Shown here one piece after another: positions 1 to 64,000 of a DNA stretch of 64,000 nucleotides. Every line of letters starts with the position of its first letter. The first letter of the stretch is position 1. Source of the stretch: Armillaria gallica (lineage: Eukaryota > Basidiomycota > Agaricomycetes > Agaricales > Physalacriaceae); the NCBI GenBank assembly GCA_037576215.1, contig JBANDB010000010.1, forward strand, positions 1,054,001 through 1,118,000, written 5' to 3'. The notes under the pieces are model-generated. The model ran no database searches, had not been told where the DNA came from, and saw only the letters and a program-made list of their open reading frames with translations. The position numbers and the translations under genes were made by a program.

Positions 1-143
1 GCACCTTGCGTTTGTCGTTCCGCTCAAATCAGGACGAACGCGACTATCCTTATATTCGTTTGCTGATTTAACATTTTGCATCACTTGCCCACCCACCCCT
101 ACATACAACGGTACTTCAAAATCCCGAGCTTTTTTTCACATAG

Positions 144-2109
144 CAAGAGCAGGCACCAACATTTTCGTCTTCAAGCCCAAAAATAGATCAAGGGGCCAGG
201 ATTGGATGTGGCAGCTGTGGTAACTCGTGTCTCCGAATTGGAAGAATGCCATGCAAACACGTTGACGTCTTTATTCTAGGCGCCACATCGGAGGCCAAGT
301 CCCACCTATGATCGAGGTTCGCAATCCAACTCTGGACGCGAAAGTCAAAATAGATGTCCCAACGATCACCACCGTTGAAGGATATAGCAGGATGTTCACG
401 CGGACTAATGTCATCGCCCTCTGTTTGCAATCATTTCGCAAAGTTCCCGATTGGAAAGAGGTCATTGAGCGAGAGATCGGTTCGGGCAAAGTTTTAGAGC
501 TTGCGTGGCGGATGGATACCAATCTAGATTGGGTATGGCTCGAGGATGACGTGTATGGGCAACAAAGAGGCTGGGTGGTTCTCTGTGGATTGGCATTCAA
601 GCAGGTAAATCTGATGCATTCGCCAAAATTCAAAATTGACACCTTCGCCAATAGGCCCATCTCGAAATTCGTCTTGGGAATCACTATCCCGCTCGTATCG
701 CCAAACCCCTGGTTCATGGCGACACAGGAACAGAGGACCCTTTTTACCACGAACCTCCCGGTATTGAGGGATACCTCTCCCGCATCAAGCCGAACACGCA
801 ACTGAAACAGCGTGTATACATGACCACGCACGATGGAAATCTCTTTACTCTTCCTACTTTGAAAGCGCATCCTCCATCACCATTTCCCACCAGAGAGACT
901 GAAAATTACGCTCAGAAATTGAACAAGCGCGAGGTCGAGCGAGGAGCGTTACAGATTCTGGATGCTATTGCAGTTGCTGATTTGAGGAGTATAATAACTG
1001 TACGGCGGGCATTCCAGATTGTTCCTCCGCACACCCACGTCGAGGTTGATCCATCCGGAACCCCAGATAGACGCGGGGATGCCAATTCTTCGTGGATGAA
1101 TGTCTGGTCTCAGTCAAGCGCAGAGGAAAGCAGCCACAGTGATGATGAGGACGAGGGAGGAGAAGACGCCATCAACAAAGCCTTGGACAAACCTCACCTA
1201 AGAATGAAGCGTTCCTTCGAGCTTCTTCTGAAAAACGGTCATGTCATCAGGTTTGAAGTAGGTATCATATTGTTTCAATAATATCCAATTACTCACGTTT
1301 GATCAGTGCTATTCTCGCAGATTCGCGCTGGAGTGGATAAACAGATTGCGATCCTTGGTCTCCTACTGGAAGTTGCGACACAAGGCAGATGCCAAGGACG
1401 AAATGGATGTTTCTGCAGCGCGCAGGTCACGGTTGACGCCTCAAATGCATGTATGCGATGAAGGGGAAGACATACCTCCGACGGCGCCTCCGGATCCGGG
1501 TGCGCCTTTGCCAGCTCTTACCTCCTTGTACAACTGGTGCGTTCTGGAAGGTTGTAAGACCATCATAAGAGGAGGTAAAATACATATGCGGCGGGGACTC
1601 AGTGGGCAATTCAAGTTGGCTATTCCTTTCAATCCAAGTTTTGTCTATTCTTACACTGATATAGGCTCGTCCAAATGATCCTCGTTTCCGGGAGTCTGTG
1701 TTTGTTTCGCATCAAACCGCACTCGGCCCTGTATAATGCCAAGCATAAGAAGATCCTAATGTCGGATGCGTACATATGTTCGGGTTATTTTGCGGCGCTG
1801 GCACTCCCCCAAGGTCAATACGATCCTGATTCTAACAGTGTTCCGCGCCATTATCAGGACGGTTTGGAAGCTGACGACCCGGAAGAGGATACGCTGTTCG
1901 TGATCTGGTATCGTCCCCACAGCGATACGGATGCGGTGCCCTCATTGTCAGCAAAACACAAACTAGTCGTTTTTCGGACACGAAACAAATTAGAGCGCGA
2001 TGCCTGGTGTTGGGCTTTGAACACCGAAATTGAGAGGATTGCGAGGGCGCAGCGGGACAAGGAGAAGAAACTGAGGGATACTGGTGGATTGACGAAATCA
2101 TGTTTATAG
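144..2109 (+). CDS. Spo71/Mug56-like PH-domain protein (5' end outside window)
   Basis: Not resolved upstream of 144, so the gene is partial at its 5' end. Five visible exons join in phase: 144-219, 280-604, 655-1257, 1307-1614 and 1665-2109. The first holds a tryptophan-rich stretch (DWMWQLWRHIGGQVPP across the junction). The middle reads IEGYLSRIKPNTQLKQRVY, the start of a PH fold, and continues through an acidic serine-rich loop. The third and fourth exons carry a second PH-like strand set ending in LEWINRLRSLVSYWK. The last exon finishes that domain, with the C-terminal helix around DAWCWALNTEIERI. This split double-PH layout is known from yeast Spo71 and fission-yeast meiotically upregulated proteins, which act at the prospore membrane with Vps13. 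A role in meiosis or spore membranes is inferred from family. The downstream neighbour is convergent (uS12m). The family call rests on recalled similarity and no search was run. Confidence 0.75.
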
Positions 2110-2498
2110 CTTTTCAGATACCTTTTCTTGATGGACACGCGGAAACCGAACCACGACATACCACATACTTGTAGCTAATATCCCTGGGCAATAATTGTAA
2201 TCAATGCATCATGAATTCTTACGAGCTCGTTCGAGAGGGATGCCTTCTGAGTTGCTTGGAGAAAAATGTAAGACCTTGTGCTCCATACAAAATTGCAGTC
2301 TGTATTTGAGGACAAGTGATACAACTGATCGAGGAACAAAGTGATCAGGACTCGAACGCGCTGCGGGGTACGAAGGAACGGTCAAAATTTGTGATGAATG
2401 GGGATGACCCCCTGCAGTGTCACGAACAGTAATCATTCTGTGCAATGATTGTAACAAATGCATTACAGCTTTTCAAGGTCATCTCGACGGAGATGAGA
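2110..2498. other. Convergent 3' intergenic spacer
   Basis: 389 bases between the stop codons of the Spo71-like gene and uS12m. It should hold both 3' UTRs. Short open frames here have no recognisable content and no clear splice continuation. I see no RNA gene. Confidence 0.5.
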
Positions 2499-3122
2499 TT
2501 ACTTTTTGGGTTTCTTGGCCCTATGGACGATGAGCAAGATATTTAATAAAGCAGTAGACAGACATACCCGTATCTACTTCTTGCTGTCATACGACCTGGT
2601 ACGCCAGCAAAGTCCAAGGCACCACGGACGACCTTGTATCTGGGAGCAGGGTCAACATGAGGAAAGCGACGCCGACGAAACAGAAACTCACTTGACACCA
2701 GGAAGATCCTTCGAACGACCACCCCGAACCAGAACAACACTATGCTCCTGCAAGTTGTGCCCCTCTCCTTGGATGTACGCCTGCAACGAGTTCCCGTTGG
2801 TCAACTTCACGCGAGCGACCTTCCGCTTAGCAGAGTTAGGCTTCTTGGGTTTTGCAATAATAATTTGGGTGCAAACACCCTTTTTCTGCGGGGAAGTGTC
2901 TAAAAGAGGGGACTTTGAAAGCTGAGTACGTCGGACGGGTCGCTTTTTCCGCTTCATTGCTTGGTTCATAGTAGCGGCAGTTGGTGGTGAGGCGTGGAAG
3001 GAGCGGTATTGTTGGAGGAGAAAAAAGGCACTGGGTTGGACATGTCGTTGTGGTATCGCCCTAGGAAATGCCGTGGCACATAGCCTGGTATTGAGCGCAA
3101 ATGCGCGCAATAACGAAGTCAT
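2499..3122 (-). CDS. Mitochondrial small-subunit ribosomal protein uS12m
   Basis: Three exons on the minus strand (2692-3122, 2568-2639, 2499-2520) give an exact 525-nt frame for 174 residues. The core is unmistakable S12: a conserved lysine-rich [15 protein letters not shown] stretch, then [22 protein letters not shown], then VRGALDFAG, ending YGAKKPKK. The final exon is only 22 nt and encodes that basic tail. S12 sits at the decoding centre of the mitoribosome. I chose the ATG at 3122 because it begins an arginine-rich, acid-free leader ([21 protein letters not shown]) typical of a mitochondrial presequence, and has A at -3. An in-frame ATG at 3194 would add 24 residues. The gene is divergent from Sas10, with 134 bases between start codons, so the two probably share a promoter region. 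Confidence 0.93.
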
Positions 3123-3256
3123 GGTCAGGAAGAAAGCGATATTTGGTGCTGGCTTCCAGACCAAACAGTCAAAACACGAATTCGTAAATTTCATTTCATC
3201 TCTCCTCCTACTTCACGCCTTCAGTTACCGCAGTAAATCGCACTTCGCGTCTCAAG

Positions 3257-5460
3257 ATGGGTAAAAAACGGGGAACAAAACCTGGACCGTCTTCCCGGAA
3301 ACCCAAAGCCTTGAATCGCGCTGACGGTAAATTGAAGAAATGGGACAAACTTTCGGACATACCCATGGACGAAGAGGATCAGTGTGAGGCGTCTTTCAGT
3401 GCTTTTAGTTTTGCAAATGCTCATTTTCGCGAAGTTCATGCGTCTAGAGATAAAATTCTCATTGCCGGTGATGAGGGAGAAGATGAGGACGGCTACGACG
3501 ATGAAGTTTTCGCTTTGAACGGAGTGTCAGACGAAGACGAATATGGAATGGATGTCGACGAAGACATGGATGACGATGGCATGGACTACGAGGAAAAACC
3601 TAGCTCGAAAACTGCTGTCAAGTCAAAGAAAAAGAAATCCAAAGGCAAGGGTAAAGTGGCCTCTTCTGAATCTGAAGAATCCTCCGAGTCCGAAGAGGAA
3701 GAGTCGTGGGGGAAATCAAAATCTGCATACTACTCTTCTAATGCTGCCCAGCTGGAATCCGACGATGAAGAAGGAAACGAATTGGAAGAGCAGGAGGCCA
3801 GACGTCTACAGGCCAAGATGCGCCAGGACATGACCGACGATGACTTTGGGCTGAACGACCCAATAGACTTGACGATAGACGCGGAGAGTAACGAGTGCGT
3901 CGTCTTTCTATCTCCGTCGTCCTCTCACCCATGCAACTTTTAGTGCACTAGCTGAACCGCGCCCTCAAGCCGTACAACAACTGCCTTCAGACAATGCTTC
4001 TCTCATTCGGCATTTTGAGCGCACAGACCCGGAAAGTCTTGCACTAGCTCGTGACTGGACAGATACGGCGCAAAGTCTTGTCAAAACCAAAGAGAATATT
4101 ACTCGGTAAGGGATGTTTTTTATGCGTAAGCGTTCGGCATGTCAATCTCAGGAACTAGTACCGAAAGTAAGACGCCCGACGCGTTGAGTCTTGGCATGAT
4201 GCATCTCTATTATCGTAAGAGTGTCTTTCTCCTCCCTCCACTTTTCTGACCCCAAAACAGAGGCGCTTTTGACTTACGCCAGCACACTCGCATTCTACAT
4301 TCACCTACGAGCAAAGGAGAAATATGCCCGACACCCAGAATTGCTCAAGACCCATCCAATCATGTCACGGTTACTGACATTAAAGGAATCCATCACCACG
4401 CTTGAAGACCTTGATTTCGGCAACTCCGACACGGGGAGTAACGAAAGTGATTTCGATTTAGACGATCTAGACGACGATATCATGCTAGATGCCGAAAAGT
4501 TATGGGTGCAGGACCGGGACCGGCATCCTCAGCTGCAAGCGGAGCTGGTAGAGCTCTTGAGGGAAGCCAATACAGATCACCCTACTCTACAAATCAAGCC
4601 TCTGCAAGCGCCAGCCTTGTCGTCAGAAAAGGGATCTCGTCCGAAGAAAAAGCGGAAAACGACAAAATCCACATCCCTTCAGGATGATGACCCCGTTTTT
4701 GATCTCGTCGAGCCCGAGTTTACTCCTTCTCAGACCTCGTCTTCCAAGCAGCCCGTCGATGTAGCTGATGCATTTGGCGAAATGACTTCCTTGCAGCATG
4801 TAGATGCCGCCGACAAAAGTGCGCGTAGGAAGAGTCTACGGTTCCACACCTCCAAGATTGAAAGCACAAGTTCGCGGAGGAAGGGCGCGAGAAACAGCAC
4901 GGTTGGAGGGGACGACGATATTCCTTATCGCGAGCGTAGGAAGGAGAAGGGAAAGCGCACCGTTGAGGAGGCTCAAGCGAGACTTGCGAAGCAAGGCGGG
5001 GAGGATCTGGATGGTATTGATCCAGAGCCTAAGAACGCTGCAGACATGGACATTGACGACCCAGAAACGGAGGACGCCGATGGTTACTATGAACTAGTAA
5101 AGAAGAAAGCCCAAGACAAGAAGGAGAAAAGGAAAGCCGAACACGAGGCACGAACGACTCGGTACGCAGTGATTTTTTATGCTGAATTCATGTTGCTGAT
5201 TTTTCTTCAGCATCGATTATGATGATGATGATGCAACCGGGCCGCGCTCACTGACGCGTGCCATTCTTAAGAATAAAGGCCTTACTCCTCATCGTCCCAA
5301 GAGCGTGCGCAATCCACGAGTCAAGAAGCGGCAGAAGTTCGATAAGGCAAAGAAGAAAATTGCGTCCCAAAAGGCTGTCTACAAAGGTGGTGATTCCGGT
5401 CGGTATGAAGGCGAGAGGTCGGGTATATCGAAGGTCGTCAAATCAGTGCGTTTGAGTTGA
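3257..5460 (+). CDS. Sas10/Utp3, small-subunit processome protein
   Basis: Six exons (3257-3383, 3435-3894, 3944-4105, 4159-4214, 4261-5161, 5211-5460) sum to 1956 nt, giving 651 residues. The N-terminus is basic (MGKKRGTKPGPSSRK) and is followed by long acidic and Ser/Lys tracts. The central helical Sas10/Utp3/C1D domain contains LARDWTDTAQSLVKTKENI and ALLTYASTLAFYIHLRAKEK. The C-terminal Sas10 box contains DDIPYRERRKEKGKRT, DGYYELVKKKA and a final basic segment RAILKNKGLTPHRPKSVRNPRVKKR. Known homologues belong to the U3 snoRNP/SSU processome and are needed for 18S rRNA maturation in the nucleolus. Intron 1 (3384-3434) is 51 nt with no in-frame stop, so its retention would insert 17 residues without breaking the frame. 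Confidence 0.92.
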
Positions 5461-5660
5461 GGGCATACGTACAGACCTGTATGTAAGTAGTACTTAGCCA
5501 CCCTCTGCGTTCTGCGGATATCGCACACTGTCTTTCAGGCGGCGCTTCTAAACTAATCACCTGCTCAACTCTGCCCTGCATATCCACATCGACAAATACC
5601 GGGTATTCCTTGGTTGCGTTCTTCGCTCTTCGTTCAAGGTTTGCACTCCCTCGGGGAAAC

Positions 5661-8600
5661 ATGCCCAGCCACAAGTATGTCCCGCCATGTCATGATAATC
5701 GGAAATTCATGCCTGATCATGTTCATGTTTTTAGCATTTGGGCCGACACGAGTCTAGCCCCTTTCTACGGCACAGTTACTTCTGCGGCCGTGTTTGTCGT
5801 CCAAGCTGCGTACTTGGGTGCCAAGAAGAATGACACGAAACGTGCAGACCGCGTTGCTACGCGTCGACTGTCGGTTTCTTTCTGGTTGATACTGAGAATA
5901 ATTGGATGTGTGGCATGGCTGATATTGACAATTTTCTCGTCTTCCTTGAAGAAGGGAAGCTACGTTCGGTACAGAGACCAGGATTTCCGTGCCTTGGCGG
6001 CATGCATAACTAGCGTAAAACGATCTCTCTCAATTTTCTTCAATGTAGGGTGTTACTAATGCGAAGACCGTTAGGTTTATGCTACTGCCCTGGCCGCTGT
6101 TAGCCTGTCTCGCCACAGAATAGCTACCTGGCACCTCAACACGGTTCTACTTGTATCATTGATGACTTACAGCTATCGTGATTTATACCCTCTAGGGACC
6201 TTCACCCGAGTTCCCCAAGACCTCCATGAAGGCTGGCTTTTGTGGACAAAGATTGCACTTCTCACAATTGTGGGGCTCGTCATACCACTGTTGACACCTC
6301 CAGAGTATATTCCAGTGGACGATGACGTGCGAATCCTTGTGATATTTTGGACTTGGCTGACATGTCATCGCCTTGTCAATAGGATCCTGCGTTCGACCTG
6401 AACCCTGAACAAAAGGCCCCCCTGCTATTGCGTCTCCTCTTTGCCTACTTGGATCCTCTAGTGTATCTGGCCTACCGTGACCCTGAATCTGTTCCGGAAA
6501 AGCTGCCGCCTTTGGCCTATGCTCTCTCGTCCAAAGTGCAAGTCAAGGATGCCTTCCCATTCCTGGACCCATTCTCAGGCGACCGAGTTTACAGTCTTTT
6601 CCGTGGACTCTTGAAGTACCACAGAAAGACAGCTATCCAGTTGACGTTGCTTACGGTCGTTAAGGTATCTTCAGTGTCCATTCCTCAGGAACTTTCTCTT
6701 AGAACCCACCAGACACTCCTCACTTTTGTGGCGCCCGTTGGTATTAACCGTCTTCTACAGTAAGCTTTACTGTTGTTTCAAACATACAACAAGCTAGAAC
6801 GAAACGCTGCAGCTATTTGGAAACTAAAGGAGAAGGCGCGATTGTCCGTCCGTGGGTTTGGATTTCATGGCTGTTTTTAGGCCCTTTTCTCCGGTCTATG
6901 ATGATGGAGTGGTTTATGCACAAATCCGTATGCGATTTCTCTTGATTTCTGTCGTCCATATGCTAAACCTCCCCCGACTAGACCAGTACGATGGCTTGTA
7001 CACAAGGAATCCTCACGCAACTCGTATTCAAGCATGCTCTCCGCATTCGACTGGATCTGGAGAGTCAGAAAACAGCCAAGTCAAATATCATAGGCAGGAT
7101 CAATACGCTGGCGACGGCCGACGTGGGAAGTATCACCGAGCCTTCTTTACCCATGAATTTATACGAGGTTGTGTGGGCTCCTTTCAATCTGCTCCTAACT
7201 ATTGGATTCTTATATAGTATCTTGGATTGGAGGTAGGGTATACATACAACTGTTCCAACTCTTTCACTCACATACAACTAGTGCGCTGGTAGGACTTGCC
7301 ATCATGCTCGTAATTTCCCCCCTCGTTGTGTTGTCCTTCAGTCATTCACGGTCGTTTATCACAGATATGTATTCCTGTACCAGGTTACCTGTCGCAGATG
7401 ATGAGAGATGTTCAGAAGAAGAGTATGAAAAAGGTATTTATTCGATTTTATTCCTCTATTCGTGAAGTTTATACCGTCAAGATGGACGCCCGCATACAGA
7501 AAGTTACCGAAGGTATATTCAACCATCTTTCCCGTGAAGGGTGGATGATCTGAATTGTCTGTTTTAGCTATGTCGATGTTGAGGATGATCAAATTGTTCG
7601 GCTGGGAACCCAGAATGAGGGATCAGATCGACGAAAGGAGGGTCGATGAGTTAACATACGTTCGATGGAACAAAATTCTGGTCTTGCTGACTGCCCACGC
7701 CAAGTCAGCTCGTGTCACTCTTGAGACTTTCTCCGGTGTTGCTCATGTCTTTGATAGCTTTCTAATTCCGCTTCTTACAATGATTGGAACTTATGCGACA
7801 TTCGTACGTCTATTAGATCATTGTTGATCATGGCTAATTTCCTTCAGACGCTTATCATGCACAGGCAACTTACAGGTGCGTTCAACGGTAAGATTGCTGT
7901 GACAACTTACCAAAAGTCGACACATTAGCCGCTATAGTGTTTTCTTCAATTACGGTGTTCGAAATCTTGCGACAAAAATTCCGTCTAGTCGTCAACGGTA
8001 TCCCGGCCATAGTGCAAGGTACTATGTCCTGACAATTACTACACGGAAAAACTGAACCTGTGCGCCCCGTTTAGCCAAGGTGTCCTTAGACCGAGTAAAC
8101 GATTTTCTCCGCCGCGTAAGAGCGTAGTATCCCTATTGGCTTATGTATCTTACTGAGATTTGGCAGACCGAACTTTTAGACACATTCTCCGCCGTAGACG
8201 ACGTCGCTGTTAATGCCGCTCATGATAAGCTAGGCTTTAGGAACGCAGAGTTTGTTTGGTCTAGCGAAAGTCGACGTGACTTCAAGCTACGAATAGAGGA
8301 CGAGTTGTTCTTTGACACTGGCATTAACCTTATTGTTGGCCTCACAGGAGCTGGTATGCATTCATCTACCCCATGCACTCATCACTCACGGTTCATTCAG
8401 GCAAAACGTCGCTTCTGCTTGCGTTATTAGGCATGTACTCGTTGATTTTTGGTTTCGTCTGGACATTAAACATGTCATTGAAACACAACAGGGGAAATGC
8501 ATTTCGTTCCATCGGGTCCTGATTCATGGTTCCACTTACCTCGGGAAGACGGCGTGGCATATGCTGCTCAGGAATCCTGGGTCCAAAGTGATTCCATCAG

Positions 8601-11600
8601 GGTAAGTAATGAATAAACGTTCCCCTCGGCGTCTAATCCATATCTCGTAGGACAACATCCTTTTCGGGTCACTCTATGAGGAGGACCGATATAATAAAGG
8701 TATCGTTGACAATTCAGTCACAACGCATTGCTTTGAACGTATTCGTTAGTTCTCGATCAATGTGCCTTGCTTCCCGATCTTGCTCTATTTGAGGCAGGGG
8801 ACAAAACGGAAGTTGGAGAAAAAGGCCTGACTTTAAGGTGAACGATTTTTCAATCGTCGGTTACAATATATTAATCTCCGAGCCGTAGTGGTGGACAAAA
8901 GGTCAGTTCCTCATGTTATTAGTCAGGGTAAAGCTTGATTTTGTCCAGGCACGAATTACGCTTGCAAGGGCGGTCTATTCTCGGGCCAAAGTTCTTCTCT
9001 TAGACGACGTGCTTGCTGCACTAGATGTTCATACGGCGAAATCCATTGTTAATCGATGCCTGAATGGCGACTTAGTTATGGGAAGGACAGTGCTCCTCGC
9101 TGTGAGCATTCACCAAACCAGTACCATTAAATTTGAAGACGACTGACGTTAATTTTCAGACACACAATCTGGCTCTGACGCGTCCGCTGGCTCGATCGGT
9201 CACTCTGATCAAATTGGATGGATCTATTTTGCATGGATCAGTCGCCGATGTTCTGGGTGTAGATCACACGATGGATACTGAAATATTGGAGGAAGAAGAG
9301 GCTCTAGAGAGATCGAAGCAAGACGAAGATGACACCCTACTCAATAATACCCAACCTGCAGGAAAGCTGACTACGAGAGAAGAAATCGAAGTAGGTCATG
9401 TACAATGGGCGGCTTGTAAGCAACGCACTGGCATATCATTCACTCTATGGCTGATTCAGATGCAGTCAAGCTTTTCCTAGGCAATCTGAGCGGACATATC
9501 GTGGCTTTCTGGCTGGCAGTGATTGGGTCTATTGCGCTAAATACAGCAATTATAGCATTCCAATCCTGGTTCTTAGGCTATTGGTCCACTCAATATCAGC
9601 TGCGTGATCCATCTGACGTGCCATCGTCGTCGTGAGTGCTAGACGAAGTCTTTGCTTGAGGCTAATGAACTCCAACGCTAGCTACCTGACCGTATACGCA
9701 CTGCTTTCCTTATTGTGTATGATCTGTTACACGGCCGGATACACGATTTTTACTTTCGGCTCTCTAAGAGCAGGAAGAATCATACATCAGTCTCTAATCG
9801 AGTCTGTTCTTGGTACGACTTTGCGGTACGTTTCAAGAATCTTTCTGTTTTCTGGAGCTTTTCGTTGAGCCATTTTCTAGATGGTTGGATACAACACCAA
9901 CGGCACGGGTGATTGCACGTACAACCGTGGACATAAAGGCTGGTAAGCTCAAGGACATACATTCTGTGTTAGACAAATTAATCAATGCGGACAGTCGACA
10001 ACAGTATCCCTTTTGTAATTTACCGCATCACGGAGCTAAATTTACAGCTCGTCATCCAATTTGGATCTATCATTTTCTTCAGCCCTGCCTTTATCTTTCC
10101 AGGCGTCGTGTTGACATGTCTCGGTGGTATGTTCGGGCAGTTGTACATGAAAGTCCAGTTACCGGTTAAACGATGCAATGCAAATGCGAAATCCCCACTC
10201 CTTGGCCAGTGCGTTCTGACAAGATAGCATCCCTCATATCAGGATGCTGACACCGTACTCCACAGCTTTGGGGCAGCTATTTCGGGACTCGGTGAACGCC
10301 TTTAAGTGTCCCTCTGAAGGCTGAAGGCTGAACTCTTACATTCGTTCTAGTTTCCATCAGAGCATACGGCACTCAAGAAAGTTATTTTCAGGAGTCCATG
10401 CGTCGTATCGATGCTTACACTAGATCGACGACCACCTTCTACGATCTCCATAGGTTGGGTGCACTTTCATCGTTATGAGTACTACATGTTTTAATCGAAC
10501 CGCATTAGATGGATATCCATACGAACAGATGCGTTGGCAGGGATCTTCACATCGTCGCTGGCTATTTATCTGGTTTACGGAAGAGGGTCTAACATGAGTG
10601 CTGCTAACACGGGCTTTTCCCTTGCAATGGCTGGTAAAGCACTCTCAAGGGCTAAATGTCCATTCAGTGCCTGATTTGTTCGGCAGTCTCATTCAGCTCA
10701 CTGATTCTTATATGGGTGAGGATATTCAATGCGGTGGAACTGCATGGCAAGTACAATCATGTATCACTTTTTCTTATGCTCAACGTTTCCCACAGGAAAT
10801 AGGTATGTCATACACTGATATCCGAGATACTGTATCCGCAAATCAATGGCCAATTCATCAGCCTGGAACGGATTCTTCGTTATATCAAAACGGAGCAAGA
10901 GCCTAAAGCTTCTGCGATCGGCATTCCTCCGGCATATTGGCCAAGTAGTGGGAATCTACGTGTCGAGAATCTGTGTGCAATGTATACACTTGTGAGATGT
11001 CCTGCTATATGTAATTCGCTAAGTACATCGCATCTGACCTCCATATTATCACAGGATGGTCCTAAAGTGTTACACAACTTGTCGTTTGAGATAAAATCGG
11101 GTGAACGCGTGGGAGTGGGTACGTACAAATTTACCGCTCCTCGTTTTGTAGTAAATATACTTATCCTGTGGCAGTGGGACGTACAGGTTCCGGAAAGGTG
11201 ATTAAGTTGTCGTCGGGTCATTCATTGTCCTCCCACTGAAAACTGTCGAAAGAGTTCACTGACCCTCTCTCTTCTACGATGTATTCCAACAGCAGGAGAG
11301 GTATACTACGACGATCTCCCCACTAGTACAATGAATCTTGATGCATTACGGTCTAGCATCACGATCATCCCTCAGATGGTGCGTCAATCGCTTTTTCAGA
11401 TAGAAAAAATCCTCCATCTCTTCTCTTAGCCCGAACTACTTAGCGGCACGCTGCGTTACAATCTAGACCCATTCTCTCAGCATGATGATTCAACCTTAAA
11501 CGATGCTTTGCGCTCAGCTGGCCTTTTTTCTCTGCAAGAAGAAAATGAAGAAAACAAGATCAACTTGGATACTAACATATCTAGCGGAGGAGGAAACCTA

Positions 11601-12155
11601 TCGGTCGGCCAACGTCAAATGCTAGCTTTGGCGAGAGCGATCGTTAGAAGGAGCAAGTTGCTCATATTGGACGAAGGTACATAAATTTTGGTTTAACCTC
11701 CTTAAGCTTATATATCCGCTGTCCTAGCCACTTCGGCTATAGGTAAATCTGACGCCGAAAAATTGGTAGTTGCCGCAGTTTTCATAACACCACATAGATT
11801 ACAAGACCGACGCTGTAATCCAGAAAACACTCAGAGAAGAGTTGAAGGATGTCACCCTAATCACAGTCGCCCATCGCCTCCAGACTATTATGGACTTTGA
11901 CAAGATTGTGAGTCTTCTTGGATTTCCGTGTGTATAGTCGTCATAGGGTCTGAATCGTATATACTTAGATGGTTCTCGATGAAGGCCGCATAGTGAGGGC
12001 TTCGCTTCTTCGTTCGCGACATTGATACTGAGCAATCAAAACAGGTCGAATTTGATACACCGCGAGTGCTCCTCAATTCGGAGAAGGGATGGTTTCGTAG
12101 GCTTGTAGATAAGAGCTCGGACCGTAGTGCTTTATATGCTGCTGCAGGAGCTTAG
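5661..12155 (+). CDS. ABCC-type (MRP-like) full ABC transporter
   Basis: One gene split by roughly thirty short introns. I did not place every junction, so no length is given. The likely start is ATG 5661, with a 14-nt first exon spliced 5674/5735 into [15 protein letters not shown]. Order: N-terminal membrane segments, TMD1, NBD1, linker, TMD2, NBD2. NBD1 has Walker A GLTGAGKTS (joined across 8351-8402), signature LSGGQ, Walker B VLLLDD and the switch histidine in ATHNLAL. NBD2 has GRTGSGKS, LSVGQRQ, LLILDEATSAID and [11 protein letters not shown]2 contains [14 protein letters not shown], the ABCC-style coupling region. Both ATP sites look complete, so the gene appears functional, in the ATP-driven export class for organic anions or drugs. 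Key motifs lie in tiny exons: 13 nt at 8889-8901, 23 nt at 11175-11197, 15 nt at 11728-11742. One intron (8431-8491) has GC-AG ends. The stop is at 12153-12155. Confidence 0.9.
8889..8901 (+). other. 13-nt microexon encoding the NBD1 signature core
   Basis: Flanked by an AG acceptor (8887-8888) and a GT donor (8902-8903). It completes LS and encodes G-G-Q-K. Without it the LSGGQ signature of NBD1 is lost and the frame shifts. Phases on both sides fit exactly. Confidence 0.8.
11175..11197 (+). other. 23-nt exon encoding the NBD2 P-loop
   Basis: Between an AG at 11173-11174 and a GT donor at 11198. It encodes VGRTGSGK, the Walker A of NBD2. The next exon starts with SSLTLSLL after a CGAAAG acceptor. 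Confidence 0.8.
11728..11742 (+). other. 15-nt microexon encoding the end of NBD2 Walker B/D-loop
   Basis: Flanked by CTAG and GTAAAT. It reads A-T-S-A-I between LLILDE and DYKTDA. It is an exact multiple of three, so skipping would delete five residues in frame. Confidence 0.8.
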
Positions 12156-12369
12156 AACGTACTTGGAAGCAGAATGTAAATGACATATCGCGAACACGTC
12201 TTCCAGGCTCATGGAATAAATACGATGGATATGCTTCTTAGAATAAGCGATGAATGTACGACTAGAACAGAAGGTTGGACACTTGTGGACGCGTAATTTA
12301 ACGCGCGCAAAAGTCACGTGGTGAGCAGGTTTCAAATTTCGCCGCCGTCGTCTGCCACTCTGACCCACG

Positions 12370-14514
12370 ATGGGTGTTGCGAAGCTCTGGCCACTCCTCG
12401 ACGAATTCTCGTCCAGGAAATCTCTCTATGAGCTGACGATATCCTCTACAAATCAGCCGCCACACGCCTTTCGCCTCGGTGTCGACGTCTCTCTTTGGTT
12501 CTTCCATGCCGAGTATGGGCAGGAAGGCGAAAATCCCGAACTGCAAACTCTCTTCTTTCGTTTAGAACTCCTTCTTCGCCATCCTATACTGCCCCTCTTT
12601 ATCTTCGACGGCCCAGGGAGACCAGCATGGAAGCGAGGCAAACGTATCAACACCTGGGCCCAGAACCCGCTGACCGACGGACTGAAAACTTTTATCGAGG
12701 CGTTTGGGTATGAATGGCGCATGGCCCCAGGCGAGGCGGAGGCAGAGCTGGCATATCTGAATGCTGCAGGGATCATTGACGGCGTTCTTACCGACGACGT
12801 TGACGCGTTTTTGTTTGGCGCCAAGGCCGTCTGGCGGAATCCAAGTTCGACGCACGCGCAAACTTCAGATACGGAGAAGAAGAATTTCGTACTGGTGTTC
12901 CAGGATGTGAAACTCAGTAGGGCAGAACTCATATTGATTGCGCTCTGTGCAGGTGGTGACTATTCTCCCGAGGGATTGCCTGGCTGTGGCCCTAACACCG
13001 CCAAAGGGCTTGCTCGCGCAGGACACGCAGATAGATTGTACCGTGTAGCGACGACGCAGACGAGGGAAGAGTTGCTGGAATATCTCCCTATGTGGCGTGC
13101 AGAAGTTATCACGGAGCTCAGAACCAATTACTCTGGATGCCTGGGACACAGGCACATCAAGCTGGGAAACTCTGTACCAGAGACCTTTCCGGACGTCAAC
13201 ATCCTATTGGCGTACACGGATCCAGTCACGTCACCACTCGAAGAGTACAATGATATTGACTGGATGAAGAAGGAGCCAAATATTCCTGCGATCGCTGCTT
13301 TGTGCGAAATGTATTTTGAGTGGGGGTACAGAGAATTGGTCGTGAAGCGTTTCAGAACGCTCATCTGGCCTGGATTGGCTCTCCGTATTCTACGAAGGTA
13401 CATGATTGAGGGTGAACGGGGCGAGGATGAGAGATATGTTTGGCGCAAGTTTGCTGGAAACGAGGCAGTGGATGTAGGTGATGTCGGGTGGATGACGAAG
13501 ATCCATAGGACACGGGAGCATCAATCGACGGGTTACGCCCTGCAGTATCGCGTTGAAGTCGACGTCTCTGTCCCTGTCCGGTTAGCGGAAGCTGGCGTGC
13601 AAGGTTGGAGAAGACCGATTGGCGCCGGTCCGGACGTTGCCGATCCCTGGCAAGAAACGGAAGACCGTACAATCGACCCTGCAGAGGACATGCGAAGTCC
13701 CCTTCTTATTTGGCTCCCGGCCGTCATGGTCCGGAAAGCCAGGCCCGCTTTAGTCGAGGAGTTCGAAGACATGATCAGGCGCAGAAAAAAGAAGAAACCT
13801 AAAGGCAAGAAGAAAGTGACGGAGGAGATGAGCGGTATTGACGAATCACCACCAAGCCCGAGGAAGAAAAAGACGGCGAATCTTTCAGCGACACCCCGTA
13901 CACCTACCAAACGCAAAGCGAAACCCACCTTCCCCAGTTCCACACCTTCCTCTTCGTCAAAAATCCTTCTCGCACTTGATAAACTTCCCAGGACGAAAAC
14001 ACCAGTTGCCAGTCCGACTAAGACACCATCGAAGAAGCCTGCACCGTTCCCGATGGACTTGGAGCGCGAGTTCGGCAGCCCCCGAACAGAGCGAGATCTA
14101 CGTTATGATACTAATAGCGACGATGACGATGACGAGCTACCTATCCTGGGGCGCTCATCTGCTCAGCTACCATCCTTTAGTCCGGTCAAGACACCGTCGA
14201 GGAAGCCTTCGGCCTTTCCGACGAGCAAGTTCGGTAGTTCTCGCAAAATGCGAGATCTATTCTATGACAGCGATAAGGATGATGACCGTCCTATTCTAGG
14301 GCAGTCGTCACCTGCCCCGCTGCCGCCTATAACACCCTCTCCCGTCAAAGCCAAAGCCCGCCGTCGAGGTTCCGAGGAAGATATAGCGAGGAAGAGCCCG
14401 CGGAAGAATAAACTAGACTCTCCTAGCCGTAGGCAGAGGGAAGGGAGTCCAACCCGAGGAAAGGGGAAAAGCAAACCTATAGAAGTGATTGTGATCTCCT
14501 CAGATGATGATTGA
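12370..14514 (+). CDS. GEN1/Yen1-like XPG-family structure-specific nuclease
   Basis: A single uninterrupted 714-residue frame, striking next to the heavily spliced ABC gene 214 bases upstream. It starts MGVAKLWPLL, the usual XPG/FEN N-terminus, where the free amino end threads near the active site. Predicted metal ligands are D39 (GVDVSLWFF), D80 (IFDGPGRP), E122 and E124 (GEAEAE), D143 and D145 (TDDVDAF) and D197 (GGDYSPEG). A helix-two-turn-helix follows (LPGCGPNTAKGLARAG). The C-terminal third is basic and disordered, with KRK-type stretches suited to nuclear import. It contains two tandem repeats of about 55 residues, and ends in P703-IEVIVISSDDD, a textbook SUMO-interacting motif. GEN1/Yen1 resolve Holliday junctions in the nucleus. 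Assignment to GEN1 rather than another XPG clade is by overall layout and is less certain. Confidence 0.85.
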   Translation: MGVAKLWPLLDEFSSRKSLYELTISSTNQPPHAFRLGVDVSLWFFHAEYGQEGENPELQTLFFRLELLLRHPILPLFIFDGPGRPAWKRGKRINTWAQNPLTDGLKTFIEAFGYEWRMAPGEAEAELAYLNAAGIIDGVLTDDVDAFLFGAKAVWRNPSSTHAQTSDTEKKNFVLVFQDVKLSRAELILIALCAGGDYSPEGLPGCGPNTAKGLARAGHADRLYRVATTQTREELLEYLPMWRAEVITELRTNYSGCLGHRHIKLGNSVPETFPDVNILLAYTDPVTSPLEEYNDIDWMKKEPNIPAIAALCEMYFEWGYRELVVKRFRTLIWPGLALRILRRYMIEGERGEDERYVWRKFAGNEAVDVGDVGWMTKIHRTREHQSTGYALQYRVEVDVSVPVRLAEAGVQGWRRPIGAGPDVADPWQETEDRTIDPAEDMRSPLLIWLPAVMVRKARPALVEEFEDMIRRRKKKKPKGKKKVTEEMSGIDESPPSPRKKKTANLSATPRTPTKRKAKPTFPSSTPSSSSKILLALDKLPRTKTPVASPTKTPSKKPAPFPMDLEREFGSPRTERDLRYDTNSDDDDDELPILGRSSAQLPSFSPVKTPSRKPSAFPTSKFGSSRKMRDLFYDSDKDDDRPILGQSSPAPLPPITPSPVKAKARRRGSEEDIARKSPRKNKLDSPSRRQREGSPTRGKGKSKPIEVIVISSDDD
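14020..14333 (+). repeat. Two tandem repeats inside the GEN1-like tail
   Basis: Two imperfect copies starting near residues 551 and 607 (about 168 nt apart). Each has KTPS(K/R)KP, a Phe-Pro, a Gly-Ser-rich patch, RDL(R/F)YD, an acidic run and PILG(R/Q)SS. The layout suggests a phosphorylatable acidic module duplicated once. Confidence 0.75.
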
Positions 14515-14994
14515 TTTTGATGCGGTGGTGGTTGTGGAATGATATCTATGTATTTTGACTATTATTCTGGAGACCTGCTATCTGTACTTGCTGTCGTATT
14601 TTGTTTTGCTTATATACCTATAATTCTTTCGTTGCTGTATAATTGAACTGCTCTGTCGCCCAGTGATCGACGCCAAGTCTGTTTAGTTGCCGGACTAGAA
14701 TTGCTTCCGCGGATGCTGAGCGGGAGCAAATTGAAGCAAGTGAATACAACTGTCTATACAGTACAAGACCTTACCTTACAGTATTTACTGCTACTACCGA
14801 TACGCATACGACGATAAATAAAAATGACCAGTTATCAAAACCCCGTTACTTGGTGCCTTCATATCTGTTCATGTGAGATGTACAACCAAAAAAAATCAAT
14901 CACTGCAATATTATCGTACAACATAAGGTTCCAAGATTGACAGAAAATATGACAAGACCCTGGACCTTGAGCAAGGAGCATTTTCCTTCTTCAC
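14515..14994. other. Convergent 3' spacer, no gene seen
   Basis: 480 bases, AT-rich in places, between the GEN1-like stop and the stop of the Zn2Cys6 gene. It probably holds both 3' UTRs. No reading frame or RNA fold was recognised. Confidence 0.5.
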
Positions 14995-17866
14995 TCATCG
15001 CTCGTCAATTTGCATATCGTCACGGCGTGACCCCGGCGACCCTGTTTCCAGAACAACTTTGGGGGCAACGGAGCTCATATGGTTGAAGTCACTCTCTCCA
15101 GTTCGATATATGCGCCGGATCTCACTAGCATGATCACCAGCTTCTTCGTAAGCCAGGCTGTACTGCTCTAAGCCATTGATGCAGTTGATTGCCTCTTGCC
15201 GTCCTAGACGTGCGAGAAGGGTTCCAGCTTGGATACAGCTGACGTGCATCACCGCTGGGTCGAGTCGCTAAGCAATGAAATTCGAGTCAGTCGACCGAAG
15301 AACTACAATGACCGTTTACGTACCAGGTACTGGTTGCTCGTCAATACTGCTGCCTGTAGATACGGTGAGTGACGAAATTCGATAGGTGGTGACTCACGAA
15401 CAGACGACGTACCAGCGCAGATATCCGGCAAGCTCCATGCAGAGCTTCGTCCGCAATTTTTTGCATCACTGAATCCATTTGAGCAAATTCAGGTGTGAAC
15501 TTCGGATCGACACCAAGCCGTGTGGTTTCGTTTATTTCCTTTACCCCAACTTCATCTAGCGCGTTGAAAAGAATGATCCACATCACATGGTACTGCGCAT
15601 CGCTAGCACAGGAAGATACCGCCTTAGATGCGATCACGAAGGATGAGCAGTTTTAAAGAACAGATTGATTTGTCTACTCACGGTAACAAAGTCCCACGTC
15701 TGGTTCTCATTGCTGGGAACACCTACAGCCCGGAGATAGTCATCGCGCCACTCAGTAAGGGCTTTGAAAAACGTGTATAGGATGTCGAAGGGCAGTCCAT
15801 CGGCTTCTGTCGCAGGCTTCCAGAGTTGCCTAGACATCTGCCGTGCGGTTCGTGCAAGAGCGTGAGCTGCTCGATAGTATCCCTGTTGACAATTATTCAT
15901 GACGTCAGAAGGTGAGAGTTATCGGGTCACGGCACTAACCAGAAACTGGTGTGGAATTGCCTTAGTTAGCGTGTCGGATTCAGTGTGTGATTCGCGTACC
16001 TCTAATTGTTCTCTTGGCGAGGGAGTTGTTCCGTCATGACCGTCGGGATTAATGGGATCGACGGTATAGAAGTCAATGTCGTAATCGTCATCATCGAGGA
16101 TCGGTTTGTGACGGTAGTACAGCGAAGCGTATGCATCACATATACATGCCATCCACCAGGCAAAAATCATGGTTCCACGTTCTTCCGTGTCGCGATTAGC
16201 GGACGATATGACTGATTTGTGATTAATCTAGAGCAAATTGAAATACCGGATGTCTGGATGGAGTTGACACCTACCCCGAGATCCATAAGATGTCTCGTCG
16301 CTGAGGCCAGCCAGAACCCGTGATAGCCTGAAGAGTTCAATTAAGCCACGCCACGCATGCATGACAGGGTGAGTTACCTGTCTGGTCGTCAGGAGTTTCT
16401 GGAGAAAAAAAATTTTAGAAAGAAGCTTGGGAAATAAGGTTGGTAAACAGACTTACGACTTTGGAGTGGTTCGATCAACAGTCCAATCACTACATGGTCA
16501 TCCTTCGGCATACGATGTACCTTTAGAGCTTCAGCAAGCTCGCGGGTCCGTAGGATGAGGGTCCTCGCCAAGGCGCTGAGGTTTCCATTACGTCGACGAT
16601 CGGCGACGAGTAAGGGATGCTCTGAGAATTTGGCGCCCCACGAAATGACAGTGGCCACTAAGGCAGGATGCAAATGCTTGGTAGCCTTTGCCGCATGGGA
16701 TGGAAGCAATCGTAGACTGTTACGAAACTGCTCGGGATTAAGCAGGGGCAGCCGAGTGTGGACGATCTGAAAAAAAACTTCCACGAGGTCGAGAGCGAAC
16801 CTGTCAAGTTACAAGGGCATACAGTTAGGGATGCAATAGACAGTGAGAGAAAGACTGCGGATAGTAGTCAGCAAATAACAGTAGGATTGTAAAAAAGAAA
16901 CGGACAAACCGAAAAAGAGAGGTATTTCTCATGCATACAAAGGGATCAGGAGTGTATGAAAACTACGCACTCAACTCTGAAGGCTTCTTCTTCGAGCTTT
17001 GACGCTTGTTCTCCCCAGAGGAAATAAGGCGAAACTCTGATTTGCGTAAAGGATGTCGGATCACTGATTTTACGATATTGAGGTTACCAAATGAAAAGTT
17101 ACGCGAATAGCGTTACCCACTGACTTTCCGATTTCCGGCGGTGAGAACAGATATGCTAGGACCTCACGCGTAGACGAGCTCATAGTCACAGGTGGATAGA
17201 AACTGTATCTGTAAGTGCTCGACAATGGCATATGACCGGGGGAACCGTTCTCTATGGAAGGAGAACCACTGAATGGATAATTAATCAGCAAGCCCGAGTA
17301 CGGACACAACGAAGCAAAGACATACTTCTTGAAAGGGTTAGGAGACGGTGGACTAAGCAACCATGATCAGCGCAATTGCATATAGAAGACAGACAGAGAG
17401 CATGGGTGGTAGCAATCGGAATCGCCGTGGGTCCACGTCAACGAGTGCAATGAATGGCGCAACGTACCTGGAATTGGCAGATGATAATTTCCGTCGCCCG
17501 GGCGCAGATGTTCGCTTCTTCTCGCTGGTGGCTTGCTGGACGAAATGGCTGAGAAAAAGTGGGAATGAGGGTGATGTTTCAAGCATATCGACGAGGCAGA
17601 TGGACTGACGTGCAAGGGTAGTTCTTGGAGACACAGTGCTGGAGGCATCACTTGAATGTGATGGCAATATAGAAAGAGAACAATACGCACTTGACACTAA
17701 AACCAAAAGGTCAATGATGGAACAGAAGAAAAGCTGTAGGACACACCTTCTCCTGGCCCGGCAACCGATGACACTTGACTTTCCTCGCTCTACAAGCATC
17801 GCAGGCCGTGTTTTGTTTCCTTGGTGGAGGTAGAGTCTTCGCAAGCTCGTGAATCTGATTTTGCAT
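14995..17866 (-). CDS. Zn2Cys6 fungal transcription factor
   Basis: Starts at ATG 17866. The DNA-binding cluster is assembled from three exons: 17747-17866 (40 codons, ending CHRLPGQEK), a 6-nt microexon 17691-17696 (Cys-Gln) and 17610-17638. The spacing is perfect: C22-x2-C25-x6-C32-x8-C41-x2-C44-x6-C51, followed by HFVQQATSEKKR. Exon 17468-17548 continues in phase. Further exons carry the fungal-specific regulatory domain, with VEVFFQIVHTRLPLLNPEQF, TVISWGAKFSEHP, then GFWLASATRHLMDLGIN and MIFAWWMACICDAYASLYYR. The C-terminal part is helical and the gene stops at 14995-14997. It should bind CGG-type sites in the nucleus, but the target genes are not evident. It is divergent from Tom22 with 309 bases between starts. 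Several internal 3' exons were placed only by reading frame and homology of pattern. Confidence 0.87.
17691..17696 (-). other. 6-nt microexon supplying the fourth zinc-ligand cysteine
   Basis: On the minus strand TGTCAA lies between TTTTAG and GTGCGT. The upstream intron (17697-17746, 50 nt) and downstream intron (17639-17690, 52 nt) are both of normal size. It encodes C41-Q42. Without it the cluster has only five cysteines, yet the frame stays open. No alternative single intron yields a cysteine at the needed position. Confidence 0.75.
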
Positions 17867-18175
17867 CGAAGGGGAAGGTAGCACGATGCCTGGACGTTAC
17901 AAGGTGGAATCTGTAAGCTCAGCTATGTGCTGGACGACGAACGACGGCGAACGACGGATACCTGACTGTATAGAGCTGGTCGATGGCTCCGACGGCATTG
18001 GGCTGTCTGCCTGCATAGTACCGCGATAAGGGGCGAGCAAGGGGATGGAACAACAAGATCTAGAGGGCAAGGTACTTTATATGAACGCCGATTCAGGAAG
18101 GGGACCAAATAAGGCCAAGCCACCCTGAGGAATCAGCCCGGCTCCGAATTTTTTCTCAGCAACATACCGTCAGCC
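17867..18175. promoter_or_regulatory. Bidirectional promoter region, Zn2Cys6 factor / Tom22
   Basis: 309 bases between two divergent start codons. It contains a repeated CGAACGACGG-like unit around 17935-17958. I see no convincing TATA box for either gene. An upstream non-coding exon of the regulator could lie here. Confidence 0.4.
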
Positions 18176-18663
18176 ATGGTCAAGGTTGAAATTGTCGATG
18201 ACAAGGAGTCCAACTCTCCCTATGCCTCCTCCTCATCCTCGCGTAACTCGTCGACAGAGTCGCTTTCTTCTGTCTCCTCAGAATTGTCGGCTGATGAGAC
18301 CTTTTTCGACCGTATCGCTGCCCTCGTAGACATCGTACCCCCAACTGCCCGCCATAGCATCTCTTCGCGCGTCTCAAAAACTGCTTCCTTTGTCAAGAAG
18401 AGCGGGAAATTCTTCGGAAACATTGTGTGGGTCGTCACGACGTCTGCGCTCCTCGTCGCTCTCCCCTTGGCGCTGAGTTTGGAAGACGAGGCAAAAATTG
18501 TAGCTCAAGAAAAGGAAATGTTGGAGCAACAACAGGGTGCTCAGCAGGTCAGCTCTTTTTCCCGTCATTCTTGCTGTGTCTTATCCTGTCTTTGCTCCAG
18601 ATGATATCTCCAATGTATCCACAAACCAACCAACCAAAACCACTGGTCCCTCCCGGATTTTAG
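18176..18663 (+). CDS. Tom22, mitochondrial import receptor subunit
   Basis: Two exons (18176-18547, 18601-18663) give 144 residues, normal for fungal Tom22. The first half is acidic and serine-rich (MVKVEIVDDKE, then a Ser run), the cytosolic receptor part. The conserved segment follows: ETFFDRIAALVDIVPPTAR, then SFVKKSGKFFGN, leading into one membrane span WVVTTSALLVALPLALSL. After it comes DEAKIVAQEKEMLEQQQGAQQ and a short proline-rich end. Tom22 is the central receptor and organiser of the outer-membrane TOM complex, tail-anchored in that membrane. The gene is convergent with the complex I gene downstream, and both products are mitochondrial. Confidence 0.93.
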
Positions 18664-18933
18664 ACATAGTAGGGTTCAGATGACGTGAAAGGATGGATGA
18701 GATGTATTTATCACTCAGGATTGCACACCTCTAATGACTTACGGCTCGTGGTTACTTAACACCGTTTTCCGTCTGTGCCATATCCTTCACCCCACTCCAT
18801 ATGTATACGCATTCCATGAAAACATTCCATCAAGAAAGACATGACTCTTCACATCAAAGTGGAATAGATTCTCGAAGGATAGTATTTACTTCTTCCATCT
18901 AAATAGCGGGTAGTCTACCACTTGCTCCACCAT

Positions 18934-20409
18934 TCAGTTCTCCAGGACAATCTGCCGAACGAGGTGAGCGAAAGAAACGGCAGAACAACACAAATAGACA
19001 CCTACATCCGGCCTAGGAGGAAATACAGTTGGTCGCGTGAAATTATCCGCAGAACGGTACCGTCTTAGATATGTGATGGCATGATGTTCAATTTCTGACG
19101 GAGTAACTCCGACAAGGTCCCAATTGCCTGCTAATTCAGCATCATCAATGTATCTTCTCACCACTTCATCCGGACTGAGGACTGGCCACCACACTGACTG
19201 CGAAGCAACTTTGGCCAGAAGGGACGCCACTGCTTTAGGAATTGTGGGTGCTTTGGATGGTGGCTGGAGCGTTACGGAAGACACGAGATCCAGTAAGTAC
19301 TCGTATGTGAGTGTGGATGGGCCGGGAAGATTGAGAGCTCCAGGCGATCGGGATGCGTCCACGAGGCTGGCGAGAGCTTGTGCAACATCGATGACCTGAA
19401 AAGCAGTCCTCGTGAGATCATATGTCCATAGCAAGACGGGTCAACGTACGTGTACCGGCCGGACTTTGGTGTCAGCATTGTTCAACTTCCACCAGATCGG
19501 CCAGACTGGTGATGGTTGGGGTCAGCACATGGGCAGCGGTGTACGGGTAAACGCGACACGTACTAGCGATGTTGTTCAGTAGCTTGTCTTCGTATCCATA
19601 CATGGCCGAAGGCCTAACAATAGTAACATCCTTGAAGGCCGCTTTCACACGTTCTTCTCCTTCTGCCTTGGCCTGGTAGAACTTGGACGGTGAAGAAGCC
19701 GAGGCGTTAAGATGCGAGACGTGGACGAAGCGTGGAACACCAGACTCCGCTGTGATCTTTGCGATTCGTTCGGCGCCCTCGACGTGGACTGACGAGAAGT
19801 CAAAGTTTCTGTGAAGGTTCCCAAAATGAAAAAGTTTCGTCAGAGGTATGACGCCAACGGCTCACTTGGTTTCATAGTCACGTCCAACAAGATTGTATAC
19901 AACGGTCGAGTGCCTTACACACTCGGCTATTTGGGACTCATTACGGATGTCCCATTCCTGTGGGGAACGGAAGCGTCAGAAGAATCCGAGGGGATGGATG
20001 CGCCGCTGCGAACCATAGGTACGATTTGTCCGAGATCACCCATAGGCTTCAGACGTCTCTTTTCGTCCTCGTCACGGTACGGAACGACCACCTGGGTGCC
20101 CGCTTTCCCTAAAATACTGTCAACTTGAGCGTCAATCGGGATGACGAGGGATGCGCACCGAGCTTGGACACGAGATATCTTCCCAAAAATCCAGTGCAGC
20201 CAAAGACGGTAGCAACATGTCCTGATACCGCGCTGTAACCCGGAAGACCTGAGGCGACGACGACCTTGTTAGGCAGCGGAGTGATACTATGGTATGTTCG
20301 CTGTTCCATATTGTATTAGCATGCATTCGAGAGATACCGCAAGAAGAGCACAAACAGTTCCTTGCCGACGGGCTACTCGCTGCAGGCGCAACATGCTGGA
20401 GGAAGACAT
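18934..20409 (-). CDS. Complex I 39-kDa subunit (NDUFA9-like)
   Basis: Atypical short-chain dehydrogenase of complex I. Exons on the minus strand: 20338-20409, 20159-20300, then 19866-20108 split by a 56-nt intron that ends CCACAG before EWDIRNESQ. These are followed by 19564-19808, 19450-19505 and 18934-19395. The leader [17 protein letters not shown] is a good mitochondrial presequence. The nucleotide-binding motif is [19 protein letters not shown], then [45 protein letters not shown] and [19 protein letters not shown]. The product binds NADPH structurally in the matrix arm. The last 54 nt before the final six codons look like an intron but have length 3n and no stop, giving 387 residues retained or 369 spliced. 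The start is 144 bases from the divergent L10K-like gene. Confidence 0.92.
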
Positions 20410-20553
20410 GCCCGCCTGGAAGTGATATAACGCTGAGATTGTGGTTGGGTCGGTGAATGGCGGGATCACGACGCCACGTGGGTAGTGACGCGTGACATAC
20501 GTGACTTGCCATTTTTTAATTTGCCATCTGTAGGATCTTCAACTCTTACCGCC

Positions 20554-20882
20554 ATGGCCCAGGGAAAGACAAAAGGACTACAGGCCAAGTCTGGTCCATC
20601 AGCTCGTCAGGCATCAAAGGCGGCGGCGGCTACGAAGAAAGGAAAACGCTATATTGCACCCAAAAAAGCTGTCCTTGTCAAGCAGGCCGCAATGCATAAG
20701 GTCTCTCAGGTCCCTCTTCTTGCTGGAGTATTCACTGACGCGTCGCTAATGTAATATAGAATCTCTCGGCTAAAATCAATAAGTCCATTGAACAGCAAAT
20801 GGTGTCAGCGGCCTCCGCTGGGAAGTTGACCATCATGAAAAATGCCGGTCCCGAAGCGTACGATACATCTCTCCGCTGTTAG
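20554..20882 (+). CDS. Small basic L10K/UPF0390 (DUF2462) protein
   Basis: Two exons (20554-20700, 20760-20882) encode 89 residues. The first carries MAQGKTKGLQAKSG, an Ala/Lys-rich stretch and GKRYIAPKKAVLVKQAAMHK. The second continues NLSAKINKSIEQQMVSAAS and a short end. This matches the Leydig-cell tumour 10-kDa family (human C19orf53), whose APKK core and following helix are the hallmark. These are very basic, probably nucleolar proteins of uncertain function. Length is normal for the family. Confidence 0.8.
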
Positions 20883-22255
20883 TGAGGAACTCATTGCCTA
20901 TCCTTGGTTAGGTCTAGTTCGAAGAAGTCGTGACCCATGTTGCGCACATTGCTAATTTCAACGGAGGTTCGCGATGATCCTCGCAATTTTTTTTAACGTG
21001 GTTTATCTAATGTCAACCAAGTCTCGTATCCGCTTTCTCGTCATGGATCCTGCTACCTTGCTCTACCATCTACAGTGCCGACTAGAATCGTCGGCTAATT
21101 TTTGGATTTGTCGTCATTTTCTCGGGTGCGAAGGTGTTGTGTTGAGGCGCGTAGATGCAGCGGACGACAAGCGCTTGGGGTACTTAATCATCCGACTCGG
21201 ACGAAATGGCCAGGAGCTATAGATACGTGTGGGTCAACGAATTCTTATCGTTTGCCCCTGGTGCTAGATCTGTTCATTTCAGTGAGAAGTGCCGCAAGGA
21301 CATTCAACTCCGCGGTATTTATGATCAGTATGGGCTTCATCAAGATTCATATGAATACACTGTCCCCGAATCCGAGTCCGGATCTTGATGCATTGATGTT
21401 TCAAATACAACAAAGTGTTAGATGAAGTCCCTGATATCTTCTGCGCATTGATTCCCTTCCAATAACCATGAGTTTCCAGCTATGCCGCAGCAGAAGTGCG
21501 CCAGCTGCATCAATTCCCTCTGTATGTGCTATGAACACTTGAGACGATCACTGGCCCTTACTAAAAGTGCTACGCAAAGGATTTCAAGTGTTCGTCATTC
21601 ATCTTATAGCGCATACGCTTGACCAGTATTAATAGCTCGCTACTATCTGTGGAGCTGGAGCTCAGCTTAGGCTCGTCAATATCCGGTCAACTCTCAGTGC
21701 ATCTGCGTGCGTTCCGGACTGCTCTCAAATGACTCACAGGCTCGTAGAATACCATTCATCAACTTCTAGTGGGCGCTATAACTGAAGTTTGCATGGTTGG
21801 TGTCGTTCCATAAATCTCCATTTCATATCTAGTTTCTTCACTCAGACCCGAGTTGGATGCACCCACCACCGCCTTACGGCTCTCTACGTACGCAGAGAGT
21901 CATGGGGATATGGACTGGGTCAAGGATTTGGACAATGTTTTACAGGTTGCTTGAAATATTCTCGGCTTGATGTCAATGCCATTGCGATCAGGCGCGCGGA
22001 GTGGCGAAGGGTTGGAGATAGGTAATCGTGTGTTGTTATTAGGACCCTCAAATTCAACTGAGAAATGCGATGCTCGCGAGGATACGATGAAACAAGTACC
22101 CTGAACAGAGTGGACTGATGTGAGGACATAGCCATAAACTCATTTGCACACAAACTCGTTGATTCAGAACTCATCAGGGCATGGTATAATGTAACTATCA
22201 TAGTTTGAAAGTATGTAGCACTACTGTTTCCCTGAGGAATTGTTCTCTACAAATT
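20883..22255. other. Intergenic, no supported gene
   Basis: About 1.37 kb. Overlapping open frames near 20974-21425 and 21789-22025 lack family motifs and show no matching splice sites. It may include decayed sequence, but I can name nothing in it. Confidence 0.4.
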
Positions 22256-23915
22256 TCAGGACGGATCATTACATTGGAGGCGTTTGAAGAACCAGGACGA
22301 CTTCTCTCCATCAATCAACAACTCTGGTCTGTAAACCACCCCATGCGGAAGAATTACTTCGAGATTGCGTACCACATCCTGGCCTTTGGTGTCTCCCATG
22401 TGAAACTGCTCCAAAGCATCTGTGTCGATAGGAGGTAGAAAGTAGGGATGCTCGGGAGTGGGAACTTCGTACAAATACAACGTACGCAAACCGGGCAACG
22501 CTTTGACGAAGCCTAATAAAGATGTCTACCGTTAACGGGTAAGCGTTGCCGTTGAAATGAAAGAAGCGAAAATAGACCCTGACCATAGAACCATGATCAG
22601 ATACATGTATCCCCAAGACTTTTAGCTGCTTGCATTGCGCGATCGAGTCTGTTGCATGGTCCCCATATCCCCATTTTCCCCGCATCCTAGGCTTAATATG
22701 GAGCTCCTCCAATGTACCGGAAAGAAGAGGCAACACGTCTCTGAAGAACGCCTTCCCCGTACGTTCTACCTGTTCATAGTCCCCCCTGAAATCTTTGAGC
22801 CATGTGCATAGAACCAACCTCACCATCCCCTTATTAGACCGAAGAAAATGAAGCGGTGCTGGATCGGTATCAACGACAAAGGTAAGGTCCGGAATCCGGA
22901 TGTGTTCCTTGACAAGGCCATTCCAGAAGTGTGGGGACACATCGCAGCCATCACGCATGATCAAAGTTTGTAGAGAGCGAAGGTTGGGGTACAGCCAGAC
23001 TGAATGGGAGACGTTCCATTCGCGGATGTCGAGATAGGTAAGGGGAAGAGGTTTGTCGGGGGATACATAGCGGAACAGACGGCAGAGACGATAGCCATTT
23101 TGAGATTGGGTATGCGAAATGTAAGAAGCGTCATTTACAGACATGGAATCGCCGTCCAGTTCCAAATAAGAGAGATTGGGGCAGGCCGCGATTGCAAGGG
23201 ATAGGCCTTTCTCTATTGTACGGTGATAGTGACCTGACCCACCCCAGTGGAATGTCCGTAGTCCATTCAAATGTTTGATCGAAGACAGAAATGGGAGATT
23301 AAAGTCTGGCTGAGATATATGGATGTCCTCGAGTAGAGGAAGAAGTTTCAAGCCTTGGAAAATATCGTCAATGGCCCAAGCAGGAATGGTCCGAATACCA
23401 TGCGTGTCAAATCTATGGCCAGAAGACGATGAGTGCCAGCATGAAAACACAAGAGAAGGACTATTACCGGACCGTAGCAGATACGACGTTAATCAAAGAT
23501 GCTAATGCTGGCCGCAAGTCATTCTTTAGTTGCCTAAGAGCAGATCTATTATGCCCGAGCTTGCGATCAAATTTCGGAACTGATGGAGAACGTTGTGTGG
23601 ATACAACCACTAACAGACGTTGTACATATCGTGAAATAGGTGTACGGCGGGCAGCGAGATCCTCAATTAATGGGATGGGGAAGATGATGCGATGGTACTT
23701 GAATTCAGCCAGGTTTAAATTGACGATCAGTGAGGGAAACAAGACCGGGTCAAGGGAAATGCATGTACGCTGGCATACTACACGAAGAGATTTGAGGTCG
23801 AGCACTTCAGCCTTTGACAGTTTGAGTACTAACACGAGATGGACGGGTAACACAAACATACCACAAGACCAATCTCCTGTATAAGTTCGTTGGGTAGAGA
23901 GAGCAAGGAAGCCAT
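22256..23915 (-). CDS. F-box protein with leucine-rich-like region
   Basis: Four exons on the minus strand (23862-23915, 23468-23811, 22592-23412, 22256-22512) sum to 1476 nt, giving 491 residues. The first exon and junction give MASLLSLPNELIQEIG then VAEVLDLKSLRVVCQR, a standard F-box. The rest alternates short leucine-rich segments of LRR character, such as LEDIHISQPDFNLPFL, LTYLDIREWNV, LRSLQTLIMRDGC and ALPGLRTLYLYEVPTPE. Such proteins typically join Skp1-cullin ubiquitin ligases and recruit substrates through the repeat part. The substrate cannot be predicted. The families are strongly expanded in mushrooms. All four exon junctions keep the frame, so the gene looks intact. Confidence 0.82.
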
Positions 23916-24435
23916 TGTCGATTTCCAGGTTGTGCCCAATCTGTCAAAACGTCTAGAACTTATATACGCCGACATTGAGTCATTACACGCTAAGACTGAG
24001 TCAATTGCTAAGAAACGCGATCACGTGGTTTCGACTCACTCGAAGATTCCTGTGCACGGCCGAGTTCCCGGCCTATATTCCTATGCAATTTCCAAATATG
24101 AGATAACGCAGAAATCGCTGAGTAATATCATCGAGGACTTTCATCCACTAGTGCCCAGGACTCGAATGTGATTCCTTGCAGGAAGATAACCGTAGTCATG
24201 GCAATCTACCGTATGCGTTCTCTCTTTTCCTGCCGCCAATGCACATTCTGTGTGTTGTGCACCAACCTCGTTCGCAACATGTCATCGAAAGAGAGTAGAA
24301 ATCAGGAGGACTGACAAGTTCATAGATGTAATCAAGGTATGTGTGACACAAGACAACGACAGAGTAGGTGAATATTCCTGTGATCGCGGTATGAGTTTAG
24401 AAGGCAGAATGATGTAGAGAAGGAGGACTTGAAGC
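23916..24435. other. Intergenic, 5' side of the F-box gene
   Basis: 520 bases upstream of the F-box start and downstream of the next minus-strand ORF. A 93-codon plus-strand frame at 23890-24171 overlaps the F-box start codon and has no family features. I do not call it. Confidence 0.45.
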
Positions 24436-25266
24436 TTAGAGGACTCCAGTCACCTTGCCGGTCCGTAGAGTTTTAATGAACACAGTGAGATCCTCGGAGT
24501 TTTCTTCGGTTTGGCTTAGCTGCGCAGTCCCGAGCCCGACCGGGAGTAAAACAACTGGTCGAGCTTCGGCCAAATGCATCTCTATGACTGCAGATACACC
24601 TTTACATGCCATTCTACCCGCATTGGAACTCAGATTTTGCGAATCGTAAGATTTCAACGCTGAAAACCAATGAACCGGGCAGCGGAACTTGAATGCAGTG
24701 TACCCGAAGGGCAGAACGATGTGAATCTGTAGCCACTCTCTCACCGTGGTCGCCACCCGCATAGCGGCAGAGCTTGGAAAAAGAATTTGAGCCAAATAGA
24801 AACCGAGTGTAAGGAATGGGTTGTAGAGAGCAGAAAAGGGTCCTAAGTCGGATTGATCCCGGTAGCCGTGTGTTTTCAAGATTTGGCACCTGATAGCAAG
24901 GGACTGAGCGAGCGTCGAGTCCTGGTCGAAATAGGCTTGGTACTTTGTTGTATGAAGTCCAATCGAACCAGGCGGTTGGTCATGATGGACATTTGTTCCA
25001 ACGTGACAAAACAGGAAATCACCATCTAAACAGCTCGGCAAAGCCGGCCCGAACAGGGTCAAATTTTGGATGCATGTCCGAAGTTGTCCTTTTGCTCTTG
25101 CATGTGAGAACACCATCGCCTCACAGCCCAACAAATCTCCATAGGTCCGGGAACACCGTCTGTTGAAGGTTAGGTCTAAAATCTTTCGGGCTTCGGTCCC
25201 TCTAAATGCATCCGTAGCTTCATAACCGGCACTTCTTACTTGTAATCGTGGCTGGAAACAGTCCAT
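24436..25266 (-). CDS. Hypothetical protein, single exon
   Basis: An uninterrupted 276-codon frame, from ATG 25266 to the stop at 24436-24438. I recognise no domain. Visible features are several cysteines in the first third, two hydrophobic but not clearly transmembrane stretches (NPFLTLGFYLAQILFPSS and VVLLPVGLGTA), and no signal peptide. The frame is far longer than chance frames around it, which favours a real gene, but upstream exons cannot be excluded. It could be a lineage-specific protein, or the remaining part of a larger one. Confidence 0.5.
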   Translation of the reverse strand: MDCFQPRLQVRSAGYEATDAFRGTEARKILDLTFNRRCSRTYGDLLGCEAMVFSHARAKGQLRTCIQNLTLFGPALPSCLDGDFLFCHVGTNVHHDQPPGSIGLHTTKYQAYFDQDSTLAQSLAIRCQILKTHGYRDQSDLGPFSALYNPFLTLGFYLAQILFPSSAAMRVATTVREWLQIHIVLPFGYTAFKFRCPVHWFSALKSYDSQNLSSNAGRMACKGVSAVIEMHLAEARPVVLLPVGLGTAQLSQTEENSEDLTVFIKTLRTGKVTGVL

Positions 25267-27444
25267 AACGTCGGTGACAGTTGATCAACTCATCCGCTTC
25301 TAAGGCGTAAGGTCTGATATAGACCCACCGTCGTCAAACTGCGGTTAGATTGACGCCAAAACGGGCCTTCTTGGCTGTTTACTTGTGAGAGTTAACGCTC
25401 CTTCATCTAGTGCTCGTTTTCTCGTCCTATGCGCGGCCTACGACCGGCTAAATCTGACGGAAAAGATCAAGCTTCTAATAATGAACCGGAAGGGAATAGT
25501 GTCTTTGGTAGCGCTATCGTCCGCATGCCCAGACTTATCCTAGTTTGTTATGTCGCTTGTTTTCTTCTCCCACCTGAAGTCTGTGGTATAGACCTACGCC
25601 AAGAGCCTCCATCTTATTCTCCGAAATACAGGGTCCACTATTTTCAATTGTCTGCGTTTCTATATCGTCCTTGATCTTCCCCTTACGGCAAGCGTGCATA
25701 TGCATGCGGCGGGCTTGCTATATCAAAGCCGTATATCCATGAGGATATCCCATTTTATCGATGCACCCTGAAACTGCTTTCAATGTTGCCTCGCTTATAC
25801 CACGCCGATGCGTACCCAATGTGCATTGCGACCTGCTTGACACCTCGCATCGATGTTCTCAGGTCCCTAATTTAATTGATCGTTCTCTCACGTAGGCTCG
25901 AGACGGGGATGGGCATTTCCAGAGGACGTCGCTTTCCGGGACCTGCTTAATTCCGCGGTAAGTTTTTTAGAATATCAGATACATAAGTGGACCGTTGACA
26001 ATGAGTATTCTAAATAAGATATACGTATTCAACATCATTTCAATACCGATCAAACGGTTTTCACCACTGATCATACGAATCGATTCCCACACCAATACCA
26101 TCTTACGGCCCCGGAATGACCAGCCGGTATTATTAGATGAATGCTACTGACTGGTACTTTGAAACCTATCCGTGGGCGGTGGGAGTGTTCTGAGCGACTT
26201 GATTGTACAACTGATACGCCCAAACGTAATAAGCGAGTGTTTTTTACTGGCATTTTTCCCCTTTCTTTCATGCTAATCCGTTCTTGCGCCATGGCAGGCG
26301 AGTTTTAGTTCCTTGTCAGGCCAGACACGATTATTTGTTGCGCTAGTGCTCTACTGCCTCAGAAATTCGAAGCCTCGTGCCACACTGCCATCGGTGTTCC
26401 AAGGTTTGAGATCGCCCAAGGTTCTACACCGCCGTAACCTACTCCCCTAACTGCTGCCCCCGTAATACGGCATCTCTTATATCGCGTTTGGCGATGTAAA
26501 CACCGAAGGTAAGTACAACGTTGCCGCTCGCGGCCTCCTTCAATTTGTTCCAGCTGATTTTATTTTCAGAGACTCTTTTCATCCGTTCATTCAAATTTTG
26601 TTGCTTCGTATTCTTCTTTTCTTGTTTATGCGACGTCGACGTGAATACAGCGGTGTATCTTTCCCAGCCCTTATTTTTGACCTTTGTGGATCCTTGGCGA
26701 AAATATCTTGATGACCAAAGTCTTCGGTCAGCCCAAAGCCGAGTCCGTATCCAATAATTCTTCGCGAAACGCACCTAGGCGATCCAGGAATGCGTCATAT
26801 TCATCCAGAAGTCCCCCCTCCTTCCCTCTCAACAAAAAAAAATACCAGATGGATAAAGAGGTTCGTATCGAATGTTTGTTCCTTTTTCTGGATCGCGACT
26901 AACAAATGAGCCATTTAGGACTAGCCGGAATGCGCCAATCTACCCGGGGGCGCATTAGACTTAATGCATCGGTGGTGGTGGCAGCGCAAATCACATAAGG
27001 GACTCAACGGAGGTTACTCTTATAAGTCGACTTAGAGTGATAGGTACAAAGTGGTAAGCGATGATAATATATTTATTTCTTGAGGAACGCAACATTACCC
27101 GCCATGCACTACCGTGCATGACAGGCGCGGATATCGATATAAAGCGCAAACTGTACATACAGGTGCATGGTATGGTATATATGTATTTCAGTATGTGAAT
27201 GGACGTCTTTAACTGCCGAGTTAGTACCTAACAACAACAAATGGGGTTGGTTACATGTACAGTGAAGTGAACTGTATACAAGGATGCCTTGATGGATGGA
27301 TGCAGATGAAGAATGATGGTGACGCATGCATATGAGAAAGAGAGAAACAAATGAAACCGTTATTGAGCCAGACGGAAAGGGAGAAAAGGGAAGACGGACA
27401 TCGTCTCTAAATGAGAACTACGAGCGTAAAAGTCATTCAGCAAG
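25267..27444. other. Intergenic, gene-poor
   Basis: About 2.2 kb. The frames at 25429-25674 (one hydrophobic patch) and 26439-26774 (both strands open, low complexity) show no family features. The stretch 27060-27440, rich in AT and TGCATG-like words, is probably the 3' flank of the CENP-B-like gene. Confidence 0.4.
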
Positions 27445-29305
27445 CTATTCCCTCACGTAAGGCACGCCGCTCGCTGCTTGGAACAGGGCGCGCTTCACTT
27501 GATTGAGGTTTTCTCGATCTTCATGGCCGATGATCCCCATGCCCGACGGAGTGTCGAAGAAGAGAAGGATCTTGTTCATATGCTCTTCGACCTCGGCCAA
27601 GGTAGGTATAGAGTTGTCGGGGATGTTAGGTATAGGAATGTAGGCGTCCATAACAGGGTAGGGATCAGGATGAGGGGCCGGAGCGTACGAAGAGCTGGGA
27701 GAAGGGGGACGAGGATAGGCCGTGGGCGAAGTGGGAGCCGGTGCAGGGTAAGAGCTTGGAGGTGGATATGCCGGCGATCGCACAGACGGGCCACCATCGT
27801 ATGGCACCACAGCATTTGTAGTAGCATCATACCTTGTCGATAGTTCCGGGCTTTGGAACCTGGGTTGGAGCGAGGGCTGGGACAAGGACGATTGTTCCGT
27901 CGTGGGGGCAACTGACGACGAAGTTTCATACTGCGAGGGACCGTACTGATTATATGGCGGGTGCTGTGTTGGCTCTTCTTGCGGCCAGCACGCAGGCCTC
28001 AGTGCAGCAGCCCGCTTTCGTTCGATTTCTCGGTCTCTTGCCTCGTATCTTTGGATTTCCGCCTCCGCCTCCTCGGGGCTGAGTTGGGTATCTATCGTGG
28101 CCATTCCGAGTGCTCTGGCTGCGCGGGTATTAAACCCGTCACCAGTCCAGATTCCTCCGCGTATGCCGTGCCGATGCTTGAAGTTTTCGACCCAGCCCGA
28201 GGAAGCTTTGAACCTCTCTTCAGACATACCGATGTCTCGAGCAATTTGACGAGCTTTTTCGCGCAAACGCATATCAGAGAGCGACGTTTTGGTAGTCTCT
28301 TCCTCGGCCAACCACATAATCATCCTGTCCTCGATGAGAGGGAATTTTGAAGGTCTGATGGAGGATACTGTTAGCGGGTTATGTCATCGGCTGGAAGGAT
28401 CGTACGTACCGTTGCTTTGAGATCCGGAGATCTTCATCAGCGCGGACGCTGAGCCATTTGACTTTGTGCTTGAGGATCTTGGAGATAGTGCTGCGCTCAA
28501 CCCCGTAGCGCGAAGCAATGTCTTCCTGACGAGCATCGGGATGCTGCCGATGATATTGACAGATTGCCTTGCGATCGACATTAAAGAGACGCTGTTTGCG
28601 CTGTTTCTGTGTTTTACCAGAAGGTCCTGGGGTATGTTGGAACTGTGCAAACTGGGGATGATTTGAGGAAGCAGACGCAGAAGACGACGAAGTGCTCAAG
28701 GCAGGAGATGCAGAACGAGGGTCAGACGGGGACTGGGAATGGGAGTTCTGGGATTGAGATTGAGACTGAGACTGAGACTGAGATTGAGGTTGAGACTGAG
28801 ATTGGGATTGAGGGAAGGTGTAGGAGGGCGAGTACGGAGTAGAGGAAGAGTCGGGGGTCAGTGGATAGGTATGGGGCATCTGAAGATTGCCCAGGGAAGA
28901 CACGTTCATCGACAGGCGCTCGCGGTGAGGCGAGGCTGGTGGCGTATGGGAGCGGATAGTTTGCTATAAATAAATAAATTAGACAAATAATTGATAACCC
29001 CGAGAAGACATACGCACTGGAGAGCGTGGGGCAGCTGGAAACGAGGAGCGCCTGCCCTCGAGAGCAGCCTTTTGACGCCGCGTCAGCACACGATCTGGGC
29101 CGGCAGATGACTCGACCTGGCTGAAGTCATCTGTAGGCGGCGTCGAGGTCGAGGTCGATGGCGGCGCTGGCTGCTGAAACGATGGGGCGACTGAGGCCAC
29201 TGGTGAAGGATATTCCATATCTTGTGTAGAGTCAAAGGGCGGCGATGGAGTGAATCGATGTGAATTCCATTGAGAGGGAGAGAAATCGTGGTCAGCAGAA
29301 TCCAT
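27445..29305 (-). CDS. CENP-B/Tc5-type DNA-binding protein (domesticated transposase DBD)
   Basis: Three exons (29018-29305, 28410-28963, 27445-28354) give 583 residues from ATG 29305. An in-frame ATG at 29338 would add 11. The N-terminus is proline/serine-rich and disordered and includes a Ser-Gln repeat. Two adjacent helix-turn-helix units follow. A psq/CENP-B-N type reads AICQYHRQHPDARQEDIASRYGV and VERSTISKILKHKVKW. A Tc5/CENP-B-type reads IEDRMIMWLAEEETTK, REKARQIARDIGM and ASSGWVENFKHRHGI. This tandem HTH pair is the DNA-binding head of pogo-class transposases and of CENP-B, Abp1 and Cbh proteins. No DDE nuclease domain follows. The C-terminus is instead low-complexity proline-rich with a short helical end. 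It is therefore probably a host transcription or chromatin factor rather than a mobile element. Confidence 0.85.
28745..28812 (-). repeat. Hexanucleotide repeat coding Ser-Gln
   Basis: Imperfect units of CAGTCT/CAATCT type on the minus strand encode alternating Ser-Gln with one Pro. It lies in the disordered N-terminal third of the CENP-B-like protein and is likely to vary in length between strains. Confidence 0.8.
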
Positions 29306-31492
29306 TGTGAGAGGCAGTGGTGAAAGAACTGATTGCATGGGCTGGCAGTAAAAGGCAGTACAGCAGAACTAGCACATTGCTGACCTGTACCCGGCCCTTA
29401 TAACGAAGAAGAAATGGAGAAAAGAGCTCGATAGCGATACCGTCACTGCCTTCTGACAGGACGTCGTCGAAGAAAAGAACAAGTCCGAATCCCTGATGAT
29501 GAGACGCGATTCCCGATTGCCTTTTATGGAACTCCCATCTTTCTCTTCCGGCGACCATGTCCTTGTCCTCCCTGCCCAGCCTTGACGACAGCAGGGTTCT
29601 CTTGTACTCTGTCTTATTTCTCGCTTGTTGCGGCGCGTATATCGTGCAGAATCTAGAATACAATATTGCTTTTTGCTCCTGTTCTCCACTTTTCTCGGAC
29701 TGTCAACGGGCTGAGCATCTTTGGTTCCGGCCACGCGTCTTATCGCTCGACAACCCCTCCCAGGCCATTTACATTGTCTCCGATTCCGAGAGAACATCCC
29801 TTCTACACGAGGTCGTATTCTATAACATATCACCACCGCTGCTCTTACTGTTTCCATTGCCGATGACATCTCGAGCGAATTCATCTCCGGGGGCGCAGCG
29901 TCTTCGCCTCTTTTCCGTTTCTTGCATGTATTCGAGTACCAGTAATGTTCTTACGCGATCCATCGAAGATTTAGAATCGTCTTTTCGATCTCGGTCTATC
30001 CCATGTCTGCTGATTCTCAGTGATACAGCTCACAATATGTGGCTCTCGCTTATGCATTCAACTGCAGTGGCGTCTACCAGTGTAAGCGCCTTGCGCTTCT
30101 AAACTCTCCCTGCCTCCGAGTTCTATATCTCCATCATTTTCTACATCTTCCAGTGTTAGCGTTGCTATTCGGGCCCCCACGCTCCTCCCTCCCACCGTTC
30201 CCCTTCGTATGTACGTTCTTGATGGTCGTTTCCAAGCAGACTTAATATCCTTTATCCAGACCCTCTGAATCCGGACTCTCTCCATCTGCCGAACGCAAAC
30301 AATGAGGCGCTAGCGCTTCCATCAAGGGTCTACCCTCATCTGACAGAGAGGACATGAAACCTCGAGGCGAGGACCAGGTCCAGGTGCCTGACAGTTCTGC
30401 GATCACCCGAGTCTGCCTGACGGGCAAGGCAAACTCAACTCACGATCGTAGCACCAAAAACAAATCAATGCAATACAACTACCGAATCTTCGGAAGCTTC
30501 GACTCTGTTCTTTTCGCGGCGTTTGTCCGTTCTATTGGTGTTCACTCGCTGCCGAAGTCTCCAGGAACATGGTCATGGGCGCGTGAGTAACTACCTAGTA
30601 CTAAGTCAATTCATCATGTTCGTCCTAATCGATGGATAGCCTATCAGCTTTTTTCCGTCATAGAAGGTCTTGCCTAGACCAGACAGCCGGCTCCATGCTA
30701 CCCTGGCTCACATAATTAAATCCATAAATTTAGATCGGTTGGATGCGTCATGCATCAACGCACACTTTGCCGACTCGGAATGGTACGCGGAAGATGAATG
30801 CGAAAAAATAATCCTGCCTACTCTGCTCTTGCTAGCTTCAAGTTAAATCCTTTTGCGGTAAAGTTAGACTTGTTCTCAGGGTTAGGCTCTGCCTAGGCTG
30901 ATAGGCATCAATCCAGGAAACTCGATCTTTGAAATTCTCAAGTCCCGAGGTCAATGTTTTGATTTTCTTCGACAAGTCGCTTTCTGCTGGCCGGATAAGT
31001 GCTTAACGCTTAGAGCTTAGCTGGCGAAGAACAACTAGTCTCCTGGAGTTCCGTTCCAGAAAGTTTGGCGCCGCCCGGATTTCAGTCCCGGAAACGGAAG
31101 AGCCACAGCGAGTCACTTTGTCTTGACAGCTGACAAGACTTGGTATGCCTCCTAACCGCACGGCGCGCTGTCAAAGAAATACAACAACCATCCAGGGCGT
31201 ACCATACGTATCGCATATACCCGGTTCACAAATTAATCAAATGCAACATAGGATCGGGCAATCGAGGGTAGAGATACTTGCACCACACAAACAACATGCT
31301 GTATGTCTTGTGACTGGACGGCTCGCTTCCTCATGTTCGTTTTGGCGCAGCAAGGAAGCGCTCCCCGCTACTCCTAAAGCCATGATACCTGTTCTAATGC
31401 TCCCTACCTCCACCCCAAACGTTTCGTAGATTTAACCTCGCGGCAGAGGGGAGGGTTTCCCTTCAAATTCAGGACTTGCGGAAACTGCCTAA

Positions 31493-31511
31493 CCCCGAAG
31501 TCCTTTCGGGG
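31493..31511. repeat. Short perfect inverted repeat (7-bp stem, 5-nt loop)
   Basis: CCCCGAA and TTCGGGG separated by GTCCT. It lies within the gene-poor region and no RNA family can be assigned. This size can occur by chance in 64 kb. Confidence 0.5.
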
Positions 31512-34388
31512 CGCCGTTTATCAAGTAGGTCAATCCCCGTTCTCTTCTTCCATCCGACAGAAGCTGAGAAAGAACACAGATGAAATTCAGAAACGCGTGT
31601 TTAACGCTCGGTTTCTGAGAATCACAGAAATTTTGATTACTCTTATCGACCTTTGAGAGGTGAGGGCATCTCCCGTAGGTCGCGACCGTGTCCGGCGACA
31701 TGACACCATTTTTGAGGCATACCCTCACGCCCACAAGTATCATGCTTGTAGCAAGGTCTCGACGCCGCCACTCGTCGTACTGAAGTATCTAGAAATGCTT
31801 AGGAACGCACGAAAAGCGTCTGCATAATCAGCCAAATTACGCTTTCCTCGGTAAAGACGTACTCAGACAACATGTACAATTTGTCTAATGCACATGTCCT
31901 CATCGTTCAGTCGGCCGAGCCGCTTATTCTTCAGTCGTCACCGAGGGTAAGTTATGTCCTTTCTTCCTCCTCATCGTGTGGTATGGCGCTCACAGATCTT
32001 ATGAGATAGAGGGTCTACCCAGAATCTCACAGGGATCAGCCTAATTCCGTAAATCCAGAGTTCTCTGCTTGCCAACCGTCCTCTTGACGTCAATTATCCG
32101 ACGGTCGACTTCTATCGTTGCCTCAGCACTGTGACCCGCACCGCCCGCCAATCTCGTATCCCCCTTTCATCCGACTCGCTTTTAATTAAGAAGCGTCTCG
32201 ATGTTAATTCAGGGCCTTCCAGCCGCCGGAACCCTCCAGGACCCTCCCTGACCCTCCTCAAAAAACGCATTCCCCGCATTTGTCTGTTCGATGTTTTCTC
32301 GATCAGTGGCGCCAATATTGTTGTTACTAGATTCAGATTGCTGTGAGTTGTACGTCCACATAACATCCAGATCGCAACCGCGAATCAGCTTTCTGATATT
32401 CCTTCTAGTCATATTCCCACATTATGTAGATCTCGCTTTAATCGATATAACGCCACATTCCGTATCTTTGCATACCGGACGATCAATAAAACCCCGATTC
32501 CGGTCTATTGGCAGAAAGCTGCCTTCTTCAGCGCTGAACATTCTTGAACATTGCGCCACCAATCAACGAAATCCCCAGGCGAATCTGCCTTGAATCTACG
32601 ACTACGAAGCGCTGTTGTCGGGTAGATCCAAATTAGATCGAACCCTCAAGGCGTGTATAGGCCGTGTGGGCGCAGATTTTGCCTCTCATCGATCGGACCG
32701 GAGAAGACGCCAGAGATGCACACGCTGATTGGCTGGGATGCAAGGACCGTCCGTTCACTGTAGCCAGTGGTTCGAGGGGGTTCTTGTCTCAATCGATGGG
32801 TGGTCAGACAATGACACAGCCGGTACCGGTAGTTGCTCGCCGTCAGCTTGGCGAATTCAGAATATCGGCTACCTATCAACAATCATATAACTTGTCCAAA
32901 CAGTGGGTCCATCGAAATTCTCCAGGTCCGGCTCGACAGGAACCCTATTTCTTCATGCCCGGCGTCTTCTATCCTTCCCTGTAGATCCAATATCAAGATT
33001 GTGTTTCTAAATCAGAATGTCCTCAGCGGATTTTTCTGTAACTGCAGTTATGTTCTTGCGATAATGACCCAAGTACGCAAGCAGCTCTTAAGTTGATCTG
33101 ACATATCGGTGTCTTAGGCACCTTCCAGGAATCATGGCGTTTGTTGCTGACCACCTCCACCTCAGAAAGGCAACCAGCGAATCGAGAGGAATCTTAGGTG
33201 TCGGTGCGCGACAACCCCAGGTGAGTAAAGATAACGTTCAAGCATCTCAGAGCAATGACAAGTAGGCATGTGACTCTGCCGTTTCTCACATCAGACGATT
33301 GCCACCGAGGAACTAGGACAGATCCAGCTTTGATACATGGCTCCACTGGCATCTTTTCATTTCATTCACTGCGGAGCAACTGAGCAACTGCCGGTCAAGA
33401 AGAACAACTACAATATGTATTTTTGAGCTCTCACTGATATTGGAGCCGTCCCCTCATCGACTGAGAAATCAGTAGCTGACGGATTTATTATTGAAAATTT
33501 CGCTAGGTTCGGCTCTCCATACAGATGTACATGTGCTTCTACATCAGAAAATTTCTTGGCGCTCCCGCTCAGTGCCTAGCAAACAGCTAATGAAGGCGAA
33601 AGTCGGGACCTGCCGCATCAAAAGTAAGCGCCTGCTGTGGACCGTATCTCGCTTCGGATTGGTCTATAAAACGGACGACCAATCAAGTGGGTTATGAGAC
33701 TTACAGCTTAAGTTCACCTGCTCCAGCCTGTGCAGTGAGAACTTGCCTTGAAATCGATGATCTTCCAGGACATGCACCTCGAACGCCCGCTACGAAGCTT
33801 GTCGCGGGCTAGAAACATGCAATCCGAATGCCTATCCTTTGTCAAAATACAGCACCCAATCACAACACAATGGCACAGCCAAGGACGTATTAGACGAACC
33901 AATCCGGAGATCGGCTCTTGAGTCATCCCCTCTCTAGGCGGGTCAAGGACTTCTAGGTACCGCCGATTGTGTTTCGGAATACGCAGAGGCTAGCGCTCAA
34001 ACCTGAGCCTGATTGATTGATCCTGAATATTCTTGCACAAAATGCACTCCGAGTGATAAATTTTATCTTCCTCCAACCGCAGTGTGGTAGTGCTGCGCGA
34101 CCAATAGCGGTATTATTTCTATAAAAGTAAACTGTACTGAGAGCCCGCTTCAGACGGCGGAGCTCCACTGACAGTGACTGGCGCTTCATACAATCCGTCG
34201 AATGCTACTGCCGGGCTCGTGATGCATCTCACTTCGATACCAAGGGTTTCTATTGACTAGGTCCCGCAAAATTCCTTATTCGTATTACAGCCACAGATAC
34301 CATGGCTCCCCATTGGCTCCCAAAACCGGAGCTCGGGCTCGGGAGGAATCGGAACTCCGAATTGTAGGAGAATTGTATGCAAGAGGGG

Positions 34389-34396
34389 TATAAAAG
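34389..34396 (+). promoter_or_regulatory. TATA box of the alternative oxidase gene
   Basis: TATAAAAG lies 37 bases before the start codon at 34434, in a short A-rich leader. GC-rich CGGAGCTCGGGCTCGGGAGG-like sequence and a CCATTGG (CCAAT) word lie further upstream at about 34310-34350. A strong TATA suits an inducible gene. Confidence 0.65.
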
Positions 34397-34433
34397 TGGG
34401 GAAGGATGATAACGCTTGCTAAAAAAAACCGCT

Positions 34434-35994
34434 ATGCTTAGAACATCTATTACTCGACTCCCTGTGCGCCAGGTTGCGATTGGTGCGCTGCGTGTTCGTG
34501 CCATCGCGTCCAGCACCACACCTCACCCTGCTACTACAATACAAAGCACCATTTCAGAGGTTAATGTAGTGCCGCATCATATCCGTAAGTCAACGTACCC
34601 CATATCCTCGTTGGCGTATTTTTGACCGCCGTGTTTAGAGGAGCGCGACCGACGAGGCATTGCCACCTCCTCGTCCCCCCTGACTCGTGTTGATGCAGTC
34701 AGCACTGTGCCAACCATGCAAGGCGACTGGGTGCTGTTCCACCCTGTGTATACTCGTGAGGAAATTAGAGCTGTCGAGGTGAGCAGGCCCTTCGTTGTCC
34801 TTTGCTCACGGTCACCAACGGCGCCAGGTCTTACACCGCGAAGCCAAGACCGTCTCAGATAAGCTTGCATATGGCCTTGTCAAGTTCGCTCGGTACGTGT
34901 GTGCTGGTCCGCTACATTCCGTCACTAAATGTCGAGCTTTGCAGATGGGGCTACGACTTCCTCTCGGGCTACAAGCACAAGCCCATTCCAGCAGATGCCA
35001 AAATGACACTGCAACAGCTGAGGAAAGAAGGATACTTGTTAGATGAGCAGGGATGGTTGAACGTAAGTCATTCTTACAATCGTAATATCATTTACTTGAT
35101 AGCCTCCGGCTAGCGTATCTTGTTTCTGGAATCAATCGCCGGCGTACCAGGGATGGTAGCAGCAACGCTGAGGCATCTTCAGAGTCTCCGGCTGATGAGA
35201 CGAGATAGTGGTTGGTCCGTGATGCATTCATCGTCAAGGGTGACTTGTCTGACCATAGCGCTCCTTATAGGATCCACACCTGCCTGGAAGAAGCTGAGAA
35301 TGAACGGATGCACCTCATGTGAGTCAAGTATCATCGTTCGTGCTTTTCGCCTCGGTTTCTCACTAGTATGTTGAAGGACATTCATGTCCCTTCGTCAACC
35401 GTCTCTCTTTTTCCGTGCCATGATTCTCGGCGCGCAGGGAGTGTTCTACAATCTGTTCTGTGAGCATGATAACTTCTGTATGTCGACATCGCACTACTGA
35501 CCAGATGTTTTAGTCTTCGCATATATGATTTCGCCGAAAACGTGTCATCGCTTCGTTGGCCATCTCGAGGAGGAGGCTGTTGTAACCTAGTGAGTTGCTT
35601 GATCCATCGACAGTTGCCGACTACATGACTGACCAATTTGCATAGTACTCGCTGCATTCAAGAGATGGAAGCAGGACGTATTCCGGAGTGGTCCGACATG
35701 CCAGCTCCGCAGATTGCAATCGACTACTGGCGTCTCCCGTCGGACTCCAAAATGTTGGACGTCATCTATGCAGTACGCTCTGACGAGACGACCCATCGAT
35801 TCGTCAATCACAGCTTAGCAAACCTCAACACGAACGCAGATGTGAATCCATTTGCCATGCGTGAGCCAGACATGCATGTGAAGGGGAAGCAAATCGAGTT
35901 CAAGAGAGACGAGTCGGAAAGATATGTGCAAGAGTCACATGATATCATGGTACAGCGGAGAAAGGAAGTAAAAGAAGAGAAACTTTCACCGTGA
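34434..35994 (+). CDS. AOX1: Mitochondrial alternative oxidase
   Basis: Nine exons (34434-34584, 34639-34778, 34828-34892, 34945-35062, 35114-35214, 35271-35318, 35377-35459, 35514-35589, 35646-35994) sum to 1131 nt, giving 376 residues. The presequence is [22 protein letters not shown]. The diiron carboxylate motifs are all present: [33 protein letters not shown] and [12 protein letters not shown], with the four glutamates and two histidines needed for iron. The enzyme oxidises ubiquinol and reduces oxygen to water without pumping protons, on the matrix face of the inner membrane. No regulatory N-terminal cysteine typical of plant forms is apparent. A TATA box just upstream suggests inducible expression. 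A run of eleven G follows the stop codon at about 36003-36013. Confidence 0.95.
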
Positions 35995-36325
35995 GGCTTT
36001 TCGGGGGGGGGGGTGGTTCACATCTGTATTTGTAGGCCAGGACATTTGAGTAATATGGCTCATTTTCAACTGTCCCCGCTCAATTAGTAGTGTAGGTTCA
36101 TATGTAGATCACCGCTTTCACTTACTTTGTATATTCATCAATAATTGACCTTAGATTGCAGTCAGAATTGGGGCTTGTAAAGGTGTTGATTGCAAGAACT
36201 TGGCAAGAACGAATCGAAACAATTTCAACAAGATTGGTAATGGGAAGTTGACTAAGCTGTGACCGTGACAGAACCGACGCGTTTGTGACAAACCGCGCTC
36301 TCGGGACTGTTTTCCACCCACCATC
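35995..36325. other. Spacer between AOX and Nse2
   Basis: 331 bases holding the AOX 3' UTR and the Nse2 promoter. It includes an eleven-base G homopolymer near 36003-36013. No gene was seen. Confidence 0.5.
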
Positions 36326-37597
36326 ATGTCGTCGCGTCGTCGCACCAGAGCTCAAGAGTCGTCTGACATCGAGGAAGGCGCTACGCAGGCGCCATCCCGT
36401 GAGGATGTCGAAATGGACGATGAAGATGAACAACCTCGTCGCAGAACTAAAAGCAAGACAGAGAAGAAAGAAAAGAAACCTCAGGTCAACGGCAAACAGC
36501 GTATAGGGCCACAGCAAGCTCGAGAACCGGACACAGACGACGAGGATCCTATTGATGTGGAGAACTTTGCCGACCAGCCACTCGGGGAGGGTGATCTCCA
36601 GAAGCTGAATGGGCTCTCGAAGGATTGGACGCTCATGACGGCGAAAATCCAAGAACATTGCGGCGCCATCGACCGTGTTGCAGAAGCTATGCTTGAACAT
36701 GGTAAAAAGGAAGTGGCAGAAAAGGTGCGCGCTTTCCCCTCTGTATCGTTATCTAGTCTGAGCAGACAAATTGTTAGGATCTTGATGAAATTGAGCTATT
36801 AGTGAAGAGATTTATTGATATCGAGGCAGAGATGCAATCCCATTCAAGCGCCTTAGATGACATACATGAGAAGCTATCTAAAGGGGAGACTATTGTGCGC
36901 TATCTCTTGTATATCTCGTTAAATTCTCTCATGCTATTTCCCTACAGTGTGATGCTGTACCCCGTTATAATGCTGGCGTCTTGAAGCGTTCGCAAGAATA
37001 CTCTGCGAAGACCACGCGTCAGAAATACGCTAAAAATGAACGGTACAAGGCTTTCAAGCAGGCTGTCTATGTAAGTTTTCTTCACTTCAGTGTCAACCTT
37101 GAGATATATCATATTGTTAACAGGAAGTGGACCATCTCAATGAACCTATGCCACCAATGACGGAACTGATAGACAAAGGTTATTGCTTTATCACCCCAAT
37201 GCTGTGTTCAACTGAGTTGTTTGCGCAGAAAGCGGAGATGAAAGTGACGATGACGACGATATCGAAGTCGGAGGCGTTACACAAGACTACAAGTGCCCCA
37301 TAACTCTTCGCGTTATTGACGAACCTTATACATCGTTCGTATTTTCCTCTGTACTATGCTCTATGTACTGAATATTTCCACAGGAACATCTGCAATCATT
37401 CCTTTTCTAAGGCTGCCATTCAGGAGATGTTCAGAAACGAACGCAACGCGAAGAAGTGCCCTGCTTCTGGATGTAGAGCCTCGTTCAAGCTCTCGGACTG
37501 CGTACCGAACAAGGATCTAGCAAGAAAGATCAAGGCCTATGAGAGAAGGAGGAAACGAGCGGAAGAAGAGATAGAGGCGGAAGAGGTGATTGAGTGA
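36326..37597 (+). CDS. Nse2/Mms21 E3 SUMO ligase of the Smc5/6 complex
   Basis: The gene is spliced. The first exon (36326-36724) encodes an acidic/basic disordered head and the helices that dock on Smc5, ending HGKKEVAEK and running into DLDEIELLVKRFIDIEAEM. Central exons carry AVPRYNAGVLKRSQEYSAKT and AFKQAVYEVDHLNEPMPPMTE. The SP-RING follows: YKCPITLRVIDEPYTSNICNHSF then KKCPASGCRASFKLSDCV. It has the Cys-His-Cys-Cys pattern of SP-RINGs that bind one zinc. The tail is a charged helix. Known Nse2 proteins add SUMO to DNA-repair and cohesin targets in the nucleus. The stop is at 37595-37597. Total length is ordinary for the fungal family. Confidence 0.9.
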
Positions 37598-37860
37598 GAT
37601 GTCTGACGATAATGGTGGAAGAACTGAACAGACGAGAATTGTATGCTGACTCACAGCTGAATCATTTAGTTTTATGTTACGTACGCGAGTGCCAACCCCT
37701 TACTGAGGTAGTTTAAGAGTGTTTAATGTTACGGATACGAATTGATTTTAGAAAAGAAGAGAAGAAGATACTGCAAGGAAGGTGCATGTTATATGAGTAC
37801 AGCTATGTCATGAAAATTTAGAAACTTTGATACGCGGACAATGCCTTCGAAACACTGTCG

Positions 37861-38889
37861 TTAGAGCGACCGGCGGAGATTATTGAGAGCTATCCTCCTC
37901 AGGCCATCATGGCCATTCTTCCCTCCCTTCCAATGGTACCCTTCACTGCGATCGAAAATCCAGTCACGAAATTCCCATCTCAGGATCCTTGTCACCCGCT
38001 CAACTTGTTTCTGATCTTCGCGGGCCCAGAACCTATTAACGAGCAGTCTGATATCCCAGGCGCAGGAGAGGACTGTCCGCTTCGGTAGAAGCCCCACATG
38101 GTGGTTTGGAAATGCCAACGTGAACAAGGCATGGAAGACGGTTGCGGAGCCTGAGACGATAACGAACACAATCGTCAATGTGCGATAGAGCTGCCAGAGT
38201 AGGTCCATCCAGCCAATCAAAAAGATGGAGAAGCACCCCAGATTCATGTAGGTGCTGGCCCCAACAACAAACGAGATGAAGGAGCATTTGGTGTACTGAC
38301 GAAGCTAATTGACATTTAATCACCATGTAGATCAGAAGATCAGGAAGGTGAAGACTTACGTTGACGAGTCTCTTGGCAATGGAACTTCGTGGACAGTCTA
38401 CGGTGAAAAATAAGTCCGCCTACATGCCACAGGTGTCAGTACTTGGTGGGGAAAGATGAAAAGGTTGACATTTACATCAGCTTCTTCAAGCGTCGCTCTG
38501 CAATGAACCAGGATCATTACCGTAACAATCGACGTAACATAAGCCCCGGGTAGGAAGGTATCGAACCGATGTTCGACTTGTGCTGGACCATGAGAAGACC
38601 GAAGACATATGGCGTAAATCGCAAAGGGAGTAATAATCAGCAATAGACAGAAGGTCTAATTAATGAGAAGATTGCTCTTTAGTTAAGTAAATGAAATTAC
38701 GAAGGCGAATCTCTCACAAGCATTAGTTGAACTTCCAGCCTGGCAGTCCAACGTCCTAACTGACGACGATCGTAGGCCGATGCTTTTCTGATCACTGGCA
38801 ACCTTACGGCTTCAACATCATTCTTGCAGAGAGTTAACGGGTGTAGCGGGGGAAGCAAAGCGACTCACCCAGTGCTTGGTGTCTGCCAT
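37861..38889 (-). CDS. Hypothetical four-TM membrane protein
   Basis: Assembled on the minus strand from ATG 38889 (MADTKHW), spliced to NDVEAVRLPVIRKASAYDRR, then membrane exons. Hydrophobic segments: LTFCLLLIITPFAIYAICL, YVTSIVTVMILVHC, FISFVVGASTYMNLGCFSIF with LIGWMDLLW, and TIVFVIVSGSATVFHALFTLAF. A charged cytosolic-type tail follows (WAREDQKQVERVTRILRWEFRDWIF). All junctions keep the frame and use GT-AG. I do not recognise the family. It lacks motifs of known transporters and of seven-TM receptors. Membrane localisation is secure and function is unknown. Confidence 0.65.
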
Positions 38890-39573
38890 TTGAGATGGGC
38901 GAAGGACTTGGTCACCCTATGATACCCCGTCTGTATCGGATTTAAGAAGGAACCGGCCCTTGGATTCCCACAGCTGCATCACCGTTGCAATAGTCCTCGT
39001 GCAGCACTAGAATTTCAAATTGATCTCGTCATGATTTCAGCAATCCTGTGGGATTGAACGGTCTGTCGAGGATCCATGATAACCATTTAGTTTTCTTATG
39101 ACCTTCAAATATTTTCCCTCTGAAATATTCCTACAGTGGCGATTCATGCGACGACATGTCAGATTCTTTCTGCATCTTTAGTGCGCCTTTTCATCAATCT
39201 TTCGGAACGGCGATTTCACCGAGAAGCCAGGCTGTATTGTTACGTGCTGGGAACACTGTAGGACAAGACTGTTCGGACATTGACTGGCAGGTATCGTAAT
39301 TTCATTCCTAAGCAGACGGTCAAAAATGGATTCTGAGAATAATTGCTTTCTTACGGCTGACGCTAATGCCCAAGTTGCATATATTAGTAACGTGGACAAT
39401 CGCAGCTACGCTCTGATAAATTTCCCGTTCATCCTTGGCCAAAGTCAAACTGTGGCCGATAGGTATCACGACTGAATATCCTCCACGGGATAACGAGTGA
39501 CAGACGTAGTGTATGATACAGTATGACAAGGATAAAAACAACAAAGAAAGAAGGGGCCGGTACAGACTTTGAA
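38890..39573. other. Intergenic, no gene seen
   Basis: 684 bases containing the upstream region of the four-TM gene and the 3' flank of TFIIA gamma. Short frames at 39178-39399 and 39320-39544 are without features. Confidence 0.45.
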
Positions 39574-40085
39574 TTATTTCCTCCCGGCTTCTATTGCCTC
39601 TCCGTTCTTGCAGGCGATGATCTTTATTCTCGGCGCCTTGACATACTCATTGTTGTCCATTTTGAATGACGGCTCCTTCACGATGAATGTCCATACGTCG
39701 TCGCACAGACGGTACGTATGCAGGTGGCCCTACCACAGCTTGGTTGTATCAAATTCGTGGCCGAGTGGCACAACCATGCGCACCTTCAAGGTTGTCTTCA
39801 CCCTAACCTGCTTCACCATCGTATCTGCAAGGGACTTGTCGAACTGAGAAAGCGAGGTGAGTGCCGAGGCCCTTTGAAGAGAAAATAGTAGCGCAACTTG
39901 CTGCAACACCTTCATGGCCAGCTGAGGTGTGATTGCTCCGCTAGTGATCAGCTCGTCCAGCGAATCTGTCAGTGCCATTCCGATGCTTCAAGTCACGGTG
40001 AGCGCATGTCACGCTTACCCGCAGGCAGAGAGCAAAACCGAACATACGAAGAGCCACGGTAGAACTCGTAGTAGGCAGTAGCCAT
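39574..40085 (-). CDS. TOA2: TFIIA small (gamma) subunit
   Basis: Four exons (40048-40085, 39898-39985, 39784-39843, 39574-39729) sum to 342 nt, giving 113 residues. The reading starts [22 protein letters not shown], the family's signature opening, then [37 protein letters not shown] and [15 protein letters not shown]. The N-terminal four-helix part pairs with the large subunit, and the C-terminal beta-barrel contacts TBP and DNA in the RNA polymerase II preinitiation complex. The 54-nt intron 39844-39897 has no stop and is a multiple of three, so retention would insert 18 residues inside the Gln-Phe junction without truncation. Confidence 0.95.
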
Positions 40086-40571
40086 TTTGGTAGGAAGAAA
40101 GAAAGAGACGGATAACACCGACGATGATGAATCACGATTCGTGGGAAAGCTCCTGTTATGGCAACTCCGCTCGCCGTTATGTGTTATGATCGGAGATCGT
40201 GGCCGAGCTTCTCGACGTTGCGGGCGCTGTACTTTTTCTCTGCTGCCATCAGACGACCTTCGCTTTATGTAAATTACTTATAGAAAGAAAGTTTCAGTGG
40301 CGCTCTCTCCTACGGCATGAAGGGCTGAATGAAATGGGACGTCCTCCGCAATACATCGTTATTCCATAGAAAAATCGTATGCTAACGTTAAAAATGGTAA
40401 ACCCAAACGAATGTCGTAAATAAGTATAACAGAGGGCATGGAAGGCATGAGGTCTAAGTACAAATCATTATTTAAGAATGAGAGGGGGTGGCAAGGCACT
40501 ACTGCCCCACCGTATTTTTCGAAGAAATTAAGAAAATCACTATGAACCAGTGAGATAGACCTGGCAGTGGA
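40086..40571. other. Intergenic between TFIIA gamma and Fzo1
   Basis: 486 bases. It should hold the TFIIA gamma promoter and the Fzo1 3' UTR. Nothing else was recognised. Confidence 0.5.
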
Positions 40572-43198
40572 CTAATCATCCCTGCCGAGCCCAGCAAGTA
40601 CTCGAACATCAGCCGTCCTCTTAGACACATCACTGAACCACTCCTTGGCTCTTGAAGCCTTCTTTTCCATTTCTTCGGCAACCTTGACCTCCTTCACTCT
40701 CTCCTCCATGGCACCCGTGAATCGCCCTCGAAGATCCCATGATGCCAGTCTCAAAACTTTCCTGGCCTCCCTACTAATCCTGCCTGCTTGGATCTCGATG
40801 AACGTATCTTCTTCCTCCCCATCAGCTCGAGTCACAGAGGCCTTCACTCGCCTGCCAACCGTCTTGGGAATTGAGGTCGGTAGCTCCAAGACGACGTAGG
40901 CGGTGAGACCGATAGTGACTGCACCAAGTACAGGCGCAGCCCACTTCCTAGCGGTCTCATTTCCAAAGATATCCGTAACCCGGATGATTCCTTCTATCAA
41001 TCCGCGTGCACCAATGGCCTGACCGCCGACCATCGTAAGGGCACCCACACCAACGCTCATAAGACCCAAAGCTGTTGGTGCAGCCGAGTCATCTTCGGCC
41101 TTCCCATCGCCAAAGTGTAGCCAGAATTGATGATGGACATCGAAAAGATCCAGGAACGAGGTCTCAAGCATCTCAGGGCGCTGAGCGAGACCGATTCCCA
41201 ATCCGTTGACACCACCCGCAACGACGGCACCGCTGGCGCGGCGATGCTTTGCGCCCTTGCCAGCTCGTCGAACGGCGCTAAACATGGCCTCGGGCATGAA
41301 CACTCTCTTGTTTCGTTCAACACCTGCTGGTAAATGTTCTTCAGCGAGATCTTTAATCTTGTCAACAGACTGGCTCGTGATGACTCGGGCCTCGTCCTCG
41401 GCTAGTCTAACCGCTGCGTCGATGCTGGCAAGCAAGGCGCTCTTAACGTCGCGGGCGTAACTCCAAATACCCAAAAGACCGGGGTATGATGGCATGGAGA
41501 CGGTTCCGTTTTCCACACCGAGGCGTCCTTGACCGACGCGCTCCAAGGCATCACCCAGCACGGCTTTGGTCTTGTTCGAAGAGTCGGTCGCACCCTGTTC
41601 CTCGACGGCCTCCAAACTCTCCTCCAACAAATCCCTGCTGCTCTGCATCTTTTCCAAAACAGGCTTAGCCTCCGCCAAGTCCTCCTGTGACCGCTGCAGC
41701 TCGGAATCTGCAACAAGGGCATTGGCACCGGCGAGAAGATCAATGTCAGAAAGGAGATTGACGAGATAAGTCGAAGCAGGATTGAGTTTGGATTTCGAGC
41801 GTTTGACCAGAACAAATGACCTCAATGATGACTCAAGGTCATCGAAAGACGGGCTGGCCGTGAAAGGCTGCAAAGCAGCGGCAGAGTCAACGAAGTGAAC
41901 AAGATCCTCAGCATCCTCATAGGTGCGAGGGCTGAGCTGTTTGATCTGATCAAGGACCATCCGACGACACTTTTCCTTGTTCTTAATCTGGTCGTACTTG
42001 TTGACAACGATGAAGAGGTATGCCTTTTCGTTGCTGGCATTCCACAAGAACTCCTTCGCTGACAAGGTGAAATGATTCTCGGCAGAGACGACGAAAACAA
42101 CCACATCGATTTCCTCCTGGCGCGCGAATAGGGCGGTAGTCTTCAGACTGTCACGGTTGAGACCAGGAGCATCAATGAGGGAAATGTCAACGACGCCGTT
42201 GTTAAGTAAGGACTCGGATGGAGCCCGGGTGTCAGCAAGGTATAGCTTGAGCACCTTCTCGGAGGTCTCGTTCTCGCCAACAATATCCTCGAGGTCAGAT
42301 ATCTGGGCACGAGTAAAGGTCGATTCGTCTTGGATGTTGTATGTTACGCCATCAATGAGAATGTGTACTTCCTCCACGCCCTTGTTCTCGGCTGCGTCAT
42401 GTACCTCGCAGAATGCGGTAGTACAGGGCTGTTGATCAACAGGCATGATCTCGCGACGGAGGAGAGCATTCACGAATGTTGATTTTCCAGCATTAAGGTC
42501 GCCGGTGACGAGGACCTTGGATGAAGTGTCCTCAACACGGAGACGGAGCTTGTCGATATGACTAAGGGAAGAGGTGATACGATCGTCCAGCAGATTTGCA
42601 ATGGACGCCTTTTCGAGCTGGGAAACGAGAGAAGCAGCGGACGTAGAGGAACCGTGCGCGCCGAGCTTGAGGTCGAGTCGCAGGACTTGGAATTCGGACT
42701 GGGGCAGAAGGCGTTCCGGTCCATCCTGTTTCTCTTCTGCACGCGTCCCCTCGTCTGCAGACTCTGAAGCGTCGGCAATAGATGCAAGGGTAATTGACCG
42801 GGTCATACCCTGCCTGGCACCGGAGAGAACAACGTCGGTCTCTGTGGTGGGGTCGTCTGCGAACGACAGCGAACGGCGAAGGGATCGTCCAGGTTTCGCA
42901 GAAGGAGGTGTAGCATCCTGCTCGCGTAGCTGAGGGTAACGAACGACCCATTCGTCCTTGTTGAAGATACGGATATCGCCGAGAATGGACTTGGTTGCGT
43001 CAATCGCCTTGACGAGACTACGACCCGGGTCAGTCAGCACAGCGAAAAAAGGCAGCAGACCTGTACTCACCGGCCCTTCTGCTCGATATATGCCTCCTGG
43101 ACGTCCTCCACCCTCGAGTGCTTCTCGCCAGAAAAACTGCTGAACGATGCTGCTTCTTGAACAGGTGATGATACCCGGGGGAAATAGGATTGTGCCAT
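40572..43198 (-). CDS. FZO1: Fzo1 mitofusin, outer-membrane fusion GTPase
   Basis: Two exons (43071-43198, 40572-43017) encode 857 residues. The short first exon starts MAQSYFPRVSSPVQEAA. The GTPase domain has G1 GDLNAGKST, a switch threonine in QQPCTTAFCEV, G3 LIDAPGLN and G4 VVNKYDQIK. Heptad regions flank it. Near the C-terminus two membrane spans (ALGLMSVGVGALTMVGGQAIG and APVLGAVTIGLTAYVVLEL) are separated by a short loop, as in yeast Fzo1, with a final coiled coil. Known Fzo1 tethers and fuses mitochondrial outer membranes. The start is 267 bases from the divergent Rpf2 gene. A longer open frame continues upstream to 43340, but it uses another frame through the intron and is not the likely start. 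Confidence 0.93.
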
Positions 43199-43465
43199 TG
43201 CGGTGAAAGCACAAAATCTGTATTATAAATCGACTTGGGACTGCTGGATTTCCAGCTCGCTGCGATTGGCGGCTATGATGTTTTCGCAAAGTATTGACGG
43301 TGAATGAGCAAACAAATTTGATGGTTCCGGTTGGATGCAAAGCGGGGGAGACAATATCTTCCGCTGACTAATGTGGCGTGAGAATGTTCAGATTCGGGCC
43401 GAGCCTAGCTCCAAGCAAGCTGTCACTGTGACACCCATCACGCTTACCTTTATTTTCTGCCGATC

Positions 43466-44586
43466 ATGCTTCGTACAGTGTGAGGGACCTCACAAACCCT
43501 TGGGAGAGGAATACTGACGACCTACACGTAGAAAACCTAAAAATGCACGATCCAAACGTGTCCTGGATGCCCGTATGCCCAAGGAAGTGGAGGATGTACG
43601 GACAGCAATATTTGTAAAAGGAACGCATACCGGCGAGGTGCTCAATGGTGTAATGAAGGACCTAGTGCGTCAAGGAACTCATTAATTTGGCTCCTCTAAC
43701 ACATCGCAGATGGCCCTCAAACGACCTGCAGCAATTTCCTTCTCGAAGAAAAACGACATTCACCCTTTCGACAGTACATCCTCATCAACTTCTACCTCGT
43801 CCCTTGAGTTTTGGGCGAACAAAAATGATGCATCACTGTTCTTGGTTGGCCAAAGTAATAAGAAAAGACCGAACAGTTTGATATTTGTACGCATGTACGA
43901 TGGTCGAGTACTAGACATGCTCGAAGTCGGAGTGGAAGGATTCACCGGAATAGCAGATCTCAAGGTACGTCCGCCTTACCCATCTGAAGTTCGCCGTTCT
44001 GACCATTGTGAAGACACCAAAATCAACGCCGGGACACAAGCCATTGATGCATTTTGCCTCTGAGCTTTTTGATACCCATCCGCGCTTCATGCAACTAAAA
44101 TCTATGCTCATGTCATTTTTCAACGGAGAAGAGGTCGACGAAATATGTCTTCCGGGTATCGAACATGTCATCAGCGTCTCTCTTGCACCAACACCTCCAT
44201 CTCTCAACACCACATCGGATACCCCTACTCCCTTGCCAAAAGTCCATTTACGGACCTACACCATCAAACTACTTTCATCAGGGACACGGATACCGCGGGT
44301 TGAGCTTGTACCGATGGGTCCATCATTGGACATGGTTCTGCGGAGACACGAAGCGGCAGACGCAGAGATGTTGAAGCAGGCGTTGAGGAAGCCGAAGATG
44401 AAAAAGAAAGAAGTCGAACAGGGACTGGGCAAGAAGCGCAAGAACCTGGAGATTGATGAAATGGGCGACTTGCGTGGACGGGTCCATGTTGGTGCCCAGG
44501 ATTTGAACAAGCTACAGACGCGGAAGATGAAAGGGTTGAAGGACGATGAGGAGCGGCCTGGTAAGCGGAGTAAAACGTCTTCGTGA
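43466..44586 (+). CDS. RPF2: Rpf2, Brix-domain ribosome assembly factor
   Basis: Four exons (43466-43479, 43532-43664, 43710-43964, 44014-44586) sum to 975 nt, giving 324 residues. A 14-nt first exon gives MLRTV, spliced to KPKNARSKR. The Brix domain contains TAIFVKGTHTGEVLNGVMKDL, MALKRPAAISFSKKN, LIFVRMYDGRVLDMLEVGVE, GHKPLMHFASELFDTHPRF and IPRVELVPMGPSLDMVLRR. The tail is very basic. Rpf2 works with Rrs1 to bring 5S RNP (5S rRNA, uL5, uL18) into the pre-60S particle. It is divergent from Fzo1 and convergent with cytidine deaminase, with 75 bases between stop codons. Confidence 0.95.
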
Positions 44587-44661
44587 TGTATTTTCTTTCT
44601 AGATAGCAGCTGATAGCGGCATCGGGGTCGTTATAATGGATACGTTTATGCGGCAGCCTGG

Positions 44662-45355
<694 letters not shown>

Positions 45356-45403
45356 CGTGGGAGAAAGCAAGCCCTTCCCTCTACCTCGATCTTGCCTATT
45401 ACC
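45356..45403. promoter_or_regulatory. 48-bp spacer between two divergent start codons
   Basis: Lies between the cytidine deaminase ATG (45355, minus) and the Vps68-like ATG (45404, plus). Both genes must be driven from within it or from inside each other's coding region. It is pyrimidine-rich on the plus strand and has no TATA box. Confidence 0.7.
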
Positions 45404-46048
45404 ATGTCTCTCCCTCGTGCCGACTACGACCCCCGTCGCGTCTGCCTCAATCCTTTCCCAGAATTCACCTTGGGAAAGCACCGCCGTACAGTAGGAGTGT
45501 ACATTGCCGGAGCACTGGTAGGTATTCGTCGTTTGCTGTGTTTATATGGTTACAACTCCACCGCAGTTTGCTCTTGCCCAATGGACTTTCCTTGACGCAG
45601 CTATCCTTTCTGCCCATGCAAAACCATCCTGGGGCGGAGACCCTCCAGTGCACGTAACATTCCTGGACTGGCTTCCAGGTATCTCGTCGCTGCTGGGCTT
45701 CCTCATCGTCAACGTCATCGACAAAGACCGTATCAAGGGCGATGCGGGATTCGGAGACTCCGGAGCTGTTTGGAGAGCTCGGTTGTTCTTGTTCATCGGG
45801 TTTGCGTTCATGGCTGGTGGTTTGGCAGGCAGTGTAGTGAGTGCTCAGTTCATTCCGTTGTCGTCGTCCGTCTCATGGCTTCATAGTGCATCCTGATTCT
45901 CAAATATGTCCTCGGCGACTATCCTCAGCAATTCTCGTACTACGGCTACGCCAACGTGTCTCAGAATATTGCAATGATGCTTGCAGGCGTCGTGCTGTGG
46001 ATTGCCCAGAGCTCGAGCGGAGAATACGAATACAATCTGACACTATGA
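45404..46048 (+). CDS. VPS68: Vps68/TMEM50 (UPF0220) membrane protein
   Basis: Three exons (45404-45517, 45567-45836, 45887-46048) sum to 546 nt, giving 181 residues. The reading is MSLPRADYDPRRVCLNPFPEF, then VGVYIAGALFALAQWTFLDAA, WLPGISSLLGFLIVNVID, ARLFLFIGFAFMAGGLAGSV and NVSQNIAMMLAGVVLWIAQSS, four membrane spans. Yeast Vps68 acts with Vps55 at late endosomes in sorting to the vacuole. The human homologue is TMEM50. The pattern and length fit the fungal family closely. Confidence 0.93.
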
Positions 46049-46320
46049 GTAGTGTATGTACACTCGATTTTATAACGATTAGCTTCACGAGACGCAGGCA
46101 CGGCAGCATCTCTCCCTACTATACTTTATGATTTCTCTGGATGTCCTGCAACATTTGCCCCCTTGCATTTGAAGTCTTCAGTCATACGTTTTGGCTCGTA
46201 CCCGGTTCTCTCCCCATGCTCGAAACCACATATCCGAGAAGTGCTGCTAATTATGTAGTAATAAAGAATCAATAGTAAATAGCAGGCGGATGGTATAATC
46301 TCATGGTCTCCCTATTCTAA

Positions 46321-48072
46321 TCATGACTGTAAGGCTATCATAGAGACCGCAACGGCAAGTAAAGGAATCCCGAATCCAACTACTTGGGCTCTCCGTCGTG
46401 CCTTGGCATCATCAGGCGACCACCATCGGATTTCTGACCACAGCAGTGGACCAAACACGACACACGCTGTCCAGAACTATGGGAGGGTTGTCAAATAATA
46501 TTACCCGAATAGGTCAAAGGTCTACATACCACCCGAAGACTTTTGAAAAATAACACCGGATACTCATCAAATTGCGGGGCAATAGATTTCGGTTTTTGGT
46601 CAACTCGGCTCTGGATAGTTCGCGGATGTGTGAACATGACCCAGATCGAGTACAAGGCGACCGAGAAGAAATGATTAAATAGTAATACGGGTGAAGGGCA
46701 GATGCTGACGGTAAGTTAGTAATTGTAGGCTGCTTGAATCGATGATAGCTTACGCGGATAAGAGGGAGACGGGCCCCCTTACGCATTCACCGCCTCGTTC
46801 AAAATACTTGAAGCAACCCGTGCGAAGCACTGCGAGTTCCTCATCTAAAAACCGGTCAGCATGGTACCAAACACGAGGATAGAGGAGCATACCTTCAGCA
46901 CCGAAAAGGTCGTATAATGCTACACTCAAAATGTTGACCGTCGATGCGACCGGCTTTCGCTGCCAATGCCACTTGCGCAAAGCTGCGCGTACGGCCCTCC
47001 AATCATCCAGCTTTTTAACATGCGTTAACAAATCGCGAAGAATAACAACGTCGTTGAACGCTACTGTCATTCCTCCACCAGTCAAAGGATGGCGCATGTT
47101 CCACGCGTCGCCCACGAGGAACGCGCCCTCCTTTGCGACAGGCATAGAGCTACCCTGTATGACTGAAGGTAGGAAGGAATTGGGCATTCGACGAAGACGG
47201 TCCTTCTTGAGCGCGACACGGACAGAATTTTGGACGGATGAGGGGAGTTGAGGGAGAATGTTTTTGGAAATATGGGACTATGAAAAACGACTGAGAATGA
47301 AGCGCAATCAAAGGGCATGAAGATGTACCTCAAGGTCGGCAGGTATCGGGGCCTTGACGTCGACAAGCAGGCGAGTGTCGCGTTCACCAATGCGGTATAG
47401 TAGCACCGGACCGTAATCCTTGACGAGCACAACGGTGCCATGATTGGGTATAGGCAATACAGCATCCTCAAGCACGAGACCAACAAAATGGCTCTTCGTT
47501 ACAGGTTTGCACAGTCGGTCGCCCATTACGGCGCCCCTAAAGTTGGAGAAGCAACCATCGGCAATGACGACGAGGTCAGCAAAAAAGGACTCCTTGTCAG
47601 CTTCGCCCCCCGTCGTCAGCCCATCCTTCCTTGTCGCACGTACGCCGATGACTTGCTTGTTGAAGTTGGCCTCAATCAAGTCTGTGACCGTCGCCTCTAT
47701 GACCTCGACGCCTTCCGCCTTCTTTGCGGCCTCCCGGAGTTTCATGATAAACTTGCCATGGTGGAATGAGCGTCCCTCGTGGCCGTCTGGATATGGGATG
47801 TGGACGGGCTTGCCATTGTCGACGACACAGTAGCCCTTTACGGGGACAGCGTCGATACCGTCAAAGCAGGCCTCCAATCCGAGGTTTTTCATAGAGTCGA
47901 CGCCTCCAGGTTGCAGCAGTTCACCAACAATCCGGTCGGGTTCTGCAAGGGAGCGTTCAAGTAAGGCGATACGAAGGGGTTTTTCGCGTGGAATGGTGGA
48001 CAGAGCATGGGCGAGCGTGCAGCCAACGACGCCGCCGCCGACGATGATAACGTCGTAGTGAGTTTTCCACAT
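46321..48072 (-). CDS. ERG1: Squalene monooxygenase (epoxidase)
   Basis: Four or more exons on the minus strand (47329-48072, 46754-47277, then two short C-terminal ones). The first has the FAD-binding Rossmann motif DVIIVGGGVVGCTLAHAL, then GELLQPGGVDSMKNLGLE and LVVIADGCFSNFR. The second has SSMPVAKEGAFLVGDAWNMRHPLTGGGM, with the GD motif contacting FAD ribityl phosphate, and DVVILRDLL. The C-terminal exons give hydrophobic helices (HFFSVALYSIWVMFT, FWTACVVFGPLLW and IPLLAVAVSMIAL) for ER anchoring. The enzyme turns squalene into 2,3-oxidosqualene in ergosterol synthesis and is the allylamine drug target. No N-terminal membrane helix precedes the Rossmann fold. The stop is at 46321-46323. 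Confidence 0.94.
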
Positions 48073-48369
48073 GACGGGATTGGACGAAAGTCGTCGTCGG
48101 TGGATATCAGTTCATATTAAGTACTTCACCAGGTGGGCCCACTCAAATAAAATCAGAGGGGCCGGCGGCAATTCCCGCGCCCATAGACTCGACAGTACCG
48201 GAACACATCCAGGCCTTCTTCTGGATTATATGCCCACTTTTAAGTGTGGGGAAAACATTGGCAAAGATCTCAGATGTCGTTGATTCCAGAGAGAAAAAAA
48301 ACGAAATGTATCTCATGATTTGGTATATAGAATACGTAAGTACTATACGCCAACACGTTATTATAGACT

Positions 48370-50056
48370 TCAAGCAACCACCTAGAGTTAGAAAGGATGA
48401 ATGGCGGGGATGAGAAACGACATTTTGCTACTTACCGGCCAGCCCGTAGAAAAGTCGAGGAGGTTGATGCCAAGCTGAAGAAAGTTAACATACGCATACA
48501 TTGGAACGCTGGGATAAAGATCTTTACGTAGCTGCCCGATGAGGTGTAATAGTCTAAAAGAGCAGCTTAAATACTTGACCAGATAGTCAGATACAGTAAA
48601 CTCACGGTAAACAAGGATAGGTCCGTCGCCGTCTTCGTAAACGTCTTGACCGCCGGGACCGTAGATCTGTGAATAGATAGATAGGCATAAAGGGACTGCT
48701 TTCACGACATCGAGGCATCCGTGTACCTTGTCGTGACTCTCCAAAACAAGGGTTCCTCCGCCCTTAAGAAGAGAGACGCCATCTTGGTCGTAATATGTGC
48801 CAGAGATACTACAAGACCGCCATTAGCATTCAAAGTCTTTATGCGAGAAGTGAACCTCTACCTTGTTGACCTTCCAACACGGATGTTATAGGTGCTGGAC
48901 GTCCCTTCACAGCAGGCATCCCAAGACGTGAAAAGATAGTAGTAGCTTCCGTATTTGTAGATGCTGCTGGCTTCCACGGCGCCATCGTCATCCGTACGTT
49001 CAGCCAACGACGTAACGGAAGAGCTCGCAGAAAGTCCCGTGGACGAGCTGAGCCTGCATACAGTGGGCCAAGAATCAAATAATGCATGCTCAAAGACTTA
49101 CTTGATCATCTTGATACCAGTCCAGAAGCTTCCGAGACTAAGATACCAGGTGCTTCCAGCTATAGCAGAGTTAGAATGCGTTGTGTGAAATTACCAGCGG
49201 ACGAACAAATGAATAAACTGGAAGAGGAGAGGCGAGACTGAGCGAACTTCTTTAAATAGCGAGCAAGCTTACTTGGGATCAATAGCCTAGGATGCTTCGT
49301 TAGAAAGTCTGTTATGGTGAATACCGCGACATACATTATAAGTGTCGCCGGACGAGGTCGATGTTACTAGGCCCTTGTTGGTCCAGGTTCCTAGAAGAGT
49401 ACATCAGCGCAAAGAAGAAATTACTCGGCTGAAAGCGAACCAGGGGCACCAGTCGTTGAAGTTGCCAAGAAGATAGCAGACTAGGCAATGTATTTAACAA
49501 ATAAAAGGCGAGAAGCAATGGGTTTCTGACATACATCCTGGGATCCGAAGCTGGATGCGGCATAGTAAAGCTGGAAACTATGAGGCTGGGTTCGCACTCT
49601 TATTGAAAGTACGTACCCAGAACTTGCTACCATCATAGTAGCAGTCGGGCGCCCACAAATTTCTAGAATCCTCAAATATTGAGAGACAGAAAATAGACGG
49701 ATATGGGACGAATGTAACTACCCGTTGGAAGTACCGGTGTAATCGTCGGTCCAACTCGCACCGTCGGGCCACACCAATCCCTGGTACGTCCACGCTGTCC
49801 TGTCCGTGGACGTGGTAATTGATATACCGACAGCGGTTGCTGCAATGGTGGTGAGGGTAAATTTCAGCACACGACTCGAGGATTCAAGCTTACCGAACAA
49901 GAAGTACTTCCCATTGCTGTCTTTACAGATGGTAGGATCGTGAGTCTCGGTATCACCGGTGACAGTGCCAGGGCCAACATAAGCGCGACCGATACTGGCA
50001 CATGTCAACACGACACATAGGATTTGAAAGAAAGACGAAGCAAGATGGGAAGCCAT
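48370..50056 (-). CDS. GH43 arabinan endo-1,5-alpha-L-arabinosidase-like enzyme, copy 1
   Basis: Many exons on the minus strand, including 49894-50056, 49722-49839, 49617-49662 and 49535-49570. The signal peptide is SSFFQILCVVLTCASIGRA. The five-bladed propeller motifs follow: HDPTICKDSNGKYFLF (catalytic base Asp), GLVWPDGASWTDDYTG, NLWAPDCYYDGSKFW, YYAASSFGS, SAIFLATSTTG, then AIDP, SLGSFWTG, VEASSIYKYGSYYYLFTSW (acid Glu in EAS) and GTSSTYNIRVGRS. It ends LGINLLDFSTGWP plus a final 12-nt exon (VVA-stop). Known relatives are secreted and cut alpha-1,5-arabinan. The gene is divergent from the MDR dehydrogenase, with 588 bases between starts. Introns at the two compared positions, 49571-49616 and 49663-49721, are GT-AG. 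Confidence 0.88.
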
Positions 50057-50644
50057 CGAGGATAGAACTGTCTGCTGAGTGAGCCGAGGGTCGAGTGGCT
50101 TTTATAGAATTCTGGCTGTCTAGATGACCAAGATCTGGAACATTGCTCGCAGCCAAATAAAATTTGAGGAAAAATGCAGGAGAAACTGGAAGATATTAGT
50201 GGGTTGTCGATATGGTGACCAGGCGTCGGTTCCAATCAAGTTCCAGTAGAGCATTCACGCCGCGCGCCGGTACTTCTGGACCTTATTCCTCTGACATCGC
50301 CGAATTGGTGATGTCCTTCCATGATACACATACGGAGAAAACTATGCTTTGTTCTTGTTGGACGTCGAAAACAGAAATGAACAACCGACTTCAGCGGCCC
50401 GAGCGTAGTCCGGGCCGGTGCATGTCCTTTCCATTCCGATCCGAGAATTTGCCATCACCTCTTCTTTAGCACTCACCAGCTTGCATATAGGCCCCCGTGC
50501 TGCGTTTTGACCTGGTTTTTGCGGCCTCGATTCCACGCTTGAGGCCTGTTTTAGCCTGTCGGTCTCTCAACCCTCATCTGACTGAAATCACGCCGATAGC
50601 ATCATATAGAGCAATTATTATTCTGTAAAGTGGATATTTGAACG
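50057..50644. promoter_or_regulatory. Shared upstream region of GH43 copy 1 and MDR dehydrogenase
   Basis: 588 bases between divergent starts. CGG/CCG words occur (for example near 50402 and 50415) and could be regulator sites, but I cannot assign a factor. No gene was seen in it. Confidence 0.4.
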
Positions 50645-52329
50645 ATGTCTGTAGCATCCTCGCAAGTTGCGATACGATTCCACCCTCCTTCATATGATAT
50701 TCGCGTGGAGAACGTTCCTATACCAGAGTGAGCAGAATTTCTAGATGAGGTTCAGATGGAGATTCTCAGTGTTTTATTTTTAGAATTACCCATCCGGACG
50801 ATGCCATCGTTAAAATACATGTAAGTCGGAAAAATCTGTTGGTCCACCTTCCAAGATTCACGGAAATATATTTGTGCTAGTTTTCCGGCCTGTGTGGTAC
50901 GAACGGTCCAGCCTGATGCGTCTTCTGTCCGATGACACGATGATTTTAAGGTAGCGATCTTCATGTGTACAGAGGACACGAAGCCGTTGATAAAATGCAA
51001 GCCAATTTGTCCGTTGCGCAGCCGGCTGGCCTAACACTGACGCGCCTTCTAGTCATACTTGCGGTCATGAGTTCATCGGCCAGGTTGTCAAACTGGGATC
51101 GAGCTTCAGCGTGCATTCCCAAAGACTTCCGACATTGTACGCGAATCTGAAGATTGGGGACAAAGTTGTTTGCCCATTTACTACTAGTTGCGGGGAATGC
51201 CAGTATGTCGAATACATTGTCTGCACATAATCCGAGATCCTCATATGAAATGTTCACAGAATGTGCCGATCAGGATTTACGTGTCGATGCATCCAGAGCA
51301 AACTGTTCGGTTCTCCTGCATTGGAGGGTGCACAAGCGCAGTATATCAGGGTACCGAACGCGGGCGGGACACTGTTCAACCTCAGTGACCCAGACATATG
51401 GCCTTTGTCGACGCCCAAACAAGTTTCCGACAGCTCGCTGCTCCTCTTGGCCGATATCCTCCCCACTGGAATTTTCGCTGTCATTCAAGCGTTGAGCCAT
51501 CCTAAAGTGCTGCCCGTACTGGCGGCGGCGCCTTGGCCACTGCACGACCTGGCGTCAAGCGATATGTTAGGCCTTTTCCCGAAAGAGAACGTCCCTACTT
51601 TTGCCATTGTAGGGCTTGGTCCTGTTGGGGTCTGCGCAACAATAAGCCTACTTGACCAACTCGGAAAACGACAGTTGCCCTCAGGGTTCAGGATCGTCGC
51701 CGTCGATCCTATTGAATCCAGGAGGAACAAGATGCGTTCCATCTACTCCAAAGTCTGTGACTCAAAAGTTCAAAGTCGTGATGTCTTCGTAGTTCAATCC
51801 ATTGAGGAAGCAAAAGAAACTGTGCAGACTTGGACTTCTAGTGTGGGATGTTCTGCTGTTTTAGAGGTTCGTTCATCGTAGTCTTCTTTCGCTTACGATC
51901 TGACTCCTGCGATCAGGTCGTCGGCAACAACAGTGCCCTTGCACTGGCTTACGAGCTTGTCCAGCCATTTGGAACTATCTCCTCTGTCGGTGTGCATGGA
52001 GAACGGCCATTTCCGTTGACTGGGGGACAGCTTTATGATAAGAATGTGTCGTTTGATTTTGGGCGTTGTCCCGTTCGTTCATTGTTTCCTATGGCATTCG
52101 ATCTCCTAAGTGAGTATTTGCTTTCGACCTTTGGTTGTCAACTCACGACCAACATCGTTCGACTTCGGTAGTCGAGCGTCAAGATATATTCGGAGGCGTA
52201 GGCGATGAATCCGGTTTGATTGATAGAATTGTCGGTTTTGATGAGGCGGTAGAGATGTATGCCGCGTTTGATAAGGGCGAGGTCGGCAAGATCGTATTTG
52301 ATCCTTGGAGAAAAAAAATCATAGATTGA
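50645..52329 (+). CDS. Zinc-containing medium-chain dehydrogenase (alcohol dehydrogenase-like)
   Basis: Spliced, stop 52327-52329. The reading is MSVASSQVAIRFHPP, then SGLCGSDLHVYRGHEAVDK (zinc-ligand Cys), CGHEFIGQVVKLG (catalytic-zinc His-Glu), CGECQMCRSGFTCRC (four-cysteine structural zinc lobe), FAIVGLGPVGVCATISLL (Rossmann GLGPVG) and SSVGVHGERPFPLTG. All zinc ligands are present, so an NAD(P)-dependent dehydrogenase of the ADH/FDH/polyol class is expected; the substrate is unknown. The exon before HTCGHEF seems to end at a GC donor (50997-50998). Using the only nearby GT instead would add four residues before the zinc loop. The gene lies between two GH43 genes, 79 bases from the convergent second copy. 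Confidence 0.88.
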
Positions 52330-52408
52330 GTGAATAGACCTAACTGGAGTACGACAAGAAGTATATAGAATGAAACGGCATGCGAAGCAGCGAAAGAGAA
52401 GACTGAAG

Positions 52409-54186
52409 TCACACAACCACCTATAATAGAGTGAATAGACTTGCCCCTGCATTGAAATTGTAATTTTTCTTACCGGCCAGCCGCTGGAAAAGTCCAGCCG
52501 GTTGATGCCCAGCTGGCAGAAGGATCAGTCGGTGAGGATTAGAAGATAGAAGTAGAGTCGGACGTACGAAGCTGCCTGATGATGTATAATAATCTTGGTG
52601 CATGATCAGTCAAAAACGCCAAAAGAAGTTAGGAGCCGGCTAAACATACGGTATACAAGAATGGGGCCATCAGCATCATCCATCAAATCCTGTCCTCCAG
52701 GACCCACGATCTAATGAGCGCTAGTTAAGTTGTTCGCGATGGCACCATTGCCGAAGATACATACGCTGCCGTGCGTGCCCAGAACCAGAGTCCCTCCACC
52801 GGAAGTCAACGCCACGCCCGCTTGGTCAACAAAGCCAGATGTTGGGCTAAGAACGATGATCAGCGAGGTGCGGCTTCAGTAAGTCTGGACATACGATGTG
52901 GATCTTCCAACACGAATATTGTAGGTCGAAGATGTGCCTCGACAGCACAGGTCCCATGACGTGAACAGATAGTAGAAGCTTCCGTGCTTGTATATGACGC
53001 TGGCCTCAATAGCGCCGCCATTGGCTGTGCGCTGAGCAATGGGCGTTACCGAGCTCGTAGAGAGTCCCGTGGATGGAGACACACTACAATAATGCTGAGG
53101 CCAAGGATATATACAAGATAACAGCGACTTACGACTCGACTTTAATTCCGGTCCAAAAGCTTCCCAAAGAAAGATACCAGTTACTGTCGTCTTGATGATG
53201 CTCAGCAGAAATTTGTTCGATGCAGGGATAGACCACTCACTGACTAAAAGGCTTTTGTAATATTAGTACGATACTTCTAAAGCTATCAAGACCACCGATA
53301 AGAAATTTAGTCACACACTTGGGATCGATTGCCTGATGTACAACCGTCAGACAGCCAAAGATGAGAGAAATGTCAACACTAACATTATAGTTATTGCTTG
53401 ATGAGGTTGATGTGACAAGGCCGTGGTTAGTGAAGCTACCTAAATGTGGTATGAGACTACTGGAATATCACAAACGGCGGGAGAGCGACGTACCTGGCAA
53501 ACCGGTCGAAGATGTGGCGTAGAAGATCGCAGACTTAAAACTCGCTGAGGTGAGTATCCTTAACGACAATAATATCCCGTACGTTTTGAGATCCGAAGGA
53601 CGACGCGGCGTAGTAAAGCTAGTTGCTGCTATTCAGCCCAGACCTGGACTACAAACTGTTTCAACGACTTGCATGGAAAACGCCATTCGCGTAATAACAG
53701 TCCGGGGCCCAAAGTGCACTACAAAACAGAAGTTAGTCGTGCATTTGGTGCATGCAACAGTGGAACTGGTGATACATGCCCATTAGATGTGAGCGTAAAA
53801 GCTAGAGACAAATGGTCAGAACATAGATCTTCAAAAAGATTGGGACTGACGATCGGTCCAGCTGGCACCATTAGGCCAGACCAAACCCACAAAAGTGAAC
53901 GCGACCCTATCAGGCGAAGTGCGAATTTCTAGACCAACTCCGGTGGCTGAAACAATCGTTGATTTTGCGTGAGTATACGTCAACGACGGTCGGATACCTT
54001 ACAAAAGACAAAGTATTTTCCGCTGCTGTCTTTGCACATGGTTGGATCATGGACAGCGGTGTTTCCGGTGACAACGCCAGGTCCAACTTGAGCTCTGGTA
54101 ATGCCGAGGAGCAAAAGAAGAAGGGGGCCAAGAGGAAGAGATGCATGGCTGGGGGGTATCGTTCGAAAGCACTTCCGGGCCATCAT
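52409..54186 (-). CDS. GH43 arabinan endo-1,5-alpha-L-arabinosidase-like enzyme, copy 2
   Basis: Paralogue of copy 1 with the same exon plan. The signal peptide is LPLGPLLLLLLGITRAQ. The motifs are HDPTMCKDSSGKYFVF (catalytic Asp), GLVWPNGASWTD, ALWAPDCYYANGVFH, YYAASSFGSQN, SAIFYATSSTG, AIDP, WYLSLGSFWTGIKV, IEASVIYKHGSFYYLFTSWD (acid Glu) and LGINRLDFSSGWP, again ending with a 12-nt exon. One extra intron splits the exon after WTD. Two introns (53619-53672 and 53719-53779) start with GC where copy 1 has GT; no alternative GT donor in the right phase exists. With these accepted the frame is intact and the gene is not a pseudogene. It is divergent from RPAP3, with 427 bases between starts. 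Confidence 0.82.
53619..53672 (-). other. GC-AG intron in GH43 copy 2
   Basis: 54 nt. The minus strand reads CAT, then GCAAGT, ending CTAG before CTTTACTACGCC. Copy 1 has GTACGT at the same codon boundary (49571-49616). Confidence 0.75.
53719..53779 (-). other. GC-AG intron in GH43 copy 2
   Basis: 61 nt. The minus strand reads AATGG, then GCATGT, with a CTAAC branch-like word and a TTTTGTAG end. Copy 1 has GTAGTT at the same place (49663-49721). It is the only phase-2 donor that keeps the conserved LWAPDCYY in frame. Confidence 0.75.
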
Positions 54187-54613
54187 ATTATATATCAGGA
54201 TGGACCAAAGGATAGAATAATAGCACCCGAGAATGTTTAGTGCTCCGAGAATTTTCAGTGCCGAGCGAGCGAAGTGACAGATTTATTCTGATTCCGTATG
54301 GCAACCAGAGCAGATGAGCATGTTTTCGTGTCACGAACGCGATGCAGTACGCCTCCCGGTCCGGTTGCTGGGAATTATAGAGTGGTCGCTACAAATATCC
54401 ATGACTCGTCGCCCCACATGAGGAGAAGCTAGTAGCAAACGCGACGTCACTGCTATTTGCGATCTCTGCCAAAGGAAAGAAATTACGAGGCAATTTCAAT
54501 ATCATCGGCCAATCGTCGGAGGTTGTATGCTTCGATTTCGTTTGGAGGACAGCAGCTTGGGAAGCAAATAAAGTGACAAATATTGCTGCTCTCTCCTACC
54601 TCCATCCTTGAAA
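54187..54613. promoter_or_regulatory. Shared upstream region of GH43 copy 2 and RPAP3
   Basis: 427 bases between divergent starts. An AT-rich TATATAAT word lies immediately next to the GH43 start codon and is too close to act as a normal TATA box if that start is right. No gene was seen. Confidence 0.4.
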
Positions 54614-56062
54614 ATGAGCAGTAAGCAAGCCCAGCTGGACAAGGAAAAGGTGCGCCATTGTATAAATGCTTGCACAAATTATTCTCTCTGATCAAAATTG
54701 CCAGGGAAATGCGGCTTTCAAGGCCGGCGATTACGCGACGGCTGTTGGACACTATTCTTCTGCAATTGTGAACGACCGAAAGGATTACACGCTTCCTTTG
54801 AATCGTGCTGCCGCATACCTCAAGTTAGGCAAGTACGTTTCTTGAACAATTGCATAGCAAGTACTCTTCTCATAGCGCCTGAACATAGGCATGACGACGC
54901 GGAAAGAGATTGCACAACCGTTCTGTCTCTCAATGCATCCAACGCCAAGGCCCTCTTTCGCAGGTCGCAGGCCCGTGTTGGCACAGGAAAACTGAAGGAG
55001 GCTGGAGATGGTTGGTTTGCTTCATACTTGCCCGAGAGGATACTCACCGCAAATACCAGATCTCAGAGCTGCCGCGAAACTGGAACCTTCAAATACGTCC
55101 ATTGCTCAAGAACTAACAAAGGTCACGGATACTCTAAAACGCAAGACTGTTTCCAAGGTAATTTTAAAGTTCAGCAAGAGAATTATGCTCATGATGTATT
55201 TTCAGACTAAACCCATCGATGTTGCACCGAACTCAAAACCAATGCGTCGCAGAATCCCGATAACTATTGTCGATGATACGATTGACAAGCCTCCCTCCGC
55301 CTCTGTGACCTCCTCTATACCTGAGAAGATTGAACCCTCTGCGCGGCCAGCACCGATAAAACGAGTAGAAATACAGCCGAAGCAGGCTCCGAAAGAAGTC
55401 AGTTATACAGCGTCTTTTGTGAGCTTCAGTCTTATTATTAGAACTAGGAACACACATCATCGACTCCCCAAGCGACGTTCAAGGAGGCAAAACGGAGCCG
55501 AGACGACGTGAAGACCACACGCGTGGGTGGAGGTATTTTCAGAAGCAACGGCTCAAATACGATATTCCCCACGAGAGAAGTGACTGTATCTAAATCCAAC
55601 GACGCAAAGGCTACGCCTTCCCATCCCGTGGAGCACGATGTTCCTGCATACACACCCCCGAAGGCGCCTTCAGTTCCTGTGCCCACATCATTATACGACC
55701 TAACAAAAGCTTGGGACGTGCATCGGTCAAGTGAAGAGCGGTACCAAATCATCACAGTAGGTGCAACTGTTTGATCAGTGACAAAACCTGATGTACTCTT
55801 GAAGAGTGTCCCTCCGGCACAACTACCGGCACTTTTCAAGACGTCGCTGGAGCCCAGTTTACTAGCATCCATCCTCGAAACGTTTCTAAATACTTCCAAC
55901 AAAGACAGTGACGTTGTCGCCGGATATCTAGAAGCCTTGTCAAAAGTTCCCAGACTTGGTACGATAATACTGTTTCTGAGTGAAGGAGAGCGTACGGTAC
56001 TGCGGAGGTTAGTAGAGAAGGTAGGCGTAGATAAAGTGAATGTAATATGGCGAAAGGTGTAA
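54614..56062 (+). CDS. RPAP3-like TPR co-chaperone
   Basis: Spliced gene starting MSSKQAQLDKEK and joined to GNAAFKAGDYATAVGHYSSAI. Three TPR helices pairs are visible: AAAYLKLGKHDDAERDC, NAKALFRRSQARVGTGKLKEA and LRAAAKLEPSNTSIAQEL. A disordered proline/lysine-rich linker follows, and then the RPAP3 C-terminal domain: SLYDLTKAWDVHRSSEERYQI, LPALFKTSLEPSLLASIL, AGYLEALSKVPRLGTI and LVEKVGVDKVNVIWRKV. RPAP3 joins Hsp90 to the R2TP complex (Rvb1, Rvb2, Pih1) for assembly of RNA polymerases and snoRNPs in the cytoplasm. The C-terminal domain distinguishes it from the short yeast Tah1. Confidence 0.9.
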
Positions 56063-56129
56063 TAAAGTTGCAGCATTCGGCAAATGCCGGCACCTTGTCT
56101 ATTCACGACCACGTTGTTCCGCGACTACA

Positions 56130-57203
56130 ATGAGCTTCCAGGACATTGAAGCAGGCTACTCCCATCCCGCCACTACCGCGACGTCGTCTGTGCCAAAGTC
56201 AAGCGAGGATGCCGCGTTTCTTTCTCTTCAGTCATCGCTTTCGCTGCAAGTATTCAAGATGAACGCCAATGTACAGGGCATCCTCAAGCTGGTCGACCAG
56301 CTGGGCACAGCGAAGGATTCCGACACCCTCAGGAAGAGCCTGTTTGTGTATTGCTACTGTCGCTCTAATCCTTACCTGAACTGTGGAAATACAGACACGA
56401 TTTGACAGAGAGCACCAGAGCAATGGCCAAACGCGGCTCCGAGGACCTCAAGAAACTGGCCACGCAGCAGTCGAGTCTCGTGTGTAACAGTCTGCTGCCA
56501 TGTCGCTACACGCTTACATCGTCTGCCTCAGCCTCATCAGCGCACGTCGCTCCAGAAGACATCCCATGATTTTCAGATGTCGTTGGCCGCATTTCAACGG
56601 GCGCAGCAAGTCAGTGCCGAGCGTCAGAGGACCGTGGTCGAGGGTGTCAGAATAGCCGTCGAGGAGGAACACCAGTGCGAAACGTTCCTTATTGCGATGA
56701 AATACTCACTGACTATTCTAAAGACATGATGATGAGCAGACTAACTCCCCCGAACAACGCCAAGCTCTGCTACTTCAGAATCAGCTATCACCCCATGAGC
56801 TTGCATATCAAGAATCTCTGATACAAGAAAGGGAAAACGATATTCGGGAGATTGAGACAGGCATTCACGAGCTATCGGAAATATTCCGTGATTTGGGCAC
56901 GCTAGTTGAGCAGCAGGGTGGATTGCTTGGTTCGTTGTCCGTAACCGTCTTATCGTATATCGCTGATTACCGCCTCAGACAATATTGAATCCAACATGTC
57001 CTCAGTAGCAGTCGACACCTCGCGAGCTTCTGAAGAACTCACTACAGCGGCGGAGTACCAACGTAAAGCTGCCCGGAGAGCTGCGTGTCTTATGATTGTG
57101 CTTGTCATCGTGGTGGCGATCGTCTTATTAGCCGTAAGTCACTAAGTGTACTCTACTAGTGGCCATCAGTACTAACCCCTAACGTTTTCAGGTCTTGTCG
57201 TAA
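56130..57203 (+). CDS. Endosomal/vacuolar syntaxin (Qa-SNARE, Pep12/syntaxin-7-like)
   Basis: Several exons. The reading is MSFQDIEAGYSH, the Habc-type helices (QVFKMNANVQGILKLVDQLG, RAMAKRGSEDLKKLA and DFQMSLAAFQRAQQ), then the SNARE helix ESLIQERENDIREIETGIHELSEIFRDLG and LVEQQGGLLDNIESN (central glutamine layer in ELSEIFRDL). A linker and one C-terminal membrane span LMIVLVIVVAIVLLAVLS follow. The final exon is 12 nt (VLS-stop, 57192-57203). As a Qa-SNARE it should mediate fusion at endosomes or the vacuole. The spacing from RPAP3 is 67 bases on the same strand, so the promoter lies in the RPAP3 3' region. Confidence 0.9.
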
Positions 57204-57577
57204 CATTTCTTCGGAAACACGCGTATCATTTTTATACCAGCTATCAAGGTAGTACCCTGCGTTATATTATATAATATTATTAGCGGATATCAAGGCCTAA
57301 GGATCTAAGGCGACATCATGATTCAAGTGCGATAACATTAACTTTTACGACCCAGACGCATTGTCTCCTTCTATCATGAGACCGTGTCGTCTGTCCCTTC
57401 TTGATGGAGCCTAATCTCTTTGTTAGTCTGATACGCCGCCGCCTTCTTGCTCTATCGATTATTTAGCCCAAAGTTTACTTTCGTATCGGAGCGTTATCAG
57501 TGTGCGAATATACACCTATGACCTCATGCAAATTCGTGGCAACTGGGATGTAGTGTTTGAGAATACCAGTTGTGCTT
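57204..57577. other. Intergenic after the syntaxin gene
   Basis: 374 bases, AT-rich near 57260-57280. Probably the syntaxin 3' UTR. No gene was recognised. Confidence 0.5.
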
Positions 57578-57944
57578 CTATGATTCAGCCAGCTTGTCCC
57601 TCATCATCGAACACAGATCACAAATTGCCTTGAAATGCTCAGGGTAGCAAAGGCCCAGCAGCGTCTGGGAGTACGGGTTCAGGGTGGAGATTGACTGATC
57701 CACGAGGTCCAACAATATGAATACTTACCCACAATGCTCCAGAATAGAACGGATTCTTGAGGTTCTTCCGTTGACCTCGATCTCTACCATGTCCTTCCCA
57801 AAGTGCTCCACCGTCGGAACCCGACAATTCAAAGGCTTTCCAGGACGAAGCACGAAGTCGTCTTTCTCCCAAGCATCCTTTCCTCCCAAATTTGCAGTAA
57901 TGGACCCTTCGGTACGTTGGCCGGTTTCTTTCGTGGCAGAGGTA
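57578..57944 (-). pseudogene. Coding-like fragment with a phase mismatch (possible pseudogene)
   Basis: Two stretches on the minus strand read like conserved protein. One ends EKDDFVLRPGKPLNCRVPT, VEHFGKDMVEIEVNG and SRIRSILEHC. The other reads SISTLNPYSQTLLGLCYPE, HFKAICDLCSM and MRDKLAES, then stop. A perfect-looking intron (GTAAGT to ATCAG) lies between them, but exon phases do not match: joining them gives a stop soon after. Upstream the frame is closed by a TGA at about 57950. I do not recognise the family. Either the gene is decayed, an unusual donor is used, or a base is miscalled. It sits head to head with the BTB gene. Confidence 0.45.
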
Positions 57945-58004
57945 CTTCAATTTTTAGTGTAGCATCCGTCGTCTAACTTCTCCCCCCTCCATTTTCCCCC
58001 AGAA

Positions 58005-59367
58005 ATGGAGTGGAATCCGATCATCGACGCTCCTCAGACTAGAAACATGACATCGTTGTATCTGACTCCAGGAAATATAGTGAGTAAACTATGTGATTTC
58101 TGATTGTTTGTTCCAAATTGGATAGGTATCGCACTGCCTGTTGACTCCCTCTACCCCCACCGATTTTGTTTGGGATGTGACAGAATGTGGTCGAGTTCAG
58201 TCAAGCTCTGGAGCCTCTGATACGATAGCCTTTTTTGATGTGAGTGTCATTATGTTGTATTCGTCGTACCAATGTGACCTTTTTGTATTTCAGCGATCAA
58301 GCCAATTGAGCACGGACGTGTTCATAGCGTTCCCTGCGTCCAATCTCCATCCTGCTTTGGATGTGGAGCAGTGCGATAGCACTCAAACAATATATCAAAG
58401 TAGTGGTGGAGTGGCTGTCACCGCACCTCCCGTATGTAGTCTCTTCGCATCTTTCAGTCCGCCATCCTTATATCCCCCCGCAGCTGCCAGACCAGTCATG
58501 CGGCTGCGTGAGCGCCATATCGACCCAGTTCAGTCCTGGCTTTGAGTTCCGTGGAGTTACCTCGGATATGCAGATTGTCTCTTGGGATTCGGTTTTATTC
58601 CACGTACATCGGGAACGACTCCTCGAAGCGTCTTTTAATGGCTTTAACGCACATTTGTACAGTGCAGAGGCCCGCATTGTGGTCCCAGAAAATTCAGATC
58701 TGCTCAATATCATCTTGCACGCGATCTACGGCCTTTCATGCTTACCTTTCCAGCCCAGTGTCGATACGTTGATGGATGCTGTATGCCTATTTCCGAGATA
58801 CGGCTTGAAGGCCAAGGATTACATCTCACCCTCATTACCGCTTTTCAATGACATTCGGTACCAGATGCCACTGTCGCCGCTGTTGACATTCGTCGTATCC
58901 TCGAATCATGAACTTGGGGACCTCGCCGTTCTCGCATCAGCCCATCTCCTCGCTCTGGACATCTCTACCATGAGCGACAAGATGGTCGAATCCATAAACC
59001 CCGTATATCTAAAGCGTCTCTTCGACCTTCAGACCAGCCGGATCAATGCATTCAAACGTCTTCTAGCTGTTCCTCCAGAATCTCACCCAGCTACGCCGAA
59101 ATGCGACTTCATAGCCCAGAAAGCTCTGACTAGGTCCTGGGCATTTTACACCGCGTATATGTTGTGGGATGCCAGGGCAGGTGGGTCGCCGGTTTCTCCT
59201 TGCCGGTTGGTTCTGACGATTTTTTAGATATGACAGCTGGGACGATCGAACGTACGTTCCAAACTCTTGAATGCGACATTCTGTGCGACCTGTGCAAGGA
59301 CTGTCTGAAAAAGCGCGTCAAGAGCATCGTTATTGAATGGTCAGAGCTGAAGGTAGGAGGCAGATGA
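58005..59367 (+). CDS. BTB/POZ-domain protein of the mushroom-expanded type
   Basis: Five exons (58005-58079, 58126-58239, 58294-58431, 58484-59180, 59228-59367) sum to 1164 nt, giving 387 residues. The reading is MEWNPIIDAPQTRNMTS, a beta-rich N-terminal part (VSHCLLTPSTPTDFVWDVTEC), then the BTB core: VTSDMQIVSWDSVLFHVHRERL, NIILHAIYGLSCLPF and LMDAVCLFPRYGL. A helical C-terminal region carries a paired-cysteine end (ECDILCDLCKDC). The BTB fold supports dimerisation or cullin-3 binding. Agaricomycetes carry many such proteins, and the function of this kind is unknown. The start could instead be Met at 58047. Confidence 0.8.
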
Positions 59368-61238
59368 ACCCTTTAGAGGTTTTTATTCACAGGTCGTATG
59401 TCATAGCGAACGATTTGATAGCCTCGAATGCCCAAGTTGCCGGTTTCCAGTCCGAGATGTTTTGCGTTGTCGTTCTACCGCATGTGCCTTCCTTTAGACG
59501 CACATATCTGTAGTGTATTTTCAAAGAAACAGCAGCCTGAGCGTTTGCACTTGGAATGCGGGAAGACTCGGTAGCCAGGTTGGCCGATGAGCGTCCGGAT
59601 ATCAAGCGCTTATTAGAGAAAACAATTTCTGAGGTACCATGTCGGTTCAACGTCATGGCTGGGTCAGCGAAACGCACCAAGGAAAATTAGGATATAAGAA
59701 AAACCAAGCAAAAGTGAGGCGACCGGCGGGTCTGCAAGCTGTAGAGATCAGGCAAAATCCATGGCAGTTCAACACCGGCAAAGAGTCCTGTAACGTTGAT
59801 CCAAGTTTGATATGCCTCTCATTCAGCCCACTATACCTCAATATTGTGCGACCGGGGTAGAGCAAATGCTGGGAACACGTGGGGACAGAACGACTGGTGA
59901 GTGTTGCGTTCCTTTTTCAGCACGAAATCCGTCTCGAGCACATAAGCGTTCAGCACGACTCGTGCCACAGGGCTGAACACAGTCCTTCATCCACGCTATG
60001 CACGACCGAGCGATGAGCGACGATCCCATCACTATCACTTTTTGAACGACATATTCCATGTATCGGAGCGTTTGCATAATTCAGAAATTACCGAAAATTG
60101 GTCCACATGGACCCAGCCATCTTGCCGTTGGCAGCAACAACATTCCGTGCTCCAGCCTATGCGCTGTTTATGGATCAGAGGAGCTTGCTCTGCCCTCGTT
60201 CATCTGCAGGCGACGAATTTACAAGTGCAGGAACTGGTCAATGATTGGGATCTGGACTCGGAAGCATGCTGAGTGTTTATGCATCTGGTCTGCCCTCACA
60301 TACCTGTCGTTTCAGGCCGATATATTGCAAGGTACTTAGCAAGTCTCATGCCGGGCCCTGGGGAATTCGAGTGGTACTTTCGCCCTCGTTGGTCGTCGAT
60401 CGATGAGCCGCCTCGATTCGACTCGGACGTCGGTGGTCTGTGAGACATGCTACCGCCGGCTAGCTGCATTCAAGACCCAATGCAACCTCTGCTTTGTCAA
60501 GGATAGCGTGAGTATACGTCCCGATGCGTCGTATACTGAGAAATGCCAGGCAGAACCTCTAGTTTCAGTTTCAGCCTTGCTTGGCGACCTCGGGATCGGT
60601 TAAAAAAGGTCGTCAAAAGCTGCCCGCCAAAACTAGGTTGGACCGAATGTGCCCCTGGATGCTGAGCGCAAGCACAGCCGTAGCTGCTGCATGTTCGCTT
60701 GGAAGTTGGAAGCAACCAGTCCGGTGTAGGTATCTACAAGAGACGCATTGCTTGTTCTAGGGGTAAAGGGGGAGTCGCAACACGCAACAGGAGCCTGGGC
60801 CTGTACTCGCTGTTTGTCTGTATTGGAACGGGTCCTGAAGAACAAGTCAATCCGCCGGTGGAGCTCACCGTCGTCTACCAAAACGGGTAGACGCACTCAC
60901 TGTTTGTTAGGACAAAGGCTCATCTGATTTTTTGTCGCACGTCGGTGGTCGACAACATTGAAGAGGAAACTGGATCGAGACCCCAATGCACTCTATCGAG
61001 CTTGGCACTGGTGAGCTGCGAGGAAAGTGGCGGTGTGACATTCCAACAGCGGACTCGTCGCCGCTTTGCCGTGGCGATGACTACTCTGAGGACCTCAGAG
61101 ACGCACCAGAAAGTCAAGCCGTACTGGTATCTGCGCTAGTGTTTTCCTCTGCCAACCAAGCAGGCGCCCCAGTCATGTCACGGTTCACATCACGAGAAGA
61201 TACCAAGATCTGCTCTACCTGACTTGCCTCTACCCACG
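59368..61238. other. Intergenic, no supported gene
   Basis: 1.87 kb. Open frames at 59639-59860, 60058-60339, 60403-60603 and 60945-61222 have no recognised family and no consistent splice plan. It may contain fragments of decayed genes. Confidence 0.4.
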
Positions 61239-62927
61239 ATGTCCACTTCAACCACCAACATGTCCTACGGTTAGTCCCCAGTTACCTTACTATTTCCACT
61301 GACGGGGTGTCGCCAGTTTCCCTTGGGTCCGCCGGGCTCAAGGTGTCGAAGATTATCCTTGGTTGTACGGTGTATGGCAGTCCTGATTGGTTCAGTTGGG
61401 TGCAAGGCGAAGAGGAAAGCATCAAACAAATAAAGGCTGCGTAAGCCAATGTCTCTCTCTTTCTTCGATTTTTACCCTACTCTTTATCAGCTACGATGTC
61501 GGAATCAACACTTTTGACACTGCCAATGTACGACTTCATTCGCCACTACGTACTAGCTAACGTTTACCTGCTTAGATCTATTCCAACGGGCAATCAGAGA
61601 TTATTCTGGGAAAGGCTATCAAGCAGGAGGGTTTGCCACGGGATGGAATCGTCGTAATGACAAAAGTTGGTGGTTATTCTGTTTACTTTTTCATAGGAGT
61701 GACATATATACGTAGGTTTTCCATCCAGTAACACATATGGGCGAACGAATCCATGGTCGAGCATCGGCGCTCGCCGATAGCAAAGGTTATGTGAACCAGT
61801 ACGGGCTCAGTCGCAAGGTCCTTAGATTTCTTTTTCCAATTTGCATACTTATCGATATCTCAGCACATCTTTGATTCAGTCAAGAGGAGCCTGGATCGTC
61901 TGCAACTTGACTATATTGACGTCCTTCACTGCCATGAGTTTGACCCCGAGACTCCAATACACGAGACGGTAAGGAGACATACGTATGGTTCTGTTCCTCT
62001 GACCATTTAGAATACGTATAGATGCACGCGCTTCACGACGTCGTGGCGGCTGGCTATGTCCGATACATCGGAATGTCGACTTGCCGCGCCTGGCAGTGTA
62101 TGTTCCCTAATTCTCTACACGTCTGCTCCCTGACATAGTTTCTGTCTGTGCAACAGTTCACATCATGCAGGGTACGCGCTTGGGATACTCATTTTAACGC
62201 TTCTCATGGCCTGCATTTGGAGACTACGCTCTCAACAACCACTTGACGCCTTTTATCACCGTGGAAACCGATTACAATCTTCTCTATCGCGAGGATGAAA
62301 ATGAATTGTTCCCCACATTGAAAGTATGTACATCGTAGGAATCAAATCTGCTGCCGTATCTAACCTTTGCTCCAGCAATTCGGAATTTCTTCTGTACCTT
62401 GGTCGACACTTGCTCGTGGGGCTGTGGTCCAACCTCTCAACCGAGAGCCCAGTCAACTGGCAGACAGCCAGTATGCTTATCTCAGGTACGCTATTCGTGT
62501 GTGCTTATTTCCTCCTGCAGAAACTCCGAAGGCCAGCAGTGGCATGATACGATTGTCTTGAGGTGACTCAGGTCCTCACTGGGTCCGTCGGTCTCCTGAC
62601 ACCTCTTACATCAGGGTAGAAGAGATAGCGAACCGAAAAAATGTTACCATGACGCAAGTCGCCGTAGCCTGGTCGATGAGCCGAGAAGGTACAGTCAAAT
62701 CGAGGCGTTTTATTTAATCACCTGTTGAGGTATATGGTTCAGGTGTTTGTGCTTTGATTATCAATGCATCTACGACTGACCGTCTTATGGATGCTGTCGG
62801 TGCGCGTTTTTCACTACCTTTATCTTCTAGCACTCAGTCTTATATAGGCGGTTTGGATGTAGTGCTCACTCCCGACGAGATCCGGTATTTGGAAGAGCCA
62901 TATACTCCCCAAAAGCTTCACTATTGA
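61239..62927 (+). CDS. Aldo/keto reductase
   Basis: Many small exons. The reading is MSTSTTNMSY, then LGSAGLKVSKIILGCTVYG, INTFDTANIYSNGQSE (catalytic Asp and Tyr), VVMTKVFHPVTHMG (Lys), DYIDVLHCHEFDPETPIHE (His), AGYVRYIGMSTCRAWQF, FITVETDYNLLYRED, ISSVPWSTLARGAV, VTMTQVAVAWSM and LDVVLTPDEIRYLEEPY. The Asp-Tyr-Lys-His tetrad is complete. The layout is closest to the AKR9 / YajO-like group, fungal aryl-alcohol dehydrogenase or norsolorinic acid reductase types, rather than xylose reductase. It would use NADPH to reduce aldehydes in the cytosol. One exon (62157-62171) is just 15 nt. Confidence 0.88.
62157..62171 (+). other. 15-nt microexon in the aldo/keto reductase
   Basis: Between CAACAG and GTACGC. 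It completes F and encodes H-I-M-Q plus the first base of D. It joins in phase with CRAWQ before and YALNNHLTPF after. Skipping would remove five residues in frame. Confidence 0.75.
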
Positions 62928-63519
62928 CATTGTGAGGTGCTTCAGTTACACAAATTCTTGTTTCGAGTGATGCTTGTCCGATATGTAGGTATGTAGGAAT
63001 GAATCATGTTTATCTGTTGTAATTCTTTGCCTAAAATTCATTGGTGTATGACTCATTGAGTCGTTGAGTGTTATCGCCGCTGAAGTATGTGACTGTCATT
63101 CGGCCTGGGCCGGGAGCTGTTCCGTGCGTATAAGTAGTAACAAAGCTGTAGTGATAATTCCCTGGGTCTTAGGGGGACTCCTTTTCTCTGACCGCATACA
63201 TGACTTCATCGACGACATCAAGACAGACACCATGGGAGGTTCTGGCGTTGCAGACAATTGAATCTTACATAAATATGGAAAGACCTCGTGGCCAGTTTCG
63301 AATACAAAGGTCCAACGAGCACTGAGCTTCTCAATCTAGTGTATGGCTACGGACCGCATAGGCCCATCACGTTTGCGTCCATACCATACTCTAGGTCAGC
63401 ACGAGACCGACTAGTAAGGTTGTCGTCTTTTGTTCTATCTTACTTTTTGATTATGCAAAAATATAATAGGACTGTGATACTTGGCCCCACACAAGACTGT
63501 GCACTTCTAGTACATCAAA
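62928..63519. other. Convergent 3' spacer, no gene seen
   Basis: 592 bases between the aldo/keto reductase stop and the GT61 stop. Short frames at 63064-63261 and 63288-63539 have no family features. Confidence 0.45.
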
Positions 63520-64000
63520 TTAATCGTCGTCCTCCATAGTTAGAGTTAGTCTGTCACGACACAGTCGGGCTACCGCTTCTCCATCGATAGGAATAGCATT
63601 TCCTAGAAGTAAAAAAATCATGAATACTGATCCACGGACGAACATGTAATACATACCTTGGAATCCTTCTACATACTTGGGGAGAGGTACGCCAGGGCTG
63701 GTAAAAAATCTGAAGGCTCCTCAGTAAGTAGCACAAAAGAAGGGCTAATGATGCAACACACTGTGATCCCCAGAATCCGTAGTGTATCATACCGAGCGCG
63801 CGGGTGGTATATTCGTAATCGTGCGCGAACCCTCCGGGAAAGAAAAACTCGATGACAGTGGACCTTGGAGAAGGATTCATCCATAGAAGTGATGTAAGAC
63901 CATTTCCATGTACACCCATCATTATCTATATGCCAGTCAAATCGAGGGCAATAAATCAAGCTGACTCCTTACGGTTGTTCTTGCAGCCAATCTAATCTGC
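63520..64000 (-). CDS. GT61-family glycosyltransferase, 3' end only
   Basis: The gene runs off the right edge; the 5' part is missing. Visible exons on the minus strand give IRLAARTT, then MMGVHGNGLTSLLWMNPSPRS, TVIEFFFPGGFAHDYEYTTRALGM and HYGFWGS, then PLPKYVEGFQ, and last GNAIPIDGEAVARLCRDRL to the stop at 63520-63522. The VHGNGLT and IEFFFPGGFAHDYE blocks are the hallmark of GT61 (DUF563) enzymes such as EOGT and fungal xylosyltransferase-like proteins, which act in the secretory pathway. The sugar donor and acceptor are unknown. Confidence 0.85.

What the first reader, a model, noticed from the sequence alone, without database searches (positions are those of the whole stretch)
17639..17746. 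A 6-nt microexon carries one zinc ligand of a Zn2Cys6 regulator
The sequence shows TGTCAA between TTTTAG and GTGCGT, with flanking introns of 50 and 52 nt. Only with it does the cluster have six cysteines at exact spacing (x2, x6, x8, x2, x6). Established knowledge: loss of one ligand cysteine abolishes Zn2Cys6 DNA binding. Inference: skipping is frame-neutral (two codons) and would yield a full-length protein without DNA binding, so this could be a natural splice switch.
Basis: partly seen in the sequence, partly recalled or inferred. Interest (0 to 1): 0.75.

Follow-up and report, generated by a model that had tools for sequence, protein, structure and literature searches.

The report
Conserved six-base exon in fungal regulator
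A six-base exon in a mushroom gene-regulator gene supplies one of the cysteines that hold its DNA-binding zinc cluster together; it looks real and old, and there is no sign so far that it works as a switch, so it is above all a trap for gene-prediction software.

Summary
On the minus strand, exon 2 (17889-17747), a 50-nt intron, TGTCAA (17696-17691), a 52-nt intron and exon 4 (17638-17610) give C-x2-C-x6-C-x8-C-x2-C-x6-C; the six bases supply Cys4. They belong to a 17-exon, 647-codon hand model from an Armillaria-like fungus, with a second 6-nt exon at 15945-15940. The exon is old: 17 of 120 listed homologous models (five orders) lack exactly its two residues, and unspliced reading frames from other fungi show AG|TGYCAR|GT at the expected place in 18 clear cases of 20 long enough. 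The proposed splice switch is not supported: 13 of 13 contiguous jgi/lgn proteins, most simply read from spliced RNA, include Cys-Gln; none skips it. Skip-form models also tend to lack the other 6-nt exon (9 of 17 against 1 of 69 complete models), as a gene-caller fault would. Best reading: a constitutive microexon, in kind already known; a microexon in another zinc-cluster gene, Trichoderma Xlr2, is published. No RNA of this species was examined, so rare or conditional skipping is not excluded.

The parts
14995..18016 (-). Gene of a Zn2Cys6 regulator, hand model of 17 exons, 647 codons
   Evidence: homologs; Pfam Zn_clus and Fungal_trans
17747..17889 (-). Exon 2, Cys1 to Cys3 (CDACRARKVKCHRLPGQEK)
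17697..17746 (-). Intron 2, 50 nt, GTGTGT...TTTTAG
17691..17696 (-). Microexon (exon 3) TGTCAA, Cys-Gln, fourth zinc ligand
   Evidence: comparative
17639..17690 (-). Intron 3, 52 nt, GTGCGT...CCTCCAG; no YTNAY branch-like site
17610..17638 (-). Exon 4, 29 nt, Cys5 and Cys6 (HCVSKNYPC)
15940..15945 (-). Second 6-nt exon (exon 13) TTTCTG, Phe-Leu

Best explanation
The six bases are a genuine microexon of an intron-dense regulator gene and are spliced in constitutively. Two short introns (50 and 52 nt) sit six bases apart in the linker of the Zn2Cys6 cluster. Each is recognised as a unit (intron definition), so that exon size does not matter, and they are probably removed one after the other because splicing factors can hardly occupy both ends of a 6-nt exon at once. 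The product has Cys67, aligned with Gal4 Cys28, and thus a complete cluster. The arrangement probably predates the split of at least five orders of Agaricomycetes. Shown: structure, spacing, comparative conservation, inclusion in sequences that look spliced. Inferred: constitutive inclusion in this species, intron definition, order of removal, DNA binding.
For: Exact cysteine spacing and canonical introns. Cys-x at the exact place in 69 of 120 listed homologs. 17 of 120 lack exactly the two residues, in five orders. Genomic read-through ORFs decode to AG|TGYCAR|GT in 19 of 24, 18 of them clear, against 4.2% of shuffled segments. All 13 contiguous jgi/lgn proteins include Cys-Gln. Skip-form models also lack the second 6-nt exon in 9 of 17 cases against 1 of 69 (Fisher p = 5e-7).
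Against: No RNA of this species seen. The 13 proteins are taken as spliced RNA from their continuity, not from library labels; database clusters at 90% identity would hide a skip form beside an inclusion form. An exact two-residue loss could also come from a caller using TGYCAG as an acceptor where only the upstream intron exists, so single models do not prove both introns. 2 of the 17 skip models (P0015, P0050) keep the other short exons. Intron 3 lacks a YTNAY branch-like site. The skip form still passes Pfam's Zn_clus cut-off (25.6 bits against 21).
Confidence: 0.84

Rival explanations
1. Regulated splice switch: under some condition exon 2 is joined to exon 4, giving a full-length protein without Cys4 that cannot bind DNA and may compete with the complete form.
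For: Skipping is frame-neutral. A zinc-cluster microexon with condition-dependent inclusion is published for Trichoderma Xlr2 (PMC11121469). 17 of 120 database models have exactly the skip form, two of them with nothing else missing among the exons I checked.
Against: 0 skip forms beside 13 inclusion forms among contiguous jgi/lgn proteins. Association of skip models with loss of the other 6-nt exon. In the Xlr2 paper itself no reads linked exons 1 and 3.
Confidence: 0.07
2. The gene is controlled at this place, if at all, by intron retention: unspliced intron 2 or 3, or intron 8 further on, cuts the protein short.
For: Intron 2 read through meets a stop. Intron 3 lacks a YTNAY site. P0121, P0122 and P0123 stop in intron 8, and P0204 begins there, on a contig of the same stated length (3812) as P0122.
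Against: The search favoured ORFs of 73-231 residues, so truncated forms are over-represented. Partial retention may be only unfinished pre-mRNA. Nothing shows regulation.
Confidence: 0.12
3. The exon call is wrong: another donor or acceptor supplies the residue, or the cluster has no fourth cysteine here.
For: 7 of 120 models have two residues without Cys at this place.
Against: The second residue is Q in 6 of those 7, and the end of intron 3 reads Q before HC in 8 of 8 in-frame genomic read-through ORFs, so a wrong acceptor explains them. No second AG|TGY NNN|GTNNGT lies in the 108 nt. Cys at the exact place in 69 of 120 models.
Confidence: 0.03

Closest known systems
Trichoderma virens Xlr2 microexon (PMC11121469; abstract, introduction, results 2.1-2.5, section 3.5 and passages seen)
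   Same: A microexon interrupts a Zn2Cys6 cluster, encodes cluster cysteines and was missed by annotation.
   Different: 20 nt, encodes two cysteines (PCRRCE), other boundaries, an ascomycete gene; reported glucose-dependent. Here 6 nt, one cysteine, no sign of regulation. Whether the genes are orthologs was not tested.
6-bp exons in Phanerochaete chrysosporium P450 genes (PMC1184071, passages)
   Same: A shortest exon of 6 bp among small introns in an agaricomycete.
   Different: Enzyme genes; not a zinc ligand; no comparison across orders in the passages seen.
Gal4 DNA-binding domain (PDB 1d66)
   Same: Six cysteines align; the microexon cysteine falls on Gal4 Cys28.
   Different: x8 between Cys3 and Cys4 where Gal4 has x6. 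That the shared ligands of Gal4 are Cys11 and Cys28 is recalled; the passages of PMC7614390 say only that two cysteines are shared.

Membership tests
Zn2Cys6 (Gal4-type) fungal regulator | Six cysteines with family spacing | tested here: met
   x2-x6-x8-x2-x6 with the microexon; Zn_clus 33.4 bits with it, 25.6 without, cut-off 21; Gal4 alignment
Zn2Cys6 (Gal4-type) fungal regulator | Fungal_trans middle region | tested here: met
   PF04082, residues 200-456, 37.7 bits
Zn2Cys6 (Gal4-type) fungal regulator | Zinc-dependent DNA binding | not testable with these tools
   needs protein
Microexon (about 3-30 nt, between spliceosomal introns) | Internal exon with canonical introns on both sides | tested here: met
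   read-through ORFs of other species
Microexon (about 3-30 nt, between spliceosomal introns) | Present in mRNA of this species | not testable with these tools
   no RNA of this species on hand; 13 of 13 spliced-looking homologs include it
Switch-like microexon (Xlr2 type) | Inclusion depends on condition | not testable with these tools
   no expression data
Switch-like microexon (Xlr2 type) | An isoform without the microexon exists | tested here: inconclusive
   0 skip forms beside 13 inclusion forms; 17 of 120 gene models have the skip form but with marks of caller error
Switch-like microexon (Xlr2 type) | Same size and boundaries within the cluster | tested here: not met
   Xlr2: 20 nt encoding PCRRCE; here 6 nt encoding CQ, phase 0 on both sides

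The most novel reading that the evidence does not exclude
Skipping of this 6-nt exon is regulated in some tissue or on some carbon source and yields a full-length form of the regulator that cannot bind DNA: a two-codon dominant-negative switch kept across the Agaricomycetes.
Probability: 0.06. Interest if true: 0.78.

Novelty: new member of a known kind. Interest (0 to 1): 0.4.

Why it matters
A zinc ligand of a transcription factor appears to have been carried on a 6-nt exon since before at least five mushroom orders separated, which means that these cells splice such exons reliably. In practice it matters for annotation: 51 of the 120 listed homologous models do not have the fourth cysteine at its exact place, so in this family a missing zinc-cluster annotation should not be read as loss of DNA binding, and constructs made from such models would probably encode a damaged DNA-binding domain.

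Tried and rejected
DNA of relatives: a viral-contig scan with the protein found no relative; metagenome scans are capped at 0 and genome contigs holds bacteria and archaea, so I did not scan them. Orthologous DNA was therefore read only indirectly, through ORFs that run into introns.

Paralogs in the same genome: the protein search showed no second copy, only weak short matches elsewhere (which scores only the best candidates). Five other Zn2Cys6 loci (L017-L021), of the 54 matches, have Cys4 in one open stretch with Cys3; so the microexon is not general to the family in this genome. The other loci were not read.

Identity with known cellulase regulators (Roc1, DsAce3): passages seen (PMC9746306, PMC12997857), no sequence to compare; left open. 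NCBIfam gave no family.

Out-of-frame read-through ORFs: 13 of 16 long enough had a decoding motif somewhere, but shuffles did so at 14.8% and some of the motifs lie outside the intron; not used. The first classification script used a wrong expression and is replaced. A looser pattern gives 10 of 17 against 1 of 69 for loss of the second microexon; I use the 9 of 17. In one search the tests for exons 10 and 16 do not discriminate: many complete models also fail them (exon 10 not matched in 31 of 69).

Literature searches: 'microexon' with fungi (61 papers, 25 listed), with basidiomycete (9), with S. pombe (10), with Zn2Cys6 (0); 'micro-exon' with Basidiomycota and intron (2). The rows listed (splicing in Armillaria; Gal4 cysteines; short exons) held nothing specific. 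The microexon mentions in PMC3990503 and PMC4014442 are read-mapping settings (passages). This microexon was not found in print in these searches.

Full report
WHAT IS THERE. The finding lies in a minus-strand gene at 18016-14995. A hand model has 17 exons and 647 codons; its introns are GT-AG, 13 of 16 beginning GTNNGT. Exon 2 ends ...CHRLPGQEK; a 50-nt intron follows, then TGTCAA (17696-17691, Cys-Gln), a 52-nt intron, and exon 4, HCVSKNYPCT. With the six bases the cluster is C-x2-C-x6-C-x8-C-x2-C-x6-C. The simulated chance of such an exon in a 108-mer is 0.0155% to 0.13% by composition. The gene has another 6-nt exon, TTTCTG (15945-15940), and exons of 21, 27, 29 and 30 nt.

WHAT THE PROTEIN IS. 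Pfam gives Zn_clus (33.4 bits; 25.6 without the two residues, cut-off 21) and Fungal_trans (37.7 bits). No second copy was seen in the genome. The microexon cysteine aligns with Gal4 Cys28 (PDB 1d66). That two Gal4 cysteines are shared by both metals is stated in PMC7614390 (passages); that they are Cys11 and Cys28 is from memory.

CONSERVATION FROM PROTEIN MODELS. Of 120 listed homologs (251 found, 120 shown), 69 have Cys-x at the exact spacing (66 CQ, 3 CA), 17 lack exactly two residues, 7 have two residues without Cys, 7 have another length, 13 lack a recognisable next exon and 7 a recognisable cluster start. An exact two-residue gap most simply means introns on both sides of those codons. 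A caller could also produce it from a gene with the upstream intron alone, by using TGYCAG as the acceptor; in the window the codon is CAA, so that does not apply here. The 17 come from Agaricales, Boletales, Polyporales, Hymenochaetales and Russulales (the orders of Armillaria, Serpula, Sparassis, Rickenella and Russula checked, the rest recalled).

CONSERVATION FROM GENOMIC READING FRAMES. A search with 132 N-terminal residues returned short ORFs that run into introns. Such a translation betrays the DNA: AG|TGYCAR|GT must read CQV, V-S/P-G/S or S-V/A-K/R, by frame. Of 24 ORFs with an in-frame exon-2 end and read-through, 19 show one of these 12-26 codons later, against 4.2% of shuffled segments. 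Of the five others, four end at or before residue 18 (P0137, P0143, P0148, P0154), and P0144, 23 residues long, does not decode. P0131 among the 19 is doubtful: its expected place reads VPD. That leaves 18 clear of 20 long enough. P0259 and P0260 decode by eye. Several clear cases resemble named models: P0139, P0140, P0146 and P0149 share CHRLPGHDK with the Serpula model P0050, and P0135, P0138 and P0142 share NIACDACR and RQRKVKCHQLPGQ with Russulales models, so both introns are seen at the DNA level in genes of those types. The pattern admits only Cys-Gln codons and cannot by itself show that other residues never occur. Many of these ORFs also have an intron after CDACR that the window's gene lacks.

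INCLUSION OR SKIPPING. Thirteen proteins from jgi or lgn contigs carry the cluster without interruption: P0016, P0018, P0026, P0035, P0052, P0096, P0121, P0122, P0123, P0125, P0178, P0179, P0181. They read across intron sites, so they most simply come from spliced RNA; library types are not shown, and spliced gene prediction or loss of introns in those species is not excluded. All 13 have Cys-Gln. In one search no fragment with the in-frame exon-2 end continues directly with HC, as a skip form would. I left out P0129 (ena, CVHC), whose kinship and introns are unclear. The database is clustered at 90% identity, so a skip form could be hidden behind an inclusion form.

WHY THE SKIP MODELS LOOK LIKE ERRORS. 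Skip models lack the second 6-nt exon in 9 of 17 cases against 1 of 69 complete models (Fisher p = 5e-7), and P0001 lacks exons 3, 10, 13 and 16 together. Against this, P0015 and P0050 lack only the microexon among the short exons I tested, and the tests on exons 10 and 16 do not discriminate. The seven models with two residues and no Cys are explained by a wrong acceptor inside intron 3: Q stands second in six of them, and the end of intron 3 reads Q before HC in 8 of 8 in-frame genomic read-throughs.

MECHANISM. Both introns are about as short as the others of the gene (47 to 170 nt). That suits recognition of each intron as a unit, so that a 6-nt exon needs no special factor; as its two ends can hardly be bound at once, removal is probably sequential. 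This is inference. Intron 3, like intron 11, has no YTNAY branch-like site, which would if anything favour retention; intron 2 read through meets a stop.

PRIOR ART. Xlr2 of Trichoderma virens has a 20-nt microexon encoding PCRRCE, two cluster cysteines, reported as glucose-dependent (PMC11121469: abstract, introduction, results 2.1-2.5, section 3.5 and passages seen). [quoted passage not shown] A paper on Phanerochaete P450 genes reports exons down to 6 bp (PMC1184071, passages). The kind is therefore known; this member, one ligand cysteine on six bases with wide conservation, was not found in the searches.

VERDICT. Observation confirmed; microexon real and old, probably constitutive; switch unsupported but not excluded.

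Noticed in passing
15940-15945 (minus strand): Second 6-nt exon (TTTCTG, Phe-Leu) in the same gene. Spliced-looking proteins P0179 and P0181 appear to read into the intron before it.
   Followed up: partly
Intron 8, 16970-16801; proteins P0121, P0122, P0123, P0198, P0204: Homologs from jgi contigs stop or begin in the intron at this position, between the DNA-binding and middle regions; P0122 and P0204 name a contig of the same length, 3812. Possible recurrent intron retention, but the searches favour short ORFs.
   Followed up: partly
17747-17889: Many relatives have an intron after CDACR inside the cluster that this gene lacks.
   Followed up: no
18176-18547 (plus strand): Divergently placed neighbour whose first exon matches Tom22 (PF04281, 132.6 bits).
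   Followed up: no
P0088 (46 member sequences): A Suillus model reads DKRQHC without Cys4; probably a wrong acceptor, but a true loss of the cysteine was not excluded at the DNA level.
   Followed up: no
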